Origin: Anaerolineales bacterium
GTDB lineage: Bacteria; Chloroflexota; Anaerolineae; Anaerolineales; UBA11579
Reading direction: 5' to 3'
NCBI GenBank assembly: GCA_025808555.1
Contig: CP075526.1
Location: forward strand, 822,712 to 886,711
DNA: 64,000 bases
Under the pieces are notes generated by a model. That model did not search any database and was not told the DNA's origin. It saw nothing but the letters and a program-made list of their open reading frames with translations. The translations under genes were made by a program, and so were the position numbers. Shown here piece after piece: positions 1 to 64,000 of the stretch (position 1 is the stretch's first letter; the number at the start of each line of letters is the position of its first letter).

Positions 1-677
1 CCTTGCCCAAGAGCCTGCTGGGCTACCAGGCCCCGGTGGAGCGCCTGGACCCCAAGCGAGAGCGCAATGCGCTCTCGCTGCGGCCAGACGATGTGCCGGC
101 CGCCTACCGCGGCGCAGGGACTGCGCACCTGTGCCCACTGGACTATCACACCCACAAGCTGCTGCCGGCGGCCCTGCGTGAGCAAGGCACGCCCATCGTC
201 ACGCTGGATGCGGGGCGCGGCTATATGCACCCGGACTTTCTGGCCGAGCTGCCCGAGTTGGTCAACGGGCTGACGGTGTTCCTGACCACAGAAGAGCGCC
301 TGGTGACTCTCTTTGCCAACCGCAGCCAGGGCCTGTGGAAAATGATCGAAACAGTGGGGAGCTTCAACTGCAAGGCGGTGGTGGTGCATAGTGTGCACCG
401 CGGCCAGTGGCTTCTGGATGTGGAGGCGCGCAAGCGCTACCAGATACCACCTTATCCGGCGCGCCTGGCGGATATCAGCAATGCGGGCAGCAGCTTCTGC
501 GGCGGCTTCATTGCCGGGCTGCAACGCACGCAGGACTTTCTGCGAGCCACGCTATACGGCAATTCGCTGCAGTCATTGGCAATGGAAGGCAGCGGCGCCT
601 TCTATGTAGGCGAAACCTTGCCCGGCCTGGCCGAATCACGGCTTAATTCGCTGGCCATGGCTGTGCAAGCCGTTTAG
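1..677 (+). CDS. PfkB-family sugar kinase, C-terminal part, divergent active site
   Basis: The frame is open at the left edge, so only the C-terminal 225 residues or so are visible. PfkB/ribokinase proteins phosphorylate sugars or nucleosides with ATP in the cytoplasm. The second family signature is recognisable as DISNAGSSFCGGF (visible residues 157-169), with the expected spacing and Gly/Phe pattern. The catalytic Asp that normally follows the GAG step is Ser163 here, and the preceding Gly is Asn160. The fold call is sound but kinase activity is doubtful. It could be a regulatory or sugar-binding relative. A strong terminator follows 24 bases after the stop, so this is the last gene of its transcript. 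Confidence 0.7.
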   Translation, partial: LPKSLLGYQAPVERLDPKRERNALSLRPDDVPAAYRGAGTAHLCPLDYHTHKLLPAALREQGTPIVTLDAGRGYMHPDFLAELPELVNGLTVFLTTEERLVTLFANRSQGLWKMIETVGSFNCKAVVVHSVHRGQWLLDVEARKRYQIPPYPARLADISNAGSSFCGGFIAGLQRTQDFLRATLYGNSLQSLAMEGSGAFYVGETLPGLAESRLNSLAMAVQAV

Positions 678-700
678 CCCAAGCAAATAGCCTCAAAACC

Positions 701-735
701 AAAGCGAGCTGCCGGTGCAGCTCGCTTTTTTTTTG
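701..735 (+). terminator. Intrinsic terminator after the PfkB-like gene
   Basis: An 11-bp perfect stem (702-712 with 717-727) closes on a CGGT loop and runs into a tract of nine T. It ends the transcript of the PfkB-like gene. Confidence 0.9.
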
Positions 736-792
736 TTTCCTCAGCCCAGAACAGTAAAACTAACAGTTCTGCAAAGAGTACCCTCATCCTAT

Positions 793-820
793 TTGATTAT
801 TACCATTACCTAACTAAAAT
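793..820 (+). promoter_or_regulatory. Candidate promoter for the secreted sortase-like protein
   Basis: TTGATT (793-798) and TAAAAT (815-820) are separated by 16 bases in an AT-rich stretch. A purine-rich ribosome binding site (GGAAGGTAGG, from about 850) precedes the ATG at 868. Confidence 0.45.
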
Positions 821-867
821 ATAACCAATATTCGAGTTCTCCTCAACTCGGAAGGTAGGTTAGAAGC

Positions 868-1719
868 ATGAAATCGCTCAGCATCCTCGTTCTCCTCGGT
901 ACCCTCTCTGCAATCATCATCGGAGCCTTTTTTGCCATTACGCCGGCCCGCGCCCAAGACAGCGCCCCGGTGGTAGCCGCTGTGGCTCCGGTCACTGGCA
1001 GCCCCGAAGTGGCCGCCCCGGCTGCTGAAGTTGCCGCCCCGGTTGTTGCCGAAGCAGCCGCTGTTGAGCCCGGCGTGGCTCTGGCCCAGACCTTCACCGT
1101 AAACCTGACGAAGGATACCAGCAGCCCAGTCATTGAAACCGAGCCCGCTGTCGAACTGGCCGCGGTGGAAGCCGCCCCTGCCGCCCAGGCAGAAGCTGCT
1201 CAGGTTGAAGCCGCCCCGGCGGTTGCCGCCTTCAGCAGCTTCGTGAATTCGGTGACCAACGGCAACAGCGCCCAGGTGACCGGCATTTATGTGGACGGCG
1301 TGATGGCTTACGGCGTAGTTGGCCAGGGCGGCAGCGCCGCCTTCGTGAGCGAGCAGCCCAACGTGGTGACCCAGTTCGGTCTGGCCTCGCAGTACGGCAG
1401 CCAGGGTTTCCTGGCCCACAACTACCTGGCCGGCAGCGCCTTCACCAACATTGGCATCGGCCAGACAATCACTCTGGTCTACGGCGACGGCAGTACGCGT
1501 GAGTTCCAGGTCACAGGCACCCAGCGCTACCAGGCCCTCTCCCCCGACTCGACCCAATCCAATTTCGTGGACCTGGAGAGTGGCGAGCAGATCAGCGCCT
1601 CCACCCTGTTCCACAAGGTATACAACAACAAGAACTCCCTGGTGCTGCAGACCTGCATCGAGCAGGATGGCATCAGCACCTGGGGCCGTTTGTTCATCAC
1701 CGCGGTTCCGCTAAGCTGA
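868..1719 (+). CDS. Secreted sortase-like (class E/F-like) domain protein
   Basis: The protein has 283 residues. Residues 1-29 form a signal peptide ending in ARA before QD. An Ala/Glu/Val-rich low-complexity spacer (30-120) follows, then a compact domain. The domain carries the three residues of a sortase active site in order: His184 in LAHNYLAG, Cys263 in LVLQTCIEQ and Arg274 in GRLFITA. The spacing fits transpeptidase sortases (His to Cys 79, Cys to Arg 11). Sortases join proteins to the cell wall or to each other outside the cell. A close paralogue of this domain is encoded at 23373-24509. A classical sortase lies just downstream on the other strand. Whether this divergent domain is catalytic is not shown by the sequence alone. 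Confidence 0.65.
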   Translation: MKSLSILVLLGTLSAIIIGAFFAITPARAQDSAPVVAAVAPVTGSPEVAAPAAEVAAPVVAEAAAVEPGVALAQTFTVNLTKDTSSPVIETEPAVELAAVEAAPAAQAEAAQVEAAPAVAAFSSFVNSVTNGNSAQVTGIYVDGVMAYGVVGQGGSAAFVSEQPNVVTQFGLASQYGSQGFLAHNYLAGSAFTNIGIGQTITLVYGDGSTREFQVTGTQRYQALSPDSTQSNFVDLESGEQISASTLFHKVYNNKNSLVLQTCIEQDGISTWGRLFITAVPLS

Positions 1720-1756
1720 GCGAGCTTCTCTAACCGAGGATGCGGATCCGTTCCTA

Positions 1757-1796
1757 AAAAGATCCCCGCTTGAGGAGGCGGGGATCTTTTTTGTGT
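1757..1796 (+). terminator. Intrinsic terminator
   Basis: A 13-bp stem (1757-1769 with 1778-1790) is GC-rich at its centre and runs into TTTTTT. It ends the sortase-like gene. Confidence 0.9.
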
Positions 1797-1803
1797 CTCT
1801 TGT

Positions 1804-1880
1804 ATAGCCTGCTTGGAGATTGCTTCGGAGCCGAAAGTTGCATATTCATGCAACTTTCGGCAGCCTCACAATGACGGACA
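1804..1880. repeat. Palindromic intergenic element (CATTGTGAG ... GAAGCAATCTCC type)
   Basis: A perfect 14-bp inverted repeat (1830-1843 with 848-861 of the same kilobase, that is 1848-1861) with a 4-base ATTC loop sits between convergent genes and has no T-run. On the minus strand it is flanked by GTCATTGTGAG and CGAAGCAATCTCC. These flanks resemble the ends of short palindromic repeats scattered between genes in many environmental bacteria. Assignment to a repeat family is from memory of such ends. Confidence 0.5.
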
Positions 1881-1882
1881 GT

Positions 1883-2629
1883 TTAGGAGCCTGCCGTGAA
1901 GGGCACAGCCACGATCAGCACGCGATGGGTGTTGCTCTCATAGGGCCAGCACGTGATCACAGTCAGGCGCTCATCTTCAGTGGGCTGGATCCACTCGGCA
2001 TTGGCGGTGCGCACTTCCATGGGCTGGTTACGCTCCGGTAGCACGGCGGTGTAGACGACAACATAGTCGAACATCTCACCCTGCGAAAACACCTCGATCA
2101 CGTCACCCTTCTGCAGGCGATACAAGTCACGAAAGACTTCGCCATAGATGTTGTGATGCCCGTTCAGCACCGTGTTGCCGGGCGCGCCCAGGCCGGCCGA
2201 AGTTTCGTGCCAGCCCACGGCGCGGTAGTCAGGCGCCAGCCACTGCTGGAAGACGTCGTCCTCATAGGCCAGATCGATCGAGCCGATGGGGATGACCGTC
2301 GCATCCAGCGAAATGGAGGGGATGACGATGCGGTCAGGCACCCTGCCCACGATGACATCCTGCACTTCGTGCGGCAAGGGGGTGGGGAACCCATCGGGGG
2401 CAGTATCAACCGACACCAGGCTTGGATCGGCGGCGCCGGCAGAGGAATATACCGGCAGGAAGCCGGCCTGCTGGGCATCATCGGCGGCCAGGTCTACAGC
2501 CGGCATGGTGGCGACATCGAAGACGCCTTTGCCGAGGGCAAAGACAATAACCAGCATGCCCACCAGGACAATGCCGATGATGAGGGCGTTGGATTCATGC
2601 TTTTGAGGTTGGGGGGAGTAAGCGTCCAT
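1883..2629 (-). CDS. Sortase (class D/E-like transpeptidase)
   Basis: The protein has 248 residues. A short cytoplasmic N-terminus and one membrane anchor (about 15-34) precede an extracellular sortase domain. The domain opens at RIVIPSISLDATV (100-112). It carries the catalytic His in LNGHHN (158/159), Cys227 in LTVITCWPY and Arg236 in HRVLIVA. Sortases cleave a sorting motif near the C-terminus of exported proteins and transfer them to an amine acceptor. The Thr-rich protein at 2782-4788, with a PITG motif before a C-terminal membrane helix, lies immediately upstream on the same strand and is the obvious candidate substrate. A terminator between them shows that the two are transcribed separately. 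Confidence 0.92.
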   Translation of the reverse strand: MDAYSPQPQKHESNALIIGIVLVGMLVIVFALGKGVFDVATMPAVDLAADDAQQAGFLPVYSSAGAADPSLVSVDTAPDGFPTPLPHEVQDVIVGRVPDRIVIPSISLDATVIPIGSIDLAYEDDVFQQWLAPDYRAVGWHETSAGLGAPGNTVLNGHHNIYGEVFRDLYRLQKGDVIEVFSQGEMFDYVVVYTAVLPERNQPMEVRTANAEWIQPTEDERLTVITCWPYESNTHRVLIVAVPFTAGS

Positions 2630-2719
2630 GGTATGAAATGATTCTATCGCGCGTGGCCGGCTCTATATCTTGGTCTGCCTAAAGAATTGGGCACCCTCAT
2701 TCCCTTGAATGACCGGTGA

Positions 2720-2757
2720 TGCAAAAAGCGGGGCCAGTATTGGCCCCGCTTTTGTTG
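2720..2757 (-). terminator. Terminator of the response regulator / surface protein operon
   Basis: A 13-bp stem (2724-2736 with 2741-2753) with GTAT loop has T-tracts on both sides. It lies just after the stop of the surface protein gene and before the sortase gene. Confidence 0.85.
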
Positions 2758-2781
2758 TTAGTTGCTGCTTACGGATGCAGG

Positions 2782-4788
2782 CTATTCCTCATCCTCGTCT
2801 TCGTACTCATCTTCGCCGGCGGCACGGTTCTGGCGGTCGCGGTCAAGCTTCATGCCGATGCCGAGCAGGATCAGGGCGAAGCCGAACACACCGATGCCCA
2901 CGTTCAGGAACATATTGTCCCGGAAGATGGCCGGCAGCTCGATGCCCGTGATGGGGATGAGCACGCCCGGCGTGGGGCTGGGGGTGACGGTGGGCGTGGG
3001 CAGCTCACCGTTGCACAGCGTGCCGCTGTTGTTGTTGGTCAGCGTCTTGGACTGGCCATCCACAGGGTCGATCCACATGATCGAGACCGTGTTGGGCAGG
3101 GCGCCGTCCACCGGAGTGCCGAAGGCGATGGTGCTGTTGGCCGGCACCGAGATCGGTCCGCCCGAGGCGCTGCCGCCAACCACCCACCACACGAAGTTGA
3201 TCGGGCTGGCATTGGCATTGCTGACCTCCCAGCGCAGATCGCCGCCGGAAGCCTCGTTGGGATTGACGATCTGGCCTTGCTGGTCCACACACAGGCCCAC
3301 GAAGGTTACGCCGTCACCCGTGATGGGCACGAACACCGTCGGGGTCGGCGAGAAGGTCGCCGTGAAGGTGGGCGTGTTGGTCGGCGGCTCGGTGTTGGTG
3401 GGCGTCAGGCTGGCGGCCTGGGTGCCGGTCACCGTCAGCGAAGGTGTGAAGGTGGCGGAAGGCGAGGCCGTGCCCGTCGGCGTGAAGGTGCTGGTAAAGG
3501 TCGCCGTCGAGGTGAAGGTGGCCGTGTTGGTGGGCGTGAAGGTACTGGTGAAGGTCGCCGTGTTGGTGGGCGTAAAGGTGCTGGTGAAGGTGGCGCTGGG
3601 CGTCAGGGTGCCGGTGGGCGTGATGCTGGGCGTCAGCGTAATGGTGGGCGTATCGGTCGGCGTGGGGGTAGCCGTATCGGTGGCCGTGGGGGTCGCGGTA
3701 AAGGTCGCCGTGGCGGTTGAAGTGTAGGTGGCCGTGGCGGTGGGGGTGTCGGTTGGCGTGGCCGTAGCCGTGTACGTAGCTGTGGCGGTCGGTGTATCGG
3801 TCGGTGTAGCCGTAGCCGTGTATGTAGGCGTGTTCGACGGCGTCAAAGTAGCCGTGAAGGTCGGGGTGTTGGACGGCGTGAAGGTGGCTGTGTATGTAGG
3901 CGTGTTGGACGGCGTGAAAGTTGCCGTGAAAGTCGGCGTGTTGGAGGGCGTGAAGGTGGCCGTGTAAGTCGGCGTGTTTGACGGCGTAAAGGTAGCCGTG
4001 TAGGTAGGCGTGTTGGACGGCGTCAGGGTGGCCGTGTTAGTGGGCGTGTTTGACGGCGTGAATGTGGCCGTATTGGTGGGCGTGTTAGATGGCGTGAAAG
4101 TAGCTGTGGCCGTAGGAGTTCGTGTAGCGGTAGGCGTGGGAGTGGGTGCAGGATAACCAAAACAAAAAGTAATGTGACTAAGCCCGTAGAAGCCACCTGT
4201 TGGGTTTGACGGGGCATGCAATCCCGAACCTGAAGTCGCTGCAGGATTGTAGTTGTAAACACTCGAATTAGGCCCACCCTTAACTATTACAGCTTTTATG
4301 CCAAGGGTTGCACTCCAATTGAATGTATCACCAGAAATACTGATGGTGACCGTATGCCCATTGCCCAGGCTAAAAGTGCCGCTGGAGGGCGGATCAAATT
4401 TTCGGCTTTCCGGGCCAACACCGATATCAGCACAACTAGGATTGAATACAGAGTGAGAACCCTGATCTTCGCAGTCTACAGTTCCTTTTACGCGCCATGT
4501 CCAGTTCGAAGATGGAGGAGAAACATTGGCAAAAGTGGTCCAGCCGGTACCACTGTTCTTCGCAGGAACGTTATAGCGGCCAACATGTGAGCCATTGACG
4601 TAAACATCTGCCTGCTGAGCGGGCTCGTAGTTGCTGGAGCGATTCTCAACCTGGACTTCGCCAGTTTCCGTAATGCGAAAATTGTATTGGCTGCATTCCC
4701 ACGCGCGGGCAACAGTCGTTGTCCCTGTTGCCAACAAGCCGACGATAACAACCGCAAACAAGATCTTACGCAGAGTACTCATGTTCAC
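2782..4788 (-). CDS. Thr/Pro-repeat cell-surface protein with PITG sorting-like C-terminus
   Basis: The protein has 668 residues and a signal peptide (about 1-29, before WECSQYNF). It has a globular N-terminal domain (30-212) and a long Thr/Pro/Ala stalk (about 213-482). A second small domain (about 486-600) follows, then IPITG at 611-615, one hydrophobic helix (about 627-646), a basic RDRQNR stretch and an acidic Asp/Glu tail. The C-terminus resembles a sortase signal: motif, helix, charged tail. PITG also occurs before the second globular domain (near 487). The gene overlaps the upstream response regulator gene by 4 bases (ATGA), so the two form an operon. Such stalk proteins are frequent in Anaerolineae. 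The binding function of the globular domains is unknown. Confidence 0.75.
3345..4150 (-). repeat. In-frame tandem repeat encoding the Thr/Pro stalk
   Basis: The central part repeats a 36-base unit encoding [12 protein letters not shown] and variants (Y, F or L at variable positions) about nine times. It then degenerates into shorter [10 protein letters not shown]-type units. Codon-level variation between units indicates old, selected repeats. The region also makes long Val/Gly-rich open frames on the plus strand that are not genes. Confidence 0.9.
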
Positions 4789-5549
4789 TCACTTGCCAGC
4801 TGGTAGCCAAAGCGGGTCTTGTTCAAGATAAGCTCGGGGCGGCTGGGGTCCTTCTCTATTTTTTGGCGCAATAAGTACACGATCCACTTGATGCGTTCGC
4901 GGATCTTTTCGTTGTCCTCGCCCCACACCTCACGCGCCAACGTCTCATAGGAGACCGGCTTGGGGTGCTGACGGGCCAGAATTTCTAATACGGCAAACTC
5001 ACGCGGGGTCAGGTCGATCAACTGCTCACGCAGACTCACCTGGTGCGCCTGCAGATCTACCGAGAGCCCGTGATCAGGGAAGACCAGGACAGAGGCGGGC
5101 TTGCCGGCGCCGGAGCGGCGCAGCGCGGCCTCGATGCGGGCGACGACTTCATCGCCAACAAAGGGCTTGGAGACATAGTCATCGGCGCCCTCTTTCAGGC
5201 CGCGGACGACATTATCTTTTTGACTTAGGGCCGAGAGGATGATGATGGGCGCGTCGCTGATGGCGCGCAGCTGGCTGAGAGTCTCCCAACCGTCCATCTC
5301 GGGCATCATCAGGTCAAGCAACACCACGCTGGGGTTGGCATCCATCCACTTGCGCAGGGCCTGCTTGCCATCTGAGGCGCCAACCACGTTCATGCCGGCG
5401 CGGCGCAAGGTGAGCTTGAGCAGGTTTAGAGTGTCTGGGTCGTCCTCAACCACCATCACGACGCGTTGAGAGCCGAGCTCTTGCACGGCGTCTAAATCCA
5501 ACCCGGTGTTGGTGGTTTGAACAACGTCTTTTTCTTCAGCCAACAGCAC
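4785..5549 (-). CDS. OmpR/PhoB-type response regulator
   Basis: The protein has 254 residues and begins at a GTG. After an N-terminal extension of about 27 residues comes a receiver domain with the acidic pair in VVEDDPD, the phospho-acceptor Asp in [13 protein letters not shown] and the conserved Lys in VSKPF. A winged-helix DNA-binding domain covers about 155-252. It is an orphan: no histidine kinase adjoins it. Its stop overlaps the start of the Thr-rich surface protein gene, so it is co-transcribed with, and may control, production of that surface protein. Confidence 0.9.
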
Positions 5550-5599
5550 AACTACCCACTTCTAAAAATTAGGTCAAGATAAAAAAAGTATGAGCAATA

Positions 5600-5627
5600 A
5601 ATCTACTTTTGATTGCACACAATTCAA
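5600..5627 (-). promoter_or_regulatory. Candidate promoter of the response regulator operon
   Basis: On the minus strand TTGAAT (5627-5622) and TAGATT (5605-5600) are 16 bases apart, 51 bases before the GTG start. A small perfect hairpin (GCTTGCA/TGCAAGC, 5677-5694) lies further upstream. Nothing else is seen between 5550 and 5770. Confidence 0.4.
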
Positions 5628-5770
5628 CTGCGAGTCAATCAATTTTCGACTTTTCTCAGCCCAAATCATAACATGCGCTTGCAAAAATGCAAGCACCGAA
5701 AACCCCAATTAACAAGCCTGTTAGTTGCAGGAAGCCCAAGGCGGGGATTTCGACCAAAAACTAACTAAAT

Positions 5771-7159
5771 CTACTCTGAAAGCTCAATTAGGGAGCTGCC
5801 ACCCCCGCCAAAGACTACCCCGGGGTTGTAATCAATTGTAATGACACCGCTACCGCTTACCCGATAACGCCAGGCAATGATTTGCGCGTTGAGGGTCTTG
5901 TTGGTGCCTGAGCCAGCCAACGAAATGAGCGAATTTGCGGCATAAATAGTGCCACGCATGTTGGTAACACCATCGCCATCCACTCGCACATCGCTACCAT
6001 TCTCACGGGCAAGGAATAGGGCCATACCCGCATACGGGCCGCTGGTCTGCGCCGTCAGGTTCACATTGCCGCTGCCGCCGATGTGAACGCCGCGGCTGGC
6101 GATGAAGACGGTTACTCCATTACCAGTTACATTCCCCGAGCCATTCACCACGAAGGAGCCACCACCACTGCAAGAGGTGGTACCGGTGATGTAATACAAA
6201 CCCGGCTGAAAACTCGCGATTGCGTCCGAACCAATACATATACGGTTGTAAAGGCCAGGGTAGATCACTATTGGATTGGGATGCGTGCAGTTAACCCAGT
6301 TCAATAGGTCAAGGTTACCGCTGGTCAAGAAAATGTTTCCCGAGCTACCACAGCGAACAGGTGAGGGGGAAGGTGCGGCACTCGGAACTGTGGGATATGG
6401 AACTGCCCCCAGTGGGTCAGCCATGTGGGGTACACCCGTCTGAGGTGGGTATGGGGTCACCGCCAGGGTCGGATCGCTCCAGCGCCACATCCATTCAGGC
6501 ATCCACAAACCTCCAACAATCTGGATGGTGTCGGCTCTGAGGCGGGGAATTCCAGAGCCACAGGTTTGACCTCCATCGACGTAGGCGGCTTGATCATGAT
6601 CGGAGTTGACGAAAACGCCGCCGCCATTGACGCGAATGCAGCCACTGCCAGACAGATCAACAATGCGCTCCTGAGCATCATTGAGCGCGATCAGGCCATT
6701 GCCGCCGCCAATGGGGCCGCCGCCGCTGGTGCAGCGCGCCACCGCGCGGGCGCTGACCTCAGGCGTGCCGGAAAATACGATGCGCCCCAGGCCCATCCCG
6801 ATCCGGCTGGTGATGGTGACCACCACATATTCATCATCACCAGCGTAGGTGCCACTGGTAGGCGGGGTCTGGATGCTGACCGTTGTAGTTGGGGGCGAGG
6901 CAGTGAACCCGTTCTGGCTGGCTGAAGCCACGCCGGCGGATACGGCGTTGCCGGAACTGCACATGGCAAACGCAGCCGCCAGGGCGGCATTGTCGGCGGC
7001 GTTTTGAACCGAACGGCGCTGAGTATACAAACGACCGCCGTCGATCGCCAGCCCCATAATGCCAAGCAGGCCAACGAAGACGAGCACCAGCAGAACGATG
7101 GCCTGGCCGCTCTCGCTGGCCGCGTGCCGGATGGGGGTTGAACGATGGCCTGTGCGCAT
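5771..7159 (-). CDS. TadG-like pilus assembly / secreted protein
   Basis: The protein has 462 residues. The N-terminus is the Flp pilus-assembly TadE/TadG type: ESGQAIVLLVLVF leads into a single membrane helix (about 19-40) followed by AIDGGRLYTQRRSVQNAADN and an Ala-rich helix. The remainder (about 150-460) is a Gly/Ser/Asn/Val-rich extracellular region, probably beta-rich, with several Cys. TadG-type proteins sit in the membrane of type IVc (tight adherence) pilus systems. No other tad genes are nearby, so a role outside a pilus is possible. A ribosome binding site-like AGGAG lies 11 bases before the ATG. Confidence 0.75.
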   Translation of the reverse strand: MRTGHRSTPIRHAASESGQAIVLLVLVFVGLLGIMGLAIDGGRLYTQRRSVQNAADNAALAAAFAMCSSGNAVSAGVASASQNGFTASPPTTTVSIQTPPTSGTYAGDDEYVVVTITSRIGMGLGRIVFSGTPEVSARAVARCTSGGGPIGGGNGLIALNDAQERIVDLSGSGCIRVNGGGVFVNSDHDQAAYVDGGQTCGSGIPRLRADTIQIVGGLWMPEWMWRWSDPTLAVTPYPPQTGVPHMADPLGAVPYPTVPSAAPSPSPVRCGSSGNIFLTSGNLDLLNWVNCTHPNPIVIYPGLYNRICIGSDAIASFQPGLYYITGTTSCSGGGSFVVNGSGNVTGNGVTVFIASRGVHIGGSGNVNLTAQTSGPYAGMALFLARENGSDVRVDGDGVTNMRGTIYAANSLISLAGSGTNKTLNAQIIAWRYRVSGSGVITIDYNPGVVFGGGGSSLIELSE

Positions 7160-7232
7160 AATCTTAAAGACTCCTGCTGCCTAGTATAGCCAGTAGTTGG
7201 CGATTCTTGCCCCGTTACTTAATGCCCAGTGT

Positions 7233-8639
7233 TTATGGCGCGGCGTCAAAGGCTACGAAGGGTGTGCTGAAGCTTTCGATCACCTCAGCCAGGCCAGCGG
7301 TGTCCATCAGGCTAAGCGTAGCGCCACCTTCACCCTGCTCCAGCAGCAGGAAGCGGCTGGCATCTACCCACTCGGCCTGCACGGCAAACGGGCTTGCGCC
7401 CGCCAGCGAGGCCAGCAAGGTGGTGCTGCTATCGGCCGCGCTGGCCAGCCCCAGGCGTAGCCCGCTATCCATGTACGCATACAGATAACGACTGCTATCC
7501 GGCGACCAGGCGAGGAACTGCGCCGCCGGGTCGCTGATCACGGGGGATTCGTTGCTGCCATCACTAAGCGCCACGACCAGCTCGGTCATGCCGCTGCCCG
7601 GCTCACCGATCGGGCGCAGATAGGCGATCCGCCCAGCATCCGGCGAAAAGACTACCTCGCCTATGACAAAGAAAGCGGTCTGCACGCTGCCAGCTTCGAA
7701 AGCGGGGGTGCCATCCAGCGGGATCCACCACAGGGCCGTCTCGGGCATGCCTTCCGCCAAGCCATCCGCGGGTGGGATCGCCACCATGAGGGAGTTGCTG
7801 GCCTGGGACCAGTGGAGCGGCGGGCTGTACAAATATTCGCTGTAGGTGATGACCATCGGGAAAGTGATCAGATCGCGGCGCAGGAAGCTACCATCCGTGT
7901 TGATGACACCCACACTGGTAGGCGTGGAGAAGGCCACCTGCAGGCCATCTGGCGAGAAAACGAAAATGCCACCCGCCTGTTCCACCCCAAGCAATGTCGT
8001 GATCGAGCCCGAATCTACATTGACCAGGTTGATGTCATTGCGGATGGTCAAACCAACCCCAGGATGCAGCATTTGTGTATTGAACGCCAGGGTGTGAGAG
8101 CGCGGCTGAAACTCAAAGCGCAACACAGAAACAATGTTGTCGCCCACAGGCACCGGCTGGGCTGACAAATAAGCAGTATCCACCAGGGCGCGGCTGCTCG
8201 TCCCGTCGCTGCTCACCACCCACAGTTCGTTGAGAGTTTCAGGGGCTACAAATTCAACCGCGGGGTCATGCATCGGGTTGGGGACACTGCGAGTGTACGC
8301 GATACGGCAGCCGTTGTCTGAGATGGACAGGTCCTGCACATCGCCAAAGGTGGTCAGCTGGGTGCGCATGCCGCCTTGTACCCACAGCCACACATCGCCG
8401 TCCTTGACATACGCCACGCTGGTCAGCCCGGCGTTGGCACACGCCGGCTCAGTGGGTGCCTGGGTGGCCACCTCCCCCAAGGTGGGCTCAGCGGTGGGCA
8501 CCGGCTGGCCGTCCGCCTGCAGGGTGGCGGCCACGCTGGTGGCCACCTGGTCAGCCGTGCTGATGTTGCCCGGCATGCACGCGGCCAGCAGTAGCGTAAA
8601 GAGGATGACGAGCAAACGATTGGGCAGGGATCTTGGCAT
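7233..8639 (-). CDS. Lipoprotein with TolB-like beta-propeller repeats
   Basis: The protein has 468 residues. A lipoprotein signal peptide ends in the lipobox LLAAC (Cys21), so the mature protein is anchored outside the cell membrane. The body carries repeated motifs such as DLSISDNGCRIAYTR, FVFSPDGLQVAFSTP and VVFSPDAGRIAYLRP, typical of WD40-like/TolB propeller blades. The ligand is not evident. An AGGAG ribosome binding site precedes the ATG by 7 bases. No partner gene adjoins it, because the next gene is divergent. Confidence 0.75.
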   Translation of the reverse strand: MPRSLPNRLLVILFTLLLAACMPGNISTADQVATSVAATLQADGQPVPTAEPTLGEVATQAPTEPACANAGLTSVAYVKDGDVWLWVQGGMRTQLTTFGDVQDLSISDNGCRIAYTRSVPNPMHDPAVEFVAPETLNELWVVSSDGTSSRALVDTAYLSAQPVPVGDNIVSVLRFEFQPRSHTLAFNTQMLHPGVGLTIRNDINLVNVDSGSITTLLGVEQAGGIFVFSPDGLQVAFSTPTSVGVINTDGSFLRRDLITFPMVITYSEYLYSPPLHWSQASNSLMVAIPPADGLAEGMPETALWWIPLDGTPAFEAGSVQTAFFVIGEVVFSPDAGRIAYLRPIGEPGSGMTELVVALSDGSNESPVISDPAAQFLAWSPDSSRYLYAYMDSGLRLGLASAADSSTTLLASLAGASPFAVQAEWVDASRFLLLEQGEGGATLSLMDTAGLAEVIESFSTPFVAFDAAP

Positions 8640-8705
8640 GGCAGCACTCCTGACTATATAAACGGTTCGACATGATTTTAATCGACGCGCGCCGCAACAT
8701 GCATC

Positions 8706-8740
8706 TTGACAATTTGAATACTAACAATTAGATTACTAAC
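8706..8740 (+). promoter_or_regulatory. Promoter and probable MarR operator
   Basis: TTGACA (8706-8711) and TAGATT (8729-8734) are 17 bases apart, a near-consensus promoter. The ATG of the MarR gene follows the -10 box by only 7 bases, so the transcript should be leaderless. TACTAAC occurs twice, 15 bases apart (8719-8725 and 8734-8740), and CTAACAATTAG forms a dyad over the -10 box. Autorepression by MarR is inferred from this placement. Confidence 0.65.
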
Positions 8741-8741
8741 T

Positions 8742-9206
8742 ATGGGACCGAACCTGCAAGCAGAAGTATGCACCGCGCTGATGCGCATCGGCACCCACAT
8801 GGCCACCGGCTTCGACCAGCACTTCTCCGAGTTCAAGATCACCCAGGCGCAGTTCCGGCTGTTGCTGGCCGCCTGGACCCAGGGCGGACGCGAGGGCGTG
8901 ACGCCCTCGGCCCTGGCGGATTACCTGCTGATCGAGCGTTCCAGTGTGTCCGTGCTTAGCCAGGGGCTGGTGGAACGCGGCTGGCTGCAGCGCCTCCCCG
9001 GCGAAAACCGTCGCAGCCACCGCCTGGCCCTTACCGCAGCCGGAGGGCGCACGCTGGAGCGCGTGGCCCCGCTGGCGCTGGAACTGGCTGCAGACACGCT
9101 GGCCAGCTTCTCGCCAGCCCAGTTAAAAGCCCTGCTCAAGAATCTGGAGCAGATCGAAGCGCGCCTGCGCACTCATCCCAAAAGGCGATCCCCAAGAGCC
9201 GTATAA
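8742..9206 (+). CDS. MarR-family transcriptional regulator
   Basis: The protein has 154 residues, the usual MarR length. It has the N- and C-terminal dimerisation helices and a winged helix-turn-helix (TPSALADYLLIERSSVSVLS, about 57-76) with the wing RLPGENRRSHRLALT. MarR proteins repress efflux or detoxification genes and are released by small aromatic or toxic ligands. It is followed within 25 bases by an ABC-2 exporter operon, which is its probable target. Confidence 0.9.
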   Translation: MGPNLQAEVCTALMRIGTHMATGFDQHFSEFKITQAQFRLLLAAWTQGGREGVTPSALADYLLIERSSVSVLSQGLVERGWLQRLPGENRRSHRLALTAAGGRTLERVAPLALELAADTLASFSPAQLKALLKNLEQIEARLRTHPKRRSPRAV

Positions 9207-9228
9207 AAGCTATCGAGGTAGACAACCA

Positions 9229-10176
9229 ATGACACAGCCCATTCTGCAAGCCCAGGACCTGCACAAGCGCTACGAAAAAGTGCACGCCGTGCAAGGCATC
9301 AGCTTTGATATTCAGGCGGGCGAGATTTTCAGCCTGCTTGGACCCAACGGCGCCGGCAAGACCACCACCATCTCCATGCTGAGCTGCCTGCTGAGCCCCA
9401 CGCAGGGCGACGCCATCATTGACAGGCACTCCGTGCGCACACAGGCCAACGCCGTCAAAGAAGTCATTGGCGTGGTGCCGCAGGAGATCGCTCTGTATCC
9501 GGACTTGACAGCGCGTGAGAACCTGCGCTTCTGGGCCGGCATGTACAACCTCAGCGGGGCGCGCCTGAAGCAGCGCGTGGAGGAGACGCTGGAGATCGCC
9601 GGGCTGAGCGACCGCGCCAACGAGAAAGTGGAGACGTACTCCGGCGGCATGAAGCGGCGCATCAATATTGCCGTGGGCCTGCTGCACGAGCCCAAGGTGC
9701 TGTTCATGGACGAACCCACCGTGGGCATCGACCCGCAGAGCCGCCGCCGCATCTTGGATACGGTGCTGGAGCTCAACCAGCGCGGTCTGACGGTGCTGTA
9801 CACCACTCACTATATGGAAGAAGCCGCCGAACTGAGCCGGCGCATCGGCATTGTGGACCACGGCAAGCTGATTGCCCTCGGCACGCAGGACGAGCTGACC
9901 AAACTGGTGGGCGAGACGGATGTGGTGCGCATCGGCATCAGCGGCGTGAACGACAGCCAAGCCCTACTGACCGCGCTGTCCAAGCCGGACGGGGTTCACC
10001 ATGCCGGGCTGGAGGACGATGAGCTGGTGCTGCAAGCCACCAACGCCAACGCGCGCTTGAGCGGGATCATTGGCGCCATCAGCGCCGCCGGCGGGCAGGT
10101 CAAGAGCATCAAAGTAGCCGAACCCAATCTGGAAGCGGTCTTCCTGCACCTCACCGGCCGCGCTTTGCGAGACTGA
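9229..10176 (+). CDS. ABC-2 exporter ATP-binding protein
   Basis: The protein has 315 residues, a DrrA/CcmA-type ATPase. It shows Walker A GPNGAGKTTT (about 39-48), the signature YSGGMKRRINIA, Walker B VLFMDEPTVGID and the switch His in TTHYMEEA. The C-terminal about 85 residues form the extra domain usual in drug/lipid ABC-2 exporters. It energises the two permeases encoded next, which start 3 bases after its stop and overlap each other. Substrate is unknown, but MarR control suggests a toxic compound. Confidence 0.95.
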   Translation: MTQPILQAQDLHKRYEKVHAVQGISFDIQAGEIFSLLGPNGAGKTTTISMLSCLLSPTQGDAIIDRHSVRTQANAVKEVIGVVPQEIALYPDLTARENLRFWAGMYNLSGARLKQRVEETLEIAGLSDRANEKVETYSGGMKRRINIAVGLLHEPKVLFMDEPTVGIDPQSRRRILDTVLELNQRGLTVLYTTHYMEEAAELSRRIGIVDHGKLIALGTQDELTKLVGETDVVRIGISGVNDSQALLTALSKPDGVHHAGLEDDELVLQATNANARLSGIIGAISAAGGQVKSIKVAEPNLEAVFLHLTGRALRD

Positions 10177-10178
10177 GC

Positions 10179-11426
10179 ATGAAAGCCCTCAAAATTGCGG
10201 TCAAAGATACTCTGATACGTTTCCGTGACTGGAAGGCGCTGGCGGGCATGCTGGCCGCGCCGCTGATCATCAGCGCCCTGATCGGCCTTGCTTTTGGCGA
10301 CCTGGGTGGAGACGAAGCGCCCATCGAGAACATCGCAGTGGTGCTGGTCAACATGGACGAAGGCGAGCTGGGCCAGGCCTACGAGGATGTATTGACCAGC
10401 CCCGAGCTAAGCGACCTGATCGCCCTGGAAACGATGCAGGATCCCGAAGCAGCTAAAGCGCGCATTGAAGCCGGCGAGTTGCGCGCCGTGATCGTGGTGC
10501 CGGCTGGGTTCAGCGAGACCGTCATCCCTGATGAGCAAGGCAATAGCGGCCAGGCCAGCGTGGAGTTGTACACCGATCCCACCGCTGAGATCAGCCCGGT
10601 GATCGTGCACAGTATTGTCGAGCGCATCACCGCCGCGATCAACACCACACTGCTGGCCGGCCAGGTGGCTGGGCAGCAGGCCGCGGGCTACGCCCCATTG
10701 CTTGGCCCGGCTATGGGCCAGCTGGGCGCCGCCATTGGCGCCGAGCTGCAAAGCGAAAGCATGAACCTGCGAGAGCCCTTGCTGGAGCTGGATGTGGTCA
10801 GCACTGGCGAAACAGGGGAGACCGTGGACCCGTTTGCGTTCTTTATCCCAGGCATGGCCGTGTTCTTCCTGATGTTCAGCATGTTCGAAGGCTCGCGCTC
10901 AATCCTGCAAGAGGAGCGCCGCGGCACCTTGCCGCGCTTGATGACCACTCCCACTCCTACCTGGGAGATCATTCTGGGGAAGATGGGTGGCACTTTCCTC
11001 ACCGGCGTATTGCAATTCTCAATTCTGATGGCTAGCAGCACATTGATCTTTGGCGTGAACTGGGGCAGCTCACTCTTTGGGTTGGCGATCATGGTGCTGC
11101 TGACAGTGTTCGCCGCCAGTGGCCTGGGCGCTATGCTGACCGCCTTCTCGCGTAACGAGAACCAGGCAGGCGTAGTGGGCAGCGCAGTTTCGCTGGTGTT
11201 CGGCGCCCTGGGCGGCAGCTTTTTCCCCACCGATAGCCTGAGCGGCATCATCAACATCGCCAGCAAGCTCACAGTGAATCGCTGGGCCATGGACGGTTTC
11301 TTGACCCTCACCATTAACCGCGGCGGGTTGGCAGATATTCAAACGCCAATCCTGGTACTGACGCTCATCGGCATCGTGACTTTCATTCTGGCCACGCTGG
11401 CCTTTCAAAAACGGTTTGTGAAATGA
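10179..11426 (+). CDS. ABC-2 type exporter permease
   Basis: The protein has 415 residues. One N-terminal helix (about 20-37) precedes a large extracytoplasmic domain (about 40-215) and then five membrane helices in the C-terminal half, with the ABC-2 motif EERRGTLPRLMTTPT before the third. It is the YhgE/DrrB-like arrangement of an ABC-2 membrane subunit. It begins 3 bases after the ATPase stop and overlaps the next permease by 4 bases, so the two probably form a heterodimeric channel. Confidence 0.9.
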   Translation: MKALKIAVKDTLIRFRDWKALAGMLAAPLIISALIGLAFGDLGGDEAPIENIAVVLVNMDEGELGQAYEDVLTSPELSDLIALETMQDPEAAKARIEAGELRAVIVVPAGFSETVIPDEQGNSGQASVELYTDPTAEISPVIVHSIVERITAAINTTLLAGQVAGQQAAGYAPLLGPAMGQLGAAIGAELQSESMNLREPLLELDVVSTGETGETVDPFAFFIPGMAVFFLMFSMFEGSRSILQEERRGTLPRLMTTPTPTWEIILGKMGGTFLTGVLQFSILMASSTLIFGVNWGSSLFGLAIMVLLTVFAASGLGAMLTAFSRNENQAGVVGSAVSLVFGALGGSFFPTDSLSGIINIASKLTVNRWAMDGFLTLTINRGGLADIQTPILVLTLIGIVTFILATLAFQKRFVK

Positions 11427-12652
11427 GCCAATTCAAAAAACTCCTCCAGATCGCCTGGTTGTATCTCTACACCACCTACAAAGACCGCAGCACATTGATC
11501 TGGGGCCTGGCGTTGCCGCTGATCTTCACAACCGTGCTGGGTGTGGGCATGCAAGGTTTCGCCTCCAGCGATGAACCTCCCACCTGGGAGCTGGCGGTGA
11601 TCAATCAGGACGCCGGGGATACCGGCGCCCAGCTGATAGCGACACTGGATGCGTACCCCAGCCTGCACGCCTACGCGGCCGCAAGCAATGAAGCCAGTCA
11701 GCAGCTGGCAGACGGCGAGATCGCCGCCATGCTGACCTTGCCCGCAGACCTGAGTGAGAGCTTGCTGGCGGGCCAGCATAGCCATCTTCTGTTTCAAACC
11801 AACGTATCTGAGCCGCGCGCGGCCCAAGTGGTTGAGCAAGCGGTGCTGGCCGCCCTTTACCATGTGAGCGCCAGCGTGGAGATTGCCAACACCAGCCTGC
11901 ACGTGGCCGAGCGCTTGGAGCTATTCACCCTCGATGGAGCGCCAAGCGAAGCGGAATACCTGCAAGCAGGCGTGGACGCCGCACGTCAGGCACAAGAGAG
12001 CCAACCGATCAGCCTGCAGACGAGCGCAGTCAGCCGTTTGGAGGAGCAAACCAGCATTCCCATCGGTTTCGCCCAAGCCTCGCCCGGCAACATGGTCATT
12101 TTCTCGATGTTCTTCATCGTCTATGGCGCCAGCAGCATCTTGCTGGAGCGCGAGCAAGGCACGCTGCGCCGCTTGCTCACCATGCCGGTGAGCAAGCTGG
12201 CCATCCTGGGCGGCAAGCTGCTGGGCGTGTTCATTGCCGGCGTGGTGCAGATCAGCCTGCTGGTGATCGTGGGCCAGGTGGCTTTCAATGTTCCCTGGGG
12301 GCAATCGCCGGCTGCGCTGGCGGCGATGATCGTGGCTTTTGCTTTCTGCATCACCAGCATGGGCATGCTGCTGGCCGCGCTGGTGCGCACGTACGCCCAG
12401 ATCGACGCCATGAGCATGATGCTGATCCTGCCGCTGGCTGGCCTGGGCGGCGCCATGTGGCCGATCGAGATCGTGCCGGGCTTTATGCAAAAGATCGCCA
12501 CCTACCTGCCCACCGGCTGGGCGATGCGCGGCTTTCAGGACATCATCATCCGCGGCTTTGGCCTGGCTGAGGCGCTGCCGGCCGTCGGCGCGTTGACCTT
12601 GTTCGGCCTGGTCTTCCTGGCGCTGGGGGTATGGCGATTTAGGTATGAGTAA
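11423..12652 (+). CDS. ABC-2 type exporter permease, second subunit
   Basis: The protein has 409 residues with the same architecture as its upstream neighbour: a helix at about 20-45, an extracytoplasmic domain, and a C-terminal membrane bundle with EREQGTLRRLLTMPVSK before a helix. The start overlaps the preceding stop (ATGA). A terminator follows directly, so this is the end of the marR-ABC operon. Confidence 0.9.
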   Translation: MSQFKKLLQIAWLYLYTTYKDRSTLIWGLALPLIFTTVLGVGMQGFASSDEPPTWELAVINQDAGDTGAQLIATLDAYPSLHAYAAASNEASQQLADGEIAAMLTLPADLSESLLAGQHSHLLFQTNVSEPRAAQVVEQAVLAALYHVSASVEIANTSLHVAERLELFTLDGAPSEAEYLQAGVDAARQAQESQPISLQTSAVSRLEEQTSIPIGFAQASPGNMVIFSMFFIVYGASSILLEREQGTLRRLLTMPVSKLAILGGKLLGVFIAGVVQISLLVIVGQVAFNVPWGQSPAALAAMIVAFAFCITSMGMLLAALVRTYAQIDAMSMMLILPLAGLGGAMWPIEIVPGFMQKIATYLPTGWAMRGFQDIIIRGFGLAEALPAVGALTLFGLVFLALGVWRFRYE

Positions 12653-12656
12653 CCTA

Positions 12657-12690
12657 TAAAAAAGCCTGCGGAAATGCAGGCTTTTTTTAT
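12657..12690. terminator. Bidirectional terminator
   Basis: AAAGCCTGC / GCAGGCTTTTTTT form a 9-bp stem with a 6-base loop at about 12661-12684. It is flanked by A and T runs and serves both the ABC operon and the convergent gene. Confidence 0.85.
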
Positions 12691-13211
12691 TACTTGTCTT
12701 CTTCCTCGGGCAGCTTGGGCGTAACCCACAGGAACCAGTACGCAGGCTTGGGGTAGCTCGTCTGCTGGCTGGTTTCCCACAAGAAATCACCCGGCTCCAC
12801 CAGCGGCTTAAGGATGGCATCCAGCCCGGCCAGCTGCTGGCTGCCTTTAGGTGCCTCGGGCGCCAGCAGCTGCAGCAACACGCGGGCGCGCACCTCGTTC
12901 TTGTAATAGCGGGCGTGCTGCTTGGGCTTATCAGCCAACTCAGCCAGGTAGTTCGACCATTGGCGCATGCGGGCGGCAAACTCACGCTCGGCCTTCTTCT
13001 CCCAGGCGATGCCCCATTCCTTGCGGGCGTCGGCCAGGGCGGCGGCGTCCTGCGGCCGCTGCTGGCCGGCGGCCTGCAGGCTGGCGGCGGCCAGCAGCAG
13101 GTTACCCAGGGTCAGCTGGGGGTCACGGTCCATGGGCCAAAAGACTTCGTCAGACTGCAAATAGGCGTTGAGTTGCTCCAGCCCATCGGTCAGGAAACGT
13201 TGGTTATCCAT
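12690..13211 (-). CDS. Conserved hypothetical cytoplasmic protein
   Basis: The protein has 173 residues, without signal peptide or membrane helix. It is mostly helical, with an Ala/Gln-rich middle and a Trp-rich C-terminal segment (PKPAYWFLWVTPKLPEEE) ending in an acidic tail. No family is recognised. TATCAT lies 6 bases before the ATG on the minus strand and there is no ribosome binding site, suggesting a leaderless transcript. It stands alone between terminators. Confidence 0.65.
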   Translation of the reverse strand: MDNQRFLTDGLEQLNAYLQSDEVFWPMDRDPQLTLGNLLLAAASLQAAGQQRPQDAAALADARKEWGIAWEKKAEREFAARMRQWSNYLAELADKPKQHARYYKNEVRARVLLQLLAPEAPKGSQQLAGLDAILKPLVEPGDFLWETSQQTSYPKPAYWFLWVTPKLPEEEDK

Positions 13212-13289
13212 GGTGCAATGATACTCGCTGGATAAAGCAACGATTAGGCGTGCAGTAAATGCAAGTCCATCGTGGAAGACGTGCCAACA

Positions 13290-13354
13290 GGGATTCCTCG
13301 CTGGCGCGGGCTCGGCGATCTGGTCAAACTTTTTTTACCCGCTCGGAATGACAC
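13290..13354. repeat. Intergenic repeat-like element (GGATTCCTCGC ... GCTCGGAATGACA)
   Basis: On the minus strand the stretch begins TGTCATTCCGAGCGGG and ends GCCAGCGAGGAATCC. These are the two ends of a short palindromic repeat common between genes in many environmental bacterial genomes, here with about 35 bases of unrelated sequence between them. The family assignment is from recall. The remaining bases of 13212-13362 hold no recognisable gene. Confidence 0.4.
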
Positions 13355-13361
13355 GCGTAAC

Positions 13362-13394
13362 AAAAAACGGCGGGCCAATGGCCCGCCGTTTTGA
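13362..13394 (-). terminator. Terminator of the first E1/E2 operon
   Basis: A 13-bp stem (13364-13376 with 13380-13392) with AAT loop is followed on the minus strand by a T-run, 16 bases after the E2 stop. Confidence 0.9.
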
Positions 13395-13409
13395 TTCCTT
13401 GGTCACACG

Positions 13410-14693
13410 CTACATGAGCAGCGCGATGGGGCTCTCAATGTAGGCGGCCAGCGCCTGCAGATACTGCGCACCCTCAGCGCCATCGCTGACGCGGTGGTCG
13501 ATCGACATGGTGACGCGCATGCGGTTACCCACCGCGATCTGGCCATTCTTGACCACCGGTACTTCCTGCGCCGCGCCCACCGCCAAAATGGCGGCTTCAG
13601 GCGGGTTGACGATGGCGGTGAAGCTGTGCACATCATACATGCCCAGGTTGCTGATCGAGAAGGTAGAGCCCTCAATATCATCCGGGCTGACCTTGCCCTC
13701 ACGCACACGGCCAGCCATCTCGCGCACTTCCTGCGAGATCTGGCGCAGCGGCTTGCGATCCGCATCGCGGCAGACGACCACCAACAGGCCGCCTTCCACC
13801 GCTACCGCCACACCGATGTTGACCTGGCCCAGCTGCACGATGGCGTCACCATCCAGCTTGGCGTTGAGGTTGGGGTACTGGCGCAGGGTCAGCGCGGCGG
13901 CCTTGATGATGAAGTCGTTGACGCTCAGCTTCTCGCCGCTGCCCTCAAGGGCGGCGTTGGCCTGGGCGCGCGCATCCAGCAGACGATCCACGTCGTATTC
14001 GTGCGTGACGTAGAAATGCGGCACTTCCTGGCGGGACTGAACCATGCGGCGGCCGATGGCGGCGCGCAGCCGCGAGAGCGGCACGCGCTTGTCGGCCGGG
14101 GCTGGGCCGAGGTCGGCCAGTTGCAGGCCGGGCAGGGCCAGACCGCCACCGCCCGCTTTGGCGCCCTCGACATCACGCTTGGTGATGCGCCCCAGCGGGC
14201 CAGAGCCGCGCAGGGACTTGAGGTTGACGCCGCGTTCCTGGGCAATCTTGCGCGCCAAGGGCGAAGCGCGCACACCGTCCGGCAGGCGTCCATCGCCATC
14301 GGCGGGCTGCTCTGCTTTGGCGGGCGCGGGGGTAGCAGATTTGGCGGCTGGCTTTTCGGCGGCTGGCTCCTGTTTGGCAGGCTTCTCTTCCGCTTTGGCC
14401 GGCTTGTCCGCTGCCTTGGCGGCGGCCGGCGCGGCGGCGGCTTCGTAGGTTTCGCCTTCGGCGCCGACGGCGGCGATGGGGTTGTTTACGGGGACCGGCG
14501 TGCCTTCAGTCACCAGATGCTTGAGCACCACGCCGCTGTATTGCGATTCAACTTCAACCGTGGCCTTGTCGGTCTCGATCTCGGCCAGCAGTTCGCCTTT
14601 TTCTACTTTCTCGCCTTCTTTTTTGACCCAGCGCAACAGGGTGCCTTCGGCCATGTCAAAGCCGAGTTTGGGCATGGTTACGATGTCTGCCAT
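13410..14693 (-). CDS. 2-oxoacid dehydrogenase complex E2 (dihydrolipoyl acyltransferase)
   Basis: The protein has 427 residues. The lipoyl domain (1-75) carries Lys43 in EIETDKATVEVE. A Lys/Ala/Pro-rich linker (about 80-140) leads to one peripheral-subunit-binding domain (VRASPLARKIAQERGVNLK, then GPLGRITKRDV). The catalytic core ends with the active-site DHRVSDGA and a C-terminal ALLM-type tail. E2 accepts the acyl group from E1 and passes it to CoA. Its ATG overlaps the E1 beta stop by one base (TAATG). Pyruvate is the likely substrate, but the sequence does not decide between pyruvate, acetoin and branched-chain types. No E3 gene lies nearby. Confidence 0.9.
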   Translation of the reverse strand: MADIVTMPKLGFDMAEGTLLRWVKKEGEKVEKGELLAEIETDKATVEVESQYSGVVLKHLVTEGTPVPVNNPIAAVGAEGETYEAAAAPAAAKAADKPAKAEEKPAKQEPAAEKPAAKSATPAPAKAEQPADGDGRLPDGVRASPLARKIAQERGVNLKSLRGSGPLGRITKRDVEGAKAGGGGLALPGLQLADLGPAPADKRVPLSRLRAAIGRRMVQSRQEVPHFYVTHEYDVDRLLDARAQANAALEGSGEKLSVNDFIIKAAALTLRQYPNLNAKLDGDAIVQLGQVNIGVAVAVEGGLLVVVCRDADRKPLRQISQEVREMAGRVREGKVSPDDIEGSTFSISNLGMYDVHSFTAIVNPPEAAILAVGAAQEVPVVKNGQIAVGNRMRVTMSIDHRVSDGAEGAQYLQALAAYIESPIALLM

Positions 14694-15664
14694 TACAGCA
14701 CCTCTTTCACCGCCGCCACCACATCATCCACCTGGGGTAGCGCAAACTGCTCCAGGGCGGCGTTGTACGGCAGCGGCACTTCCTTCTGCGCCACACGCTT
14801 GATGGGCGCATCGGCGTAGTCGAAGGCGGCCTCGTAGAGGCGGGTGGCGACTTCAGCGCCTACGCCGTAGCTAGGCCAACCTTCTTCCACAATGACGGCG
14901 CGGTTGGTCTTTTTGAACGAAGCCAGCGCGGGCCCCATGTCGAGCGGGCGCAGCGAGCGCAGGTCAACGATCTCCACCTCAATGCCCTCTTGCGAGAGCT
15001 GCTCGGCGGCGGCCATGGAAAGCTGTAAGCCCTTACAGTAGGTCACGATGGTGACCGCGTCACCTTCGCGCTGCACTTTGGATACGCCGATGGGCGTGGT
15101 GTAGTCACCTTCGGGCACTTCGCCACGTATCTGGTACATGGCGGCGTGCTCAATGAACAGCACGGGGTCATTATCGCGGATAGCGGCTTTCAGCAGGCCC
15201 TTGGCGTCTGCCGGCGTGCCGGGCGAGACGACCTTGAGGCCGGGGAAGTGTGCAAAGACAGCGTCCGGCGTCTGCGAGTGGGTGGCGCCCAGCTGGCGCC
15301 CGCCGCCGCCCGCAGTGCGGATGACCAAGGGAACGCTCATCTGCCCACCAAACATAGTGTGCATCTTGGGCGCTTCATTGACGATGTGGTCCATCGCCAC
15401 GAAGGCAAAGTTGATCGTCATGATCTCGGATACCGGGCGCAAGCCCACCATGGCGGCGCCGATGCCGGCGCCGACGATGGCTGATTCGGCAATAGGCGTG
15501 TCCTTCACACGCTTCTCGCCAAAGTGGTCAAGGAAACCCTTGGTGACTGCATAGGTGCCGCCCCACACACCCACTTCCTGCCCCATGATGAACACCTTGG
15601 GGTCTCGCTCCATCTCTTCCCATAGGGCATCGGAGATGGCCTGGCGCATAGTGATGATAGCCAT
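14693..15664 (-). CDS. 2-oxoacid dehydrogenase E1 component, beta subunit
   Basis: The protein has 323 residues, standard for heterotetrameric E1 beta. Visible motifs are ALWEEMERDPKVFIMGQEVG near the N-terminus, the central TPIAESAIVGAGIGAA and GGGGRQLGATHSQ, and the C-terminal transketolase domain with EEGWPSYGVGAEVA. With E1 alpha it decarboxylates a 2-oxoacid using thiamine diphosphate and loads the acyl group on E2. It is the middle gene of the E1 alpha / E1 beta / E2 operon, starting 2 bases after E1 alpha. Confidence 0.93.
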   Translation of the reverse strand: MAIITMRQAISDALWEEMERDPKVFIMGQEVGVWGGTYAVTKGFLDHFGEKRVKDTPIAESAIVGAGIGAAMVGLRPVSEIMTINFAFVAMDHIVNEAPKMHTMFGGQMSVPLVIRTAGGGGRQLGATHSQTPDAVFAHFPGLKVVSPGTPADAKGLLKAAIRDNDPVLFIEHAAMYQIRGEVPEGDYTTPIGVSKVQREGDAVTIVTYCKGLQLSMAAAEQLSQEGIEVEIVDLRSLRPLDMGPALASFKKTNRAVIVEEGWPSYGVGAEVATRLYEAAFDYADAPIKRVAQKEVPLPYNAALEQFALPQVDDVVAAVKEVL

Positions 15665-15666
15665 GC

Positions 15667-16638
15667 TTACTCCTTACTCGCGTACATGTAGTCGTAGAGG
15701 GTGTCGAAGCCCGGATCGGGGCTGGCCTCTGCGAATTCAATGGCTTCGTTGACTTCGGCTTCCACGGCTTCTTCGATCTTATCCAGGTCAGCCTTGGTAG
15801 CGATCTTCTCGCCCACAATGTAGCGGTGGTAGATGCCGATCGGGTCGCTCTTCTCCCACTTGGTGACTTCGTCTTTCTCACGGTAGCGCTGCGGGTCACC
15901 CATAGAGTGGCCTTGGAAGCGGTAGGTCATGACTTCAAGGAAGTATGGCCCCTTGCCGCTGCGAATGTGATCCAGCGCAGCGCCAACGACCTCGCGCACT
16001 TTCATGATGTCCATGCCGTCTTCCAGGCGAGAGTGCGGGATGCCGTAGCCCTCGGCCTTCATGTGGATCTGCTCCACGGCAGAAGCGCGGTCCACCGCAG
16101 TGCCCATGCCGTATTGGTTGTTCTCGCACAGCCACAGCACAGGCAGGTTCCATACCTTGGAGAGGTTTACGCCTTCATGGAAGAAGCCGATGTTGGTGGC
16201 GCCATCGCCGAACATACAGATGGTCACGCCGTCGCGGCCCTCGTACTGGTCACCCAGAGCCATGCCGGCCGCGATGGGCAGGTGGGCGCCTACGATGGCG
16301 TGGCCGCCCCAGAAGTTCTTCTCCACGTCAGCCATGTGCATCGAACCGCCGCGGCCCTTGGAGACGCCGGTCTCTTTGCCCAGCAGCTCGGCGATCACGG
16401 CCTTGGCCGAGATGCCCACATTGAGCGCCACACCGTGGTCGCGGTAGGCGGTGATGATGCGGTCTTGCGGCTGACGCACGGAGACGATGCCAGTGCTCAC
16501 GGCCTCTTGCCCAATGTACAGGTGCAAAAAGCCGCCGATCTTGCCAGCCTGGTACAGCTCTGCCGAGCGCTCTTCAACCCGGCGGATGAGTACCATCTGG
16601 CGGTACAACTCCAGGTGGTCTTTCTTTTTTAAAGCCAT
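15667..16638 (-). CDS. 2-oxoacid dehydrogenase E1 component, alpha subunit
   Basis: The protein has 323 residues. The thiamine diphosphate motif is complete: GDGATNIGFFHEGVN to CENNQYGMG. The N-terminal YRQMVLIRRVEERSAELY and GRGGSMHMAD are typical of pyruvate/acetoin E1 alpha subunits. It heads a three-gene operon. TATAAT on the minus strand (16709-16704) is the likely -10 box, giving a leader of about 60 bases with a GCAGGAGC ribosome binding site. A second, complete E1/E2 set is encoded at 52445-55870. Confidence 0.93.
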   Translation of the reverse strand: MALKKKDHLELYRQMVLIRRVEERSAELYQAGKIGGFLHLYIGQEAVSTGIVSVRQPQDRIITAYRDHGVALNVGISAKAVIAELLGKETGVSKGRGGSMHMADVEKNFWGGHAIVGAHLPIAAGMALGDQYEGRDGVTICMFGDGATNIGFFHEGVNLSKVWNLPVLWLCENNQYGMGTAVDRASAVEQIHMKAEGYGIPHSRLEDGMDIMKVREVVGAALDHIRSGKGPYFLEVMTYRFQGHSMGDPQRYREKDEVTKWEKSDPIGIYHRYIVGEKIATKADLDKIEEAVEAEVNEAIEFAEASPDPGFDTLYDYMYASKE

Positions 16639-16703
16639 GTGGGTGCTCCTGCAACTAACAACCCCCGCGCAGGGCAGGCGTTGTGAAGATCAAACAAAAA
16701 ATG

Positions 16704-16758
16704 ATTATACCTAAGCCACCCAGCTTTCCCTCGTGAGATGGCTGATTCTCCTTATAAT
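16704..16758. promoter_or_regulatory. Divergent TATAAT boxes for E1 alpha and thioesterase genes
   Basis: TATAAT faces left at 16709-16704 (E1 alpha) and right at 16753-16758 (thioesterase). The right-facing box is 6 bases from its ATG. No good -35 boxes are visible. Both strands of this 126-base gap contain nothing else. Confidence 0.5.
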
Positions 16759-16764
16759 CAGCGC

Positions 16765-17241
16765 ATGGACTTCAGCAAACTCCCCCTCACCTTTGAAGGC
16801 ACGGTGCAGCAAGAGCATCTAGACTTTCTCGGCCACATGAACGTGATGTGGTACACGCACTTTTTCGACCGCGCCACCTGGAACTGGTACAACAGCTTCG
16901 GCTTTGGCCACGAATATCACACGCAGAGCGGCAACGGCAGCTTTGCGCTGGAGTCCCATACGCGTTTTCAGGCAGAGTTGCGCTTAGGGGAAAACTTCCA
17001 GGTGTACTCACGCGCTCTGCAGCGCAATCCCAAGCTTTTCCTGATGATGCACTTCATGGTGCGCGGCCGTGACGGCCAGTTGGCCGCCATCACGGAGCTG
17101 CTGGGCATCCATATTGACATGGCCACCCGCCGCAGCTCCCCGCTGCCGAAGGAGATTGCGGCCCTGTGGGATGCGCAGATCGCCATCGGCAACAACGCCG
17201 GCTGGGATGCGCCGGTCAGTGGCGCGATCAAGATCGGGTAA
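16765..17241 (+). CDS. Thioesterase-superfamily (4HBT hot-dog) protein
   Basis: The protein has 158 residues from the ATG at 16765, chosen because TATAAT ends 6 bases upstream. An in-frame ATG at 16738 would put the promoter inside the gene. The hot-dog motif EHLDFLGHMNVMWYTHFFDRAT includes the Asp/His region seen in 4-hydroxybenzoyl-CoA-type thioesterases and is followed by the long helix and beta sheet of the fold. Such enzymes hydrolyse acyl-CoA esters in the cytoplasm. The next gene follows within 6 bases. Confidence 0.8.
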   Translation: MDFSKLPLTFEGTVQQEHLDFLGHMNVMWYTHFFDRATWNWYNSFGFGHEYHTQSGNGSFALESHTRFQAELRLGENFQVYSRALQRNPKLFLMMHFMVRGRDGQLAAITELLGIHIDMATRRSSPLPKEIAALWDAQIAIGNNAGWDAPVSGAIKIG

Positions 17242-17247
17242 GAACGT

Positions 17248-17643
17248 ATGCCGGTTGCCGAACTGCGCGTAGCGCTGACCACCGAGGATTATGAACGCGT
17301 GGTTGCCTTCTATCGAGACGGGCTGGGGCTAGACCCGGCGGCTTTGTGGACCAACGACGAGGGCGGCCGCGGCCAGATGTTCCACGCCGGGCGGGCCGCT
17401 TTGGAAGTCTTCGACCCCAGTTATGCGGCCAGCGTAGACCGGATCGAGGTTGGCCGCCGGGTTAGCGGCCAGATCCGCTTCTGTTTTGAAGTGCCGGATA
17501 TTCACGCCGCGGTGGCCCGCGCTCAGGAATACGGCGCCGTGCTGGAGCACGAACCCATGCTCACTCCATGGAACGACCTCAACGCCCGCCTGCGTTCGCC
17601 AGATGGGTTACAGATCACCCTGTTTCAGCCTATCTCAGGCTAG
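17248..17643 (+). CDS. VOC-superfamily (glyoxalase/bleomycin-resistance-like) protein
   Basis: The protein has 131 residues, one VOC unit of two beta-alpha-beta-beta-beta modules. The opening AELRVALTTEDYERVVAFYRDGLGL and the closing FCFEVPDIHAAVARAQEYGA ... LRSPDGLQITLFQ are characteristic. Metal-binding positions of true glyoxalase I are only partly present, so the function is open (isomerase, dioxygenase-like or binding protein). It is probably co-transcribed with the thioesterase. Confidence 0.85.
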   Translation: MPVAELRVALTTEDYERVVAFYRDGLGLDPAALWTNDEGGRGQMFHAGRAALEVFDPSYAASVDRIEVGRRVSGQIRFCFEVPDIHAAVARAQEYGAVLEHEPMLTPWNDLNARLRSPDGLQITLFQPISG

Positions 17644-17655
17644 CAGAACACAGTA

Positions 17656-17937
17656 CTACTCAGTAGCCAGCGCAATGTTGGCGCACGGCGCGCCGCAGCG
17701 CTCCACTTCAAAGAAGATCGCGTCGATGGACGGCTCCATGGTTGAAACCTGGGCACCGTTGCGCAGGGTCAGCACTACGCGCAGACTGTGTGCCTGGAAT
17801 ATCTGCGATACCTGGCCGTCGTGCAGCAGGGCCACAGCTTGGTCCCAGGAGACCTCGGCACCGTCCGGCGGCAGTTGGCTGGGCGCACAAGCGGCCAGCA
17901 ATGCCAGCAGTATGGCAGCGATCAGTAGTTTCTCCAT
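17656..17937 (-). CDS. Small lipoprotein resembling the FtsH extracytoplasmic domain
   Basis: The protein has 93 residues from the ATG at 17937, which has GGAGG 5 bases upstream. A start four codons earlier lacks a site. The lipobox LLAAC places the mature protein on the outer face of the membrane. The mature region WDQAVALLHDGQVSQIF ... LRVVLTLRNGAQVSTMEP resembles the N-terminal exterior domain of FtsH (S-x-F-x-x-x-x-x-G-x-V, then a beta hairpin), without helix or protease. Two Cys (CGAPC) near the end could form a disulphide. The FtsH resemblance is an inference by eye. Confidence 0.55.
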   Translation of the reverse strand: MEKLLIAAILLALLAACAPSQLPPDGAEVSWDQAVALLHDGQVSQIFQAHSLRVVLTLRNGAQVSTMEPSIDAIFFEVERCGAPCANIALATE

Positions 17938-17980
17938 ATTTGCCTCCACCCTGTGAACGTTGCAAGCCTGCGCTGGGTTC

Positions 17981-18484
17981 CTAGTTCTTCACCAACTCCA
18001 CAACTTTGTCAGGCACCAGGCGTCCTTCGTCGTTCTCGCGCTCCACATAGCGCGCCAGCCAGCGGCCCTTGGGCTTGTTCTCTTTCATCGGGTCCAGCTT
18101 CTCGGCGATGCCGGCCGCGTCCAGCACCTCCGGCCAGCAGGTGACGCCGAACTTCTTGAAGTTGCCGCCTTTTACCACCCAGCGCGGGTGTTCGCCGCCG
18201 GCTGCCAGCTGGATGCTCTCGAGCTCGAAGCTCTTCTGCGCCGCACTGCCGCTCTGCGCAGCTTTCGCTGCGCGGTCGTTGCCTTCGGCAACGACAGGTG
18301 AGTCTACAACCGCCGCTACTTCCCACGGTGTCCAGCCCTGCTCTTCCAGCAGCTTGATGAAGTTCTTGACGCGTAGAATAAATTCCTTGTCAGACTGCTC
18401 GTCTGACTGGCGCAGGGTGAATTGGTCTTTGCTTCCGTTGGGGCCGTAGAAATAAGCGTTGTACGAACCACGTGCTTCTTGCAT
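17981..18484 (-). CDS. Hypothetical protein
   Basis: The protein has 167 residues, soluble and rich in charged residues. It starts at an ATG with GGAG 5 bases upstream. The N-terminus SYNAYFYGPNGSKDQFTLR reads like a small beta domain, and the C-terminus has WPEVLDAAGIAEKL and WLARYVEREND. The middle (about 64-80) is a low-complexity Ala/Ser-rich stretch encoded by two back-to-back perfect DNA hairpins, which may be an in-frame insertion. No family is recognised. Confidence 0.6.
   Translation of the reverse strand: MQEARGSYNAYFYGPNGSKDQFTLRQSDEQSDKEFILRVKNFIKLLEEQGWTPWEVAAVVDSPVVAEGNDRAAKAAQSGSAAQKSFELESIQLAAGGEHPRWVVKGGNFKKFGVTCWPEVLDAAGIAEKLDPMKENKPKGRWLARYVERENDEGRLVPDKVVELVKN
18256..18295. 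repeat. Tandem pair of perfect hairpins inside a gene
   Basis: GCGCAGC/GCTGCGC (18256-18262, 18267-18273) is followed at once by GTCGTTGCC/GGCAACGAC (18275-18283, 18287-18295). The loops are TTTC and TTC. The length keeps the reading frame. Similar hairpin pairs occur elsewhere in the window between genes. Confidence 0.7.
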
Positions 18485-18565
18485 GTCTGCTCCGTTCCAC
18501 TTGTTCGCTGGGTTGGATTTGCCTTGGCCTCATTGCGATTAGAATCGCTATGTTGCTCAAGGCGG

Positions 18566-18595
18566 TTATGCTAAAATGAACAAGTGTTCTAGGAT
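18566..18595 (+). promoter_or_regulatory. LexA-type SOS box overlapping the nurA-herA promoter
   Basis: GAACAAGTGTTC (18578-18589) fits the GAAC-N4-GTTC box bound by Gram-positive-type LexA and matches the CGAACRNRYGTTYC consensus at 12 of 14 positions. It lies between a possible -35 (TTATGC, 18566-18571) and a -10 (TAGGAT, 18590-18595), where a repressor would block transcription. The ATG of nurA is 6 bases after the -10. DNA-damage control is inferred. Confidence 0.6.
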
Positions 18596-18601
18596 TTTAT
18601 A

Positions 18602-19777
18602 ATGCCATTGGATCTTCTCTCTGTCAAGCAGCAGTCCGCCCAAATTGCCGCCAACGCGCCGCAGGAGCAGCAACGCGTGCAGGCCTTGCGCAACAAGGCC
18701 AATGAGTTGCTGGCCGAGCATGCCAACAAGGGCGCCGAACTGCGCGCCAAGGTGGAACTGGCCGCCCAGCTGGATAGCTGGCTGCGGGCCGCCAAGCCCA
18801 CCGACGAGCCACTGACAGCGCAGTTCCCCCTGCCCGCTGCGCCCGGCAGCTTGATGGTCATTGCTGCCGATGGCTCGCAGATCAATCCTGACCGGCACGC
18901 CGCGCTCAACTTCTACCTTGTGAACCTGGGCGCCATCCTGATGCGCACCCACAGCGGGCAGGCGCCTCTACAGCGCGTGCAAAGCGAACTGCACTACGCC
19001 GAATACAGCCCCACCGGCAGCGTGACCCAAGACCAGGTAGGCCTGGAGCGCGATACCAACGAACGCATTTTTCTCGCGTCCCTGGCTGCCGAAAAGCACG
19101 ACCTGCCCGTGCTTGCGCTCACCGATGGCCCATTGGAGCTGTGGGGCAGCCGCACGCAGGACTCGCAGGAGCAACAGAGCTACCTGAGCGCTCTGGAGAA
19201 ATACCTCACCGCGCTGCAAGCCCTGCACGCCACCAAGGCCATAACCGCCGGCTATGTAGATAAACCCCGCGCCGATCTCGTCGTGCGCTCCCTGGAGATC
19301 GCCGCCACGCCGCAAGAGATGCTGGGCGACACCCGCAAGTTGCGTTACCTGCGCGGTGTAACCGACGCCGACCTTTTCGCATTCCTGGCCCCCGGCGAGC
19401 GCTCGGCACTCTTCGCGCACCAGAACCAGCTTTCGGGCCGCTACGAAGGCCCGTTGACGCTGCACTTCTTCTATCTCAATGTGGGTGACGAACGCAGCAG
19501 CAATCTGGCCCGCGTCGAAGTACCCGCCTGGGTGGCGCAGAACCGCGCCATGCTCGATACGCTGCACGCTGCGCTCGTCGAGCAGTGCAAGCTGCTCGGC
19601 TCGCGCCCGTACCCCTACGCGCTACACCGCGCCCATGAGATCGCGGTGGTGAGCCGCGCCGAGAAGGACGAAATCACCAACATGCTGCAGCGCGCCCTGG
19701 AAGCCGAAGGCGTGCACACCGGCGACATGTCGCACAAGCAGGCCCTCAAAGACTTGCCGGGCCGCGGAAGGAACTAG
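18602..19777 (+). CDS. nurA: NurA-family 5'-3' nuclease
   Basis: The protein has 391 residues. The NurA core is recognisable by the metal-binding Asp in MVIAADGSQINPDRHA (Asp90), the second acidic motif LALTDGPLELWG, the AGYVDKPRADLVVR segment and the C-terminal PYALHRAHEIAVVSRAEKDEI. An N-terminal helical extension (1-60) is probably coiled. NurA resects DNA ends together with the hexameric HerA translocase during double-strand break repair in archaea and some bacteria. The downstream gene starts on the base after its stop and herA follows with a 4-base overlap, so the three form one unit. Confidence 0.88.
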   Translation: MPLDLLSVKQQSAQIAANAPQEQQRVQALRNKANELLAEHANKGAELRAKVELAAQLDSWLRAAKPTDEPLTAQFPLPAAPGSLMVIAADGSQINPDRHAALNFYLVNLGAILMRTHSGQAPLQRVQSELHYAEYSPTGSVTQDQVGLERDTNERIFLASLAAEKHDLPVLALTDGPLELWGSRTQDSQEQQSYLSALEKYLTALQALHATKAITAGYVDKPRADLVVRSLEIAATPQEMLGDTRKLRYLRGVTDADLFAFLAPGERSALFAHQNQLSGRYEGPLTLHFFYLNVGDERSSNLARVEVPAWVAQNRAMLDTLHAALVEQCKLLGSRPYPYALHRAHEIAVVSRAEKDEITNMLQRALEAEGVHTGDMSHKQALKDLPGRGRN

Positions 19778-20398
19778 ATGACCGACACCAACTACCCTAT
19801 CGGGCGCCTGCTGCGCTCGGGCATCACCGGCTTTGTGGCCGGCTGCCCCATCGTGGAGCAGGAGCGCCCCAGCTTCGGCGCCCTGGTGCGCGCCCCGCTC
19901 GGGCCTAACGACTCCATATACGGCGTTGTGCATGAGCTCAGCATTCTGGACGATGGCCTGGTGCGCCAGCTGGTGACGCGTGACCAGCCGGTGGACGACA
20001 CCGTGATCGCTGACAACCGCGTCAACCGCACCGTGCCGATGGAGATCAGCGTGCTGGCCGTAGGCCACAGCCACAACGGCGCCATCAGCCATGCGCTGGC
20101 GCCGCGCGCCCCGCTCAGCCTGGACGCCATCCACCAATGCAGCCCGGAGGAGATCGTAACCTTCACCAACCACGGCCGCTTCGGTTACTTGCGCCACCTG
20201 CTGCGTGACACCGAGCTGCCAGTCGGCGAACTGCTGGCCGCCCACGTGCGCCAGGCCGCCGCGGCTAACGCCACCGCCGGGCAACCAGAATGGCGCACCC
20301 GCGCCGCTCAGGAAATCATCGCCCTGTTGCGCGATGACTACGCAATCCTGATGCAAGTGCTGGGGGCATTGTCAGATGTTTTGGAGAACGAGCAATGA
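19778..20398 (+). CDS. HAS-barrel-like accessory protein between nurA and herA
   Basis: The protein has 206 residues. The N-terminal half (IGRLLRSGITGFVAGC ... GALVRAPLGPN ... YGVVHELS) has the small beta-barrel pattern of HAS domains found at the N-terminus of HerA. The C-terminal half is helical and Ala-rich. HerA in this operon has its own N-terminal barrel, so this would be an additional subunit or adaptor. It begins immediately after the nurA stop, with a GGAAGG site inside nurA, and overlaps herA by 4 bases. The HAS assignment is tentative. Confidence 0.65.
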   Translation: MTDTNYPIGRLLRSGITGFVAGCPIVEQERPSFGALVRAPLGPNDSIYGVVHELSILDDGLVRQLVTRDQPVDDTVIADNRVNRTVPMEISVLAVGHSHNGAISHALAPRAPLSLDAIHQCSPEEIVTFTNHGRFGYLRHLLRDTELPVGELLAAHVRQAAAANATAGQPEWRTRAAQEIIALLRDDYAILMQVLGALSDVLENEQ

Positions 20399-22113
20399 GC
20401 GAAGAAATGCAAGGCCGGCAACGCGTCGGCTTTATCGTCGGCGGCAGCCTCAAAACCAACTTACTAGCCCGTCTGCAAGTGTCGGCCCAGGATGTGCAGG
20501 AAGGTGCCTTTGTCGTCATCGAGAGCGGGCGCTGGCTCTTTCACGGGCTGGTGACCGACCTGCTGCTGGGAGCAACTGACCCGCGCTTTGCTGACGAGCA
20601 GAGCGGTGTACGGCTGCCTGCCGAACTGGCGGGTTTGCTACACGGCCAAACCCTCTTCACCAATCTCGAGATCCTGCCTGCCCTGATGATGGAGCGCGGT
20701 CCGGAGCTCGGTACGCCAGAATACGACGAATGGATGAAAGCAATTGAAGCAGGTCTGCGCAAGAAACCGCGCGCCCTGCCCATCAAGACCGTACCAGCCC
20801 ACCAGGCCAGCGTTATGCTCGCCAGTGAAGGCGACATCGCCGAGATCTTCGGCGACCCTGGCGACAAGGACAACTTTGTCATCGGCACCACCCGCGAGCA
20901 GGATCACCCCGTCGCCATCGACTTGCACAAACTGGTTCAGCGCTCCTCCGGCGTGTTCGGGGCTACCGGCACCGGCAAAAGCTTCCTCACTCGCCTGCTG
21001 CTGGCTGGCCTCATCCACCACAACGCCGCTTCGGTGCTGGTGCTGGACATGCACAACGAGTACGGCTTTGACGACACCTCGTCTGACACCAATGAGCGCG
21101 TCACCGGGCTCAAGACCAAGTTCCCTAGCCGCGTTCAGATTGTAGGCCTGGGCGCTGGCACCAACATCCGCGGTCAGAACCCCGATTTCCACCTGGAGAT
21201 CGCCATGAGCGACATCATGCCGCAGGATGTTGAACTGCTCACCCGCGAGCTCAACCTCAAGGAAACCACGCCCACTACGCTCGACGCGCTGGTCTCCACC
21301 TTTGGCGCGCGCAACTGGTTCAAGTCCTTCAAAGAGATGAAGGCCAACGCCGTCATCGAGAACGAGGACGGCAAAAAGGTGCCCGCGCCGGAGAGCGTGG
21401 CCGCCTGGGCAGACGAGCGCGGCGTCAATGTGATGGCGGCCGAGGGCCTGCACAGCAAGCTCAGCCGCGTATTCAACCTGCCCTACCTGGTCGAGAAGCC
21501 AGCCATGGACGGCATCGGCGAGGTGATCAAAGCACTGGAGGCGGGCAAGCACGTTGTCCTCTCCTTCGGCAAGCACGAGAGCGACCTGGATTATTTGCTG
21601 GTCAGCAACCTGCTCACCCGTCGCATCCGTGAGCGCTGGGAGACAACCACCAACGAGTTCCGCACCACCGGCCAGCACGAGCCGCGTCCGCTGGTCATCG
21701 CCGTGGAAGAGGCCCACAAACTGCTTAACCGCGAGATGGCCGCCCAAACCAGCTTCAGCACCATTGCCCGCGAGCTGCGCAAGTACTACGTCACCCTGCT
21801 GATCATTGACCAGCGTCCCAGCCAGATCTACGACGAGGTCATGTCGCAGTTAGGCACGCGCATCAGCGGATGGCTGGGCGACGATGACGATATCCGTGCC
21901 GTGCTCAGTGGCCTGGCCGGCCGTGAGGCCCTGCGCGGCATGCTGGCCCGCCTGCAGCCCAAAGAAGAGGTCTTGCTATTGGGTTGGGGCGTGCCGATGC
22001 CGTTACCTGTACGCTCTCGGCGCTACGATGATATATTCTGGCAAGAGCTGCTGGGCGATAAAGCCGCCAGCAGTAAAAGCGAGAAGCAGATCAAGAAAGA
22101 GCTTGGGTTTTGA
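20395..22113 (+). CDS. herA: HerA-family DNA translocase/helicase
   Basis: The protein has 572 residues, the family's usual size. It has an N-terminal HAS-barrel-like region (about 10-60), then the RecA-like ATPase with Walker A GATGTGKS (189-196), VLVLDMHNEYGF after it and the Walker B VIAVEEAHKLL with adjacent Glu. DQRPSQIYDEVMSQLGTRIS near 480 is the typical HerA/FtsK-like sensor and arginine-finger region. HerA hexamers encircle DNA and drive NurA nuclease. The operon context (nurA, HAS-like gene, herA) supports DNA end resection. Defence roles of HerA systems with other effectors are known, but no such effector adjoins here. Confidence 0.92.
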   Translation: MSEEMQGRQRVGFIVGGSLKTNLLARLQVSAQDVQEGAFVVIESGRWLFHGLVTDLLLGATDPRFADEQSGVRLPAELAGLLHGQTLFTNLEILPALMMERGPELGTPEYDEWMKAIEAGLRKKPRALPIKTVPAHQASVMLASEGDIAEIFGDPGDKDNFVIGTTREQDHPVAIDLHKLVQRSSGVFGATGTGKSFLTRLLLAGLIHHNAASVLVLDMHNEYGFDDTSSDTNERVTGLKTKFPSRVQIVGLGAGTNIRGQNPDFHLEIAMSDIMPQDVELLTRELNLKETTPTTLDALVSTFGARNWFKSFKEMKANAVIENEDGKKVPAPESVAAWADERGVNVMAAEGLHSKLSRVFNLPYLVEKPAMDGIGEVIKALEAGKHVVLSFGKHESDLDYLLVSNLLTRRIRERWETTTNEFRTTGQHEPRPLVIAVEEAHKLLNREMAAQTSFSTIARELRKYYVTLLIIDQRPSQIYDEVMSQLGTRISGWLGDDDDIRAVLSGLAGREALRGMLARLQPKEEVLLLGWGVPMPLPVRSRRYDDIFWQELLGDKAASSKSEKQIKKELGF

Positions 22114-22125
22114 TAGGAGGCAACA

Positions 22126-22854
22126 ATGAATCGCAGAATTGTTTCAGTCGTTCTAACGCTTCTCACCATCACTGTCAATGCGATGGCCAATATATTGCCC
22201 ATCAATGGGCAGACTACCGGCGAGATATCTGACCGTTTTGCCATCCGCTTTGTACCAGCGGGCTATGTGTTCTCGATCTGGGGGCTGATCTATGTTGGCC
22301 TGATTGCATTTGCTGTGTATCAGGCGCTTCCGGCGCAACGCGGCAACAAGCTTCTTGACCAGATCGCCCCGGCCTACTGGATAGCCAGCCTGGCCAATGC
22401 CGCCTGGATCGTGCTGTGGCACTATGAGCAATTCACACTGACCATCATAGTCATCGTCGTGTTGCTCTTGTCGCTCATCTCGATCTATCGCAGCATTCGC
22501 ACCGCAAAACAAGACGCGGGCTTCCTTTGGTGTGTGCAGATCCCTTTCAGCATCTACCTTGGCTGGGCGAGCGTCGCCACCATAGCCAATGCCTCCCAGG
22601 TATTGACCTTTCTTGGCTGGGGCGCGTGGGGCCTGAGCGCCGAGCTGTGGGCAGTTATCATGTTGGTTACGGCCAGCCTGCTGGGCGCCGCGATGTTACT
22701 GCGCGAGCGCGACGCAGCCTACGCGCTGGTCCTCGTATGGGCATTTGTTGGCATCGCCCTCAAGCAGGCGGATAGCGCTTTGGTAGCCAATGCCGCCTGG
22801 GCGCTGGCGACGGTTCTCGCCTTGGGCAGTGTATGGAGCACAGTACGCAAATGA
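22126..22854 (+). CDS. TspO/MBR-like (tryptophan-rich) membrane protein
   Basis: The protein has 242 residues with six or seven membrane helices. FVPAGYVFSIWGLIYVGLI, NAAWIVLWHYEQF and the regularly placed Trp residues fit the tryptophan-rich sensory protein family, which binds tetrapyrroles and related ligands in the membrane. It is longer than typical bacterial TspO (about 160), matching the elongated subgroup. A GGAGG site precedes the ATG. The next gene overlaps it by 4 bases (ATGA), so they are translationally coupled. Confidence 0.78.
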   Translation: MNRRIVSVVLTLLTITVNAMANILPINGQTTGEISDRFAIRFVPAGYVFSIWGLIYVGLIAFAVYQALPAQRGNKLLDQIAPAYWIASLANAAWIVLWHYEQFTLTIIVIVVLLLSLISIYRSIRTAKQDAGFLWCVQIPFSIYLGWASVATIANASQVLTFLGWGAWGLSAELWAVIMLVTASLLGAAMLLRERDAAYALVLVWAFVGIALKQADSALVANAAWALATVLALGSVWSTVRK

Positions 22855-23282
22855 CCAAAGCCAACGCCTTCGTCCTGGTCCAGTTCGCCGCCATCGGCGC
22901 CCTGCTGCTCACCGGGCCTTGGCTGGCGCAGCCGGCCGCCCTGCTGGCGTTGCAACTCGGCGGCCTGGCGCTGGCCGCCTGGGCCGTTCTCAGCATGGGC
23001 ATCGGCAACTTCGGCGCTTCGCCGGTACCGCTGGCTGAAGCGAGCCTGGTGCAGCGCGGACCTTACGCGTACATCCGCCATCCTATGTACACCGGCTTGC
23101 TGCTGTTCACGCTGGCGCTGGTGTTGGCCGCGCCCAGCCCGCTGCGCATTGCATTCTGGCTGGTGCTGCTGGCTGATCTGGTGCTCAAGCTGCATTACGA
23201 GGAGGGCTTACTTGCCGCCAAGTTTCCTGGCTACGCCAGTTACCAGCGATCTACAAAGAAGCTGATCCCGTTCATGTTCTGA
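22851..23282 (+). CDS. Isoprenylcysteine methyltransferase (ICMT/PEMT)-like membrane protein
   Basis: The protein has 143 residues with four membrane helices. The start is the ATG that overlaps the upstream stop. The motif RGPYAYIRHPMYTGLLLF and the C-terminal EEGLLAAKFPGYASYQRSTKKLIPF are the hallmark of the ICMT/phospholipid methyltransferase superfamily, which binds S-adenosylmethionine in the C-terminal half. Bacterial members methylate lipids or small molecules, and the substrate here is not known. Confidence 0.85.
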   Translation: MTKANAFVLVQFAAIGALLLTGPWLAQPAALLALQLGGLALAAWAVLSMGIGNFGASPVPLAEASLVQRGPYAYIRHPMYTGLLLFTLALVLAAPSPLRIAFWLVLLADLVLKLHYEEGLLAAKFPGYASYQRSTKKLIPFMF

Positions 23283-23335
23283 CCGCAGTCCTTGCATTTC
23301 TGATAGGTAAAAACGGCCACCCTGCGTCTAAGATT

Positions 23336-23360
23336 ACTAATCGGCTTATAGCCAATTAGT
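23336..23360. promoter_or_regulatory. Inverted repeat upstream of the TPR/sortase-like operon
   Basis: ACTAAT (23336-23341), GGC, a TTATA centre, GCC and ATTAGT (23355-23360) form a dyad 12 bases before the ATG at 23373. It could be an operator or a leader hairpin. The sequence does not decide. Confidence 0.35.
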
Positions 23361-23372
23361 ACCAGCAGGGAT

Positions 23373-24509
23373 ATGCGGCTTTCAGAAACGAGCGGGCAAG
23401 TAAAGGCATTACTTAAGGCGGGCCAACGGCAGCAAGCCCTGCTTTTGCTTTCCCAAACTCTTAAAACCGACCCGAGCTATACCGAAGGGTGGTGGCTGCT
23501 CAGCTTTGCCATTGACGACCGTGGCAAACAGATCTACGCCCTCAAACGCGTACTCCAGCTCAGCCCCAACAACCCCAAAGTACTCGAGCGCCTCGCCGCC
23601 CTCTCGCCGCAAGAGGCGCGCCAACAGCAGCCTGCGCTGGTGCGCCAGATGCCGGCCCGCAGCGCAGTCACCTCCACCCGCGAAGGGCGCACCTGGGCTG
23701 GCGCCATCGGTGCCGGGCTGCTGGCCACGCTGGCCGTGGCCGGCGGGCTCACTCTGGCCCTGCGCGCCACGCCCGCCCGCGCCAGCCAGCCCGAGCCTAC
23801 TGCACCTGTGCTGGCGGCCTCCCTCCCCACCAGCACAGCCGTACCAAGCAGCCCTTCCGCCGTCCCGCCCACAACCACCAGTCAGCCCAGCGCGCCGGCA
23901 GCCACGGCAACCGCCAGTCCAGCACCAACCGAAAAGCTCCAGCCGCAGCCAGTTAGCGAAGAGGAAGAGGTTAGCGTAACCCTGATTACCGATTCCGACA
24001 CCAGCGCCCTGCCCGCCTTTGACCAGTTCGTGCAAAGCCTTGCCAACGGCAACGGCAACCAGCCAGTGGGCGTCTATGTCCAAGGCCAGTTCCAGTACCC
24101 GGTGGTGCAGCAGCCCAGCAGCGATCCCGCCTGGGTCACCAGCAACTTCGGTGAGGTGACCAATTTCCGCATCGTGCGCCAACACACCGGCAACGAGGGC
24201 CTGATCGCCCACAATTACCTGGCCGGCGGCAGCTTCTATAACCTGCAACCCGGTGATATCGCCGAGCTCGTCATGGGTGACGGTACCGTGGTGGAGTTTG
24301 AGATCTACGAGATCCATTCCTTCCAGGCGCTGAGCCCAAACAGCGCGCTGAGCGACTTCCTCAACCTGGATACGGGTGAAAAACTGACCGCTTCCGATCT
24401 CTTCTACCGCGTCTACGGCGGCAATATGACCTTGACCTTTCAAACCTGCATCAACCGCGACAACATTTCCACCTGGGGTCGCACCTTCATCATCGGAGCA
24501 GAGCTGTAA
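23373..24509 (+). CDS. Membrane-anchored TPR plus sortase-like domain protein
   Basis: The protein has 378 residues. The N-terminus (1-80) has two TPR-like repeats (AGQRQQALLLLSQTLKTDP, then KQIYALKRVLQLSPNNPKV). A membrane helix (about 109-128), a Ser/Thr/Pro linker (138-195) and an extracellular domain (about 215-378) follow. That domain is homologous to the one in the 868-1719 protein. Its sortase-like residues are His280 in IAHNYLAGG, Cys359 in LTFQTCINR and Arg370 in GRTFIIG. The TPR part would be cytoplasmic, so the protein may link an inner partner to an outer transpeptidase-like domain. It overlaps the next gene (TAATG), giving a three-gene operon with Wzz-like and BcsB-like proteins. 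Confidence 0.65.
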   Translation: MRLSETSGQVKALLKAGQRQQALLLLSQTLKTDPSYTEGWWLLSFAIDDRGKQIYALKRVLQLSPNNPKVLERLAALSPQEARQQQPALVRQMPARSAVTSTREGRTWAGAIGAGLLATLAVAGGLTLALRATPARASQPEPTAPVLAASLPTSTAVPSSPSAVPPTTTSQPSAPAATATASPAPTEKLQPQPVSEEEEVSVTLITDSDTSALPAFDQFVQSLANGNGNQPVGVYVQGQFQYPVVQQPSSDPAWVTSNFGEVTNFRIVRQHTGNEGLIAHNYLAGGSFYNLQPGDIAELVMGDGTVVEFEIYEIHSFQALSPNSALSDFLNLDTGEKLTASDLFYRVYGGNMTLTFQTCINRDNISTWGRTFIIGAEL

Positions 24510-25630
24510 TGGTTCGCCACTACTTTGAACTCGTGCAAAGCAATTGGCGCTGGGTCGCTTTGTTCATCCTCGGCGCCTGCATCCTTTCGGTGGCCATCTC
24601 GCTCAGCGCCACGCCCATCTATCGCGCCACCACTTCGTTCGTCATCTTCCCCAATGAGAAGCTGACCAGCAGCCGAGATGTGGTCTCAAGCCTTGATACG
24701 CTGGAAAAGCGCACCGTCATCACCACCTATTCCGAGATCGTGGCCAGCGAGCGCGTCTACCAGAATACGCAGCAAAGCATGCCTTCCGCCGGCGAAGATT
24801 TTGCGCACTACCAGCGCAGCGTGGTAGTGCCGCCCGAATCCAACATCTTCTATCTCAACGTAGACGGGCCTCACCCGGCCTTCGCCGCCGCGCTGGGCAA
24901 TCAAGTCGGCGCGCAGGGCATTGCCACCATCAAGGGCATCTACCAGGTCTTCGACATTGCCGTGCTGGACGAGGCCCACGCCCCCACCACCCCCATCAGC
25001 CCGCAGCCGCTGCGCTCGCTGCTGCTGTTCGCGCTCGGCGGCCTGCTGCTGGGCATCTTCGTCGTGCTCGTGCGCTACCAGATCAACCGGCCCATCGAGG
25101 CCATCCGCGACCGTCTGAACCGTGACCCTGAATCCGGTGCTTACAAGCGCGCTCACTTCAGCAACCTGGTCGAGCGCCGCATGGCCGAGCGGCCCGACGC
25201 GCCGCTTTCGCTGGCCCTCATCGAACTCGAGAGCCTCAAGACCTTCGCTAACTCGCTGCCCAACGTGGTGCTGAGCGATTTCCTCACCCACACGGTGGAG
25301 ATCCTCAATAAGCAGCTGCGCGGCAATGATGCCGTCGGCCGCTGGAACGAGACCGCCTTTGCCATCATGCTGCCGGATACACCCCCACAGCCCGCAGCCC
25401 GCACTCTCTTGCGCATCCGCCAGGGCCTCTTGCAACCCATGGAGGAGAGCTCCGGGCTGTACAAGGTTTCGCTCAAACCCAGCGTCGGCCTCACCGCCTG
25501 GGAACACGACGAAACCCTCACGCAACTCATCGAGAATGTGGAATTTGCGCTGGAGAAAGCCAATCAGGCTGCCGAGCGTATCTATATCTTCCCAATTGAC
25601 CTGGGGCAGCCCAAAAATGGCAACAGCTAA
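24509..25630 (+). CDS. Wzz-like chain-length protein fused to a degenerate GGDEF domain
   Basis: The protein has 373 residues. Helix 1 (about 15-33), an extracytoplasmic region of about 130 residues and helix 2 (about 168-189) form the layout of polysaccharide co-polymerases (Wzz domain). The Pro-rich segment PISPQPLRS before helix 2 is typical. The cytoplasmic part (about 200-373) aligns with GGDEF cyclases (DPESGAYKRAHF at the start, IMLPDT later), but the active loop is GRWNETAF (277-284) instead of RYGGDEF. It is therefore unlikely to make cyclic di-GMP and may sense or scaffold. Start and end overlap both neighbours. Confidence 0.7.
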   Translation: MVRHYFELVQSNWRWVALFILGACILSVAISLSATPIYRATTSFVIFPNEKLTSSRDVVSSLDTLEKRTVITTYSEIVASERVYQNTQQSMPSAGEDFAHYQRSVVVPPESNIFYLNVDGPHPAFAAALGNQVGAQGIATIKGIYQVFDIAVLDEAHAPTTPISPQPLRSLLLFALGGLLLGIFVVLVRYQINRPIEAIRDRLNRDPESGAYKRAHFSNLVERRMAERPDAPLSLALIELESLKTFANSLPNVVLSDFLTHTVEILNKQLRGNDAVGRWNETAFAIMLPDTPPQPAARTLLRIRQGLLQPMEESSGLYKVSLKPSVGLTAWEHDETLTQLIENVEFALEKANQAAERIYIFPIDLGQPKNGNS

Positions 25631-27782
25631 ACGCTTCGCACTCCTCCTGTTGGCCCTGAGCCTGCTGGCCAGCATTCCCGCCGCGCCCGCCCTGCAGACC
25701 GGCACACAAGTCAGCGAGATCACGCTGACCCAACTGGGCGCAGAGCCCTTTGCCGCCCTGCAAGGGCCGTACAGCAGCCTCGCCCTCACCTTCACCACCC
25801 CGCCCAACTGGGATCCGCAGACCGGCAGCACCCTCACGCTGGATCTGCAGAGTTTCTTCTCCAGCTTTGTGCCTGCCCAGGGGGAAGTAGCCCAGCAGAA
25901 CTTGGTCGCCGGGCACATCTCCGTCCGGCTCGATGGCACAGTGCTGCACCGCAGCGTGCTGAGCACCAATGGCGAACAGCAGCTCAGCCTGGCCTTGGAA
26001 CCAGCCCTGCTGGCCGCCGGGCCGCAGCACACCCTCAATATAGATTGGGATGCCTCGGCCTCGTGCCAGTTGAATCTCTCCAGCACCGTCCTGTTGCAGC
26101 CCAGCTCCATGCTCAGCCTCAGCTACGCCGAAACCGCCGTGGAGCCTGCGCTGGCCCAGCTGCCCTATCCCTTCTTCTCCGCTGATGCGCTGCAGCACCC
26201 CGGCACGCTAATCGTGCTGCCGCCCAATCCCACTCAGGGCCAGGTGGCGGCGGCCCTCACCGTGGCGGCCGCCTTGGGCCGCTTCGCGCCCCAGCAGCCT
26301 ATTGAGCTGGCTATCGAATCCGCCCTCAACGAAGACAACCTGGCCGACAAGCATCTGGTGTATGTCGGCCAACTGGAGCTGTTCAGAGATCTGCAAAGCC
26401 CCACCCTGCCGCACAATCAGGATGCCACTCTGCGCCAGCCCGCCGCCAACCGCGCCGGCCTGGGCTTCATCGAGGTGGCCCGCTCGCCCTGGAACATCCA
26501 GCGCGCCATCCTGGTAGTGAGCGGCGGCAGCGAGGCGGCAGTACAGCGCGCCGCCCTGGCGGTAGGCAGCCCGCTGGTACTCAACGACCGCGGCAACATT
26601 GCCTACGTGCCGCAGGATACCAAGCCCAGCCTGCAGCCCACGGATACGCTGGCCAGCAATTTCTCGCAGCTGGGCCAGACCGATTTCACCTTCACCCGCT
26701 TTGGCCGCTCCGAATTGCGCGTGCCTTTCTATATCTCACCAGACCGCGCTGTGAGTGATGCAGCCTTTCTGGATCTGCGCTTTGCCCACTCCCAACTGCT
26801 CGACTATTTGCGCTCCAGCGTTACCGTGCAGGTCAACGGCCAGGCCATCAGCACCACCCGCCTGGTGGATCAAACCGCCGCACGCCACAGCGAAGTCACC
26901 CTGCTGCCCGCTTCGATCCTGAAGCCCGGCATGAACGAGCTGCTCATCTCTGCCGATGTGGTGCCGCTGGACCTATGCGCCAACCCTGCCGAGGGCGACC
27001 ACTGGCTCACCATCTATGCCGACTCGCTCATCAGCATCCCCACTTCCAACGATCCGCTGGTGCGCACAGAACTGACCCTGGGCGAATTCCCGCTACCCTT
27101 CCTGCACAACAGCATGCAGGGCACCGCCCTGCTGCTGCCCGATAACGACCCGCAGGCCTGGGCCAACGCCGCGCGCCTGTTGCGCGGCCTAGCTGCCAGC
27201 TACCAGGCCTGGCCGCTGCTGCCCAGCGTACAGATCGGCTCCAGCAGCGCCGCCTTTGCCAGCGCTGGCGCCGACAACATCATCATTCTGGGCAATTTTG
27301 ATGATTTCCTGTCTGATCTCGAAATGCAGACTCTCTTCGCCGTGCAGCGTGCTGGCGATAGTGGCGAGGTTGCCCTCAGCAACGGGAGCCGCCTGGGCTA
27401 TTCACCCAGCGTGCCGCTGGCCATCGCCTCACTGAACCGCCTGCCCAATGGCGATACCGCCTCGCTGGCACTGTTGGGCAACACGCCCGCCAGCCTGCAA
27501 GGCGTGGTGGAAGCGCTCACCGCGCCCAGCTTCCCCAACCGCAGCAACGGCGTTCTGCTGATGGCGCAGCAGGGCGCAACCGCCATCCAGGACACGCGGC
27601 CGGCCGCCTCCGGCCAGCCGCAAGCGACTGCCGCCGCCGAGCTGGCGCCCAGCGCCAGCGGCCCCGTCTCCACCGGCAAAGGAGTCTGGCTCTGGCCGCT
27701 GCTGGCACTCATGCTGGTCGCCTTCGGGCTCATCATCTGGGAGCAGATGTCGGGGTGGGTCAAGCGCAAGCGCAGCCACTAA
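25617..27782 (+). CDS. BcsB-like cellulose synthase accessory protein
   Basis: The protein has 721 residues from the ATG at 25617, which lies inside the end of the upstream gene. The longer open frame before it is out-of-frame coding of that gene. A signal peptide (about 1-24) is followed by alternating carbohydrate-binding-like and flavodoxin-like segments, with repeats such as FTFTRFGRSELRVPFYISPD, VNGQAISTTRL and GMNELLISADVVPLDLC. A single C-terminal helix (about 692-713) precedes a basic tail. BcsB guides the nascent glucan outside the membrane and normally partners BcsA. No glycosyltransferase is encoded nearby, so the polymer and its synthase are unknown. Confidence 0.72.
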   Translation: MATAKRFALLLLALSLLASIPAAPALQTGTQVSEITLTQLGAEPFAALQGPYSSLALTFTTPPNWDPQTGSTLTLDLQSFFSSFVPAQGEVAQQNLVAGHISVRLDGTVLHRSVLSTNGEQQLSLALEPALLAAGPQHTLNIDWDASASCQLNLSSTVLLQPSSMLSLSYAETAVEPALAQLPYPFFSADALQHPGTLIVLPPNPTQGQVAAALTVAAALGRFAPQQPIELAIESALNEDNLADKHLVYVGQLELFRDLQSPTLPHNQDATLRQPAANRAGLGFIEVARSPWNIQRAILVVSGGSEAAVQRAALAVGSPLVLNDRGNIAYVPQDTKPSLQPTDTLASNFSQLGQTDFTFTRFGRSELRVPFYISPDRAVSDAAFLDLRFAHSQLLDYLRSSVTVQVNGQAISTTRLVDQTAARHSEVTLLPASILKPGMNELLISADVVPLDLCANPAEGDHWLTIYADSLISIPTSNDPLVRTELTLGEFPLPFLHNSMQGTALLLPDNDPQAWANAARLLRGLAASYQAWPLLPSVQIGSSSAAFASAGADNIIILGNFDDFLSDLEMQTLFAVQRAGDSGEVALSNGSRLGYSPSVPLAIASLNRLPNGDTASLALLGNTPASLQGVVEALTAPSFPNRSNGVLLMAQQGATAIQDTRPAASGQPQATAAAELAPSASGPVSTGKGVWLWPLLALMLVAFGLIIWEQMSGWVKRKRSH

Positions 27783-28041
27783 TCTTGTACCAACCAACTC
27801 CTTGATGTCCCGCTCCTTTTAGCCTCGGTGCCTGAAGGATCTGCTATACCTGCCGCAGCAAAGGGGGGAACTAGCATGCAATCCAAACCTGGCAGATATC
27901 TTTTAAGTTGCACTCCCCACCCCCACCGAGAAAACAAACAACATCTTTTTGCCGCGCCAGCGAAGGCTGGCGCAAAACTCCAGCGCCGCTTGTGGCGCAA
28001 AAATCTGCCCAATTTGGCATATTTCCTGCATCTAGGGGGTC
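27783..28041. other. Intergenic region with two hairpins
   Basis: No gene is seen. GCGCCAGC/GCTGGCGC (27954-27961, 27966-27973, loop GAAG) is followed by a weaker GCGCC/GGCGC hairpin (27983-27998). The pair resembles other double-hairpin elements in this window. No convincing promoter for the gene at 28042 is visible. Confidence 0.6.
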
Positions 28042-29271
28042 ATGGAACTCAAAGGAAAAGGCTACTACCTCTGGCAAATAAAACGGGCTTTTGAAGGCAA
28101 CCCCGGCAAAATTGCCGATGCTGCTAAGCAAGCCGGCCTCAGTCACGTACTAATTAAAGTGGCTGACGGCGTCTACAACTACAACATCACCAACGGCGTG
28201 GATATGGTTCCCGGCCTGGTGGCGGCGTTGCGCTCACGCGGCATCTCCCCCTGGGGTTGGCAGTATATCTACGGCGTCAACGCCGTCAATGAGGCCAAGC
28301 GCGCCATCACCCGCGTCAAGCAGCTCGGCCTGGATGGTTTTGTGGTGAACGCTGAGAAGGAATTCAAGGCGACCAACATGGCCAGTACGGCGAAAGCCTA
28401 CATGCAGGAATTGCGTGGCGGCCTGCCCAAGTTCCCCATTGCGCTCAGCACCTACCGCTACCCCAAGCTGCACGCACCTTTCCCGTTCGCCGCCTTCCTG
28501 GAATTTTGCGACATCAACATGCCGCAGGTCTACTGGGTCGGCTCCAGCAATCCGGGCCAGCAGCTCAAGCGCACCATTGACGAATACAAGGCCCTCTCGC
28601 CCGTACTGCCCGTCATCCCCACCGGGGCCGCCTACGGCCAGGGTAGCTGGTCGCCCACCGCAAGCCAGGTCATCGAATTCCTGCAGACCGCTCGCACCAT
28701 CGGCCTCAACGCGGCCAACTTCTGGGAATGGCAGACCTCTTACGTAAAGACTGACCTGTGGAGCGCGATCAGCCATTTCGACTGGGCCGCACCGCCTGCC
28801 CAGGCGCCGGCGCCCCCGCCCACGCCTCCGGTGCAGAACCCGCAACCCAACCCGCCCACCACGCCGCCTGCTGCCCCCACGCCCACGCGTGACCCGCGTG
28901 TGGCCCAGGCGCTGGAGATCGGCAACAAGCTCATCGCCGCCCTCAACTCAGGCGTAGCGAACAGCGTAGTTTTCCTCTACCAGACCGAAGGCCGCCTGGT
29001 ATGCAACGGCCAGGGCCGCACCGGCTCCCGCGAACTGTACAGCTGGTACTCCGGCCTGCTGCGTGAGACCTTCCCACCCAAGACCACCTTCCGCCTGCTG
29101 GATGCTGGTGTACAGGCTGACTTCCTTAAGCTGGTGTGGAGCGCAACCCTGCCCAGCGGCAACACCGCCCGCGGCACGGACCTGATCCGTATGGACAATA
29201 CCGGCAAGCTAATCGCCATGCACCACGCCGCCTTCAGCATGTCCAAATCCGCCGAACGCGCCCTAGCCTAG
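28042..29271 (+). CDS. TIM-barrel glycosidase-like protein with C-terminal NTF2-like domain
   Basis: The protein has 409 residues, without signal peptide. Residues 1-245 read as a (beta/alpha)8 barrel: GKGYYLWQIKRAFEGNPGKI, HVLIKVADGVYNYN, PWGWQYIYGVNAVNEAKRAI, GFVVNAEKEFKA, CDINMPQVYWVG and AANFWEWQTSY are successive strand ends with the acidic and aromatic residues typical of glycoside hydrolases. A Pro-rich linker (about 250-285) joins a domain of about 115 residues that looks NTF2/SnoaL-like. Substrate and activity are unknown. The absence of an export signal is odd for a glycan hydrolase. Confidence 0.5.
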   Translation: MELKGKGYYLWQIKRAFEGNPGKIADAAKQAGLSHVLIKVADGVYNYNITNGVDMVPGLVAALRSRGISPWGWQYIYGVNAVNEAKRAITRVKQLGLDGFVVNAEKEFKATNMASTAKAYMQELRGGLPKFPIALSTYRYPKLHAPFPFAAFLEFCDINMPQVYWVGSSNPGQQLKRTIDEYKALSPVLPVIPTGAAYGQGSWSPTASQVIEFLQTARTIGLNAANFWEWQTSYVKTDLWSAISHFDWAAPPAQAPAPPPTPPVQNPQPNPPTTPPAAPTPTRDPRVAQALEIGNKLIAALNSGVANSVVFLYQTEGRLVCNGQGRTGSRELYSWYSGLLRETFPPKTTFRLLDAGVQADFLKLVWSATLPSGNTARGTDLIRMDNTGKLIAMHHAAFSMSKSAERALA

Positions 29272-29297
29272 GCAGGCTGCTTGAAACAAACATGTAG

Positions 29298-29340
29298 ATA
29301 GCGGAGCGCAAGATCCAGCGCTCCGCTATATGATTTATTC
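29298..29340 (+). terminator. Probable terminator hairpin
   Basis: A 12-bp stem (29298-29309 with 29318-29329) lies just after the glycosidase-like gene. The following sequence is AT-rich but lacks a clean T-run, so termination may be partial. Confidence 0.45.
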
Positions 29341-29359
29341 AAAATGGGGGAAGATGCGT

Positions 29360-29830
29360 CTACGTAAGTGGGAAGCCAAAGCGCTCGGCCAGCTGAAGCA
29401 CAAAGCTGGTCTGGGCCGGGTTGAGCTTCAGCAAAGCTTCATCAAGAGAGAACCACGCCGCCCGCTCCACTTCTGGAAAGCTGGCCCGCCGCCCAGAGCG
29501 CGGCGGCCACTCCATCTCGAACTCAATACTGCGGGCCGCATCCGCGTCAATAGTGCCCTCAACCGCCCAGGCGCTCACTTGCTTGCCCCCCTTTTGGATC
29601 ACCGGCTGCAAAGCAATAAACTCCCCCTCAACCTCAAAGCTAGTTTCCTCCCTGAACTCACGTCGGGCGGCCGCCAGCGGGTCTTCGTCGGTATATTCAC
29701 CCTTGGGGATCGACCACGCACCCAGGTCCTTATTTCGCCAGAACGGCCCGCCGGGATGAACCAGCAACACCTCAGGCTTGCCGGGTGTCAACACACGATA
29801 CATCAGGATTCCTGCGCTGGTCTTCGCCAT
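29360..29830 (-). CDS. Nudix hydrolase
   Basis: The protein has 156 residues from the ATG at 29830, chosen because TATAAT on the minus strand ends 7 bases upstream. A longer frame exists but begins before the promoter. The Nudix box is present as GEYTDEDPLAAARREFREET followed by SFEVEGEF (consensus G-x5-E-x7-REUxEExGU). The leading segment SAGILMYRVLTPGKPEVLLVHPGG and AWSIPKGE are typical of diadenosine-tetraphosphate/house-cleaning members. It hydrolyses nucleoside diphosphate-linked compounds in the cytoplasm. Confidence 0.88.
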   Translation of the reverse strand: MAKTSAGILMYRVLTPGKPEVLLVHPGGPFWRNKDLGAWSIPKGEYTDEDPLAAARREFREETSFEVEGEFIALQPVIQKGGKQVSAWAVEGTIDADAARSIEFEMEWPPRSGRRASFPEVERAAWFSLDEALLKLNPAQTSFVLQLAERFGFPLT

Positions 29831-29911
29831 CCCAAAAATTATAAGCCCGTGATTCGTGCGATTCAGCCTATATAGGGAGTGACTCCCAACCGCGCGCCCC
29901 ATACACGGCGA

Positions 29912-29987
29912 TTGACTCTTATAGCTCTCTTGTTCTATACTTTGGCCATCTTTAGAACAGATGTTTGGCCTGAACGGCCAAAGGAGA
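29912..29987 (+). promoter_or_regulatory. Promoter, LexA-like box and RBS hairpin of the 29995 operon
   Basis: TTGACT (29912-29917) and TATACT (29936-29941) are 18 bases apart. GAACAGATGTTT (29955-29966) resembles a LexA box one base off GAAC-N4-GTTC. TTTGGCC/GGCCAAA (29964-29970, 29976-29982) forms a hairpin whose right arm runs into the AAGGAGA ribosome binding site, so it could mask translation. Confidence 0.5.
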
Positions 29988-29994
29988 GAAAGAG

Positions 29995-30648
29995 ATGGTC
30001 AACAAAGGTTTGCTGCGCCACTTCAATGTACCGGCCTTTATCCAGCGCAATCTGGTGTGGGGCCTCTTTATCCTGGCGGCTCTGGTTGCATTTGAGCTGT
30101 TCAACTTCAGCACCACCCAATTTGCCTTGAACGATCTGATGGGCTCGCTGCAGTTCGGCGGTGTGGCCTGGGCTTCCATTCTGGCGGTGGCCTTCTGCGC
30201 CATTGACTTCGCCGGCATTGCCCACATGTTCACCAACCACACCAACCTGCGCAGCCAACAGAGCTCCGACACCTGGTACCTGTTCGCGGCCTGGGTGCTG
30301 GCTTCTGCCATGAACGCCACGCTGACCTGGTGGGGCGTTTCCATCGCCCTGGCCAACAGCCCGGTGCTGGGCGAGGGCCTGCTCGACATGGGCACCCTCC
30401 TGGCGGTGGTGCCGGCCTTCGTGGCCGTGTTCGTGTGGCTCATCCGTGTGCTCATCATCGGCACGCTGATCAGCAACAGTGGCAAGCTGTTCACCGAACG
30501 TGAGCGCAGCATGCCGCCCACCATGCGCCGCAGCCAGCCCGCTGGCAACCGCGCCGCCCAGCCGGCCATGTACAACGGCCTGATGACCAAGGGCCAGCAG
30601 GCCAACGTGAACGCGCGTGCCTTCAGCTACGAGGACGTAGACAACTAA
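29995..30648 (+). CDS. Multi-pass membrane protein of unknown function
   Basis: The protein has 217 residues. Four or five membrane helices lie within residues 20-162 (for example LVWGLFILAALVAFELF and LLAVVPAFVAVFVWLIRVLII). The C-terminal about 55 residues are polar and cytoplasmic, with MRRSQPAGNRAAQPAMYNG. No family is recognised. A strong ribosome binding site and a near-consensus promoter suggest high expression. The lytic transglycosylase gene starts one base after its stop, so the two are coupled and may act together on the envelope. Confidence 0.65.
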   Translation: MVNKGLLRHFNVPAFIQRNLVWGLFILAALVAFELFNFSTTQFALNDLMGSLQFGGVAWASILAVAFCAIDFAGIAHMFTNHTNLRSQQSSDTWYLFAAWVLASAMNATLTWWGVSIALANSPVLGEGLLDMGTLLAVVPAFVAVFVWLIRVLIIGTLISNSGKLFTERERSMPPTMRRSQPAGNRAAQPAMYNGLMTKGQQANVNARAFSYEDVDN

Positions 30649-30649
30649 C

Positions 30650-31378
30650 GTGCAACAGCGGAATTCTCCTTCCGTGCAGTACCGAGACCGAGAGGCAGGC
30701 CAGGCGAGTGGCTGCCTCTCGGTCTTGCTGTACCCTCCGGTCAGCGCCGTTATTTTTGGTGCATTGCTCTTCTGGGGTCTGCTCAACCTGCCGTTTTCAT
30801 TCTTCCTGAGCAAGGGCGGTGTGCCGATTAGCCAACCTGCGGCAGCTGAGGTTGCCGAGGCGCCCGCAGCCTACAGCGGCCAGCTGGCGCCGCTGTTCAC
30901 TCCGCAGGTGCTGCGCTGGGAAGCGCATATCTTGCGCTGGGCCGCCGAACACCAGCTTGATCCCAACCTGGTGGCGACCGTGATGCAGATCGAATCATGC
31001 GGAGACCCGCGGGCGCTTTCCCGAGCCGGAGCACAGGGATTGTTCCAGGTGATGCCCTACCACTTCGCCGAAGGCGAAGACGCCTTTGCGCCGGATACCA
31101 ACGCTAAGCGCGGCCTCAACTACCTGCGCAATTCACTGAACCACTTTGAGAACAATGCCAGCATGGCCATGGCAGGCTACAACGGCGGTATCAACGGCGC
31201 CAGCCGCCCACGCGCCGCCTGGGCGCAAGAAACCCGAGATTACCAATATTGGGGAGAGAACATTTACACCGACGCGGCGGCCGGGCGCAGCCACAGCCCT
31301 GTGCTCGACGAATGGCTGGCGGCGGGCGGGGCTAGCTTGTGCGCTCAGGCTGAGCGTCGGGCTCAGACGTCGCCGTAG
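30650..31378 (+). CDS. Lytic transglycosylase (SLT domain) membrane-anchored
   Basis: The protein has 242 residues and starts at GTG, one base after the upstream stop. A membrane anchor (about 25-48) precedes the SLT fold. The catalytic Glu lies in VATVMQIESCGDPRALSRAG, followed by GLFQVMPYHF and MAMAGYNGGINGA, the three classical motifs. It would cleave peptidoglycan strands outside the membrane. The end overlaps the convergent histidine kinase gene by 47 bases. Confidence 0.88.
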   Translation: MQQRNSPSVQYRDREAGQASGCLSVLLYPPVSAVIFGALLFWGLLNLPFSFFLSKGGVPISQPAAAEVAEAPAAYSGQLAPLFTPQVLRWEAHILRWAAEHQLDPNLVATVMQIESCGDPRALSRAGAQGLFQVMPYHFAEGEDAFAPDTNAKRGLNYLRNSLNHFENNASMAMAGYNGGINGASRPRAAWAQETRDYQYWGENIYTDAAAGRSHSPVLDEWLAAGGASLCAQAERRAQTSP

Positions 31379-32810
31379 AGTCCCTAGCCGGAAACGGTGT
31401 ATTGAGCCGCAGCTCAGAGGTAGCGTCTGGGCAATTGCCATCCGCCAGCGGCAGGCGCACAGTGAAAGTGCTGCCGCGGCTCACCCTGGATTTGACCTCA
31501 ATATCGCCGCCGTGGTTGCGTACGATCCAATACGCAATCGAAAGACCCAGCCCAAAACCCGCGCCGTCCTTACTGCGCGAGCGTGACTTATCGCCACGGT
31601 AAAAACGCTCGAAGACATGCGGCAGGTCCTCGGCAGGGATGCCCAGACCGGTGTCCTTCACAGCCAGTTGGGCACTGGCCTCATCTTTCGAGAGGTTGAC
31701 GGTGACGACGCCGCCGGGCTTGGTGTACTTGATGGCATTTGCCATCAAGTTCAACAGTACTTGGCGCAAGCGGTCCCGGTCGCCACACACCAGCACCTGG
31801 TCGATCTTGCCGATATCCAACCGCACATTTTCGCCGGCCAACACGCGTACCTGGTTCAAGGTCTCGAGCATCAGGCTGTCCAGCTCCACCCGGCGGCGGT
31901 CCATCGGCAGCTTGCCCGATTCGGCTTGGGCTAGAACCAGCAGGTCTTCCACCATGCGCGAGAGGCGCACCACCTCCTGCTCGATACTATGCATGGATTC
32001 TTCATCCATCTTGCCCATGCGTCGCATCAGATCCAGGTTGCCACGCACAACGGTGAGCGGGGTACGCAGCTCATGGCCAATATCGGCCACGAAGCGGCGC
32101 TGGGTAAGGAACAGTTTCTCCAGGCGGCCCAGCGTATCGTTGAAGGCGGTGATGAGACGCCCGACCTCGTCTTCAGGGTCAGAAGGCGGCGGGATACGCC
32201 GCGAAAGGTCATCGGCGCGTGTGATCTGCAGGGCGGTGTCGGTGACCGTGGCCAGGGGCGCCAGCGCCCGGCGCCCGGTCACCAGGCCTACGCCGCCAGC
32301 AATGAGAATGCCGATGCCACTAAGCAGGATGAGGTAGCGCACCAAGTCGGTACGCAATGCCTCAAAGATGCTAAGGGAGGAGCCGCTTTGCAACACACCG
32401 ACGCGCTCACCATTGGAGTGCAGGGGCACCGTCAGCACGCGGTATGGAATGCTGCCGACGCTGACGCTAGTGAACGTGCGGTCCGCGCTTTCCAATGCAG
32501 CCGCATCCAGCGGCTGCATGAAGGGGCTTTGCGGGTCAATGGTCTGGGTGACGCCAACCATCTGGCCGCTGGTATTCCACACTTGGCTGATCACGCTGGA
32601 GTCAAAGGCAACCCGTTGGATAAAAATAATGTCGCCCAGGTCATCCACCCGGGCGACAAACAAGAGGTCTCTGGCAGCGCGCTCAAGGGCGCTGTCCACC
32701 TGGCGCAACTGCACGACCGAGATCAGGCCATAGACGGCAAAACCAAAGAGGACCAGTACGGCGCCCAGCACAATGGTGTAGTAGAGGGTGAGGCGGGCGC
32801 GCAGCGACAT
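31332..32810 (-). CDS. Two-component sensor histidine kinase
   Basis: The protein has 492 residues. It has helix 1 (about 10-32), an extracytoplasmic sensor domain (33-155), helix 2 (about 160-182) and a HAMP linker. The HisKA dimerisation helix follows with the phospho-acceptor in FVADIGHELRTPLTVV, then HATPase_c with the N-box NLMANAIKYT and the G-boxes DTGLGIP and GAGFGLGLS. It would phosphorylate the response regulator encoded directly upstream with no gap. Signal unknown; the sensor domain has no recognised fold. Confidence 0.93.
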   Translation of the reverse strand: MSLRARLTLYYTIVLGAVLVLFGFAVYGLISVVQLRQVDSALERAARDLLFVARVDDLGDIIFIQRVAFDSSVISQVWNTSGQMVGVTQTIDPQSPFMQPLDAAALESADRTFTSVSVGSIPYRVLTVPLHSNGERVGVLQSGSSLSIFEALRTDLVRYLILLSGIGILIAGGVGLVTGRRALAPLATVTDTALQITRADDLSRRIPPPSDPEDEVGRLITAFNDTLGRLEKLFLTQRRFVADIGHELRTPLTVVRGNLDLMRRMGKMDEESMHSIEQEVVRLSRMVEDLLVLAQAESGKLPMDRRRVELDSLMLETLNQVRVLAGENVRLDIGKIDQVLVCGDRDRLRQVLLNLMANAIKYTKPGGVVTVNLSKDEASAQLAVKDTGLGIPAEDLPHVFERFYRGDKSRSRSKDGAGFGLGLSIAYWIVRNHGGDIEVKSRVSRGSTFTVRLPLADGNCPDATSELRLNTPFPARDSTATSEPDAQPERTS

Positions 32811-33488
32811 TTATTCATCTTCGCGCAGAACGTAGCCCATGCCGCGTACCGTGTGCAGCAGGCGGGTTTCCTTGCCTACCTCCAGCTTTTGGCGCAGGTA
32901 GCGCACATACACCTCGATGATATTGCTCTCGCCACCAAAGTCATAGCCCCACACATTGTCATAGATCTGCTCACGCGTAAGCACCTGGCGGGGGTTGCGC
33001 ATGAACAGCTCGAGCAGTTCGTATTCCTTGGCGGTGAGATCGATCACGCGCTCCCCGCGCTGGGCGCGGCGAGTGCCTGTATCGAGTGCGAGATCACCGA
33101 AGCTGTAAGACTTCTCTTTGGGGGTTTGGGTGCGGCGCAGCAAAGCTCGGATGCGCGCCATCAATTCATCCAGATTGAAGGGCTTGACCATGTAGTCGTC
33201 AGCCCCGGCATCCAAGCCTTGGACGCGGTCATTCACCGAATCTTTGGCGGTCAGCATGAGAATGGGGATCTTGCCCATAGCGCGCAGACGCTTGCAAACC
33301 TCCAGGCCGTCCATACCCGGGAGCATCCAGTCAAGCACTACGAGGTCAGGGCGGTTACCGCCTGCGAGAGCAAGCCCTTTTTGGCCGGTCTCTGCCGTTT
33401 CTACTTCATAGCCTTCATACCCCAGGCCACGCCGTAAGAACGCCAAAATGGCCTCGTCGTCTTCAATTACCAGTATTCGAGCCGCCAT
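32811..33488 (-). CDS. OmpR-family response regulator
   Basis: The protein has 225 residues from the ATG at 33488, preceded by GGAGAA. An in-frame start nine codons earlier is less likely. The receiver domain has IEDDEA, the phospho-acceptor in [13 protein letters not shown], and MVKPF. The winged-helix output domain ends with [28 protein letters not shown]. It is the cognate partner of the adjoining kinase. Confidence 0.93.
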
Positions 33489-33595
33489 ATTCGTTCTCCG
33501 AAGATTAATTTTCACTATATCATAGCGTACGCAAAGATTAATAAAGGTGAGTAGGAACTAAATGTAGTTTTTGGCACAAACACATTCCCATACCC

Positions 33596-34240
33596 ATGCA
33601 AAAATCCGTACGCTTTCTCCTTTCCCTTCTGTTCTACTGTCTCACCGGCATGGGCATCAGCCTTACCATTGTGGGTGGCGTTGGCGTAAGCAGTTTTAAT
33701 GCGGCCAATGTTGCCTTGGCAGATGTGCTCAACGTAAACGTCGGTCTGGTAACCATCGGAGTGAACCTGGCCTTTGCACTTTCCTATGCAGCGCTGACCC
33801 GCTTTCGTTATCCGAAGCGCTATGCGATCCAGATCATTGCGCTGCTGTGTCTGGGCCGCGTGATCGACTTCTTCACATATCAGGTCTTCGCCACCCTGAC
33901 TCCGGCAAGCTATCTGGAGCGCATGGGCTTGCTAGTAGCCGGCACATTAACGGGCGGCATTTCAACCGGCATGGTGCTGAACCTCAAAACCATCACCTTC
34001 CCAGTGGAAAACACCTGCGATGAGCTGAGTAGGTTAACGAAGATCGCCTTCGCAAAGTTCCGTTATGCGGTGGATATGATCTCCGTAATCGTCTCCGTTT
34101 CGCTCTCGCTGATCTATAAGATCCCGTTTTATGCCCGCGAAGGCACTGTGCTGAGCCTGTTTCTGCTGACAGCCGCCATCAGCGGCACGCGCTGGGCCTA
34201 CGAGCGGCTGAGCGCGGGCAACAAAAAAGCACGGCCATAA
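33596..34240 (+). CDS. YitT/YczE-like membrane protein
   Basis: The protein has 214 residues with five membrane helices. The opening FYCLTGMGISLTIVGGVGVSSFNAANVALAD and FRYPKRYAIQIIALLCLGRVIDFF fit the YczE/YyaS/YitT family of integral membrane proteins. Their function is not settled; some affect antibiotic secretion or sporulation in Bacillus. It stands alone and ends at a bidirectional terminator. Confidence 0.75.
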   Translation: MQKSVRFLLSLLFYCLTGMGISLTIVGGVGVSSFNAANVALADVLNVNVGLVTIGVNLAFALSYAALTRFRYPKRYAIQIIALLCLGRVIDFFTYQVFATLTPASYLERMGLLVAGTLTGGISTGMVLNLKTITFPVENTCDELSRLTKIAFAKFRYAVDMISVIVSVSLSLIYKIPFYAREGTVLSLFLLTAAISGTRWAYERLSAGNKKARP

Positions 34241-34255
34241 GGCCGTGCTTTTTTA
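34222..34255. terminator. Bidirectional terminator between the YitT-like gene and rplL
   Basis: A 14-bp stem (AAAAAAGCACGGCC / GGCCGTGCTTTTTT) with ATAA loop serves both convergent transcripts. It ends the ribosomal protein operon on the minus strand. Confidence 0.92.
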
Positions 34256-34270
34256 GTGATTGAGCCAGAG

Positions 34271-34654
34271 TTACTTGAGCTCGACAACCGCGCCAGCGGC
34301 TTCCAGCTTGGACTTGGCATCGTTGGCGGCTTCCTTGCCCACGGCCTCGAGAACTTTGGCGTTGCCGGCCTCGGCCATATCCTTGGCTTCCTTCAAGCCC
34401 ATGTTGGTGAGCTGGCGGATGACCTTGATGACCTCGATCTTCTTGGGGCCAGCATCCTTCACGAAGACGTCGAACTCAGTCTTCTCCTCGGCGGCAGCCG
34501 CGGGGGCGCCACCAGGCGCAGCGGCAGCCACGGCCACGGGGGCGGCGGCGGAAACGCCCCAAGCCTCTTCAAGCTTGGAAACCAACTCGGCAGCTTCCAC
34601 AACGGTCAGCTTGCCCAACTCTTCAACCAATTTGCTAAGATCAGCCATTTTCAA
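34271..34654 (-). CDS. rplL: 50S ribosomal protein L7/L12
   Basis: The protein has 127 residues, the normal length. The N-terminal dimer domain ([20 protein letters not shown]) is joined by an Ala/Gly/Pro-rich hinge to the C-terminal domain with [20 protein letters not shown] and [11 protein letters not shown]7/L12 forms the ribosomal stalk that recruits translation GTPases. It is the last gene of the rplK-rplA-rplJ-rplL run. Confidence 0.97.
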
Positions 34655-34685
34655 TATCTCCTTAGATATTCAGTATGTTTTGTTG

Positions 34686-35210
34686 TTATGCCGTTGCTTT
34701 TTCAGCACTGGCCTTGATGACCTGGGCCACACGGCGGCCAGGTTCATTGAGCAAACGCACCAGCTGCGTAGCGGGCGTGTTGAGCAGCGCCAGGAACTGG
34801 CTGCGCACAACAGGCAGGGCGGGCAGGGTGGCCAAACGGGTGACGTCTTGCTTGCTCAGATAATCTTTGCCCAGGAAACCGGATTTGATCTTTACGGCTT
34901 CCTGATCTTTGGCAAAGTCTGAGAGCGCCTTGGCTACGCCAGGAGCATCCGAGAAAGCCAGGCCGATGGCTGTGCTGCCGAGCAGATCTGCCTCGGGCAC
35001 CTCGTAACCGGCGGCTTTGAAGGCCCGGCGGCCCAGCGTGTTCTTGATCACGTGGAATTCGCCGCCGACCTCGCGGATGCGCTTGCGCAACTCATCGAAG
35101 GCGGGCATGCTGAGGCCGGAGTATTCGGTCAGGAATACGGCTTCCGCGTCGCCAAGCCACTGCTCGTACTGCGCAGAGATGCTTTGCTTCTTTTCCTTTG
35201 AAAGCGCCAA
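34686..35210 (-). CDS. rplJ: 50S ribosomal protein L10
   Basis: The protein has 174 residues. It starts at TTG, with GGAGG 5 bases upstream and no alternative ATG nearby. ALSKEKKQSISAQYEQWL, LTEYSGLSMPAFDELRKRIR and FHVIKNTLGRRAF are typical L10 sequence. The C-terminal helix binds L7/L12 dimers. A structured L10 leader with its own terminator-like hairpin lies directly upstream, so expression of rplJ-rplL is probably controlled by L10 binding. Confidence 0.97.
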   Translation of the reverse strand: MALSKEKKQSISAQYEQWLGDAEAVFLTEYSGLSMPAFDELRKRIREVGGEFHVIKNTLGRRAFKAAGYEVPEADLLGSTAIGLAFSDAPGVAKALSDFAKDQEAVKIKSGFLGKDYLSKQDVTRLATLPALPVVRSQFLALLNTPATQLVRLLNEPGRRVAQVIKASAEKATA

Positions 35211-35222
35211 ACTTACCTCCTA

Positions 35223-35366
35223 AACAAAAAGTCTTTGCTCCAGAAAATCGAAGCAAAGACTTTTACGCAGTCAGAAACTACGGTAAAGCCCTTACCTCGG
35301 CAGGGGATTAAGCCTGCGCAGATTGCTGCGCAAACGCCTGCTGTCTTTGGTAGAGCGAAAGCGGTG
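35223..35366 (-). ncRNA. Ribosomal protein L10 leader with terminator hairpin
   Basis: On the minus strand the 5' UTR of rplJ carries the conserved L10-leader parts AAAGACAGCAGG and GCTTAAT plus CCTGCCGAGGT, separated by a GCGCAG...CTGCGC arm. It ends with a 13-bp stem (35227-35239 with 35252-35264) followed by TTTTTGTTT. L10(L12)4 binds the kink-turn of this leader in other bacteria. The terminator hairpin suggests attenuation rather than purely translational control. Confidence 0.85.
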
Positions 35367-35401
35367 CAGATTGTACTACATGACCAGGCAATTGCCCGGC
35401 T

Positions 35402-36127
35402 TTACGCAGCGGCCCCGGGGGTGGTTGCCTGATAGGTGTCCACCTTGATCGAAGGACCCATGGTGGCGTTCACAGACACGCGGCGGACATACACGCCCTT
35501 CACGCCGGAAGGACGCGCCCTTACGACCGCATCCAGCAACGCAGCGAAGTTCTCTTGGAGCTTCTCGGGCTCAAAAGATGCTTTGCCGATGGGCACATGC
35601 AGGTTGCCGGTGCTGTCGACGCGGAATTCCACGCGGCCAGCCTTGGCTTCTTTGATGGCGCGCGGCAGGTCATCCGCAGAGGAGACCACCGTGCCAGCCT
35701 TGGGGTTGGGCATCAAACCGCGCGGGCCGAGCACACGTGCCAGGCCGCTCTTGCCCAGATTACCCATCATCTCCTGCATGGAGAGGGCAACGTCAAAGTC
35801 AAGCCAGCCGTTGGAGATCTTCTTCAGAGTCTCATCATCATCGGCTACGGCGTCAGCGCCGGCATCGCGGGCGGCTTTGGCAGCCTCGCCTTGAGCGAAC
35901 ACCAGCACGCGGATGGTCTTGCCCAAGCCGTGCGGCAGGATCACCACATCGCGCACCTGCTCGTCAGCCTTGCGAGGGTCCACATTGAGGCGAATATGCA
36001 CTTCAACCGTGGGGTCAAACTTGGTGTAGGCAGTCTCCTTGGCGAGCTGCAAGGCCTCCTTGGGGGAGTAGTCCTTCTCAGCCACCTTGGCGGCTACTGC
36101 CTGGTACTTCTTGCCTTTTTTAGCCAT
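35402..36127 (-). CDS. rplA: 50S ribosomal protein L1
   Basis: The protein has 241 residues from the ATG at 36127, which follows a GGAG site. A longer frame through the intergenic hairpins is not real. Standard L1 features include [36 protein letters not shown] and [20 protein letters not shown]1 binds 23S rRNA at the E-site stalk and represses its operon in many bacteria. It follows rplK, separated by an 83-base gap with a double hairpin. Confidence 0.97.
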
Positions 36128-36158
36128 CTTTCTCCTTCGTGGTGCTATCGAGCCATGT

Positions 36159-36209
36159 GGCCAATGCTCAGCATTGGCCCGCGGCGTTCTACGCCGCACT
36201 CTCCCACAA
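36159..36209. repeat. Double-hairpin intercistronic element, copy A
   Basis: CCAATGCT/AGCATTGG (36161-36177) is followed by GCGGCG/CGCCGC (36181-36197) and ACTCTCCCACAA. Copy B at 36671-36721 has the same layout and nearly the same sequence. Confidence 0.85.
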
Positions 36210-36210
36210 C

Positions 36211-36636
36211 TTAGTCAACGACGGTGATGCCCATGTTGCGGGCAGTGCCTTCGATCTGCTTCATCGCGGCTTCAATGGTGTTTGCATTGAGATCGGGCAT
36301 CTTGATCTCAGCAATTTCACGCACCTGGGCGCGGGTCACCTCGCCCACCTTCTGGCGGTTGGGCTCACCGGCGCCCTTGGCGGCGCCAGCCGCTTTGGCC
36401 AACAGCGTGGAGGCCGGCGGGGTCTTGAGGATGAAGGTGAACGAACCATCTGTGTAGATGGACACTTCAGCCGGAATAATGTCGCCGGCGCGGTTGGCCG
36501 TGCGGGCGTTGTATTCCTTACAGAAGCCCATCAGGTTAATGCCGTGCCCAGCCATAGCCGGGCCGATCGGCGGCGCCGGGCTGGCTTTGCCAGCCTCGAT
36601 GCGAACGGTAACTACTGCTTTCAGTTTCTTTGCCAT
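36211..36636 (-). CDS. rplK: 50S ribosomal protein L11
   Basis: The protein has 141 residues, the exact family length. [20 protein letters not shown], the linker region and the C-terminal rRNA-binding domain ending in RNMGITVVD are all present. L11 binds the GTPase-associated region of 23S rRNA. Its ribosome binding site is TAGGAGA. Confidence 0.98.
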
Positions 36637-36670
36637 TCTTTTCTCCTAAGTGGTCTTAGCGAGCCTCTGA

Positions 36671-36721
36671 AGCCAATGCGCAGCATTGGCCCGCGGCGCT
36701 TTTGCGCCGCACTCTCCCACA
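36671..36721. repeat. Double-hairpin intercistronic element, copy B
   Basis: CCAATGC/GCATTGG (36673-36689) is followed by GCGGCGC/GCGCCGC (36693-36710, loop TTTT) and ACTCTCCCACAA, between nusG and rplK. The arms differ from copy A by paired changes, which suggests that structure is conserved. Confidence 0.85.
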
Positions 36722-36727
36722 AATTGA

Positions 36728-37567
36728 CTACGCTTTTTCTACCTGCAAAAAGTCCAACTCCACCGGGGTTTCACGCCCAAAGAAGTTGACCATCACGCGC
36801 ACCTTGGCGCGCTCCATATCGATCTCCGAAACCGTGCCGCGGAAATCGTTGAACGGACCATCCACAATGCGCACACGCTCACCCTGCTTGAAGGTGACCT
36901 TGATGCGCGGGGCTTCCGCTTCCATACGCTTGACGATCTGCGAAACCTCTTCTGGGCGCAGGGGGAGCGGGGTATTGCCCTGGCCGACGAAACTGGTGAC
37001 GCCGGGTGTGTTGCGCACCACGTACCAGGACTCTTCAGACAGGATCATATTGACCAGGATATAGCCGGGGAAGACGCGGCGCTCAACAGTGCGCCGCTTG
37101 CCTTCTTTGACCTCAATTTCCTCTTCGGTGGGCACAACCACATCAAAGATGAGGTTCTTCATGCCCATCGATTCAATGCGCTGCTCCAGGTTGTGGCGCA
37201 CCTTGTTCTCGTAGCCCGAGTAGCAGTGCACTACGTACCAGGCACGCCCATCGGCATGCTCGCCCTCTACAGCGGGCACCTGGCTGAAGTCAGGCACATC
37301 GTCGCCGCCATCGCGAGAGAACTCATCCGCCATGCGGCGCGTGGTCTGCGGGCGCGGCTTGTCTTCCTGCACAGGGCCCGGCTCTTCAGCCACAGGCTCT
37401 GGGGCCGGCGCTTGCTCCTGGAGAGTTTCCACCTCAGCGGTGGCGATCTCAGGCGCGGCTTCAGGCTCAGCCTGGGCAGGCTGGCTGTCAGCCAGTGTTT
37501 CCTCTGGCTGTGGCTCGCCGTCTTGCGGCGTCAGTGGGGCTTGCGCCGACTCAAATTCTTCTGACAT
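36728..37567 (-). CDS. nusG: Transcription elongation/antitermination factor NusG with long acidic N-terminal extension
   Basis: The protein has 279 residues, about 100 more than most NusG proteins. The core is normal: the NGN domain from about residue 107 (WYVVHCYSGYENKVRHNLEQ, RRVFPGYILVNM) and the KOW domain (FKQGERVRIVDGPFNDFRG). Residues 1-106 form a Glu/Pro/Ala/Gln-rich, probably disordered extension. NusG binds RNA polymerase and ribosomal S10 and couples transcription and translation. It follows secE by 24 bases. Confidence 0.96.
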   Translation of the reverse strand: MSEEFESAQAPLTPQDGEPQPEETLADSQPAQAEPEAAPEIATAEVETLQEQAPAPEPVAEEPGPVQEDKPRPQTTRRMADEFSRDGGDDVPDFSQVPAVEGEHADGRAWYVVHCYSGYENKVRHNLEQRIESMGMKNLIFDVVVPTEEEIEVKEGKRRTVERRVFPGYILVNMILSEESWYVVRNTPGVTSFVGQGNTPLPLRPEEVSQIVKRMEAEAPRIKVTFKQGERVRIVDGPFNDFRGTVSEIDMERAKVRVMVNFFGRETPVELDFLQVEKA

Positions 37568-37591
37568 GGTTATTACCCTACTGCCGGCCCG

Positions 37592-37801
37592 TTAGTACAA
37601 CAGCCAGCGGAAAAAACTACCGAACAGCGTGTCCAACCCACCCAGGATGATGGCCATGATGATCATCACAATGATGACGATGCGGGTCAGCGCCAGCGCC
37701 TCCGCGCGGGTGGGCCAGGATACTTTGCGCAACTCAGCGATGGTTTCACGGAACCAACGCTGAATGGCGTTGGGTTGGCGAACCTGAGTTTGGTTAGTCA
37801 T
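37592..37801 (-). CDS. secE: Preprotein translocase subunit SecE
   Basis: The protein has 69 residues from the ATG at 37801, with GGAG upstream. Short bacterial-type SecE: a basic amphipathic helix with WFRETIAELRKVSWPTRAEAL and one membrane helix (IVIIVMIIMAIILGGLDTLF). It stabilises the SecY channel. secE-nusG linkage is the common bacterial order. Confidence 0.95.
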   Translation of the reverse strand: MTNQTQVRQPNAIQRWFRETIAELRKVSWPTRAEALALTRIVIIVMIIMAIILGGLDTLFGSFFRWLLY

Positions 37802-37851
37802 GCCAATCTCCTTCAAGCAAGCAGCCAATCTGCTTGCGGATACGTTTCAGG

Positions 37852-37924
37852 CAGGCGAGACAGGAATCGAACCCGCAACCCCCGGTTTTGGAGACCGGTG
37901 CTCTGCCAATTGAGCTACTCGCCT
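37852..37924 (-). tRNA. tRNA-Trp (CCA)
   Basis: The acceptor stem AGGCGAG/CTCGCCT closes a full cloverleaf. The anticodon loop is TCTCCAAAA with anticodon CCA. CCA is not encoded at the 3' end. It lies between rpmG and secE, as in many bacteria. Confidence 0.96.
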
Positions 37925-37962
37925 AAGCCAGATGCGCGCCATAAAGGCGCGCACCCGGAAAA

Positions 37963-38130
37963 CTACTTGGTTTCGCGGTGCAGGCGATGCACTTTGCAGC
38001 GCGGGCAGAATTTCTTCATTTCCAACCGCGCTTGGTCATTGCGGCGACTCTTCTCAGAGGTGTAGTTACGCTCACGGCACTCAGTGCACTCCAGAGTGAT
38101 AACCACACGTACGCCTTTCTTACCAGCCAT
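37963..38130 (-). CDS. rpmG: 50S ribosomal protein L33
   Basis: The protein has 55 residues, too short for many gene callers. It starts at ATG with a GGAGC site and begins [19 protein letters not shown]. Four Cys in two CxxC pairs (CTEC, CPRC) mark the zinc-binding form of L33. The order tuf, rpmG, tRNA-Trp, secE, nusG is typical. A GC-rich hairpin (37933-37953) separates it from tRNA-Trp. Confidence 0.95.
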
Positions 38131-38155
38131 GTAAAGCTCCTAAACTACCAGTCCC

Positions 38156-39358
<1,203 letters not shown>

Positions 39359-39408
39359 TCTTACTGTCTCCTTAATTACCTGACCTTCAAATTATTTCTT
39401 TACTTCCA

Positions 39409-39482
39409 GAGCCCTCAATGGGGATTGAACCCATGACCTCATTCTTACCAAGAATGCGCTCTACCACTGAGCTATGAGGGCT
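39409..39482 (-). tRNA. tRNA-Thr (GGT)
   Basis: The acceptor stem AGCCCTC/GAGGGCT and the anticodon arm CATTC-TTGGTAA-GAATG give anticodon GGT. The gene is about 50 bases upstream of tuf. Confidence 0.95.
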
Positions 39483-39528
39483 GGCGAGCGGCTGCGCCGC
39501 TTGCCAGGGTGATTGCTTCGCAATCACC
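39482..39528. repeat. Double-hairpin element between tRNA genes
   Basis: An 11-bp stem (39482-39492 with 39496-39506, one G-T pair) is followed by the perfect GGTGATTGC/GCAATCACC (39508-39528, loop TTC). The rest of the gap to tRNA-Tyr holds no gene. Confidence 0.7.
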
Positions 39529-39592
39529 ACGCGCTGCAGCGTGCTTCACGCTCCTATTGGAGTTCGCAAAAATAAAAGCGGACTCCACGTAG

Positions 39593-39675
39593 TGGGCAGA
39601 GAGGGATTCGAACCCCCGAAGGCGTACGCCATCTGATTTACAGTCAGACCCCGTTGGCCACTTGGGTATCTGCCC
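39593..39675 (-). tRNA. tRNA-Tyr (GTA)
   Basis: A class II tRNA with a long variable arm: acceptor GGGCAGA/TCTGCCC and anticodon arm TCTGA-CTGTAAA-TCAGA with anticodon GTA. Confidence 0.96.
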
Positions 39676-39681
39676 ATGATT

Positions 39682-39728
39682 CCGCGCAACGCACGCACAT
39701 TGCAGTGCCCTATGCTTGCGTTGCGCGG
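39682..39728. repeat. Long inverted repeat between tRNA genes
   Basis: CCGCGCAACGCA (39682-39693) pairs perfectly with TGCGTTGCGCGG (39717-39728) across a 23-base loop. It may be a processing signal of the tRNA-tuf precursor. Confidence 0.7.
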
Positions 39729-39729
39729 A

Positions 39730-39801
39730 AGCCGACGACGGGAATCGAACCCATAACCTACCGCTTACAAGGCGGTTGCTCTGCCGTTGAGCTACGTCGG
39801 C
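39730..39801 (-). tRNA. tRNA-Thr (TGT)
   Basis: The acceptor stem GCCGACG/CGTCGGC and anticodon arm ACCGC-CTTGTAA-GCGGT give anticodon TGT. It is the first gene of the tRNA-tuf group. Confidence 0.95.
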
Positions 39802-39940
39802 GTGTTATTCCGTTTTGTTAACTTAACTGCGCACAGGCGCGCAGAGCTTACCAAGGGCCACCCTCCTGCTGCCGAGAGTGCTTGGCAAGAGCGCAAGTTT
39901 ATCCGCGTTGGCGGGCTGAGTCAATGCTGGAATCGGAAAA

Positions 39941-40555
39941 TTAGGCTCTTCGGGACCAAAAATAGAACAGGAGCACCGCCAGGGTGCTGTCATTATCCAG
40001 TACAGCCCCCTCGATCGCCGTCGAGAGGTAGCTGGTGGGCGCAAACCCGGCCAGACGAATAGCTATAGCCAGCCCCAGCAGAAGTAGCAGCACCGCTATA
40101 TTGGCAACCACGAACTTGTCCTGATACAGCTTGGCAAGGGCGCCAGCAAGCGTATTGCCCGGCCTGGCCGACAGAAACGATGAGAGGACTCCACCCCAGT
40201 TATCGGCATTGGAATAGGCCACCGCGATCAAGGCGCCCGGCACCCCGGCGGAACTGAACCCCAGGCGCAGCATCACAAAATGGACCAGCGGGCCAACCAG
40301 CGTACCCAGCACGGTACCCAGCCAGAAGGTCTCGGCATGTGACTTGCGCCGCGCTCGCAGCCGGCCCACCAGCATACCCAGCGAGGCACCAATCGTATCG
40401 CCGTAACCAACAATGAAGCGGCTAAGGCCTTCAAGCACAGGATTGCCGAAGCTAAAGTAACGGTCCAGCATCCAACCCACGAGGAGGCCAGCCGCCCAGC
40501 CTACAAGAAGCCACTTGGAATACGCTAGATAGTCACGCACACGGACGTCGCTCAT
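39941..40555 (-). CDS. Integral membrane protein of unknown function
   Basis: The protein has 204 residues with about five membrane helices (for example WLLVGWAAGLLVGWMLD, FVVANIAVLLLLLGLAIAI). There is a short basic loop LRARRKS after helix 2. No family is recognised. It starts 10 bases after the rlmB stop, so it is probably the last gene of the PIN-TRAM / cysS / rlmB run. Confidence 0.65.
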   Translation of the reverse strand: MSDVRVRDYLAYSKWLLVGWAAGLLVGWMLDRYFSFGNPVLEGLSRFIVGYGDTIGASLGMLVGRLRARRKSHAETFWLGTVLGTLVGPLVHFVMLRLGFSSAGVPGALIAVAYSNADNWGGVLSSFLSARPGNTLAGALAKLYQDKFVVANIAVLLLLLGLAIAIRLAGFAPTSYLSTAIEGAVLDNDSTLAVLLFYFWSRRA

Positions 40556-40564
40556 GGAAACTCT

Positions 40565-41308
40565 CTAGGCAGAGAAACCGCGCGCTTGCCACACCATATA
40601 GAGCGCCACTGAGCCAGCCACGGCGGCATTGAGCGACTCGACCTGGCCGCTCATCGGCAGGCGCAGCAACCCGTCGCACGATTCGCGCACCAGGCGACGC
40701 ATCCCCTCGCCCTCGCTGCCCACGACGAGCGCGATCGGCATATTCAGCTTGAGGCGGCCCAACGGCTGCGCTTCCTGGCCGCCGTCGAGCCCAATGACCC
40801 AGACGCTTTCGCGCTTAAGCTCATCGATGGCTTGGGCTAGGTTGTGCTGTGCGATCAGCAAGTGCTCGCACGCGCCCGAAGACGCATTCACCACCGCCGG
40901 CGTAATGGTGGCCGTGCGCCGCTGCGGGATGATGACGCCGTGCACACCCACCGCTTCGGCGGTGCGCAGCAAAGTGCCAAAGTTCTGTGGGTCTTGCAAA
41001 GTATCGAGAATCAGAAAGAAGGGCGGCTGGGCGGAGGATTTGGCTTTCTCCAACAACTGGCCCATGTGAGCATACGGATACTCTTCGGCTTGCAGCGCCA
41101 CCCCTTGGTGGTGTCCGTCTATGTAGCCGTCCAGCTCGCCGCGGCGCACCTGCTGCACTTGCAACTTGGCAGCCCGCGCCAGGCGCTGGATCTCTTGCAG
41201 GCGCGGGCTGGGCTGCACCCCTTCGGCGATCTTCAGGCTATACAGCCGCCGCCGGCCCGCCCGCAGGGTTTCATAGACTGCGTTGCGGCCGTAGACCCAT
41301 TCTCTCAC
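40565..41308 (-). CDS. rlmB: RlmB-like 23S rRNA (guanosine-2'-O-)-methyltransferase (SPOUT)
   Basis: The protein has 247 residues from the GTG at 41308, one base after the cysS stop. A long frame running back through cysS is not genuine. The N-terminal substrate-binding part (VYGRNAVYETLRAGRRRLYSL) precedes the SPOUT knot with LDTLQDPQNFGTLLRTAEA, ALVVGSEGEGMRRLV and LPMSGQVESLNAAVAGSVALY. These proteins 2'-O-methylate a guanosine in 23S rRNA or tRNA. Adjacency to cysS is common. Confidence 0.92.
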   Translation of the reverse strand: MREWVYGRNAVYETLRAGRRRLYSLKIAEGVQPSPRLQEIQRLARAAKLQVQQVRRGELDGYIDGHHQGVALQAEEYPYAHMGQLLEKAKSSAQPPFFLILDTLQDPQNFGTLLRTAEAVGVHGVIIPQRRTATITPAVVNASSGACEHLLIAQHNLAQAIDELKRESVWVIGLDGGQEAQPLGRLKLNMPIALVVGSEGEGMRRLVRESCDGLLRLPMSGQVESLNAAVAGSVALYMVWQARGFSA

Positions 41309-41309
41309 A

Positions 41310-42800
41310 TTAGCCCCAGCGCCACGAGGTGCCGCCAGCGCTGTCTTCCACCACGACGCCGAGTGCGGCCAGACGGTCACGAATGGTGTCGGAGAGTTGC
41401 CACTGCTTTTGGGTACGCAGCTGAACGCGAGCCTCCAGAAGTGCAGCAATGATGCTTGCAACATCATTGCCTGCAGCCGCCTTGAGTCCGGCCGAAATGG
41501 CCGCGTCAGCAATTTCAGCTTGCAGGCTAGCCGCCAGGTCAGCAAACGGAGCGGCGTCCACGTTCTTCTGTGCACGCTCCAAACGCAAGCCCAACACCCC
41601 GGCCAGCTCACGTAGCACATCCTGTGCTGGCTTGAGCTCGGAATCGGTGGCGCCAGTATCCCGCGTCTGGTTGATCAGGCGCACCAGATCGAACAACACG
41701 GCTAATGCGGCCGCTGAGTTGAAATCATCGTCCATCGCCGCGGTGAACTTGCCCAGCGCGGCCTCGGCTTCGGTCTGCAGGCTACTCAACGCATCCGCGG
41801 CAGCGCCATTGGCGCCCGGCAGCGCCGGGTTGAGCCCGCTGCGCAGGCGCTCCAGACCGCGGCCTGCCGCCTCGACCACTTCATCACTGTAGGTGAGCGG
41901 GCGGCGATAGCTGGTGTTCAGGATCATCATGCGCAGCACGTCTGGCTCATGGTTGGCGACAAAATCAGTGATGGTGATCAGGTTGCCCAGCGACTTGGAC
42001 ATCTTCTCGCCCGAGAGCTGCATCATCCCGTTGTGCATCCAATAGCGCGCAAACGGCTTATGGCTCAGGCTCTCGCTCTGGGCGATCTCGTTCTCATGAT
42101 GAGGAAAGATCAGGTCGTTGCCGCCCCCATGAATATCGATCTGCTCGCCCAGATGGCGAAACACCATGGCCGAGCATTCAATATGCCAGCCGGGGCGGCC
42201 AGGGCCCCAGGGGCTGTCCCAGGCCGGCTCGCCGGGTTTGGCGGCCTTCCATAGCGCGAAGTCCATGGGGTGTTCTTTGCGCTCGTCTACATTGATGCGG
42301 GCGCCGGCGTTCATGTCTTCCAGCTTGCGATGCGAGAGCTTGCCATAATCATCATCGCTCTCCACGCGGTAGTACACATCGCCTTCAGCGGCATACGCAT
42401 GCCCGGAGTCGATCAAGCCGCCCACCATCTCAATGATGGCAGGGATCTCCTCTGTGGCTCGCGGATAGACCGTGGCGGGCAGCACGTTCAGCTCGCGCAG
42501 GTGCTGGGCATATTGTTCAATGTAACGCTCGGCCAGGTGCAGTGGCTCTTCGCCCGAGTCGTTGGCGCGCACGATGATCTTGTCGTCCACATCGGTGTAG
42601 TTCATGGCATGGCGCACCTGATAGCCGCGATATTCGAGATAGCGGCGCACAATATCAAACACCAGGCTGGACATGGCGTGGCCAATGTGGGCATTGTCGT
42701 ACACTGTAGGGCCGCACACATACATGCTGACCTGGCCTGGGGTCAACGGTTCGAATGCTTCGCTTTGACGCGTGAGTGTGTTGTAGATGCGTAGAGTCAT
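41310..42800 (-). CDS. cysS: Cysteinyl-tRNA synthetase
   Basis: The protein has 496 residues. The class I motifs are HIGH as NAHIGHAM in [21 protein letters not shown] and KMSKSLGN. Zinc ligands ([28 protein letters not shown]) are intact. The C-terminal helical domain and anticodon-binding tail are of normal length. It attaches cysteine to tRNA-Cys. The gene starts 3 bases after the PIN-TRAM gene. Confidence 0.97.
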
Positions 42801-42802
42801 GT

Positions 42803-43894
42803 TTAGTTCTTTGACGGCTTGTTGTTGCGGCGGTTGCGCCCGTTCTCTGGCTTGGCAAACACCATGCGGCCGGCGGCCGTCTGCAGCACCTTGGTCACCG
42901 AAGCCTGCACGGTTTGGCCAATATACTCACTGCCATCCTGGATGACCACCATGGTGCCATCGTCCAGGTAACCAACGCCCTGGCGCGGCTCACGGCCGGT
43001 CTGGATCACTTTCACGGCCAGCTCTTCGCCGGGCAAAAAGATGGTCTTGACCGCGTTGGCAAGCTCATTGATGTTCAGGATGGTCACACCCTGCAGTTCG
43101 GCCACCCGGTTGAGGTTGAAGTCATTGGTCAGCACGGGGGCATGCATCTGGCGCGCCAGGATGACCAACTTGTCGTCCACATTGCGCGTGCCTTCCACGT
43201 CCACATCGCTGATGCGCACGCCCAATCTGGCGTCTTTCTGCAGCGAGGCAACCACCTCGAGGCCGCGGCGGCCGCGTTGGCGACGCAGCTTGTCGCCGGA
43301 GTCGGCGATGTGCTGCAGCTCGTTCAGTACAAAGCGCGGGATGATCAGCGCCCCAGGCACGAAGCCGGTGCGGGCAATATCCACAATGCGTCCGTCAATG
43401 ATCACGCTGGTATCCATCAAAATGCTGGTGCCGTTCTCGCTGCCGCTGCGGGTGCGCCCTTCAGGCGTTGCACCGCGGCTGGGAAGATTCAAAAACGAGA
43501 GGATGTCATTCTGGCGCGAGATAAAAACCGTCACGCCGAAATAACTGATAACCACCGCGAAGACCAGCGGCAGGATCTGGCTGAACGGCCGCGGCAGCAG
43601 AGAAAGCGGGAAGGCCAGCAAGCCTGCGATCACCAAGCTGATGATCAGGCCAAACAGGCCAGCCAACAATGCCCGGGACGAGATCTGCGCCAACATGCGC
43701 CGCACTGCCCGGAAAGGATGCACAGTAATGTAAGGAGTAAGAACCAGGCCAACCAAGGCCCCCACCAGGCCAAAAATACGGGCAAACTGCTGCGGGTCTT
43801 CACCGGAGAGGTTGGCAAATTCCACGCCTCCGTATACACCCAGGGCTCCGAACCCCAGCATGCCTATCAATCGCAAGACGAAACTAACGCTCAT
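42803..43894 (-). CDS. Membrane-anchored PIN/TRAM-domain protein (YacL-like)
   Basis: The protein has 363 residues. Four membrane helices occupy about 1-125. A PIN nuclease-like domain follows (about 157-285) with [16 protein letters not shown], the acidic [11 protein letters not shown] and [12 protein letters not shown] ... LTNDFNL. A TRAM domain (about 295-350) ends in a basic tail. The family resembles B. subtilis YacL and probably acts on RNA at the membrane. Location ahead of cysS is frequent in Gram-positives. Its target is unknown. Confidence 0.9.
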
Positions 43895-44201
43895 TCGGCT
43901 CCAGTTCTTTGCCTAATGCAAACAGCGCTCCCAGGAGCGCTCATGCCAAACCCAAAGGCAAAAACTCAGCCGCCGGCGGTTGTTCAGTTACTTTTGCTCA
44001 TGTGCTGTTTCGGTAAGACCAAATGAGTGCATATGCCGGCCAAGGGTCAGGCCCGAGGCAAAAATAAGTGCGAGGATCAAAAAAGTGAAACAGCTTACCT
44101 ATCTTAGCACGCCGCGCGGAGGCATGTCAAATAAGCAAGCCGCTGACCGATTTAAGAATTCTCTGAGGGAATTTTGGTAGGATACAGCCCATCTATTTAT
44201 T
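43895..44201. other. Divergent intergenic region
   Basis: No gene is evident in these 307 bases. A perfect hairpin AGCGCTCC/GGAGCGCT (43924-43941) lies 30 bases upstream of the PIN-TRAM gene. TAGGAT (44178-44183) may be the -10 box for the gene at 44202. No tRNA or riboswitch pattern was recognised. Confidence 0.5.
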
Positions 44202-45029
44202 ATGGCTTCCGACCACATCATCCACATTAGCGAGGCTGATTTCCATAGACAGGTGCTGGAGCATTCGCTTCAGCAGCCTGTCGTGGTGAGCTTTTGGGCG
44301 GAGTGGTGCATTCCCTGCCGGACTCTGGATCGCATTCTGGAACGCTTAGCCCAGGAGGCTGGCGGCGCCTTCCGCCTCGCTAAACTGGATGTCGATGCCA
44401 ATCAACGCCTGGCTGCGCAACTACACGTCAAGGATATCCCCGCGGTCAAAGCGTTCCGCAACGGCCAGATGGTGGCGGAGTTTAACGGTATGCAACCCGA
44501 AGCAAGGCTGAGCGAATTCCTGCAGGCGCTTGGCCCCAGCAGCTATGACCTGCAAGTCGGCCGCGCCGAGCACTTGCTGTCATTGCAAGACTGGCCAGCG
44601 GCGGAGCAGGCCTTCCGCCTCATTCTCGATAATGACTCTGATCACCCGCAGGCCCTGCTAGGCCTTGCTAAGGCGCTGTTAGTTCAAGGTGATTTCGCCG
44701 GCGCGCTGCCCATTCTGCGCGCTTTCCCGGTCAGCAAGCTGTACGGCCTGGCCGAACAGCTCATCCCACTCGCACAGGCCATGGCCGATGACGCCAATGG
44801 GGACCTGGGCGAGGACGAATGGAGCGCGCTACTCACCAACAGTTTGCGCCTGGTGGGCCGCGGCCAACTGGAAGCCGCCATGGACGGCCTGCTTGAACTC
44901 CTGCGTGAAAACAAGCGCTACGCTGCCGGCCTGGCTCACCGCTGCGCACTGGGCATATTGGCCCTGCTGGGCGAGCACAACCTACAAACCCAAACCTACC
45001 GCAAAGAGCTGGCATCCCTGCTCTTCTAA
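44202..45029 (+). CDS. Thioredoxin-domain protein with TPR-like C-terminus (CnoX/YbbN type)
   Basis: The protein has 275 residues. The thioredoxin fold covers 1-110 with the active site WAEWCIPC and the cis-Pro loop VKDIPAVKAF. Residues 115-275 are helical repeats (WPAAEQAFRLILDNDSDHPQALLGLAKALL and following). This matches CnoX/YbbN, a chaperone-redox holdase that hands clients to GroEL and protects them from oxidants. CIPC differs from the SQHC of E. coli YbbN, so redox activity is likely retained. The membrane protease gene follows after 3 bases. Confidence 0.85.
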   Translation: MASDHIIHISEADFHRQVLEHSLQQPVVVSFWAEWCIPCRTLDRILERLAQEAGGAFRLAKLDVDANQRLAAQLHVKDIPAVKAFRNGQMVAEFNGMQPEARLSEFLQALGPSSYDLQVGRAEHLLSLQDWPAAEQAFRLILDNDSDHPQALLGLAKALLVQGDFAGALPILRAFPVSKLYGLAEQLIPLAQAMADDANGDLGEDEWSALLTNSLRLVGRGQLEAAMDGLLELLRENKRYAAGLAHRCALGILALLGEHNLQTQTYRKELASLLF

Positions 45030-45032
45030 CCC

Positions 45033-46241
45033 ATGAGCGAACAACAAAACACTGACACCGTCACCCCACTGGTTGCGCGCTATCTTGACATTGAGCAGGT
45101 TACCCAAGGCGGCGGCAGGCTGCCTTACACCGTGCGTTACAGCGGCAAACTACGCATCAACTCGGAGCGCACGCACCGCGAGCTGACCGCTGCGCTCAAA
45201 GCTCAAAAGCTCAACGTATTCCTGAGGGAAGACAAAGGGCAACACGAGATCCTGATGGTGCCAGCCGGGCCGCGTCCACCACGCTCCAACCCCTGGGTAA
45301 ACCTTGCTTTCTTCCTGCTGACCCTGGCCAGCGTAGTGTTCACCGGCGTCTTATACGAACTGGGTGAGCACACTCCCGCAAATCTGAACGAGTGGCTGGC
45401 AGCGCTCCCCAGTGGACTGCCTTTCGCCGCCGCGCTCTTAAGCATCTTGCTGGCGCATGAGTTTGGGCACTACTTAGCGGCGCGCTATCACGGCACCGAA
45501 GTCACCCTCCCTTACTTCTTGCCGTTCCCTTTCAGCCCCTTTGGTACGCTGGGTGCGTTCATTCGATTGAAAGAGCAGCCACTCAATAAAAAAGTGCTGT
45601 TTGATATCGGCATCGCCGGCCCGTTGGCCGGGCTTGTGGTTGCCATCCCAGTGCTGCTGATCGGCTTGCGTCTTTCAGAGCTAAACCAACTCCCTGCCTT
45701 CATACCCGCCGGCGACGCAATCAGCCTGGAGGGCAACTCGATCCTCTACCTGGCTTCCAAGTACCTCATCTTTGGGCAGTGGCTACCCGCCCCCGAGAGC
45801 TACGGCGGCCTGCACCCCATCGTGTATTGGCTGCGCTACATCTTCACTGGCCAACCCACTCCCCTCGGCGGCATGGATGTATTCCTGCATCCGGTGGCGT
45901 GGGCTGGATGGGCGGGTTTGCTGGTCACCGCCTTCAACCTGGTGCCCGCCGGGCAACTGGATGGCGGGCACATTCTGTACGCACTAATGGGCAAGCGCAT
46001 GCGTGTGCTGTGGCCGTTCATTCTCGCCGGCCTGGCCATTCTCGGATTCTTTTATTCCGGCTGGTGGATCTGGGTGTTCCTGATCTTCTATATGGGCCGC
46101 ACCAACGCCGAACCGCGCGATGACGTTACTCTGCTAGATACGGGCCGCAAGATTCTTGCATGGATTGGGATCCTCATAATGATCCTGGTATTCACGCCGA
46201 TCCCCCTGCGTCTGATCCAAGGGCCGTTTGGCGGGCCTTGA
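45033..46241 (+). CDS. Site-2 protease family (M50) membrane metalloprotease
   Basis: The protein has 402 residues. A cytoplasmic N-terminal domain (1-85) with two-fold alpha/beta character precedes about seven membrane helices. The zinc site is HEFGH in LLAHEFGHYLAARYHG, and the third ligand is in NLVPAGQLDGGHILYALMG. The PYFLPFPFSPFGTLGAFIRL loop is typical of the Slr/EGY1-like branch of M50 proteases. It probably cleaves membrane proteins within the bilayer. Its substrate is unknown. Confidence 0.9.
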   Translation: MSEQQNTDTVTPLVARYLDIEQVTQGGGRLPYTVRYSGKLRINSERTHRELTAALKAQKLNVFLREDKGQHEILMVPAGPRPPRSNPWVNLAFFLLTLASVVFTGVLYELGEHTPANLNEWLAALPSGLPFAAALLSILLAHEFGHYLAARYHGTEVTLPYFLPFPFSPFGTLGAFIRLKEQPLNKKVLFDIGIAGPLAGLVVAIPVLLIGLRLSELNQLPAFIPAGDAISLEGNSILYLASKYLIFGQWLPAPESYGGLHPIVYWLRYIFTGQPTPLGGMDVFLHPVAWAGWAGLLVTAFNLVPAGQLDGGHILYALMGKRMRVLWPFILAGLAILGFFYSGWWIWVFLIFYMGRTNAEPRDDVTLLDTGRKILAWIGILIMILVFTPIPLRLIQGPFGGP

Positions 46242-47165
46242 TCAAGGCCGCGCTTCTACTATCACCTGTACATCCGCAATTTCCGCACCCAAGCTGTAGA
46301 CCCAGAAGTCAAAGCCTGTTTCGCCGTTGCTATTCTCCCAGCGCCGTACGCCCACTGGCTGGCCCGCGGCATCATACGCCACAGCCATCACCCATAGGCT
46401 GCTGGCCTGGCCGGCCAAACTTACCTGGCCTTGCACCCGGACTGCGGCAGGGTCCTCTGCGCTGGCGCTCCAGCCAAAATCTACGCTGTCTATACGCACA
46501 TACAACGCTTCGTCGCTCTGTACCCAAAAAGCAGAAGTGACCTCTGCCTGGGCGCTGGCCCAATTGGCCGGTGGGCTGGCGCTGTAGGCCACCAACGGCA
46601 TCGCCGCGCCAATGGGCAGTAAGTTGAGCGGGGGTACAGCTTCAATAAGCGCCATTTCGGCGCCATCGGCGCTGAGCAAGCGCACAAAACCGGTCACGTT
46701 CTCCATGGGCTGCTCGCCATCGTTGACCACCAGCACCAGGCACCACAATTCGCCAGCCGCAGTGGAATAGCACCGCGGCGGATGCATGCTGGCGGGCACA
46801 GGCGTGATCTGCGGCACTGGGGTAGTGGACGCCCCTGCGCCGGAGGGCACCAGTAGTTGGGCGCCTGGCGACAGGGCCTGCGGATTGATGCCCGGATTGG
46901 CCGCCAGTAAAGCATTGAGCGTGATGTTGAAACGCGCCGCGATCGCAAACAAGGTGTCATTCTGCACAACCGTATACATATGCGGGGTAGGCGTAGGCAG
47001 CTCGAACTCTAGTGTTACCTCTCCCGGGGTGGCCGTTGCGGTGGCAAGCGAATATTCAGTGATCTCAGCAGAGGGCTGGGGAGTGCTTTCCTGCGCCGCG
47101 CCTGTACAAGCTGCCAATAAAAGCGAGAAAACAAGCACCAAAGCTGCAATGATAGGGCGTTGCAC
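46242..47165 (-). CDS. Lipoprotein with LysM domain
   Basis: The protein has 307 residues from the GTG at 47165, chosen because TATAAT on the minus strand ends 7 bases upstream. A longer frame passes through the promoter region. The lipobox LLAAC follows a hydrophobic signal. A LysM domain (about 63-108: YTVVQNDTLFAIAARFNITL, LSPGAQLLVP) binds glycan such as peptidoglycan. The C-terminal domain (about 125-305) resembles a beta-sandwich of the FxLYD kind and has WVYSLGAEIADVQVIVEA at its end. Confidence 0.8.
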   Translation of the reverse strand: MQRPIIAALVLVFSLLLAACTGAAQESTPQPSAEITEYSLATATATPGEVTLEFELPTPTPHMYTVVQNDTLFAIAARFNITLNALLAANPGINPQALSPGAQLLVPSGAGASTTPVPQITPVPASMHPPRCYSTAAGELWCLVLVVNDGEQPMENVTGFVRLLSADGAEMALIEAVPPLNLLPIGAAMPLVAYSASPPANWASAQAEVTSAFWVQSDEALYVRIDSVDFGWSASAEDPAAVRVQGQVSLAGQASSLWVMAVAYDAAGQPVGVRRWENSNGETGFDFWVYSLGAEIADVQVIVEARP

Positions 47166-47172
47166 GGAAAAA

Positions 47173-47221
47173 ATTATATCAACCGGGCTTTCTTGTCCGC
47201 CGTGAGGCCGTGTGCTAGACT
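47173..47221. promoter_or_regulatory. Back-to-back leaderless promoters
   Basis: TATAAT (47178-47173, minus) is 7 bases from the GTG of the LysM gene. On the plus strand TTGTCC (47193-47198), 17 bases and TAGACT (47216-47221) end 8 bases before the ATG of the TPR gene. Both transcripts would lack a 5' leader. Confidence 0.65.
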
Positions 47222-47229
47222 CACGCCCA

Positions 47230-48930
47230 ATGGCGCTTACCAAGGACCAGATGCTGCAAGAGGCGGTTGAAGCCGGGCAATCCGGCGATTCAGCCCGTGC
47301 TCGCGAGCTGTTGCTCGCCCTAATGCGAACAGACAATCGCGAGCCGCTCTACTGGCTGCTGATGAGCACTGCAGTCGAATCCCGCCAGGAGCGCGTTTAT
47401 TGCCTGCACAACGTGCTCTTTTTGGACCCTGACAACAGCGCCGCCCGACACGACCTGGAACTGCTAGGCGCAGACATCCCAGAACACGGCGTGCCCGCCT
47501 TCGTGCCGGAGGACCAGGGTGAATGGCAAACCAGCGAGATCGCTGCGCCCAAGGTGCGCAAACGCCGCAAGCGCCGCGTAGACCAGGCCTGGTCGGCTGG
47601 CTGGGTACTGGGCACCCTCCTCGGCGGCATTGCGCTGATCGCAGCCGTCTTTTACGCCACCCAGCAAGGCATCATTCCCAATTTCGTCAACACAGCCACC
47701 CCTGGCGGCTCTCCGGTGGCGACCCGCACCGCGGCAGGCACGCCCCAGCCCACCGCCACGCGCCAGATCGTGGTGGCGCCACGTGACCCGCGGGAACTGC
47801 TGCAGGCCACCTACACCGCCACGCCGCGCTATCTGGCCACACCGCATGCAGACAGCGCCGTCTTCAGTGATGCGCTGGCTGCCTACGACGCCAAACAGTG
47901 GGCGCAAGCGGCCAGCCTGTTTGAAAGCTACCTGGCACAAAACCCACAAGCCGCAGACGCGGCCTATTACCTGGGCCAGAGCCGCCTGCAAAATGGCGAC
48001 CTGCCCGCGGCCATGGCTGCCTATGAACAGGCCATCGCCATCAACGCCTCCTTCGCCTACGGTTATCTGGGCCGCGCCCGTGCCCTGATCGCGCAGGATG
48101 CGAGCACTGCCAGCATCCTGACGGATCTGAACACCGCTCTGCTGCTTGACGCCAACCTGGTAGAAGGCTATCTGGAGCGCTCTGCGTATAACCTCAGCCG
48201 CGCCAACCCGAATCAGGCCCTGGTGGATGTGCAGGCTGCAGAAGCGATCGCGCCCAACAATGCCGTGGTGCTAAATCAGAAGGCGCAGATCTACCTGGTG
48301 CGCGGCGAATATCAAAATGCCCTCGAAACCGCACTGCGCGCCCAGGAGATCGATCTGACTCTCCTGCCCAGCTATCTCACCATCGCCAACGCCCAGCAAG
48401 GCCTAGGGCTCTACTCCGAATCCGTGCAAACCTTGCAGCTGTACCTGGGCTTTGAAGGCGAGGACGGGCGCGGCTGGGAGTTGCTTGGCCTGGCGCACCA
48501 GCTCAACGGCAACGAATCCTTTGCCCGTGAGGCCTTTGAACGCGCCCTGGAGTACGACCCCAACCTGCCCTCGGCGGCATACTATCGTGGCATCCAGCAG
48601 TTGGAAGCCGGGCAGAACGAAGCGGCCCTAAGCGATTTCCGCGTGGCGGTCGCCGGGGCGGCTGACTGGTTTGAAGCCCGCGTCTACCTGGCGCAGGCCC
48701 TGCTGCTGACCGGTAACCCCAGCAGCGCCTTTTTTGAGGTGAACGCGGGGGCGCCACTAGCTAAATCTGATAGCCAGCGCGCTCAGCTGTTTTACTGGCG
48801 GGCCACCGCGCTAGAAGCGCTCAATCAGGCCGATAATGCGCTGCCTGACTGGCAAAGCCTACTCAACTTGCCCGCCTCAGCCATGCCTACGGAGTGGCGC
48901 CAGCAAGCCGAAGAGCGCACAAGCCCCTAA
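47230..48930 (+). CDS. Membrane-anchored TPR protein
   Basis: The protein has 566 residues from the ATG at 47230. An N-terminal cytoplasmic part (1-75) has the same TPR-like start as the 23373 protein (SGDSARARELLLALMRTDNREPLYWLL, then LHNVLFLDPDNSAARHDLELL). A basic stretch KVRKRRKRRVDQ precedes one membrane helix (about 130-148). The outer part has a Thr/Pro linker and about nine TPR repeats (210-555), for example AAYYLGQSRLQNGDLPAAMAAYEQAIAI. It is probably a scaffold at the cell surface. Confidence 0.8.
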   Translation: MALTKDQMLQEAVEAGQSGDSARARELLLALMRTDNREPLYWLLMSTAVESRQERVYCLHNVLFLDPDNSAARHDLELLGADIPEHGVPAFVPEDQGEWQTSEIAAPKVRKRRKRRVDQAWSAGWVLGTLLGGIALIAAVFYATQQGIIPNFVNTATPGGSPVATRTAAGTPQPTATRQIVVAPRDPRELLQATYTATPRYLATPHADSAVFSDALAAYDAKQWAQAASLFESYLAQNPQAADAAYYLGQSRLQNGDLPAAMAAYEQAIAINASFAYGYLGRARALIAQDASTASILTDLNTALLLDANLVEGYLERSAYNLSRANPNQALVDVQAAEAIAPNNAVVLNQKAQIYLVRGEYQNALETALRAQEIDLTLLPSYLTIANAQQGLGLYSESVQTLQLYLGFEGEDGRGWELLGLAHQLNGNESFAREAFERALEYDPNLPSAAYYRGIQQLEAGQNEAALSDFRVAVAGAADWFEARVYLAQALLLTGNPSSAFFEVNAGAPLAKSDSQRAQLFYWRATALEALNQADNALPDWQSLLNLPASAMPTEWRQQAEERTSP

Positions 48931-48941
48931 AGCAAGCCGTC

Positions 48942-48970
48942 TTGCAAAGCCCCAAACGCAGGGCTATAAT
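48942..48970 (+). promoter_or_regulatory. Promoter of the FmdB-like gene
   Basis: TTGCAA (48942-48947), 17 bases and TATAAT (48965-48970) form a near-consensus promoter 24 bases before the ATG at 48995. Confidence 0.75.
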
Positions 48971-48994
48971 CTCGCCGTTAAGGTTTTAGAGAAG

Positions 48995-49303
48995 ATGCCA
49001 GTTTATACATACCGCTGTGATAACTGCGGCCATGAGTTTGACCGCCAGCAAAGTTTTGAAGACAGCCCGCTCAAAGTATGCCCTGAGTGCCGCAAGCACA
49101 CGCTCAACAAGGTGTATCGCGCGGCGGGTGTGGTGTTTAAGGGCTCGGGCTTTTATGTGACGGACAAAAGCCGCAAAGCCGCCAGCCCTGCGCCTACTAA
49201 TGGCAAAAAGGCCAAGGAAACTACGAGCACGAGCTCAGGCACAGAAGCTAAAGGCGAAACCAAGACCGAGAAACCGACTGCCAAGCCAAAATCTGACGAC
49301 TAA
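48995..49303 (+). CDS. FmdB-family zinc-ribbon protein
   Basis: The protein has 102 residues from the ATG at 48995, just after the promoter. A frame starting upstream is inside the TPR gene's end. MPVYTYRCDNCGHEFDRQQS and LKVCPECRKHTLNKVYRAAGVVFKGSGFY form the FmdB zinc ribbon with two CxxC knuckles. The C-terminal about 45 residues are Lys/Thr/Glu-rich and disordered. FmdB proteins are small putative regulators of unknown target. The stop codon lies within the terminator's A-run. Confidence 0.9.
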   Translation: MPVYTYRCDNCGHEFDRQQSFEDSPLKVCPECRKHTLNKVYRAAGVVFKGSGFYVTDKSRKAASPAPTNGKKAKETTSTSSGTEAKGETKTEKPTAKPKSDD

Positions 49304-49337
49304 AAAAGAGCGCTGCAATGCAGCGCTCTTTTTTTAT
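49302..49337. terminator. Bidirectional terminator
   Basis: AAAAAAGAGCGCTGC / GCAGCGCTCTTTTTTT form a strong stem with AAT loop between the convergent FmdB-like and DUF2089 genes. Confidence 0.92.
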
Positions 49338-49353
49338 TGTTGCAACGTGCATG

Positions 49354-49725
49354 CTACTCGAGCATGCGCATGGCTTCTTCAGAGGTGATCTTGCCGCTGT
49401 CCAGATCCTCCAGGATCTTGCGGCGCTCCTCCTCGCTCAGCGTGGTGGCGCTGTCCTTGCCGGGCTCATAGCCCAGGGCACGGATGACCTCGTGCAGACG
49501 GCTGCGAATGGTGGGATAGGAGAGTTTGAACTCCTCCTCCATGCGCGTGATCTTGCCCTCATTGCGCACAAACGCTTCCACGAAGTGGAGCTGTTGGGCG
49601 CTGAGGCGCGAGAAGGGGCCGGATTCAAAGCGGCCTTCGATCGCCGTCTCGCACTCACGGCAGACCAAGCGGGTGAGCGTGAGCTCACCCTGGCACACGG
49701 GGCAGGCATGCGGGGCTGAATGCAT
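49354..49725 (-). CDS. DUF2089-domain protein
   Basis: The protein has 123 residues. An N-terminal zinc ribbon (CPVCQGELTLTRLVCREC) is followed by a helix-turn-helix-like segment (FSRLSAQQLHFVEAFVRNEG, MEEEFKLSYPTIRSRLHEVI). A C-terminal acidic SHOCT-like tail (ILEDLDSGKITSEEAMRMLE) ends the protein. The family is annotated as DUF2089 and is probably DNA-binding. TATAAT on the minus strand ends 6 bases before the ATG. The 15-mer TATAATCAGCGCATG is identical to that in front of the thioesterase gene. Confidence 0.88.
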   Translation of the reverse strand: MHSAPHACPVCQGELTLTRLVCRECETAIEGRFESGPFSRLSAQQLHFVEAFVRNEGKITRMEEEFKLSYPTIRSRLHEVIRALGYEPGKDSATTLSEEERRKILEDLDSGKITSEEAMRMLE

Positions 49726-49843
49726 GCGCTGATTATATACCGCCCGTACAGGCTAAGCCTGAGTTCAAAAGATATTGTTGCTGGGAAATGGGTGGGGGTT
49801 AAAAGTTATTACTAACAACTTTTGTCAAGGTATTGCTGTGTGA

Positions 49844-50680
49844 TTAGGCTGTGGCGCGCTGTTGGGCGGCCTCCGCAAGCACGGCCAGCATTTCGTCGTG
49901 AATGTGGGTGTTGCTGACACAGGCCGACTGCTGCATATCCATGCTGACGGTCTGCCCACCCGGCTGGGTAAAGCGGCCGCCGGCTTCTTCGACGATGAGG
50001 CGGGCAGCAGCCATGTCCCAGGCGAAGAGCTTGAACTCCCAATAGCCATCCAGGCGGCCAGCGGCCACATAGGCCATATCCAGCGCGGCCGAGCCGGCCC
50101 GGCGGATACCCTGAGCCTTGCGTACAAAGAAGCTGAGCTCAACCGAGTTGTTGTGCGGGCTGGTATGGCTGTCATACGGGAAGCCGGTGGCCAGCAGGCT
50201 GGTGGCCAACACCTGGGCCTGACTCACCTGCAGCTGCTGCGTGCCGCTGGTTTTGGTCAGAAAGGCGCCTTGGCCTGCCTTGGCGGTAAACAGTTCATCA
50301 CGAAGGGGGTCGTAGACGACACCGACCAAGGGCTGGGCATCTTTATACAGCGCGATCGAGACGGCAAACATGGGGAACTGGTGGGCGTAGTTGGTAGTGC
50401 CATCCAGCGGGTCCACATACCAGGCGTAACCGTCTTTACCTTCGCGGCGGCTGCCTTCCTCGCCCATGAGGCCATGGTCCGGGAAGGCGGCGGTGAGGCG
50501 CGCAACGATCAGCTTCTCGGAGGCACGGTCATACTCTGTGACCCAATCCACCGCGGAGCTTTTGTGGTCAATGGTCTTCTGCTTATCAAAGCCTTCAAGC
50601 AGCAGCGCACCCGCCTCTCGGGCACAACTAACGGCCAATGCTAAATACTGCTCCAGTTGTTCAGGAGTTATGTTTGCTTG
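49844..50680 (-). CDS. Inositol-monophosphatase-family phosphatase
   Basis: The protein has 278 residues from the GTG at 50680, with GAGG upstream. The metal-binding motifs are HGLMGEEG, YVDPLDGTTNYAH and the C-terminal FAWDMAAARLIVEEAGG, in the order expected of IMPase/CysQ/FBPase-like enzymes. These hydrolyse sugar or nucleotide phosphates with Mg2+. It starts 18 bases after the Enzyme I gene on the same strand. It may therefore dephosphorylate an intermediate of the PTS pathway, though a housekeeping role is equally possible. Confidence 0.88.
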   Translation of the reverse strand, partial: QANITPEQLEQYLALAVSCAREAGALLLEGFDKQKTIDHKSSAVDWVTEYDRASEKLIVARLTAAFPDHGLMGEEGSRREGKDGYAWYVDPLDGTTNYAHQFPMFAVSIALYKDAQPLVGVVYDPLRDELFTAKAGQGAFLTKTSGTQQLQVSQAQVLATSLLATGFPYDSHTSPHNNSVELSFFVRKAQGIRRAGSAALDMAYVAAGRLDGYWEFKLFAWDMAAARLIVEEAGGRFTQPGGQTVSMDMQQSACVSNTHIHDEMLAVLAEAAQQRATA

Positions 50681-50697
50681 CACACAAGCCTCGGTTC

Positions 50698-52437
<1,740 letters not shown>

Positions 52438-52444
52438 TCATCAC

Positions 52445-53881
52445 TCACAAAGCCATAAGATGCGGCCGTTCACACACCGCGCTCAGGTCATCCAGGAAAG
52501 CGGCAGCCACCGCGCCATCGATCACCCGGTGATCCACCGAAAGGGTGAGCGTGGCAATGGGCCGGACGCTGGCCTGACCTTGCGCATCTGGCACCAGGCG
52601 GCGGGAGGCGCGCCCGATGGCCAGAATACCAACCTGCGGCGGGTTGATGATTGCGGTGAAGCGATCGACCCGGAACATGCCGAGGTTGGAGATTGTAAAC
52701 GTTGCTCCTTGCAGATCAGCGGGCTTCAGCTTACCACTACGGGCGCGGCTTGCCAAATCATTTACTTCGGCGGCCAGCTGGCGCACACTCTTGTGATCAG
52801 CATTGTGAATGACGGGGACGATCAGGCCCTCATCCAGCGCTACGGCGAGGCCAAGGTTGATGTCTTGATATTGCAAGACTTCGCCCTGCCCCAGGTGGCT
52901 GTTGAGTTTGGGATTGCGCAGCAGGGTCCAGGCCACGGCTTTGGCGAGCACCGCGGTGAGGGTGACTTTGGCGTCACCATCTACGGCGGTGCGATTGGCT
53001 TCAGCAACCATATCGTTGAGGGCGCTCATGTCCGCATCCACCTGGAAGTAGATATGCGGCGCCTCTTGCATGCTGCGCTGCAGATTGTCGGCAATGGTGC
53101 GGCGCATCTGGGTGAAGGGGATGCGTAGCACGCCGCCCGGCTGGGCCGGGGCGGCCGTGTGTGGGCGGGCAGCGGGAGCAGCCTGTGCAGCCTGCACATC
53201 GGCGGCCTGGACACGGCCATGCGGGCCACTGCCGCGCACGCTTGCCAGCGGGATGTTGCGCTGGCTGGCCAGCTTGCGGGCGGCCGGGGTGGCGCGCACC
53301 TTGGCGCCGCTGCCCACCGCCGGAGCCGCTGTCTCCGAGGCCAGCTGGCCCGCGCCAAGGTAGCTCTCAACATCTCGGCGGGTAATACGCCCGCCCACCC
53401 CACTGCCGCGCACGGCGGCCAGATCCACGCCGTGTTCGCTGGCCACTTTGGCGGCCAGGTCAGACACGGGCGCTACGCGGCCGTCGGCAGCGGGCGGCTG
53501 GTAGGCAGGGGTTGGGGAAGCTGGCTGTTGCGCGGTTTGGGGGAGGGGGTGGTCGATACTACTTGATTTTTGCGCCGCGTCAGGGGTGGCGGCAGCGTGT
53601 GGGGCTGCGAGGGCCTTGGCGGGCGCATCAGGAGCTTTCTCGCCCGGCTCCAGGATGTACGCAATGACAGTGGTGACCGGAACGGTTTCACCGGCGGCAT
53701 AGCCTGCCCCGCTGAACACGCCAGCGGTGGGAGCTTCGATCTCCATGTTGATCTTGTCGGTAGTGACCTCGGCGATGGGGTCGCCCTGCTCCACCGACTG
53801 GCCGTCTTTGACCAGCCAGGAGACGATCTGGCTGGTCTCCTGGTTAAAACCAAAAACGGGCATGATGACTTCTTTGGCCAT
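52445..53881 (-). CDS. 2-oxoacid dehydrogenase-type E2 with two peripheral-subunit-binding domains
   Basis: The protein has 478 residues. The lipoyl domain carries Lys43 in EVTTDKINMEIE. Two peripheral-subunit-binding domains follow, at 137-173 (VSDLAAKVASEHGVDLAAVR, GGRITRRDV) and 195-231 (VRATPAARKLASQRNIPLAS, HGRVQAADV). The catalytic core ends with DHRVIDGA. Most E2 proteins have one such domain, and the first set in this window has one. The gene overlaps E1 beta by one base and sits in the PTS operon, so its acyl donor is probably a product of the imported substrate, an acetoin-like acyloin or a 2-oxoacid. Confidence 0.88.
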   Translation of the reverse strand: MAKEVIMPVFGFNQETSQIVSWLVKDGQSVEQGDPIAEVTTDKINMEIEAPTAGVFSGAGYAAGETVPVTTVIAYILEPGEKAPDAPAKALAAPHAAATPDAAQKSSSIDHPLPQTAQQPASPTPAYQPPAADGRVAPVSDLAAKVASEHGVDLAAVRGSGVGGRITRRDVESYLGAGQLASETAAPAVGSGAKVRATPAARKLASQRNIPLASVRGSGPHGRVQAADVQAAQAAPAARPHTAAPAQPGGVLRIPFTQMRRTIADNLQRSMQEAPHIYFQVDADMSALNDMVAEANRTAVDGDAKVTLTAVLAKAVAWTLLRNPKLNSHLGQGEVLQYQDINLGLAVALDEGLIVPVIHNADHKSVRQLAAEVNDLASRARSGKLKPADLQGATFTISNLGMFRVDRFTAIINPPQVGILAIGRASRRLVPDAQGQASVRPIATLTLSVDHRVIDGAVAAAFLDDLSAVCERPHLMAL

Positions 53882-54885
53882 TAGTATTCCCCGCGCACAA
53901 GCTTGCGCGCTTCGGCCACGATGTTCTCGACCTGCGGCACGGCGTGATACTCCAGATTGCGGTTGTAGGGAATGGGGATGTCGAGGCCGGCCAGGCGGCG
54001 CACCGGGGCTTCGAGGTAATCGAAGGCTTCGCTTTCGACGATGCGCGAGACGAGCTCGGCGCCGTAGCCGCTGGTCTTGACCGCTTCGTGCACTACGAGC
54101 GCTTTGCCAGTCTTGATCACTGACTGGATCATCAGACTGTCGTCAAACGGGTTGAGGGTACGCGGATCGACGATCTCGATCTCGATACCCTCTTTGGCCA
54201 ACTCTTCAGCAGCTTGTTTGGCGCGCTGCACCATGATGGAAGTGGCAACCACGGTGAGATGTTTGCCCTCACGTACGATGTTGGGTTCGCCCAGGGGAAT
54301 GGTGTAGGGCTCCTCGGGCACAGGGCCGCTGATCTTATAGAGCAGCTTATGCTCAACGAAGATGACCGGGTTCTCGTCCTGAATGGCAGCCATGAGCAAG
54401 CCCTTGGCGTCATACGGAGAGCTGGGCATGACGACTTTGAGGCCGGGCACATGCGTGAACCAAGTCTCGAGGCTTTCGGAGTGCTGGGCGGCCGCGCCGG
54501 TGCCGGAGCCGCCGGGCGTGCGCAGCACCATGGGCACGGTGGCCTTGCCGCCGAACATGAAACGCACCTTGGCGGCCTGGAGCACCAACTGCTCCATGCC
54601 CAAAGTGATGAAATCCATGAACTGGATCTCGCCCACCGGGCGCATGCCGGTGAGGGCGGCGCCCACGCAAGCGCCCACGATGGCGGCTTCGGAAATGGGT
54701 GTGTCGATCACGCGCTCACCGCCGAACTGGGCGTGCATGCCGGCGGAGACGCCAAAGGCGCCGCCGTACACGCCAATGTCCTCACCGATCAGGAAGACGC
54801 GTTCATCAGCCTGCATGGACTGGGTGAGCGCTTCACGCACGGCTTCGACGTACGTGATCTCACGCGTGCCGTTGGCGCTAGGCAT
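53881..54885 (-). CDS. 2-oxoacid/acetoin dehydrogenase-type E1 beta subunit
   Basis: The protein has 334 residues from the ATG at 54885, which overlaps the E1 alpha stop by 8 bases. [71 protein letters not shown] and [15 protein letters not shown] are the usual E1 beta landmarks. The His in AAAQHSES matches the active-site region of pyruvate/acetoin E1. Substrate specificity cannot be read directly. The operon context sets it apart from the first copy at 14693-15664. Confidence 0.92.
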
Positions 54886-55870
54886 ATACGCCCTCCATGA
54901 TGTCGGCCACATCCGGCTCGGGGCTGGCCTCGGCAAACTCAACCGCTTTGGCGATCTCGGCTTCGGCTTTCTTGAACAAGGCGTCCTTGTCCTCTTTGCT
55001 CATGCCCAGATTGGCAACCAAACGCTCGATGGGGTCTTTATCCATCCAGGCCTTGACCTCATCACGGGTGCGATAAGCCTGGCGGTCACTCTTGGAGTGG
55101 CCCATGTAGCGATAGGTGTTGCATTCGATCAAGGTGGGGCCTTTGCCGGCAACGGCACGCTGGCGTGCGCTGGAGACGGCCGCATACACCGCCTCGGGGT
55201 CATTGCCGTCAACGGTGACGCCCTCAATGCCGTAGGCCGCGGCGCGGTCACTGATGCGGTCAATGTTTATGCTCTTTTCGACCGGCATGGACATGGCATA
55301 TTGGTTGTTCTCGCACAGGAAGATGACTGGCAGGTTCCAGATGCTGGCCATGTTGATCGACTCGTGGAAGGCGCCTTCGTTCGAGGCGCCGTCGCCGAAC
55401 ACGACCATCACGACCTGCTCGGTGTTGCGGGCGCGGATGCTGAGTCCCACCCCGACCGAGATGGGCAGGCCGCCGGCCACAATGCCGTTGGCGCCCAGGT
55501 TATTGGCGTCAACATTGGCGATGTGCATGGAGCCGCCGCGGCCGCGGCAGTAACCGGTTTCCTTGCCCATGAACTCGGCCATCATCAAATCAGCCTGGCT
55601 GCCCCAGGCCAGGCAGTGGCCGTGGCCGCGATGGGTGTTGAGCAAATAGTCTTGCTGGGTCAGCGCGCCGGATGCGCCCACCGCCGTAGCTTCCTGCCCG
55701 ATGGAGAGGTGCATGGTGCCGTGGACCTTGCCCAGCGAATACAGATCCAGCGCCTTTTCCTCAAAACGGCGGATGAGCATCATGGTGTAGAGCATGTCAT
55801 GAAGCTGCTTCTCGCTCAGTTTGCGTTTAGCGGCTGCCTGTGAAGTTTGTGCGTTCTTGCTTTTTGCCAT
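54878..55870 (-). CDS. 2-oxoacid/acetoin dehydrogenase-type E1 alpha subunit
   Basis: The protein has 330 residues. The thiamine diphosphate motif [18 protein letters not shown] to [11 protein letters not shown] is complete, and [20 protein letters not shown] is present. SMPVEKSI after the motif and [11 protein letters not shown] resemble acetoin dehydrogenase (AcoA) type subunits somewhat more than classical PdhA. This is an impression, not a proof. A Lys/Gln-rich N-terminal extension (1-18) is unusual. It follows the aldolase-like gene by about 20 bases. Confidence 0.92.
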
Positions 55871-55889
55871 AGTCCTTATGAACCTCAGT

Positions 55890-56582
55890 TCACATGCCGC
55901 GGGTCTGATACCAGCTAATTTCAGACAGGCGGTTCACCAATTGCAGGTCGATCACGGCCTGCTGCAAGGTCTCGGCGAACACCAGCACGCCAACACCTTT
56001 TACAAATATCACGCGGGCGGGGCCGAGCGCCTGGCTCACTTGCTCAGCCTCGGCGGCGCACATCACAAAGTTGCCCAGCGCCTCGGCGCCGGCCAGCAGG
56101 CCCGGGGCGGGCAGCTTGCCCGCCGCCATCAGCGCCAGTGCGGCGGCCGGGTGGCCCAGCAGTGCGGCGCCGGCTTGCGGCGTCTGGCGGTAACCCGCCA
56201 GGTGCAGGGGCCAGTAAGTGGGTAATGCCTCTTCGGCAAAGCCTTTTTCAGGCGTATCCGAAGCCAGCAGCAGGTCATCGTCGTGCAGCTGGTAGAGCCA
56301 GCTGCTGGCGGCGGTCACCAGGAATTTATCCCCGCCCAAGCGCAGGCTGGCCTCGCTCAATTGGCCGGCCACCAAGCCCAGTTGGGCGGCGTGAGCGGCG
56401 GTAGCGATCATCTCGGCGCGCACAGCGTCTGCGGCGAACAGATCACGCACTTCTGACGTGAGGGCGCGAGGCTTGGCCACTGCCTGGGGCTTTTTGCCCC
56501 ACAGGTGGCCATAGGTGGTGGACAAACGATCCACCACGCCTCCGTTTTTGGCGGACGCGGGGTCAGACGCTCGCTTTCGCAT
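55890..56582 (-). CDS. Class II aldolase/adducin-like protein lacking metal ligands
   Basis: The protein has 230 residues. After a basic N-terminus, residues 50-215 follow the class II aldolase/adducin pattern: [22 protein letters not shown], the helix with [22 protein letters not shown], the central [12 protein letters not shown] and [20 protein letters not shown]. In active members the centre reads HxHP and the last strand anHG, giving three zinc ligands. Here only His144 remains. It may therefore be a non-catalytic or altered-activity relative. The start overlaps the oxidoreductase gene by 20 bases, indicating tight coupling. Confidence 0.65.
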
Positions 56583-57894
56583 ATTCAGCCTGGTAGGTGC
56601 CGGGCATCTGGTCCTGCTCGCGGCGCAGTTTCACGATCAGTTGGTTCTCGTCCAGCTGCACATCATCGTAGCTGAGCGCCTGGCCCATGGGCACGTCGCG
56701 CACCAGGGTGGCGCCGACGGCAAGGCCGAGCGGCAGCAGGTTCTGCTCGGCGGCGACGCTGGCTTTCTCGATCATGCCGTAGACGGTGAAGCCGCCGAGG
56801 GCGTCAATGCGCTCGCCGGCCTTGAGGTCACGCTTGGCCGTGGTGATGGTCTCGGCCGTGGGCGGGCGCAGCGGGACCAGGGTCGAGAGACCCTCCATGG
56901 CAGCATGAGCGATGGAGATGGGCGTCTCGAGGTTAGCCAGGTGGTACGGGCGGTAGAGGCTCCAGTAGCCGTTGCCGCCGCTGGAGAGGCCGAGGTAGTT
57001 CAGATCGCGAATGATCTTCTCGCGGTCAGTGGTGATGATGACGAACACGCCGGGCGCTGGGCCCACGGCGTACTCCACAATTTTCTCGCTCTCCAGGATG
57101 CCACCCGCCGCGGTGGGGGAAAACACCTTGGCCAGGTCCTTGACATTGACGTCCGGCCCGTGGGCGCCGCGCACCTGCGGCACGAAGCCGATGGCGTTGG
57201 CGATGCTGGTCATCTCCACCATGGTCTTGGTGCCATCCTCGAACGAGGCAAGCATCTTGGGGCTCATCTTGCGCGTGCGGGCCTTCTCGGCCACGCTATC
57301 GGGGTTGGAGGCACGGTTGAGCGGGTTGTTCTTGCCCTTGCCCACGGCCACGATCTTGAAACCCAGCGCGTCGGCAAAGTCGTACAGTTCCTTGATGGCG
57401 CCGGGCTCATCGCCGGCGGCCAGGGTATACACCACGCCAGCCTGCTTGGCCTGCTGGCCAAGGTAATAGCCGATGGTGGCGTCTGCTTCCACATTCATGT
57501 TGACGATGTGCTTGCCAGCCTGAATGGCGCCGAGGCACACCTCGGCGCCCACTTCAGGGATACCGGTCGATTCAACGATCACATCCAGGTTGGCGATCTT
57601 GAGCAGCTCTTGCGTGGACTGCAACGCGGCACGTTTGCCGGCGGCGATCAGCGCCTCGGCTTCAACCGCGGTGGCAGCTTCGCCGATCAGGGCCGGGTCG
57701 ACCTCGGCTTCATGGAAGGCGTCGAAAGCGCGGCGGGGCAGCACATCGGTGACGGCGACCGCTTTCATGCCGTCCATCAACTCCATCTGGCCGATCAGGC
57801 CAGTGCCCATCTGGCCGGCACCCACCAAACCTACGCGGATGGGGTGGCCTTGCTCGGCTTCGTATTCTTGCAGTCGTTCACGCAGCGTCTTCAT
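56563..57894 (-). CDS. SAF-domain NAD(P)-dependent oxidoreductase (homoserine dehydrogenase-like N-terminus)
   Basis: The protein has 443 residues. A Rossmann domain begins IRVGLVGAGQMGTGLIGQM (about 19-37), with ESTGIPEVGAEVCLGAIQAG and the AAGDEPGAIKELYDFA segment. The C-terminal SAF-like domain (about 345-430: AKRDLKAGERIDALGGFTVYG, LPLGLAVGATLVRDVPMGQ) is typical of a family of sugar-acid or polyol dehydrogenases annotated only in general terms. It starts 3 bases before the EIIA gene's end of the transcript, so it probably oxidises the phosphorylated substrate delivered by the PTS. Confidence 0.82.
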   Translation of the reverse strand: MKTLRERLQEYEAEQGHPIRVGLVGAGQMGTGLIGQMELMDGMKAVAVTDVLPRRAFDAFHEAEVDPALIGEAATAVEAEALIAAGKRAALQSTQELLKIANLDVIVESTGIPEVGAEVCLGAIQAGKHIVNMNVEADATIGYYLGQQAKQAGVVYTLAAGDEPGAIKELYDFADALGFKIVAVGKGKNNPLNRASNPDSVAEKARTRKMSPKMLASFEDGTKTMVEMTSIANAIGFVPQVRGAHGPDVNVKDLAKVFSPTAAGGILESEKIVEYAVGPAPGVFVIITTDREKIIRDLNYLGLSSGGNGYWSLYRPYHLANLETPISIAHAAMEGLSTLVPLRPPTAETITTAKRDLKAGERIDALGGFTVYGMIEKASVAAEQNLLPLGLAVGATLVRDVPMGQALSYDDVQLDENQLIVKLRREQDQMPGTYQAEYAKASV

Positions 57895-57896
57895 AA

Positions 57897-58262
57897 CTAC
57901 TTGGACTCCTCAATTCTTACAAGCATGCCCACCTCGATGGGCGGCAGGGGCTTGGCTTCCACGCACACATCGCCGGGCATTTCAGGCTCACTTTGTCCGT
58001 TCACCTTGACCACGAGGTGGCCCAGGTTGGCGAGGTTGCTGTTGGCAACTTCACCAACCGCCAGAACGGCAAAGCCTTCATCGCCCAGGAATATCGTGTC
58101 GCCGGGCACCAGTTGGCCTTCCATGACTTTGCCGTCATGCAAAATGGCAAACTCGGCCAGCTCCTCGGGGGCGTCGCTGCCGAAGAACACGAGCACCTTC
58201 TCCTCCACAAACTCAGAGACGTGCGGGCCAATGTGGGTGATGCGAGCCTGATACTTAACCAT
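57897..58262 (-). CDS. srlB: PTS glucitol/sorbitol-type EIIA
   Basis: The protein has 121 residues, matching SrlB/GutB length. The phospho-accepting His42 is in FAILHDGKVMEG. GDTIFLGDEGFAVLAVGEVANSNLANLGHL follows the family pattern. EIIA takes phosphate from HPr and passes it to EIIB. Spacing to the oxidoreductase gene is 2 bases. Substrate need not be glucitol. Confidence 0.92.
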   Translation of the reverse strand: MVKYQARITHIGPHVSEFVEEKVLVFFGSDAPEELAEFAILHDGKVMEGQLVPGDTIFLGDEGFAVLAVGEVANSNLANLGHLVVKVNGQSEPEMPGDVCVEAKPLPPIEVGMLVRIEESK

Positions 58263-58294
58263 GATTAGTTCTTGGATCTTTCTGAAAGCTTGGT

Positions 58295-58675
58295 TTAGTC
58301 TTCCAGCAGTTCAACCTGAGCTTCAGTGACGCCGGAAACAAAGATGTTCTCTTTGATGAAGCGGAACAGGGGGCCAGACGGCTTGGTGGCGTACACATCC
58401 ACGGTCATGACACCCTTCATGGGGTAAACACCCACGCGGGCCGTGCCGCCACAATCGATAATGGCGACGGCAATTTCATCAAAGCCAGCCTTGGACTTGA
58501 ACCCGTCAAAGGGGGTGCCGCCCGTCAGGTCAGCAATGTGCTGCGCCAGCGGGTGAATGCCGCCACCGGTCACACAGTAGATCAGGTCCTTGCCGGGTTT
58601 GGGTTCAATGACCAAAGGGCCGCCCCAGCCACGCGGGCCGGCGCTGATCTTTACTTTCTTGTATTTCTTGCTCAT
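58295..58675 (-). CDS. PTS glucitol/sorbitol-type EIIB (N-terminal part of SrlE, separate gene)
   Basis: The protein has 126 residues. SAGPRGWGGPLVI, TGGGIHPLAQHIADLTGG and the phospho-Cys75 in AIIDCGGTARVGVYPMK match the EIIB half of SrlE. In E. coli SrlE is one chain of about 319 residues, with EIIB fused to a membrane half. Here the two parts are separate genes, 95 bases apart, with a perfect 15-bp hairpin between them. Confidence 0.9.
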   Translation of the reverse strand: MSKKYKKVKISAGPRGWGGPLVIEPKPGKDLIYCVTGGGIHPLAQHIADLTGGTPFDGFKSKAGFDEIAVAIIDCGGTARVGVYPMKGVMTVDVYATKPSGPLFRFIKENIFVSGVTEAQVELLED

Positions 58676-58721
58676 CGTCTTTTTATCCTCTCTTGTCCTA
58701 AGTTCCGTTTCACTTCTTGAG

Positions 58722-58753
58722 CTGGGAGGGGAACAAAATTGTTCCCCTCCCAG
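58722..58753. repeat. Perfect intercistronic hairpin within the PTS operon
   Basis: CTGGGAGGGGAACAA (58722-58736) pairs perfectly with TTGTTCCCCTCCCAG (58739-58753) across a 2-base gap. There is no T-run on either strand, so it is better read as an mRNA-stabilising or processing element than a terminator. Confidence 0.85.
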
Positions 58754-58770
58754 TACTCAAAAGCAAGTGC

Positions 58771-59304
58771 TTAGTAGGGAAGCAGGGGCATGAACAGGAA
58801 GGCGATCAACACAGCCACGGGGCCGGTGATGAGGCGGGAGAACAGCACCGCCGGCACGCCAACTTCCACAGTCTCGGGCTCAGCTTCACCCAGGGCCAGG
58901 CCGACCGGGATGAAGTCACAACCCACTTGCGGGTTGATGGCAAACAGCGCCGGCAGAGCGTAGGAAGGGGGAATGCTACCGTTGGCCAGCAGGGTGCTGC
59001 CCAACAGGGTACCGATGATCTGAGCGATCACCGCGCCGGGGCCCAGCAGGGGCGAGAGCACGGGGATGGCAATGATCACGGACAGAGCCAACAGGCCAAA
59101 CAGGCTGCCCGCCAGGGGAGCCAGCAGGTTGGCGATCCAGTCACCGATGCCAGTGGCAAGGATGATACCGATCACCAAACTGATGAAGGCCATGAAAGGC
59201 AGAATGTTGACGACAACCTGATCTACAGCGTCACGGCCGGCTTGGTAGAGAGCGCCAACGACGCCACCAACACCACGGCCAACTTTTACGAGGAACGCAT
59301 TCAT
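58771..59304 (-). CDS. PTS glucitol/sorbitol-type membrane subunit (C-terminal part of SrlE)
   Basis: The protein has 177 residues with four or five membrane helices ([39 protein letters not shown] and others). [39 protein letters not shown] matches the C-terminal half of the SrlE family. With the SrlA-like protein encoded upstream it would form the sugar-translocating channel. Confidence 0.9.
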
Positions 59305-59323
59305 CGTTTTCTTTCTCCTTTAA

Positions 59324-59860
59324 TTACTTGGCCTGGCGGCGCGCCCACATGATTGCAGTGATGCGCTCCGTCACAATGCCACGGATGAAAATCACGATCA
59401 AGCCCACGACCAGGTACCACAGCGCCAGGGGCACGGTGGAGAGGCCGAGGGACTCGATGCCGGCAGCAATGCCGAGCCACACGAACAGCTCACCCGGGTT
59501 GATGTGCGGGAAGATACCCAGGGGAGGGTGAACGTAGGAGACGGCGGCATCGTAGAAAGCCGGCTTGAAGCGCTCCGGGAGGAAGCGACCCATGGTGTAG
59601 GCCATGGGGTTGGTCAGGAAGAACACAGCCAGGAAAGGCAGCAGGATGTAGCGAACGGGGTAGTAAATGATCCCGTCGCGGGCAGCCCACTCGCCCACCT
59701 TGTCGATCTTCTCGGGGCCAATGAGGGCCACGAGAGCATTAACGCCGGTCAACAGAACGATCAGCAGCGGGACAATGCCGCCGACGAGAGAAAGGAACAC
59801 TCCGCCGCCCGTCTGGAACAGGCCGATGAACCATTCTGCTGCATGTACTAAAGCATCCAT
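59324..59860 (-). CDS. srlA: PTS glucitol/sorbitol-type EIIC (SrlA)
   Basis: The protein has 178 residues and four membrane helices. AEWFIGLFQTGGGVFLSLVGG, GPEKIDKVGEWAARD, LTNPMAYTMGRFLPER and PPLGIFPHINPGELFVWLGIA are SrlA/GutA-specific. It is the main translocation subunit for the substrate. An 83-base gap to gutM contains no gene. Confidence 0.93.
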   Translation of the reverse strand: MDALVHAAEWFIGLFQTGGGVFLSLVGGIVPLLIVLLTGVNALVALIGPEKIDKVGEWAARDGIIYYPVRYILLPFLAVFFLTNPMAYTMGRFLPERFKPAFYDAAVSYVHPPLGIFPHINPGELFVWLGIAAGIESLGLSTVPLALWYLVVGLIVIFIRGIVTERITAIMWARRQAK

Positions 59861-59943
59861 AGTCAGAAACTCTCCTCTAGTAGTCGATTAAAGTGATGAG
59901 ACATTTCGGCAATCGCTGGTTGGAGTACCTCCTGTCATTCGGT

Positions 59944-60369
59944 TTATTTGCCGGGGTCTGCTTCGGGGAGGGTCTGCGAGGGCTTCGCATCAAGCAGATA
60001 CACCGCGGCATCGCGGAAGGCTTCGGAAAGTTTGCGAGACACGGGCAATTCACGCGTCTCATCCAGAATGTCTTGGAGGGAAAGGCCGACCAGCTCGGGC
60101 ACGGCCTTCAGCCCGGAAAAGTTGGACCAGCCGGACATTTTTTCGGCATGGATGACTTTCTTGTTCTCATCAATGGTCAGCACACCATACACGCGGCCAC
60201 GGTACTGGCCGCCGCCCTTGCCCACTGCGGTCAGGCCGGCCTGACGCACAACTTTGAGGCGGGCGTAGAACTTGCGCATTTGCACATAGGTAAAAGCAAA
60301 CTGCAAACCCCACATGATCAACAGCAGAAGGGCCAGAGCGCCCATGTTGTCTGAAAGGAAATCAAGCAT
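59944..60369 (-). CDS. gutM: GutM-like glucitol operon activator/accessory protein
   Basis: The protein has 141 residues from the ATG at 60369, which overlaps the HPr stop (TGATG). One N-terminal membrane helix (about 10-28) is followed by FAFTYVQMRKFYARL and a compact domain with GLTAVGKGGGQYRGRVYGVLTIDENKKVIHAEKMSG, typical of the GutM family. GutM activates the glucitol operon in E. coli. How the membrane-anchored form acts is not established. Confidence 0.88.
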   Translation of the reverse strand: MLDFLSDNMGALALLLLIMWGLQFAFTYVQMRKFYARLKVVRQAGLTAVGKGGGQYRGRVYGVLTIDENKKVIHAEKMSGWSNFSGLKAVPELVGLSLQDILDETRELPVSRKLSEAFRDAAVYLLDAKPSQTLPEADPGK

Positions 60370-60650
60370 CACTCTTCTCCAAAATTATCGTTGATGAGCG
60401 CTTGCAAAGCATCCAGGGCTTCGGCCGCCTGGCTGCCGGTGGCCTCGATCTCGATCTCATGATCCTTGAGGACTGCCAGCAGCAGGAGTTTGACCGGGCT
60501 GGCGCCTGATACCGGGCCTTTGCCGCGGGTCAGGTTGGTCACCTGGACTTCAGCGTCAAATTCTTTCACAGTCTTTACAAACTGCGCTAGGGGACGGGCA
60601 TGCAAGCCTGCCTCGTGCTGAATGGTGGTTCTGATCGTCGCGACGGTCAT
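60369..60650 (-). CDS. HPr-family phosphocarrier protein
   Basis: The protein has 93 residues. The active His17 lies in HEAGLHARPLAQFV. The regulatory Ser region is PVSGASPVKLLLLAV, with Ser51 at the HPr Ser46 position followed by Pro. HPr shuttles phosphate from Enzyme I to EIIA. It overlaps the regulator gene upstream by 4 bases (ATGA), so it is produced with the operon rather than from a separate pts locus. Confidence 0.93.
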   Translation of the reverse strand: MTVATIRTTIQHEAGLHARPLAQFVKTVKEFDAEVQVTNLTRGKGPVSGASPVKLLLLAVLKDHEIEIEATGSQAAEALDALQALINDNFGEE

Positions 60651-61609
60651 TGGTGGTCCAATTCCAAAACTTTAGTGGCAGCCTTATCATCTGTAATCAG
60701 CACATCAACCAGGCCACCGCGCACCGCGCCCAGGATGGCGGGTGCCTTGGCTTCACCGCCGGCGATGCCCACTACAGTGCCATTGGCATCACGCAGCTGC
60801 TGCAGCGAAATGCCCACGACGCGCTGGTTGAACTCGATGCCTTCAAAGTTTCCGCTCTGGTCATACAGGCGTGCGCAGATGTCACCTACGGTACCGACGG
60901 ATCGATTGATGGTGTTCATCTCTTTGGCCAGCACAGAGCCGGCGCGCACCAGGGCCGAATGCTCAGGCGTAGTGGAGCCAATACCGACGAGGTAGTAGTC
61001 AGCATCCAGGCCCATGGCGAGCACTTCTTTAATATGGCGCTCGTTCATCAATGTGTCACGAGCTTGTTTGTCTTTTACGAGTACGGGAGAGTTGAGCGTG
61101 AAATACTTGCCAGAGAAAAGGGTTGCAATATTGCGGGCGAGCTCCGGGCCATCTACCGCCGGGTCACCGTAGCCCACCGAACCAATGATCTGCACGATGC
61201 GGAGGCTGGGATAGTTGCGCTGGCGGAGCGCCTGGGCGACTTCGTAGATGGCAGTGCCCCAGGAGATGCCGAGGGTGCTATTCGGCGTAATGTGCTCATT
61301 AAGGTAGGTGGCGCCGAGACGCCCTAGGGAGCGTAGGCTTTGAGCTTCGTTGTACAGGCTGGTTTGGAGAACGTAGGCATCTTGGAGCTTGAACGCCCTG
61401 GCCAGGCGGCTCTCCAGAGCCGATTCGCGGCGAACCGGATGGTTGATGCGGATCTGCACCGTTCCGCTCTCGCGCGACTCTGTGATCAGGCGTGACACCT
61501 TTGAGCGCGAGAAGCCAAAACGCTGCGCAATGTCGGCTTGGCTCATGTTTTGCATGTAGTACAGCTCTGCAATCTGCGCCAGCAGGGCTTGGCGCTCGTA
61601 GTCTTGCAC
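60647..61609 (-). CDS. SorC-family sugar-responsive transcriptional regulator
   Basis: The protein has 320 residues from the GTG at 61609, a typical SorC length. A longer open frame upstream crosses the promoter and a hairpin. The N-terminal helix-turn-helix is MSQADIAQRFGFSRSKVSRL. The C-terminal sugar-phosphate-binding domain has GISWGTAIYEVAQAL, VGIGSTTPEHSALVRAG and VGIAGGEAKAPAILGAVRGG, as in SorC, DeoR and CggR. It is the first gene of the PTS operon and should control it in response to a phosphorylated substrate. Confidence 0.92.
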   Translation of the reverse strand: MQDYERQALLAQIAELYYMQNMSQADIAQRFGFSRSKVSRLITESRESGTVQIRINHPVRRESALESRLARAFKLQDAYVLQTSLYNEAQSLRSLGRLGATYLNEHITPNSTLGISWGTAIYEVAQALRQRNYPSLRIVQIIGSVGYGDPAVDGPELARNIATLFSGKYFTLNSPVLVKDKQARDTLMNERHIKEVLAMGLDADYYLVGIGSTTPEHSALVRAGSVLAKEMNTINRSVGTVGDICARLYDQSGNFEGIEFNQRVVGISLQQLRDANGTVVGIAGGEAKAPAILGAVRGGLVDVLITDDKAATKVLELDHQ

Positions 61610-61683
61610 TAGCGCACCGCCCCGACTGTGGAAACCCCTCGGCTCTCGCCGAGGCCCCCCGACAAGATATATGCTGCCAGTTT

Positions 61684-61709
61684 TTGCACAAAATTGCACA
61701 CTTTGCACA
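61684..61709 (-). promoter_or_regulatory. Probable SorC operator: three TTGCACA direct repeats
   Basis: TTGCACA occurs at 61684-61690, 61694-61700 and 61703-61709, nearly one helical turn apart, 75-100 bases upstream of the GTG. On the minus strand the copies read TGTGCAA. Direct repeats phased on one DNA face suit a tetrameric SorC regulator. The promoter boxes are unclear. Confidence 0.6.
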
Positions 61710-61832
61710 TATACCTAAACATAGTAACACTAATTTTTGTCTAAAGTTTCCAGGCGCGCACAAGACTTATCTGCAAGTTCGCTTTGTCACGAGGGAGATG
61801 TGAGGCAACGAAGCAAAAATCGGAACAGGCGT

Positions 61833-61870
61833 GCAACCTATAGCCACGCGGATAACAGCCGCCCGCTCAG
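61833..61870 (-). pseudogene. Decayed partial copy of tRNA-Asn (anticodon arm)
   Basis: AACAGCCGCCCGCTC (61854-61868) is an exact copy of 61971-61985 in the tRNA-Asn gene. The flanking CAACCTA and GCGG are also shared but interrupted by a 7-base insertion. It has no acceptor stem. The rest of 61610-61892 has no other gene. Confidence 0.5.
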
Positions 61871-61892
61871 TTTTTTCGAACGTGTTGCCAAG

Positions 61893-61927
61893 AAAACAAA
61901 AATGCTCTGGTCTACAGACCAGAGCAT
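61893..61927 (-). terminator. Terminator of tRNA-Asn
   Basis: A perfect 12-bp stem (61902-61913 with 61916-61927) is followed on the minus strand by TTTTTGTTTT, directly after the tRNA. Confidence 0.88.
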
Positions 61928-61933
61928 ACGCAG

Positions 61934-62005
61934 CTCCTCGGGTAGGACTCGAACCTACAACCTAGCGGTTAACAGCCGCCCGCTCTGCCATTGAGCTACC
62001 GAGGA
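61934..62005 (-). tRNA. tRNA-Asn (GTT)
   Basis: The acceptor stem TCCTCGG/CCGAGGA and the anticodon arm GGCGG-CTGTTAA-CCGCT give anticodon GTT. The T-loop GGTTCGAGTCC is intact. Confidence 0.96.
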
Positions 62006-62105
62006 ATTTTCTACAAACGGCAAGGGGCGATTATAGTCAGCCCATATACCCATGTCAAGAAAGCCCGTCCGTTGCAGCCGGCAAACCCCGCCGCTCTCAA
62101 GCATG

Positions 62106-62111
62106 TATAAT
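62106..62111 (+). promoter_or_regulatory. TATAAT box of the DUF4388 operon
   Basis: TATAAT lies 21 bases before the ATG at 62133. No clear -35 is visible at 17 bases. The transcript would have only a short leader. Confidence 0.45.
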
Positions 62112-62132
62112 CGCTTCGATCCGTGAGCATCG

Positions 62133-62966
62133 ATGGCATTACAAGGCAACCTGCAGGATTTTTCCGTCACCCAGCTACTCAACCTGATCAATCTGGCAGG
62201 TAAAAGCGGCGCGCTGCTGGTGCAAGGGCCAAACGAAGGCGCCCGGCTCATCTTCCGCACGGGCAAGCTGGCGTATGCCCAGCTGACCAGCGAGAACGGC
62301 CAGCAGCAGGCCGCCCTGCCCAATATCCTGCACCGCTCCGAAAAGATCAACGACGCCCAACTCAACACCCTGCAAGCGCGTGCCGCCAACATGAGCGACA
62401 AAGAGCTGGGGCTGCTGCTGATCAACTCCGGCTATGTATCCCAGCAAGACATCCTGGAGAGCCTGCAGGACTATTTTGTCTTCGTGATCCAGCAGCTCTT
62501 CACTTGGGTCGAGGGCCGCTTCAAGTTCGACGCCGGGCAAGACGTGCCTGAAAGCAAGATCCCGGTGCGCATGGCGCTGGAAGACCTCATTATGGAAGGC
62601 TCCCGCCAGGTCAATGAGTGGGAGAAGCTGAACTCCGAGATCCCCAATCTGGACATGGCGCTGGCCTTCACCGCTCGCCCCGGCGTGAACCTCAAGAAGG
62701 TCAATCTGAACGTGGAAGAGTGGCGTGTGGTGTCTTACATCAACCCCAAGAACAGCATCCGCCAAATTGCCAAAGCCACAAAGATGAACGAGGTGGAGAT
62801 CCGCCGCATCGTCTACGGCCTGCTGCAAGCTGGCCTGGTCAAACTGATCCGCCCGGCCGGCGCGCCGACTCAGATCGATGGGTTGCAGAGCGCCTTCCCT
62901 GGCAAGACCCGCCAGGAGCAGAAGAGTCTGGTGAACCGCCTCATGGAACGCATCCGCTCGATCTAG
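62133..62966 (+). CDS. DUF4388-domain protein
   Basis: The protein has 277 residues. The N-terminal DUF4388/PATAN-type domain (MALQGNLQDFSVTQLLNLIN, SGALLVQGPNEGARLIFRTGKLAYAQL) is followed by FVIQQLFTWVEGRFKFDAGQ. A C-terminal winged-helix-like part (IRQIAKATKMNEVEIRRIVYGLLQAGLVKLI) ends the protein. In other bacteria such proteins are adaptors for small GTPases and response regulators in motility or polarity. It is followed after 4 bases by a small GTPase gene. Confidence 0.85.
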   Translation: MALQGNLQDFSVTQLLNLINLAGKSGALLVQGPNEGARLIFRTGKLAYAQLTSENGQQQAALPNILHRSEKINDAQLNTLQARAANMSDKELGLLLINSGYVSQQDILESLQDYFVFVIQQLFTWVEGRFKFDAGQDVPESKIPVRMALEDLIMEGSRQVNEWEKLNSEIPNLDMALAFTARPGVNLKKVNLNVEEWRVVSYINPKNSIRQIAKATKMNEVEIRRIVYGLLQAGLVKLIRPAGAPTQIDGLQSAFPGKTRQEQKSLVNRLMERIRSI

Positions 62967-62970
62967 CCTG

Positions 62971-63519
62971 ATGGAAAACGACGCACGCGCCCTCACAGTC
63001 AAAATGGTGGTCACCGGTCCCTTCAACGCCGGCAAGACCGAGTTCATTCAAACGGTCAGCGAGATCGATGTTGTCTCCACCGAGCGCAAGATCAGCTCCG
63101 ATGCTGAGCGGGTGAAAGAGACCACAACGGTGGCGATGGATTTTGGCCGCATCACGGTGGACGACAGCCTGGTGCTGTATCTGTTCGGCACGCCAGGCCA
63201 GAAGCGTTTCGATTTCATGTGGGAGATCCTTTCGGAAGGCATGCTGGGTTTCATTGTGATGGTGGACAGCACCCGCCCGGAAACCTTTCAGGAAGCTCGC
63301 AACATCATGGAGGCCTTCCGCGCTTTCTCGCCCACCCCCTACGTGGTGGCCGCCAGCAAGCAAGACCTGCCAGACGCCTGGGAAGTAGAAGACCTGCGCG
63401 TGGCCCTGCGCCTGGACGAGGGTGTGCCGATGCTGCCCTGCATCTCCACCGATAAAGAGGCGGTCAAAACCGTGCTGCTGCAGCTGCTGGAGAACATCCT
63501 GATCGAGCTGGAACATTAA
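62971..63519 (+). CDS. Small Ras-like GTPase (MglA/Gtr-like)
   Basis: The protein has 182 residues. The P-loop is TGPFNAGKTEFI (about 15-26). The switch II motif is LFGTPGQKRFDFM, where the usual Asp of DTPGQ is Gly. The base-recognition motif is ASKQDLPD in place of NKxD. It belongs to the bacterial small GTPases often encoded beside DUF4388 or roadblock proteins. Loss of the canonical Asp suggests altered GTP turnover, although this variation is seen in that subgroup. Confidence 0.85.
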   Translation: MENDARALTVKMVVTGPFNAGKTEFIQTVSEIDVVSTERKISSDAERVKETTTVAMDFGRITVDDSLVLYLFGTPGQKRFDFMWEILSEGMLGFIVMVDSTRPETFQEARNIMEAFRAFSPTPYVVAASKQDLPDAWEVEDLRVALRLDEGVPMLPCISTDKEAVKTVLLQLLENILIELEH

Positions 63520-63597
63520 GTCTCCCTAAGCTTCAGCCTCACTAGTAATAAATTCCTAGAATAGTCGCCAATCTCAAACGTTTTGGGCAGTAAGCAC

Positions 63598-63963
63598 ATG
63601 CCCAAGATACTTGTTGTGGATGACCAGCCTGAATTGCTGGAAATGATCCGGGCCGGTCTCAGTCTTTCCGGTTACCAGGTGTGCGCTGCCTCCAGCGGGC
63701 AGGCGGCCCTGTATGCCGCCTCTCATTTTTGGCCTGACCTGGTGATCATGGATGTCAACATGCCTGGGCTGAGCGGGCCGGCCCTGTGCGCCAAGCTCAA
63801 CCAGGCGGCCGGCGCCCAGATGCCCATTCTGCTGATCTCCGCTATGGCCACGGCCGAGGAACTACAAGCCACGCTGCAGGCCGGGGCGCATGAGTACCTG
63901 CGCAAGCCGTTCGAGCTTGGACAGCTGCTCCAGCGGGTAGACGCACTTCTAAGCGAAGTCTAA
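63598..63963 (+). CDS. Single-domain response regulator (CheY-like)
   Basis: The protein has 121 residues from the ATG at 63598. An in-frame TTG 15 bases earlier is less likely. It has the acidic pocket LVVDDQPELL, the phospho-acceptor in LVIMDVNMPGLSGP and the conserved Lys in LRKPFELGQ. There is no output domain. It lies 78 bases after the GTPase gene on the same strand and probably belongs to the same signalling group. Confidence 0.9.
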   Translation: MPKILVVDDQPELLEMIRAGLSLSGYQVCAASSGQAALYAASHFWPDLVIMDVNMPGLSGPALCAKLNQAAGAQMPILLISAMATAEELQATLQAGAHEYLRKPFELGQLLQRVDALLSEV

Positions 63964-64000
63964 GACCCGCCTACGGGCAATTCCTGCCTCGCTCTGCTAG

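Follow-up and report, generated by a model that had tools for sequence, protein, structure and literature searches.

A putative c-di-GMP-gated envelope module that joins a sortase to the Wzz-GGDEF and BcsB proteins of Chloroflexota exopolysaccharide loci

Three overlapping genes on the forward strand of a 64,000-nucleotide stretch of a Chloroflexota genome (Anaerolineales bacterium, contig CP075526.1; hereafter the window) encode, in order, a TPR-TM-sortase protein (23373..24509; 378 aa), a Wzz-GGDEF fusion (24509..25630; 373 aa) and a BcsB-like protein (25617..27782; 721 aa). The mutual overlap described in the original prediction is confirmed, with 1 nt shared by the first and second genes and 14 nt by the second and third. 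A mechanical list of open reading frames starts the third gene at 25326, though the credible start is the ATG at 25617. The domains first proposed for the trio (TPR/sortase, Wzz and BcsB) are likewise borne out by scores against Pfam and NCBIfam family models. A promoter and terminator scan yielded matches no more frequent than chance.

The first protein consists of an N-terminal TPR domain (TPR_14; about 23373-23648, forward strand), a transmembrane helix (about 23679-23765), a low-complexity linker of Pro, Ser and Thr reaching to about 24017, and a sortase domain (24018-24506). It scores 190.8 bits against NCBIfam NF053836 (sortase_YLP), above the curated cut-off of 125, and is thereby assigned to this family of putative sortases; the Pfam sortase model PF04203 does not reach it. 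Its AlphaFold model contains a confident C-terminal barrel, for which all top Foldseek matches among solved structures are sortases (SrtC1: Z 12.6, rmsd 2.5 over 118 residues), and an N-terminal part resembling TPR structures. Catalytic His280 (24210-24212) and Cys359 (24447-24449) are invariant in 31 aligned sequences, and catalytic Arg370 (24480-24482) is found in the WGR members of the alignment. The protein therefore resembles NF053836 in family score, sortase fold and His/Cys/Arg residues, but differs in carrying a TPR domain ahead of the transmembrane helix and in its linkage to Wzz-GGDEF and BcsB.

Two further sortases adjoin each other elsewhere in the window, a sortase_YLP protein without TPR (868-1719) and a PF04203 sortase (1883-2629), making three within 24 kb. 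An [ILA]PxTG-like motif is present between the signal peptide or transmembrane helix and the sortase domain in 16 of 34 sortase_YLP proteins (L001-L030 and the window protein at 868-1719, among others), against 1.1 expected from shuffled sequences, and it may represent a self-processing or substrate-mimic site. The trio sortases of two genomes (G007 and G008) carry LPATG at this position, whereas it is absent from the trio sortase of the window. In sortase_YLP members scoring below the cut-off (L023-L028), Leu, Val or Ile replaces the catalytic Arg (WG[LVI] rather than WGR), and these proteins are possibly inactive sortases.

In the second protein, the second transmembrane helix of a Wzz domain leads into a fused GGDEF domain that is degenerate and cytoplasmic. 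The Pfam Wzz model matches at 30.7 bits (threshold 25.5), identifying it as a Wzz co-polymerase, and the GGDEF model at 48.7 bits. Its GGDEF signature is replaced by WNETAF (W279-F284; 25343..25360). Immediately upstream of this loop lies RGND (Arg271-Asp274; 25319..25330), an I-site with the c-di-GMP-binding motif RxxD, placed as in PleD-type cyclases. Both features recur beyond the window: 13 homologues from a whole-protein search all share an unchanged LRGND..GR stretch and none has a GGDEF loop, and no GG[DE]EF occurs in any of 72 relatives with a readable loop. Additional loci (76 in total) were retrieved from a genome collection with two search patterns; because one pattern contained the I-site and thus biased the set, conservation was counted on the 44 loci carrying the independent Wzz-domain pattern. 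Among these and the window sequence (45 sequences), R271 is conserved at 98% and D274 at 100%, compared with 49, 29, 47 and 24% for loop positions 280-283. The original prediction was right that the NETAF loop is dead for catalysis; the loop is degenerate in all 72 relatives. With the active site lost and the I-site intact, however, the domain is most likely an I-site c-di-GMP receptor of the PssE/YdaK type and not simply inactive. Intact GGDEF proteins that carry I-sites are encoded in the host genome, as is an EAL protein; one other trio genome (G002) gives no EAL match.

Receptors of this type have been characterized in two exopolysaccharide systems, though neither reproduces the trio. In the pssA-E operon of Listeria monocytogenes, PssE has measured c-di-GMP binding and is required for exopolysaccharide (PMC4125290). 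PssD and PssE resemble the trio in pairing BcsB with a membrane protein that has a degenerate GGDEF and an intact RxxD I-site, but no fusion of PssE to Wzz is described, the system uses the GT2 synthase PssC, and no sortase is reported (PMC4125290). Bacillus subtilis YdaK is likewise a degenerate-GGDEF receptor in which the I-site arginine is needed, encoded in a putative exopolysaccharide operon (ydaJKLMN); in contrast to the trio, YdaK has four transmembrane helices, and YdaM and YdaN are putative parts of an exopolysaccharide synthase rather than Wzx/Wzy (PMC7064775). The Pfam BcsB model also finds a match in B. subtilis.

The third protein comprises a signal sequence, a two-lobed ectodomain and a C-terminal transmembrane anchor (about 27690-27752), and matches the Pfam BcsB model at 113 bits. 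Almost the whole of its predicted structure aligns with E. coli BcsB as found in the hexameric crown (E 9e-34; TM-score 0.70 by target), which argues against the other fold that the original prediction had allowed for. Processive synthases such as BcsA are the known partners of BcsB. Unlike the Bcs complex, which its fold recalls, the trio has no BcsA, as originally claimed: no glycosyltransferase family 2 match lies within the window, and an unlinked synthase is not seen either, no multi-TM QxxRW protein being present near BcsB or among the GT2 frames examined in the genome. The host genome encodes one BcsB and one Wzz, and in all trio genomes the trio copies are the sole representatives of each. 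The C-terminus of BcsB (GPVSTG..WLWP..RKR) was considered as a sortase substrate and rejected, as it aligns with the ordinary ..WLxP transmembrane anchors of BcsB proteins from sortase-free loci and STG is absent in G002 and G019. In one genome (G026; L094 2381-6595), a BcsB domain is fused to a PF07995 glucose/sorbosone dehydrogenase-like domain in a 1404-aa open reading frame.

Distant relatives place the fusion and BcsB in a recognizable polysaccharide locus, with the order PF02397 initiating sugar transferase (PGT), GT4, Wzz-GGDEF, Wzy (PF04932), Wzx (PF13440), further glycosyltransferases and BcsB. Two isolates, Levilinea saccharolytica and Herpetosiphon aurantiacus, also have the Wzz-GGDEF exopolysaccharide cluster by Pfam matches. 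Of 76 loci, 58 have BcsB within 10 kb of Wzz-GGDEF, and among the 18 without a nearby BcsB, 14 end at contig edges; Wzx or Wzy is found in 46 of the 58 BcsB-bearing loci. Among 61 genomes, BcsB occurs in 13/13 with a full-length Wzz-GGDEF and 4/48 others (Fisher p 3.6e-10, a genome-level value for which related genomes are not independent), and the association holds when counted by genus (7/7 and 4/31; p 2.6e-5). At least two of the four BcsB genomes without a full-length fusion have a BcsA-like neighbour. Wzz-GGDEF and BcsB are thus a conserved pair of Wzx/Wzy exopolysaccharide clusters in Anaerolineae and Herpetosiphon. The original prediction had seen a mixture of parts from three envelope processes, a description that does not hold for this pair; its suggested role in exopolysaccharide or envelope glycan is supported by gene linkage in the relatives. 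Two loci labelled as Planctomycetota (L181) and Nitrosomonas (L212) nest within Chloroflexota on the tree and are probably misbinned contigs.

These counts also bear on the possibility that BcsA is encoded at an unlinked site and the trio takes part in an ordinary cellulose-like secretion that depends on this synthase. The classical partnership of BcsB with BcsA would favour this, as would the Listeria operon, in which BcsB is combined with a GT2 synthase (PMC4125290). However, the GT2 frames examined in the host genome yield no multi-TM QxxRW protein, and a possible BcsA-like open reading frame accompanies BcsB in just one of the relatives' 58 loci, where it sits at the position of Wzy, leaving this explanation improbable. 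With nearly all relatives lacking a BcsA-type neighbour, BcsB without BcsA is the rule for the pair rather than an oddity of the window. The trio can be classed as c-di-GMP-receptor-controlled exopolysaccharide export. It shares the Wzz domain with the Wzx/Wzy pathway, to which relatives add linked PGT, Wzx, Wzy and glycosyltransferase genes, but departs from it in the fusion of Wzz to a receptor-like GGDEF, in the adjacent BcsB and, in the window, in lacking linked Wzx and Wzy. The literature searched, which took in few subscription papers, yielded no title or abstract describing a Wzz-GGDEF receptor fusion, or BcsB with Wzx/Wzy, in Chloroflexota.

Sortase, Wzz-GGDEF and BcsB occur together in five genomes of the window's genus and on a single short contig assigned to its family, with the gene order kept in five genomes. 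A tree of Wzz-GGDEF, which did not include G002, has five sortase-linked rows, those of the window, of three congeners and of the family member. They form one clade (support 100/99), within which the placement of the family member calls for long-branch caution. Only the genus members, five in all, were seen to have the TPR-sortase fusion; in the family member the open reading frame ends at the contig edge. The loci with a sortase form a single derived clade, in which a sortase was joined to an existing Wzz-GGDEF/BcsB pair. Within the genus, no Wzx, Wzy or glycosyltransferase gene is linked to the trio. One congener (G001) lacks the trio, its methyltransferase gene and the equivalent of the window gene at 28042 being 94 bp apart; G001 and G002 are roughly equal in their closeness to the window's genome, yet G002 carries the trio at the same site. 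This clean absence and presence indicate that the trio comes or goes as a unit. The gene at 28042 was rejected as a member of the module, given that it stays beside the methyltransferase in the trio-less genome. NurA-domain and HerA-like genes adjoin each other at 18602-22113 and are syntenic in the genus.

All three genes are under purifying selection. Among genus members, dN/dS ranges from 0.00 to 0.11 for Wzz-GGDEF, 0.07 to 0.20 for the sortase and 0.12 to 0.29 for BcsB, as simple NG86 estimates with some dS values near saturation. Such selection disfavours a decaying, functionless remnant of an exopolysaccharide locus, as do the intact catalytic and I-site residues and the gene order held in five genomes; although the locus is devoid of biosynthetic genes and the trio is wholly missing from one congener, decay is very improbable.

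Candidates for an unlinked glycan pathway are present elsewhere in the trio genomes, namely two PGTs together with Wzx-like and Wzy-like genes. As these are found likewise in the trio-less congeners, they do not identify a partner pathway that co-varies with the trio. A Wzy-like gene at 1.217 Mb was discarded as a partner on two grounds: the large glycan cluster around it contains PMT genes, and congeners lacking the trio have Wzy_C matches as well. It is conceivable, though rather unlikely, that the trio was repurposed once the biosynthetic genes had been lost. Wzz-GGDEF and BcsB would then have given up their polymer role and would form a scaffold under c-di-GMP control that holds the sortase in position, so that c-di-GMP switches the display of proteins at the surface. 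The lack of a co-varying glycan pathway is consistent with this, as is the fact that the sortase clade is the only one without linked Wzx, Wzy or glycosyltransferase genes, with flanks that permit judgement at most loci; the sortase triad is also intact, and its gene overlaps that of Wzz-GGDEF. On the other hand, BcsB retains the full fold of a polymer guide, and Wzz-GGDEF remains strongly conserved (dN/dS 0.00-0.11).

The favoured reading, to which we assign a probability of roughly 0.6, is that the trio descends from a Wzx/Wzy exopolysaccharide locus of Chloroflexota and serves in the envelope as a c-di-GMP-gated module acting on an extracellular glycan. In this module, the I-site of the degenerate GGDEF domain would bind c-di-GMP supplied by other GGDEF enzymes of the cell, and the signal would cross the membrane through the transmembrane helices to an extracytoplasmic Wzz ring. 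The ring may set polymer length or assembly jointly with the BcsB crown, which would hold and guide the emerging polymer. Since the window's clade has no linked flippase, polymerase or glycosyltransferases, the glycan pathway served by the module would be encoded at another place in the genome, while the TPR-anchored sortase probably attaches to the envelope a protein that partners the glycan. More broadly, and at slightly less than even odds, Chloroflexota may possess a hybrid form of export in which a BcsB-guided Wzx/Wzy polymer is switched by c-di-GMP acting on Wzz, to which the window's clade couples a sortase.

The surprising element is a BcsB teamed with Wzx/Wzy rather than with BcsA. 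If BcsB is a regular partner of Wzz in Wzx/Wzy clusters throughout the phylum, it can serve a polymerization route other than that of BcsA. The fusion of Wzz to an I-site receptor would provide a direct and testable link from c-di-GMP to chain-length control in the Wzx/Wzy pathway, in a group that includes cultured Herpetosiphon and Levilinea.
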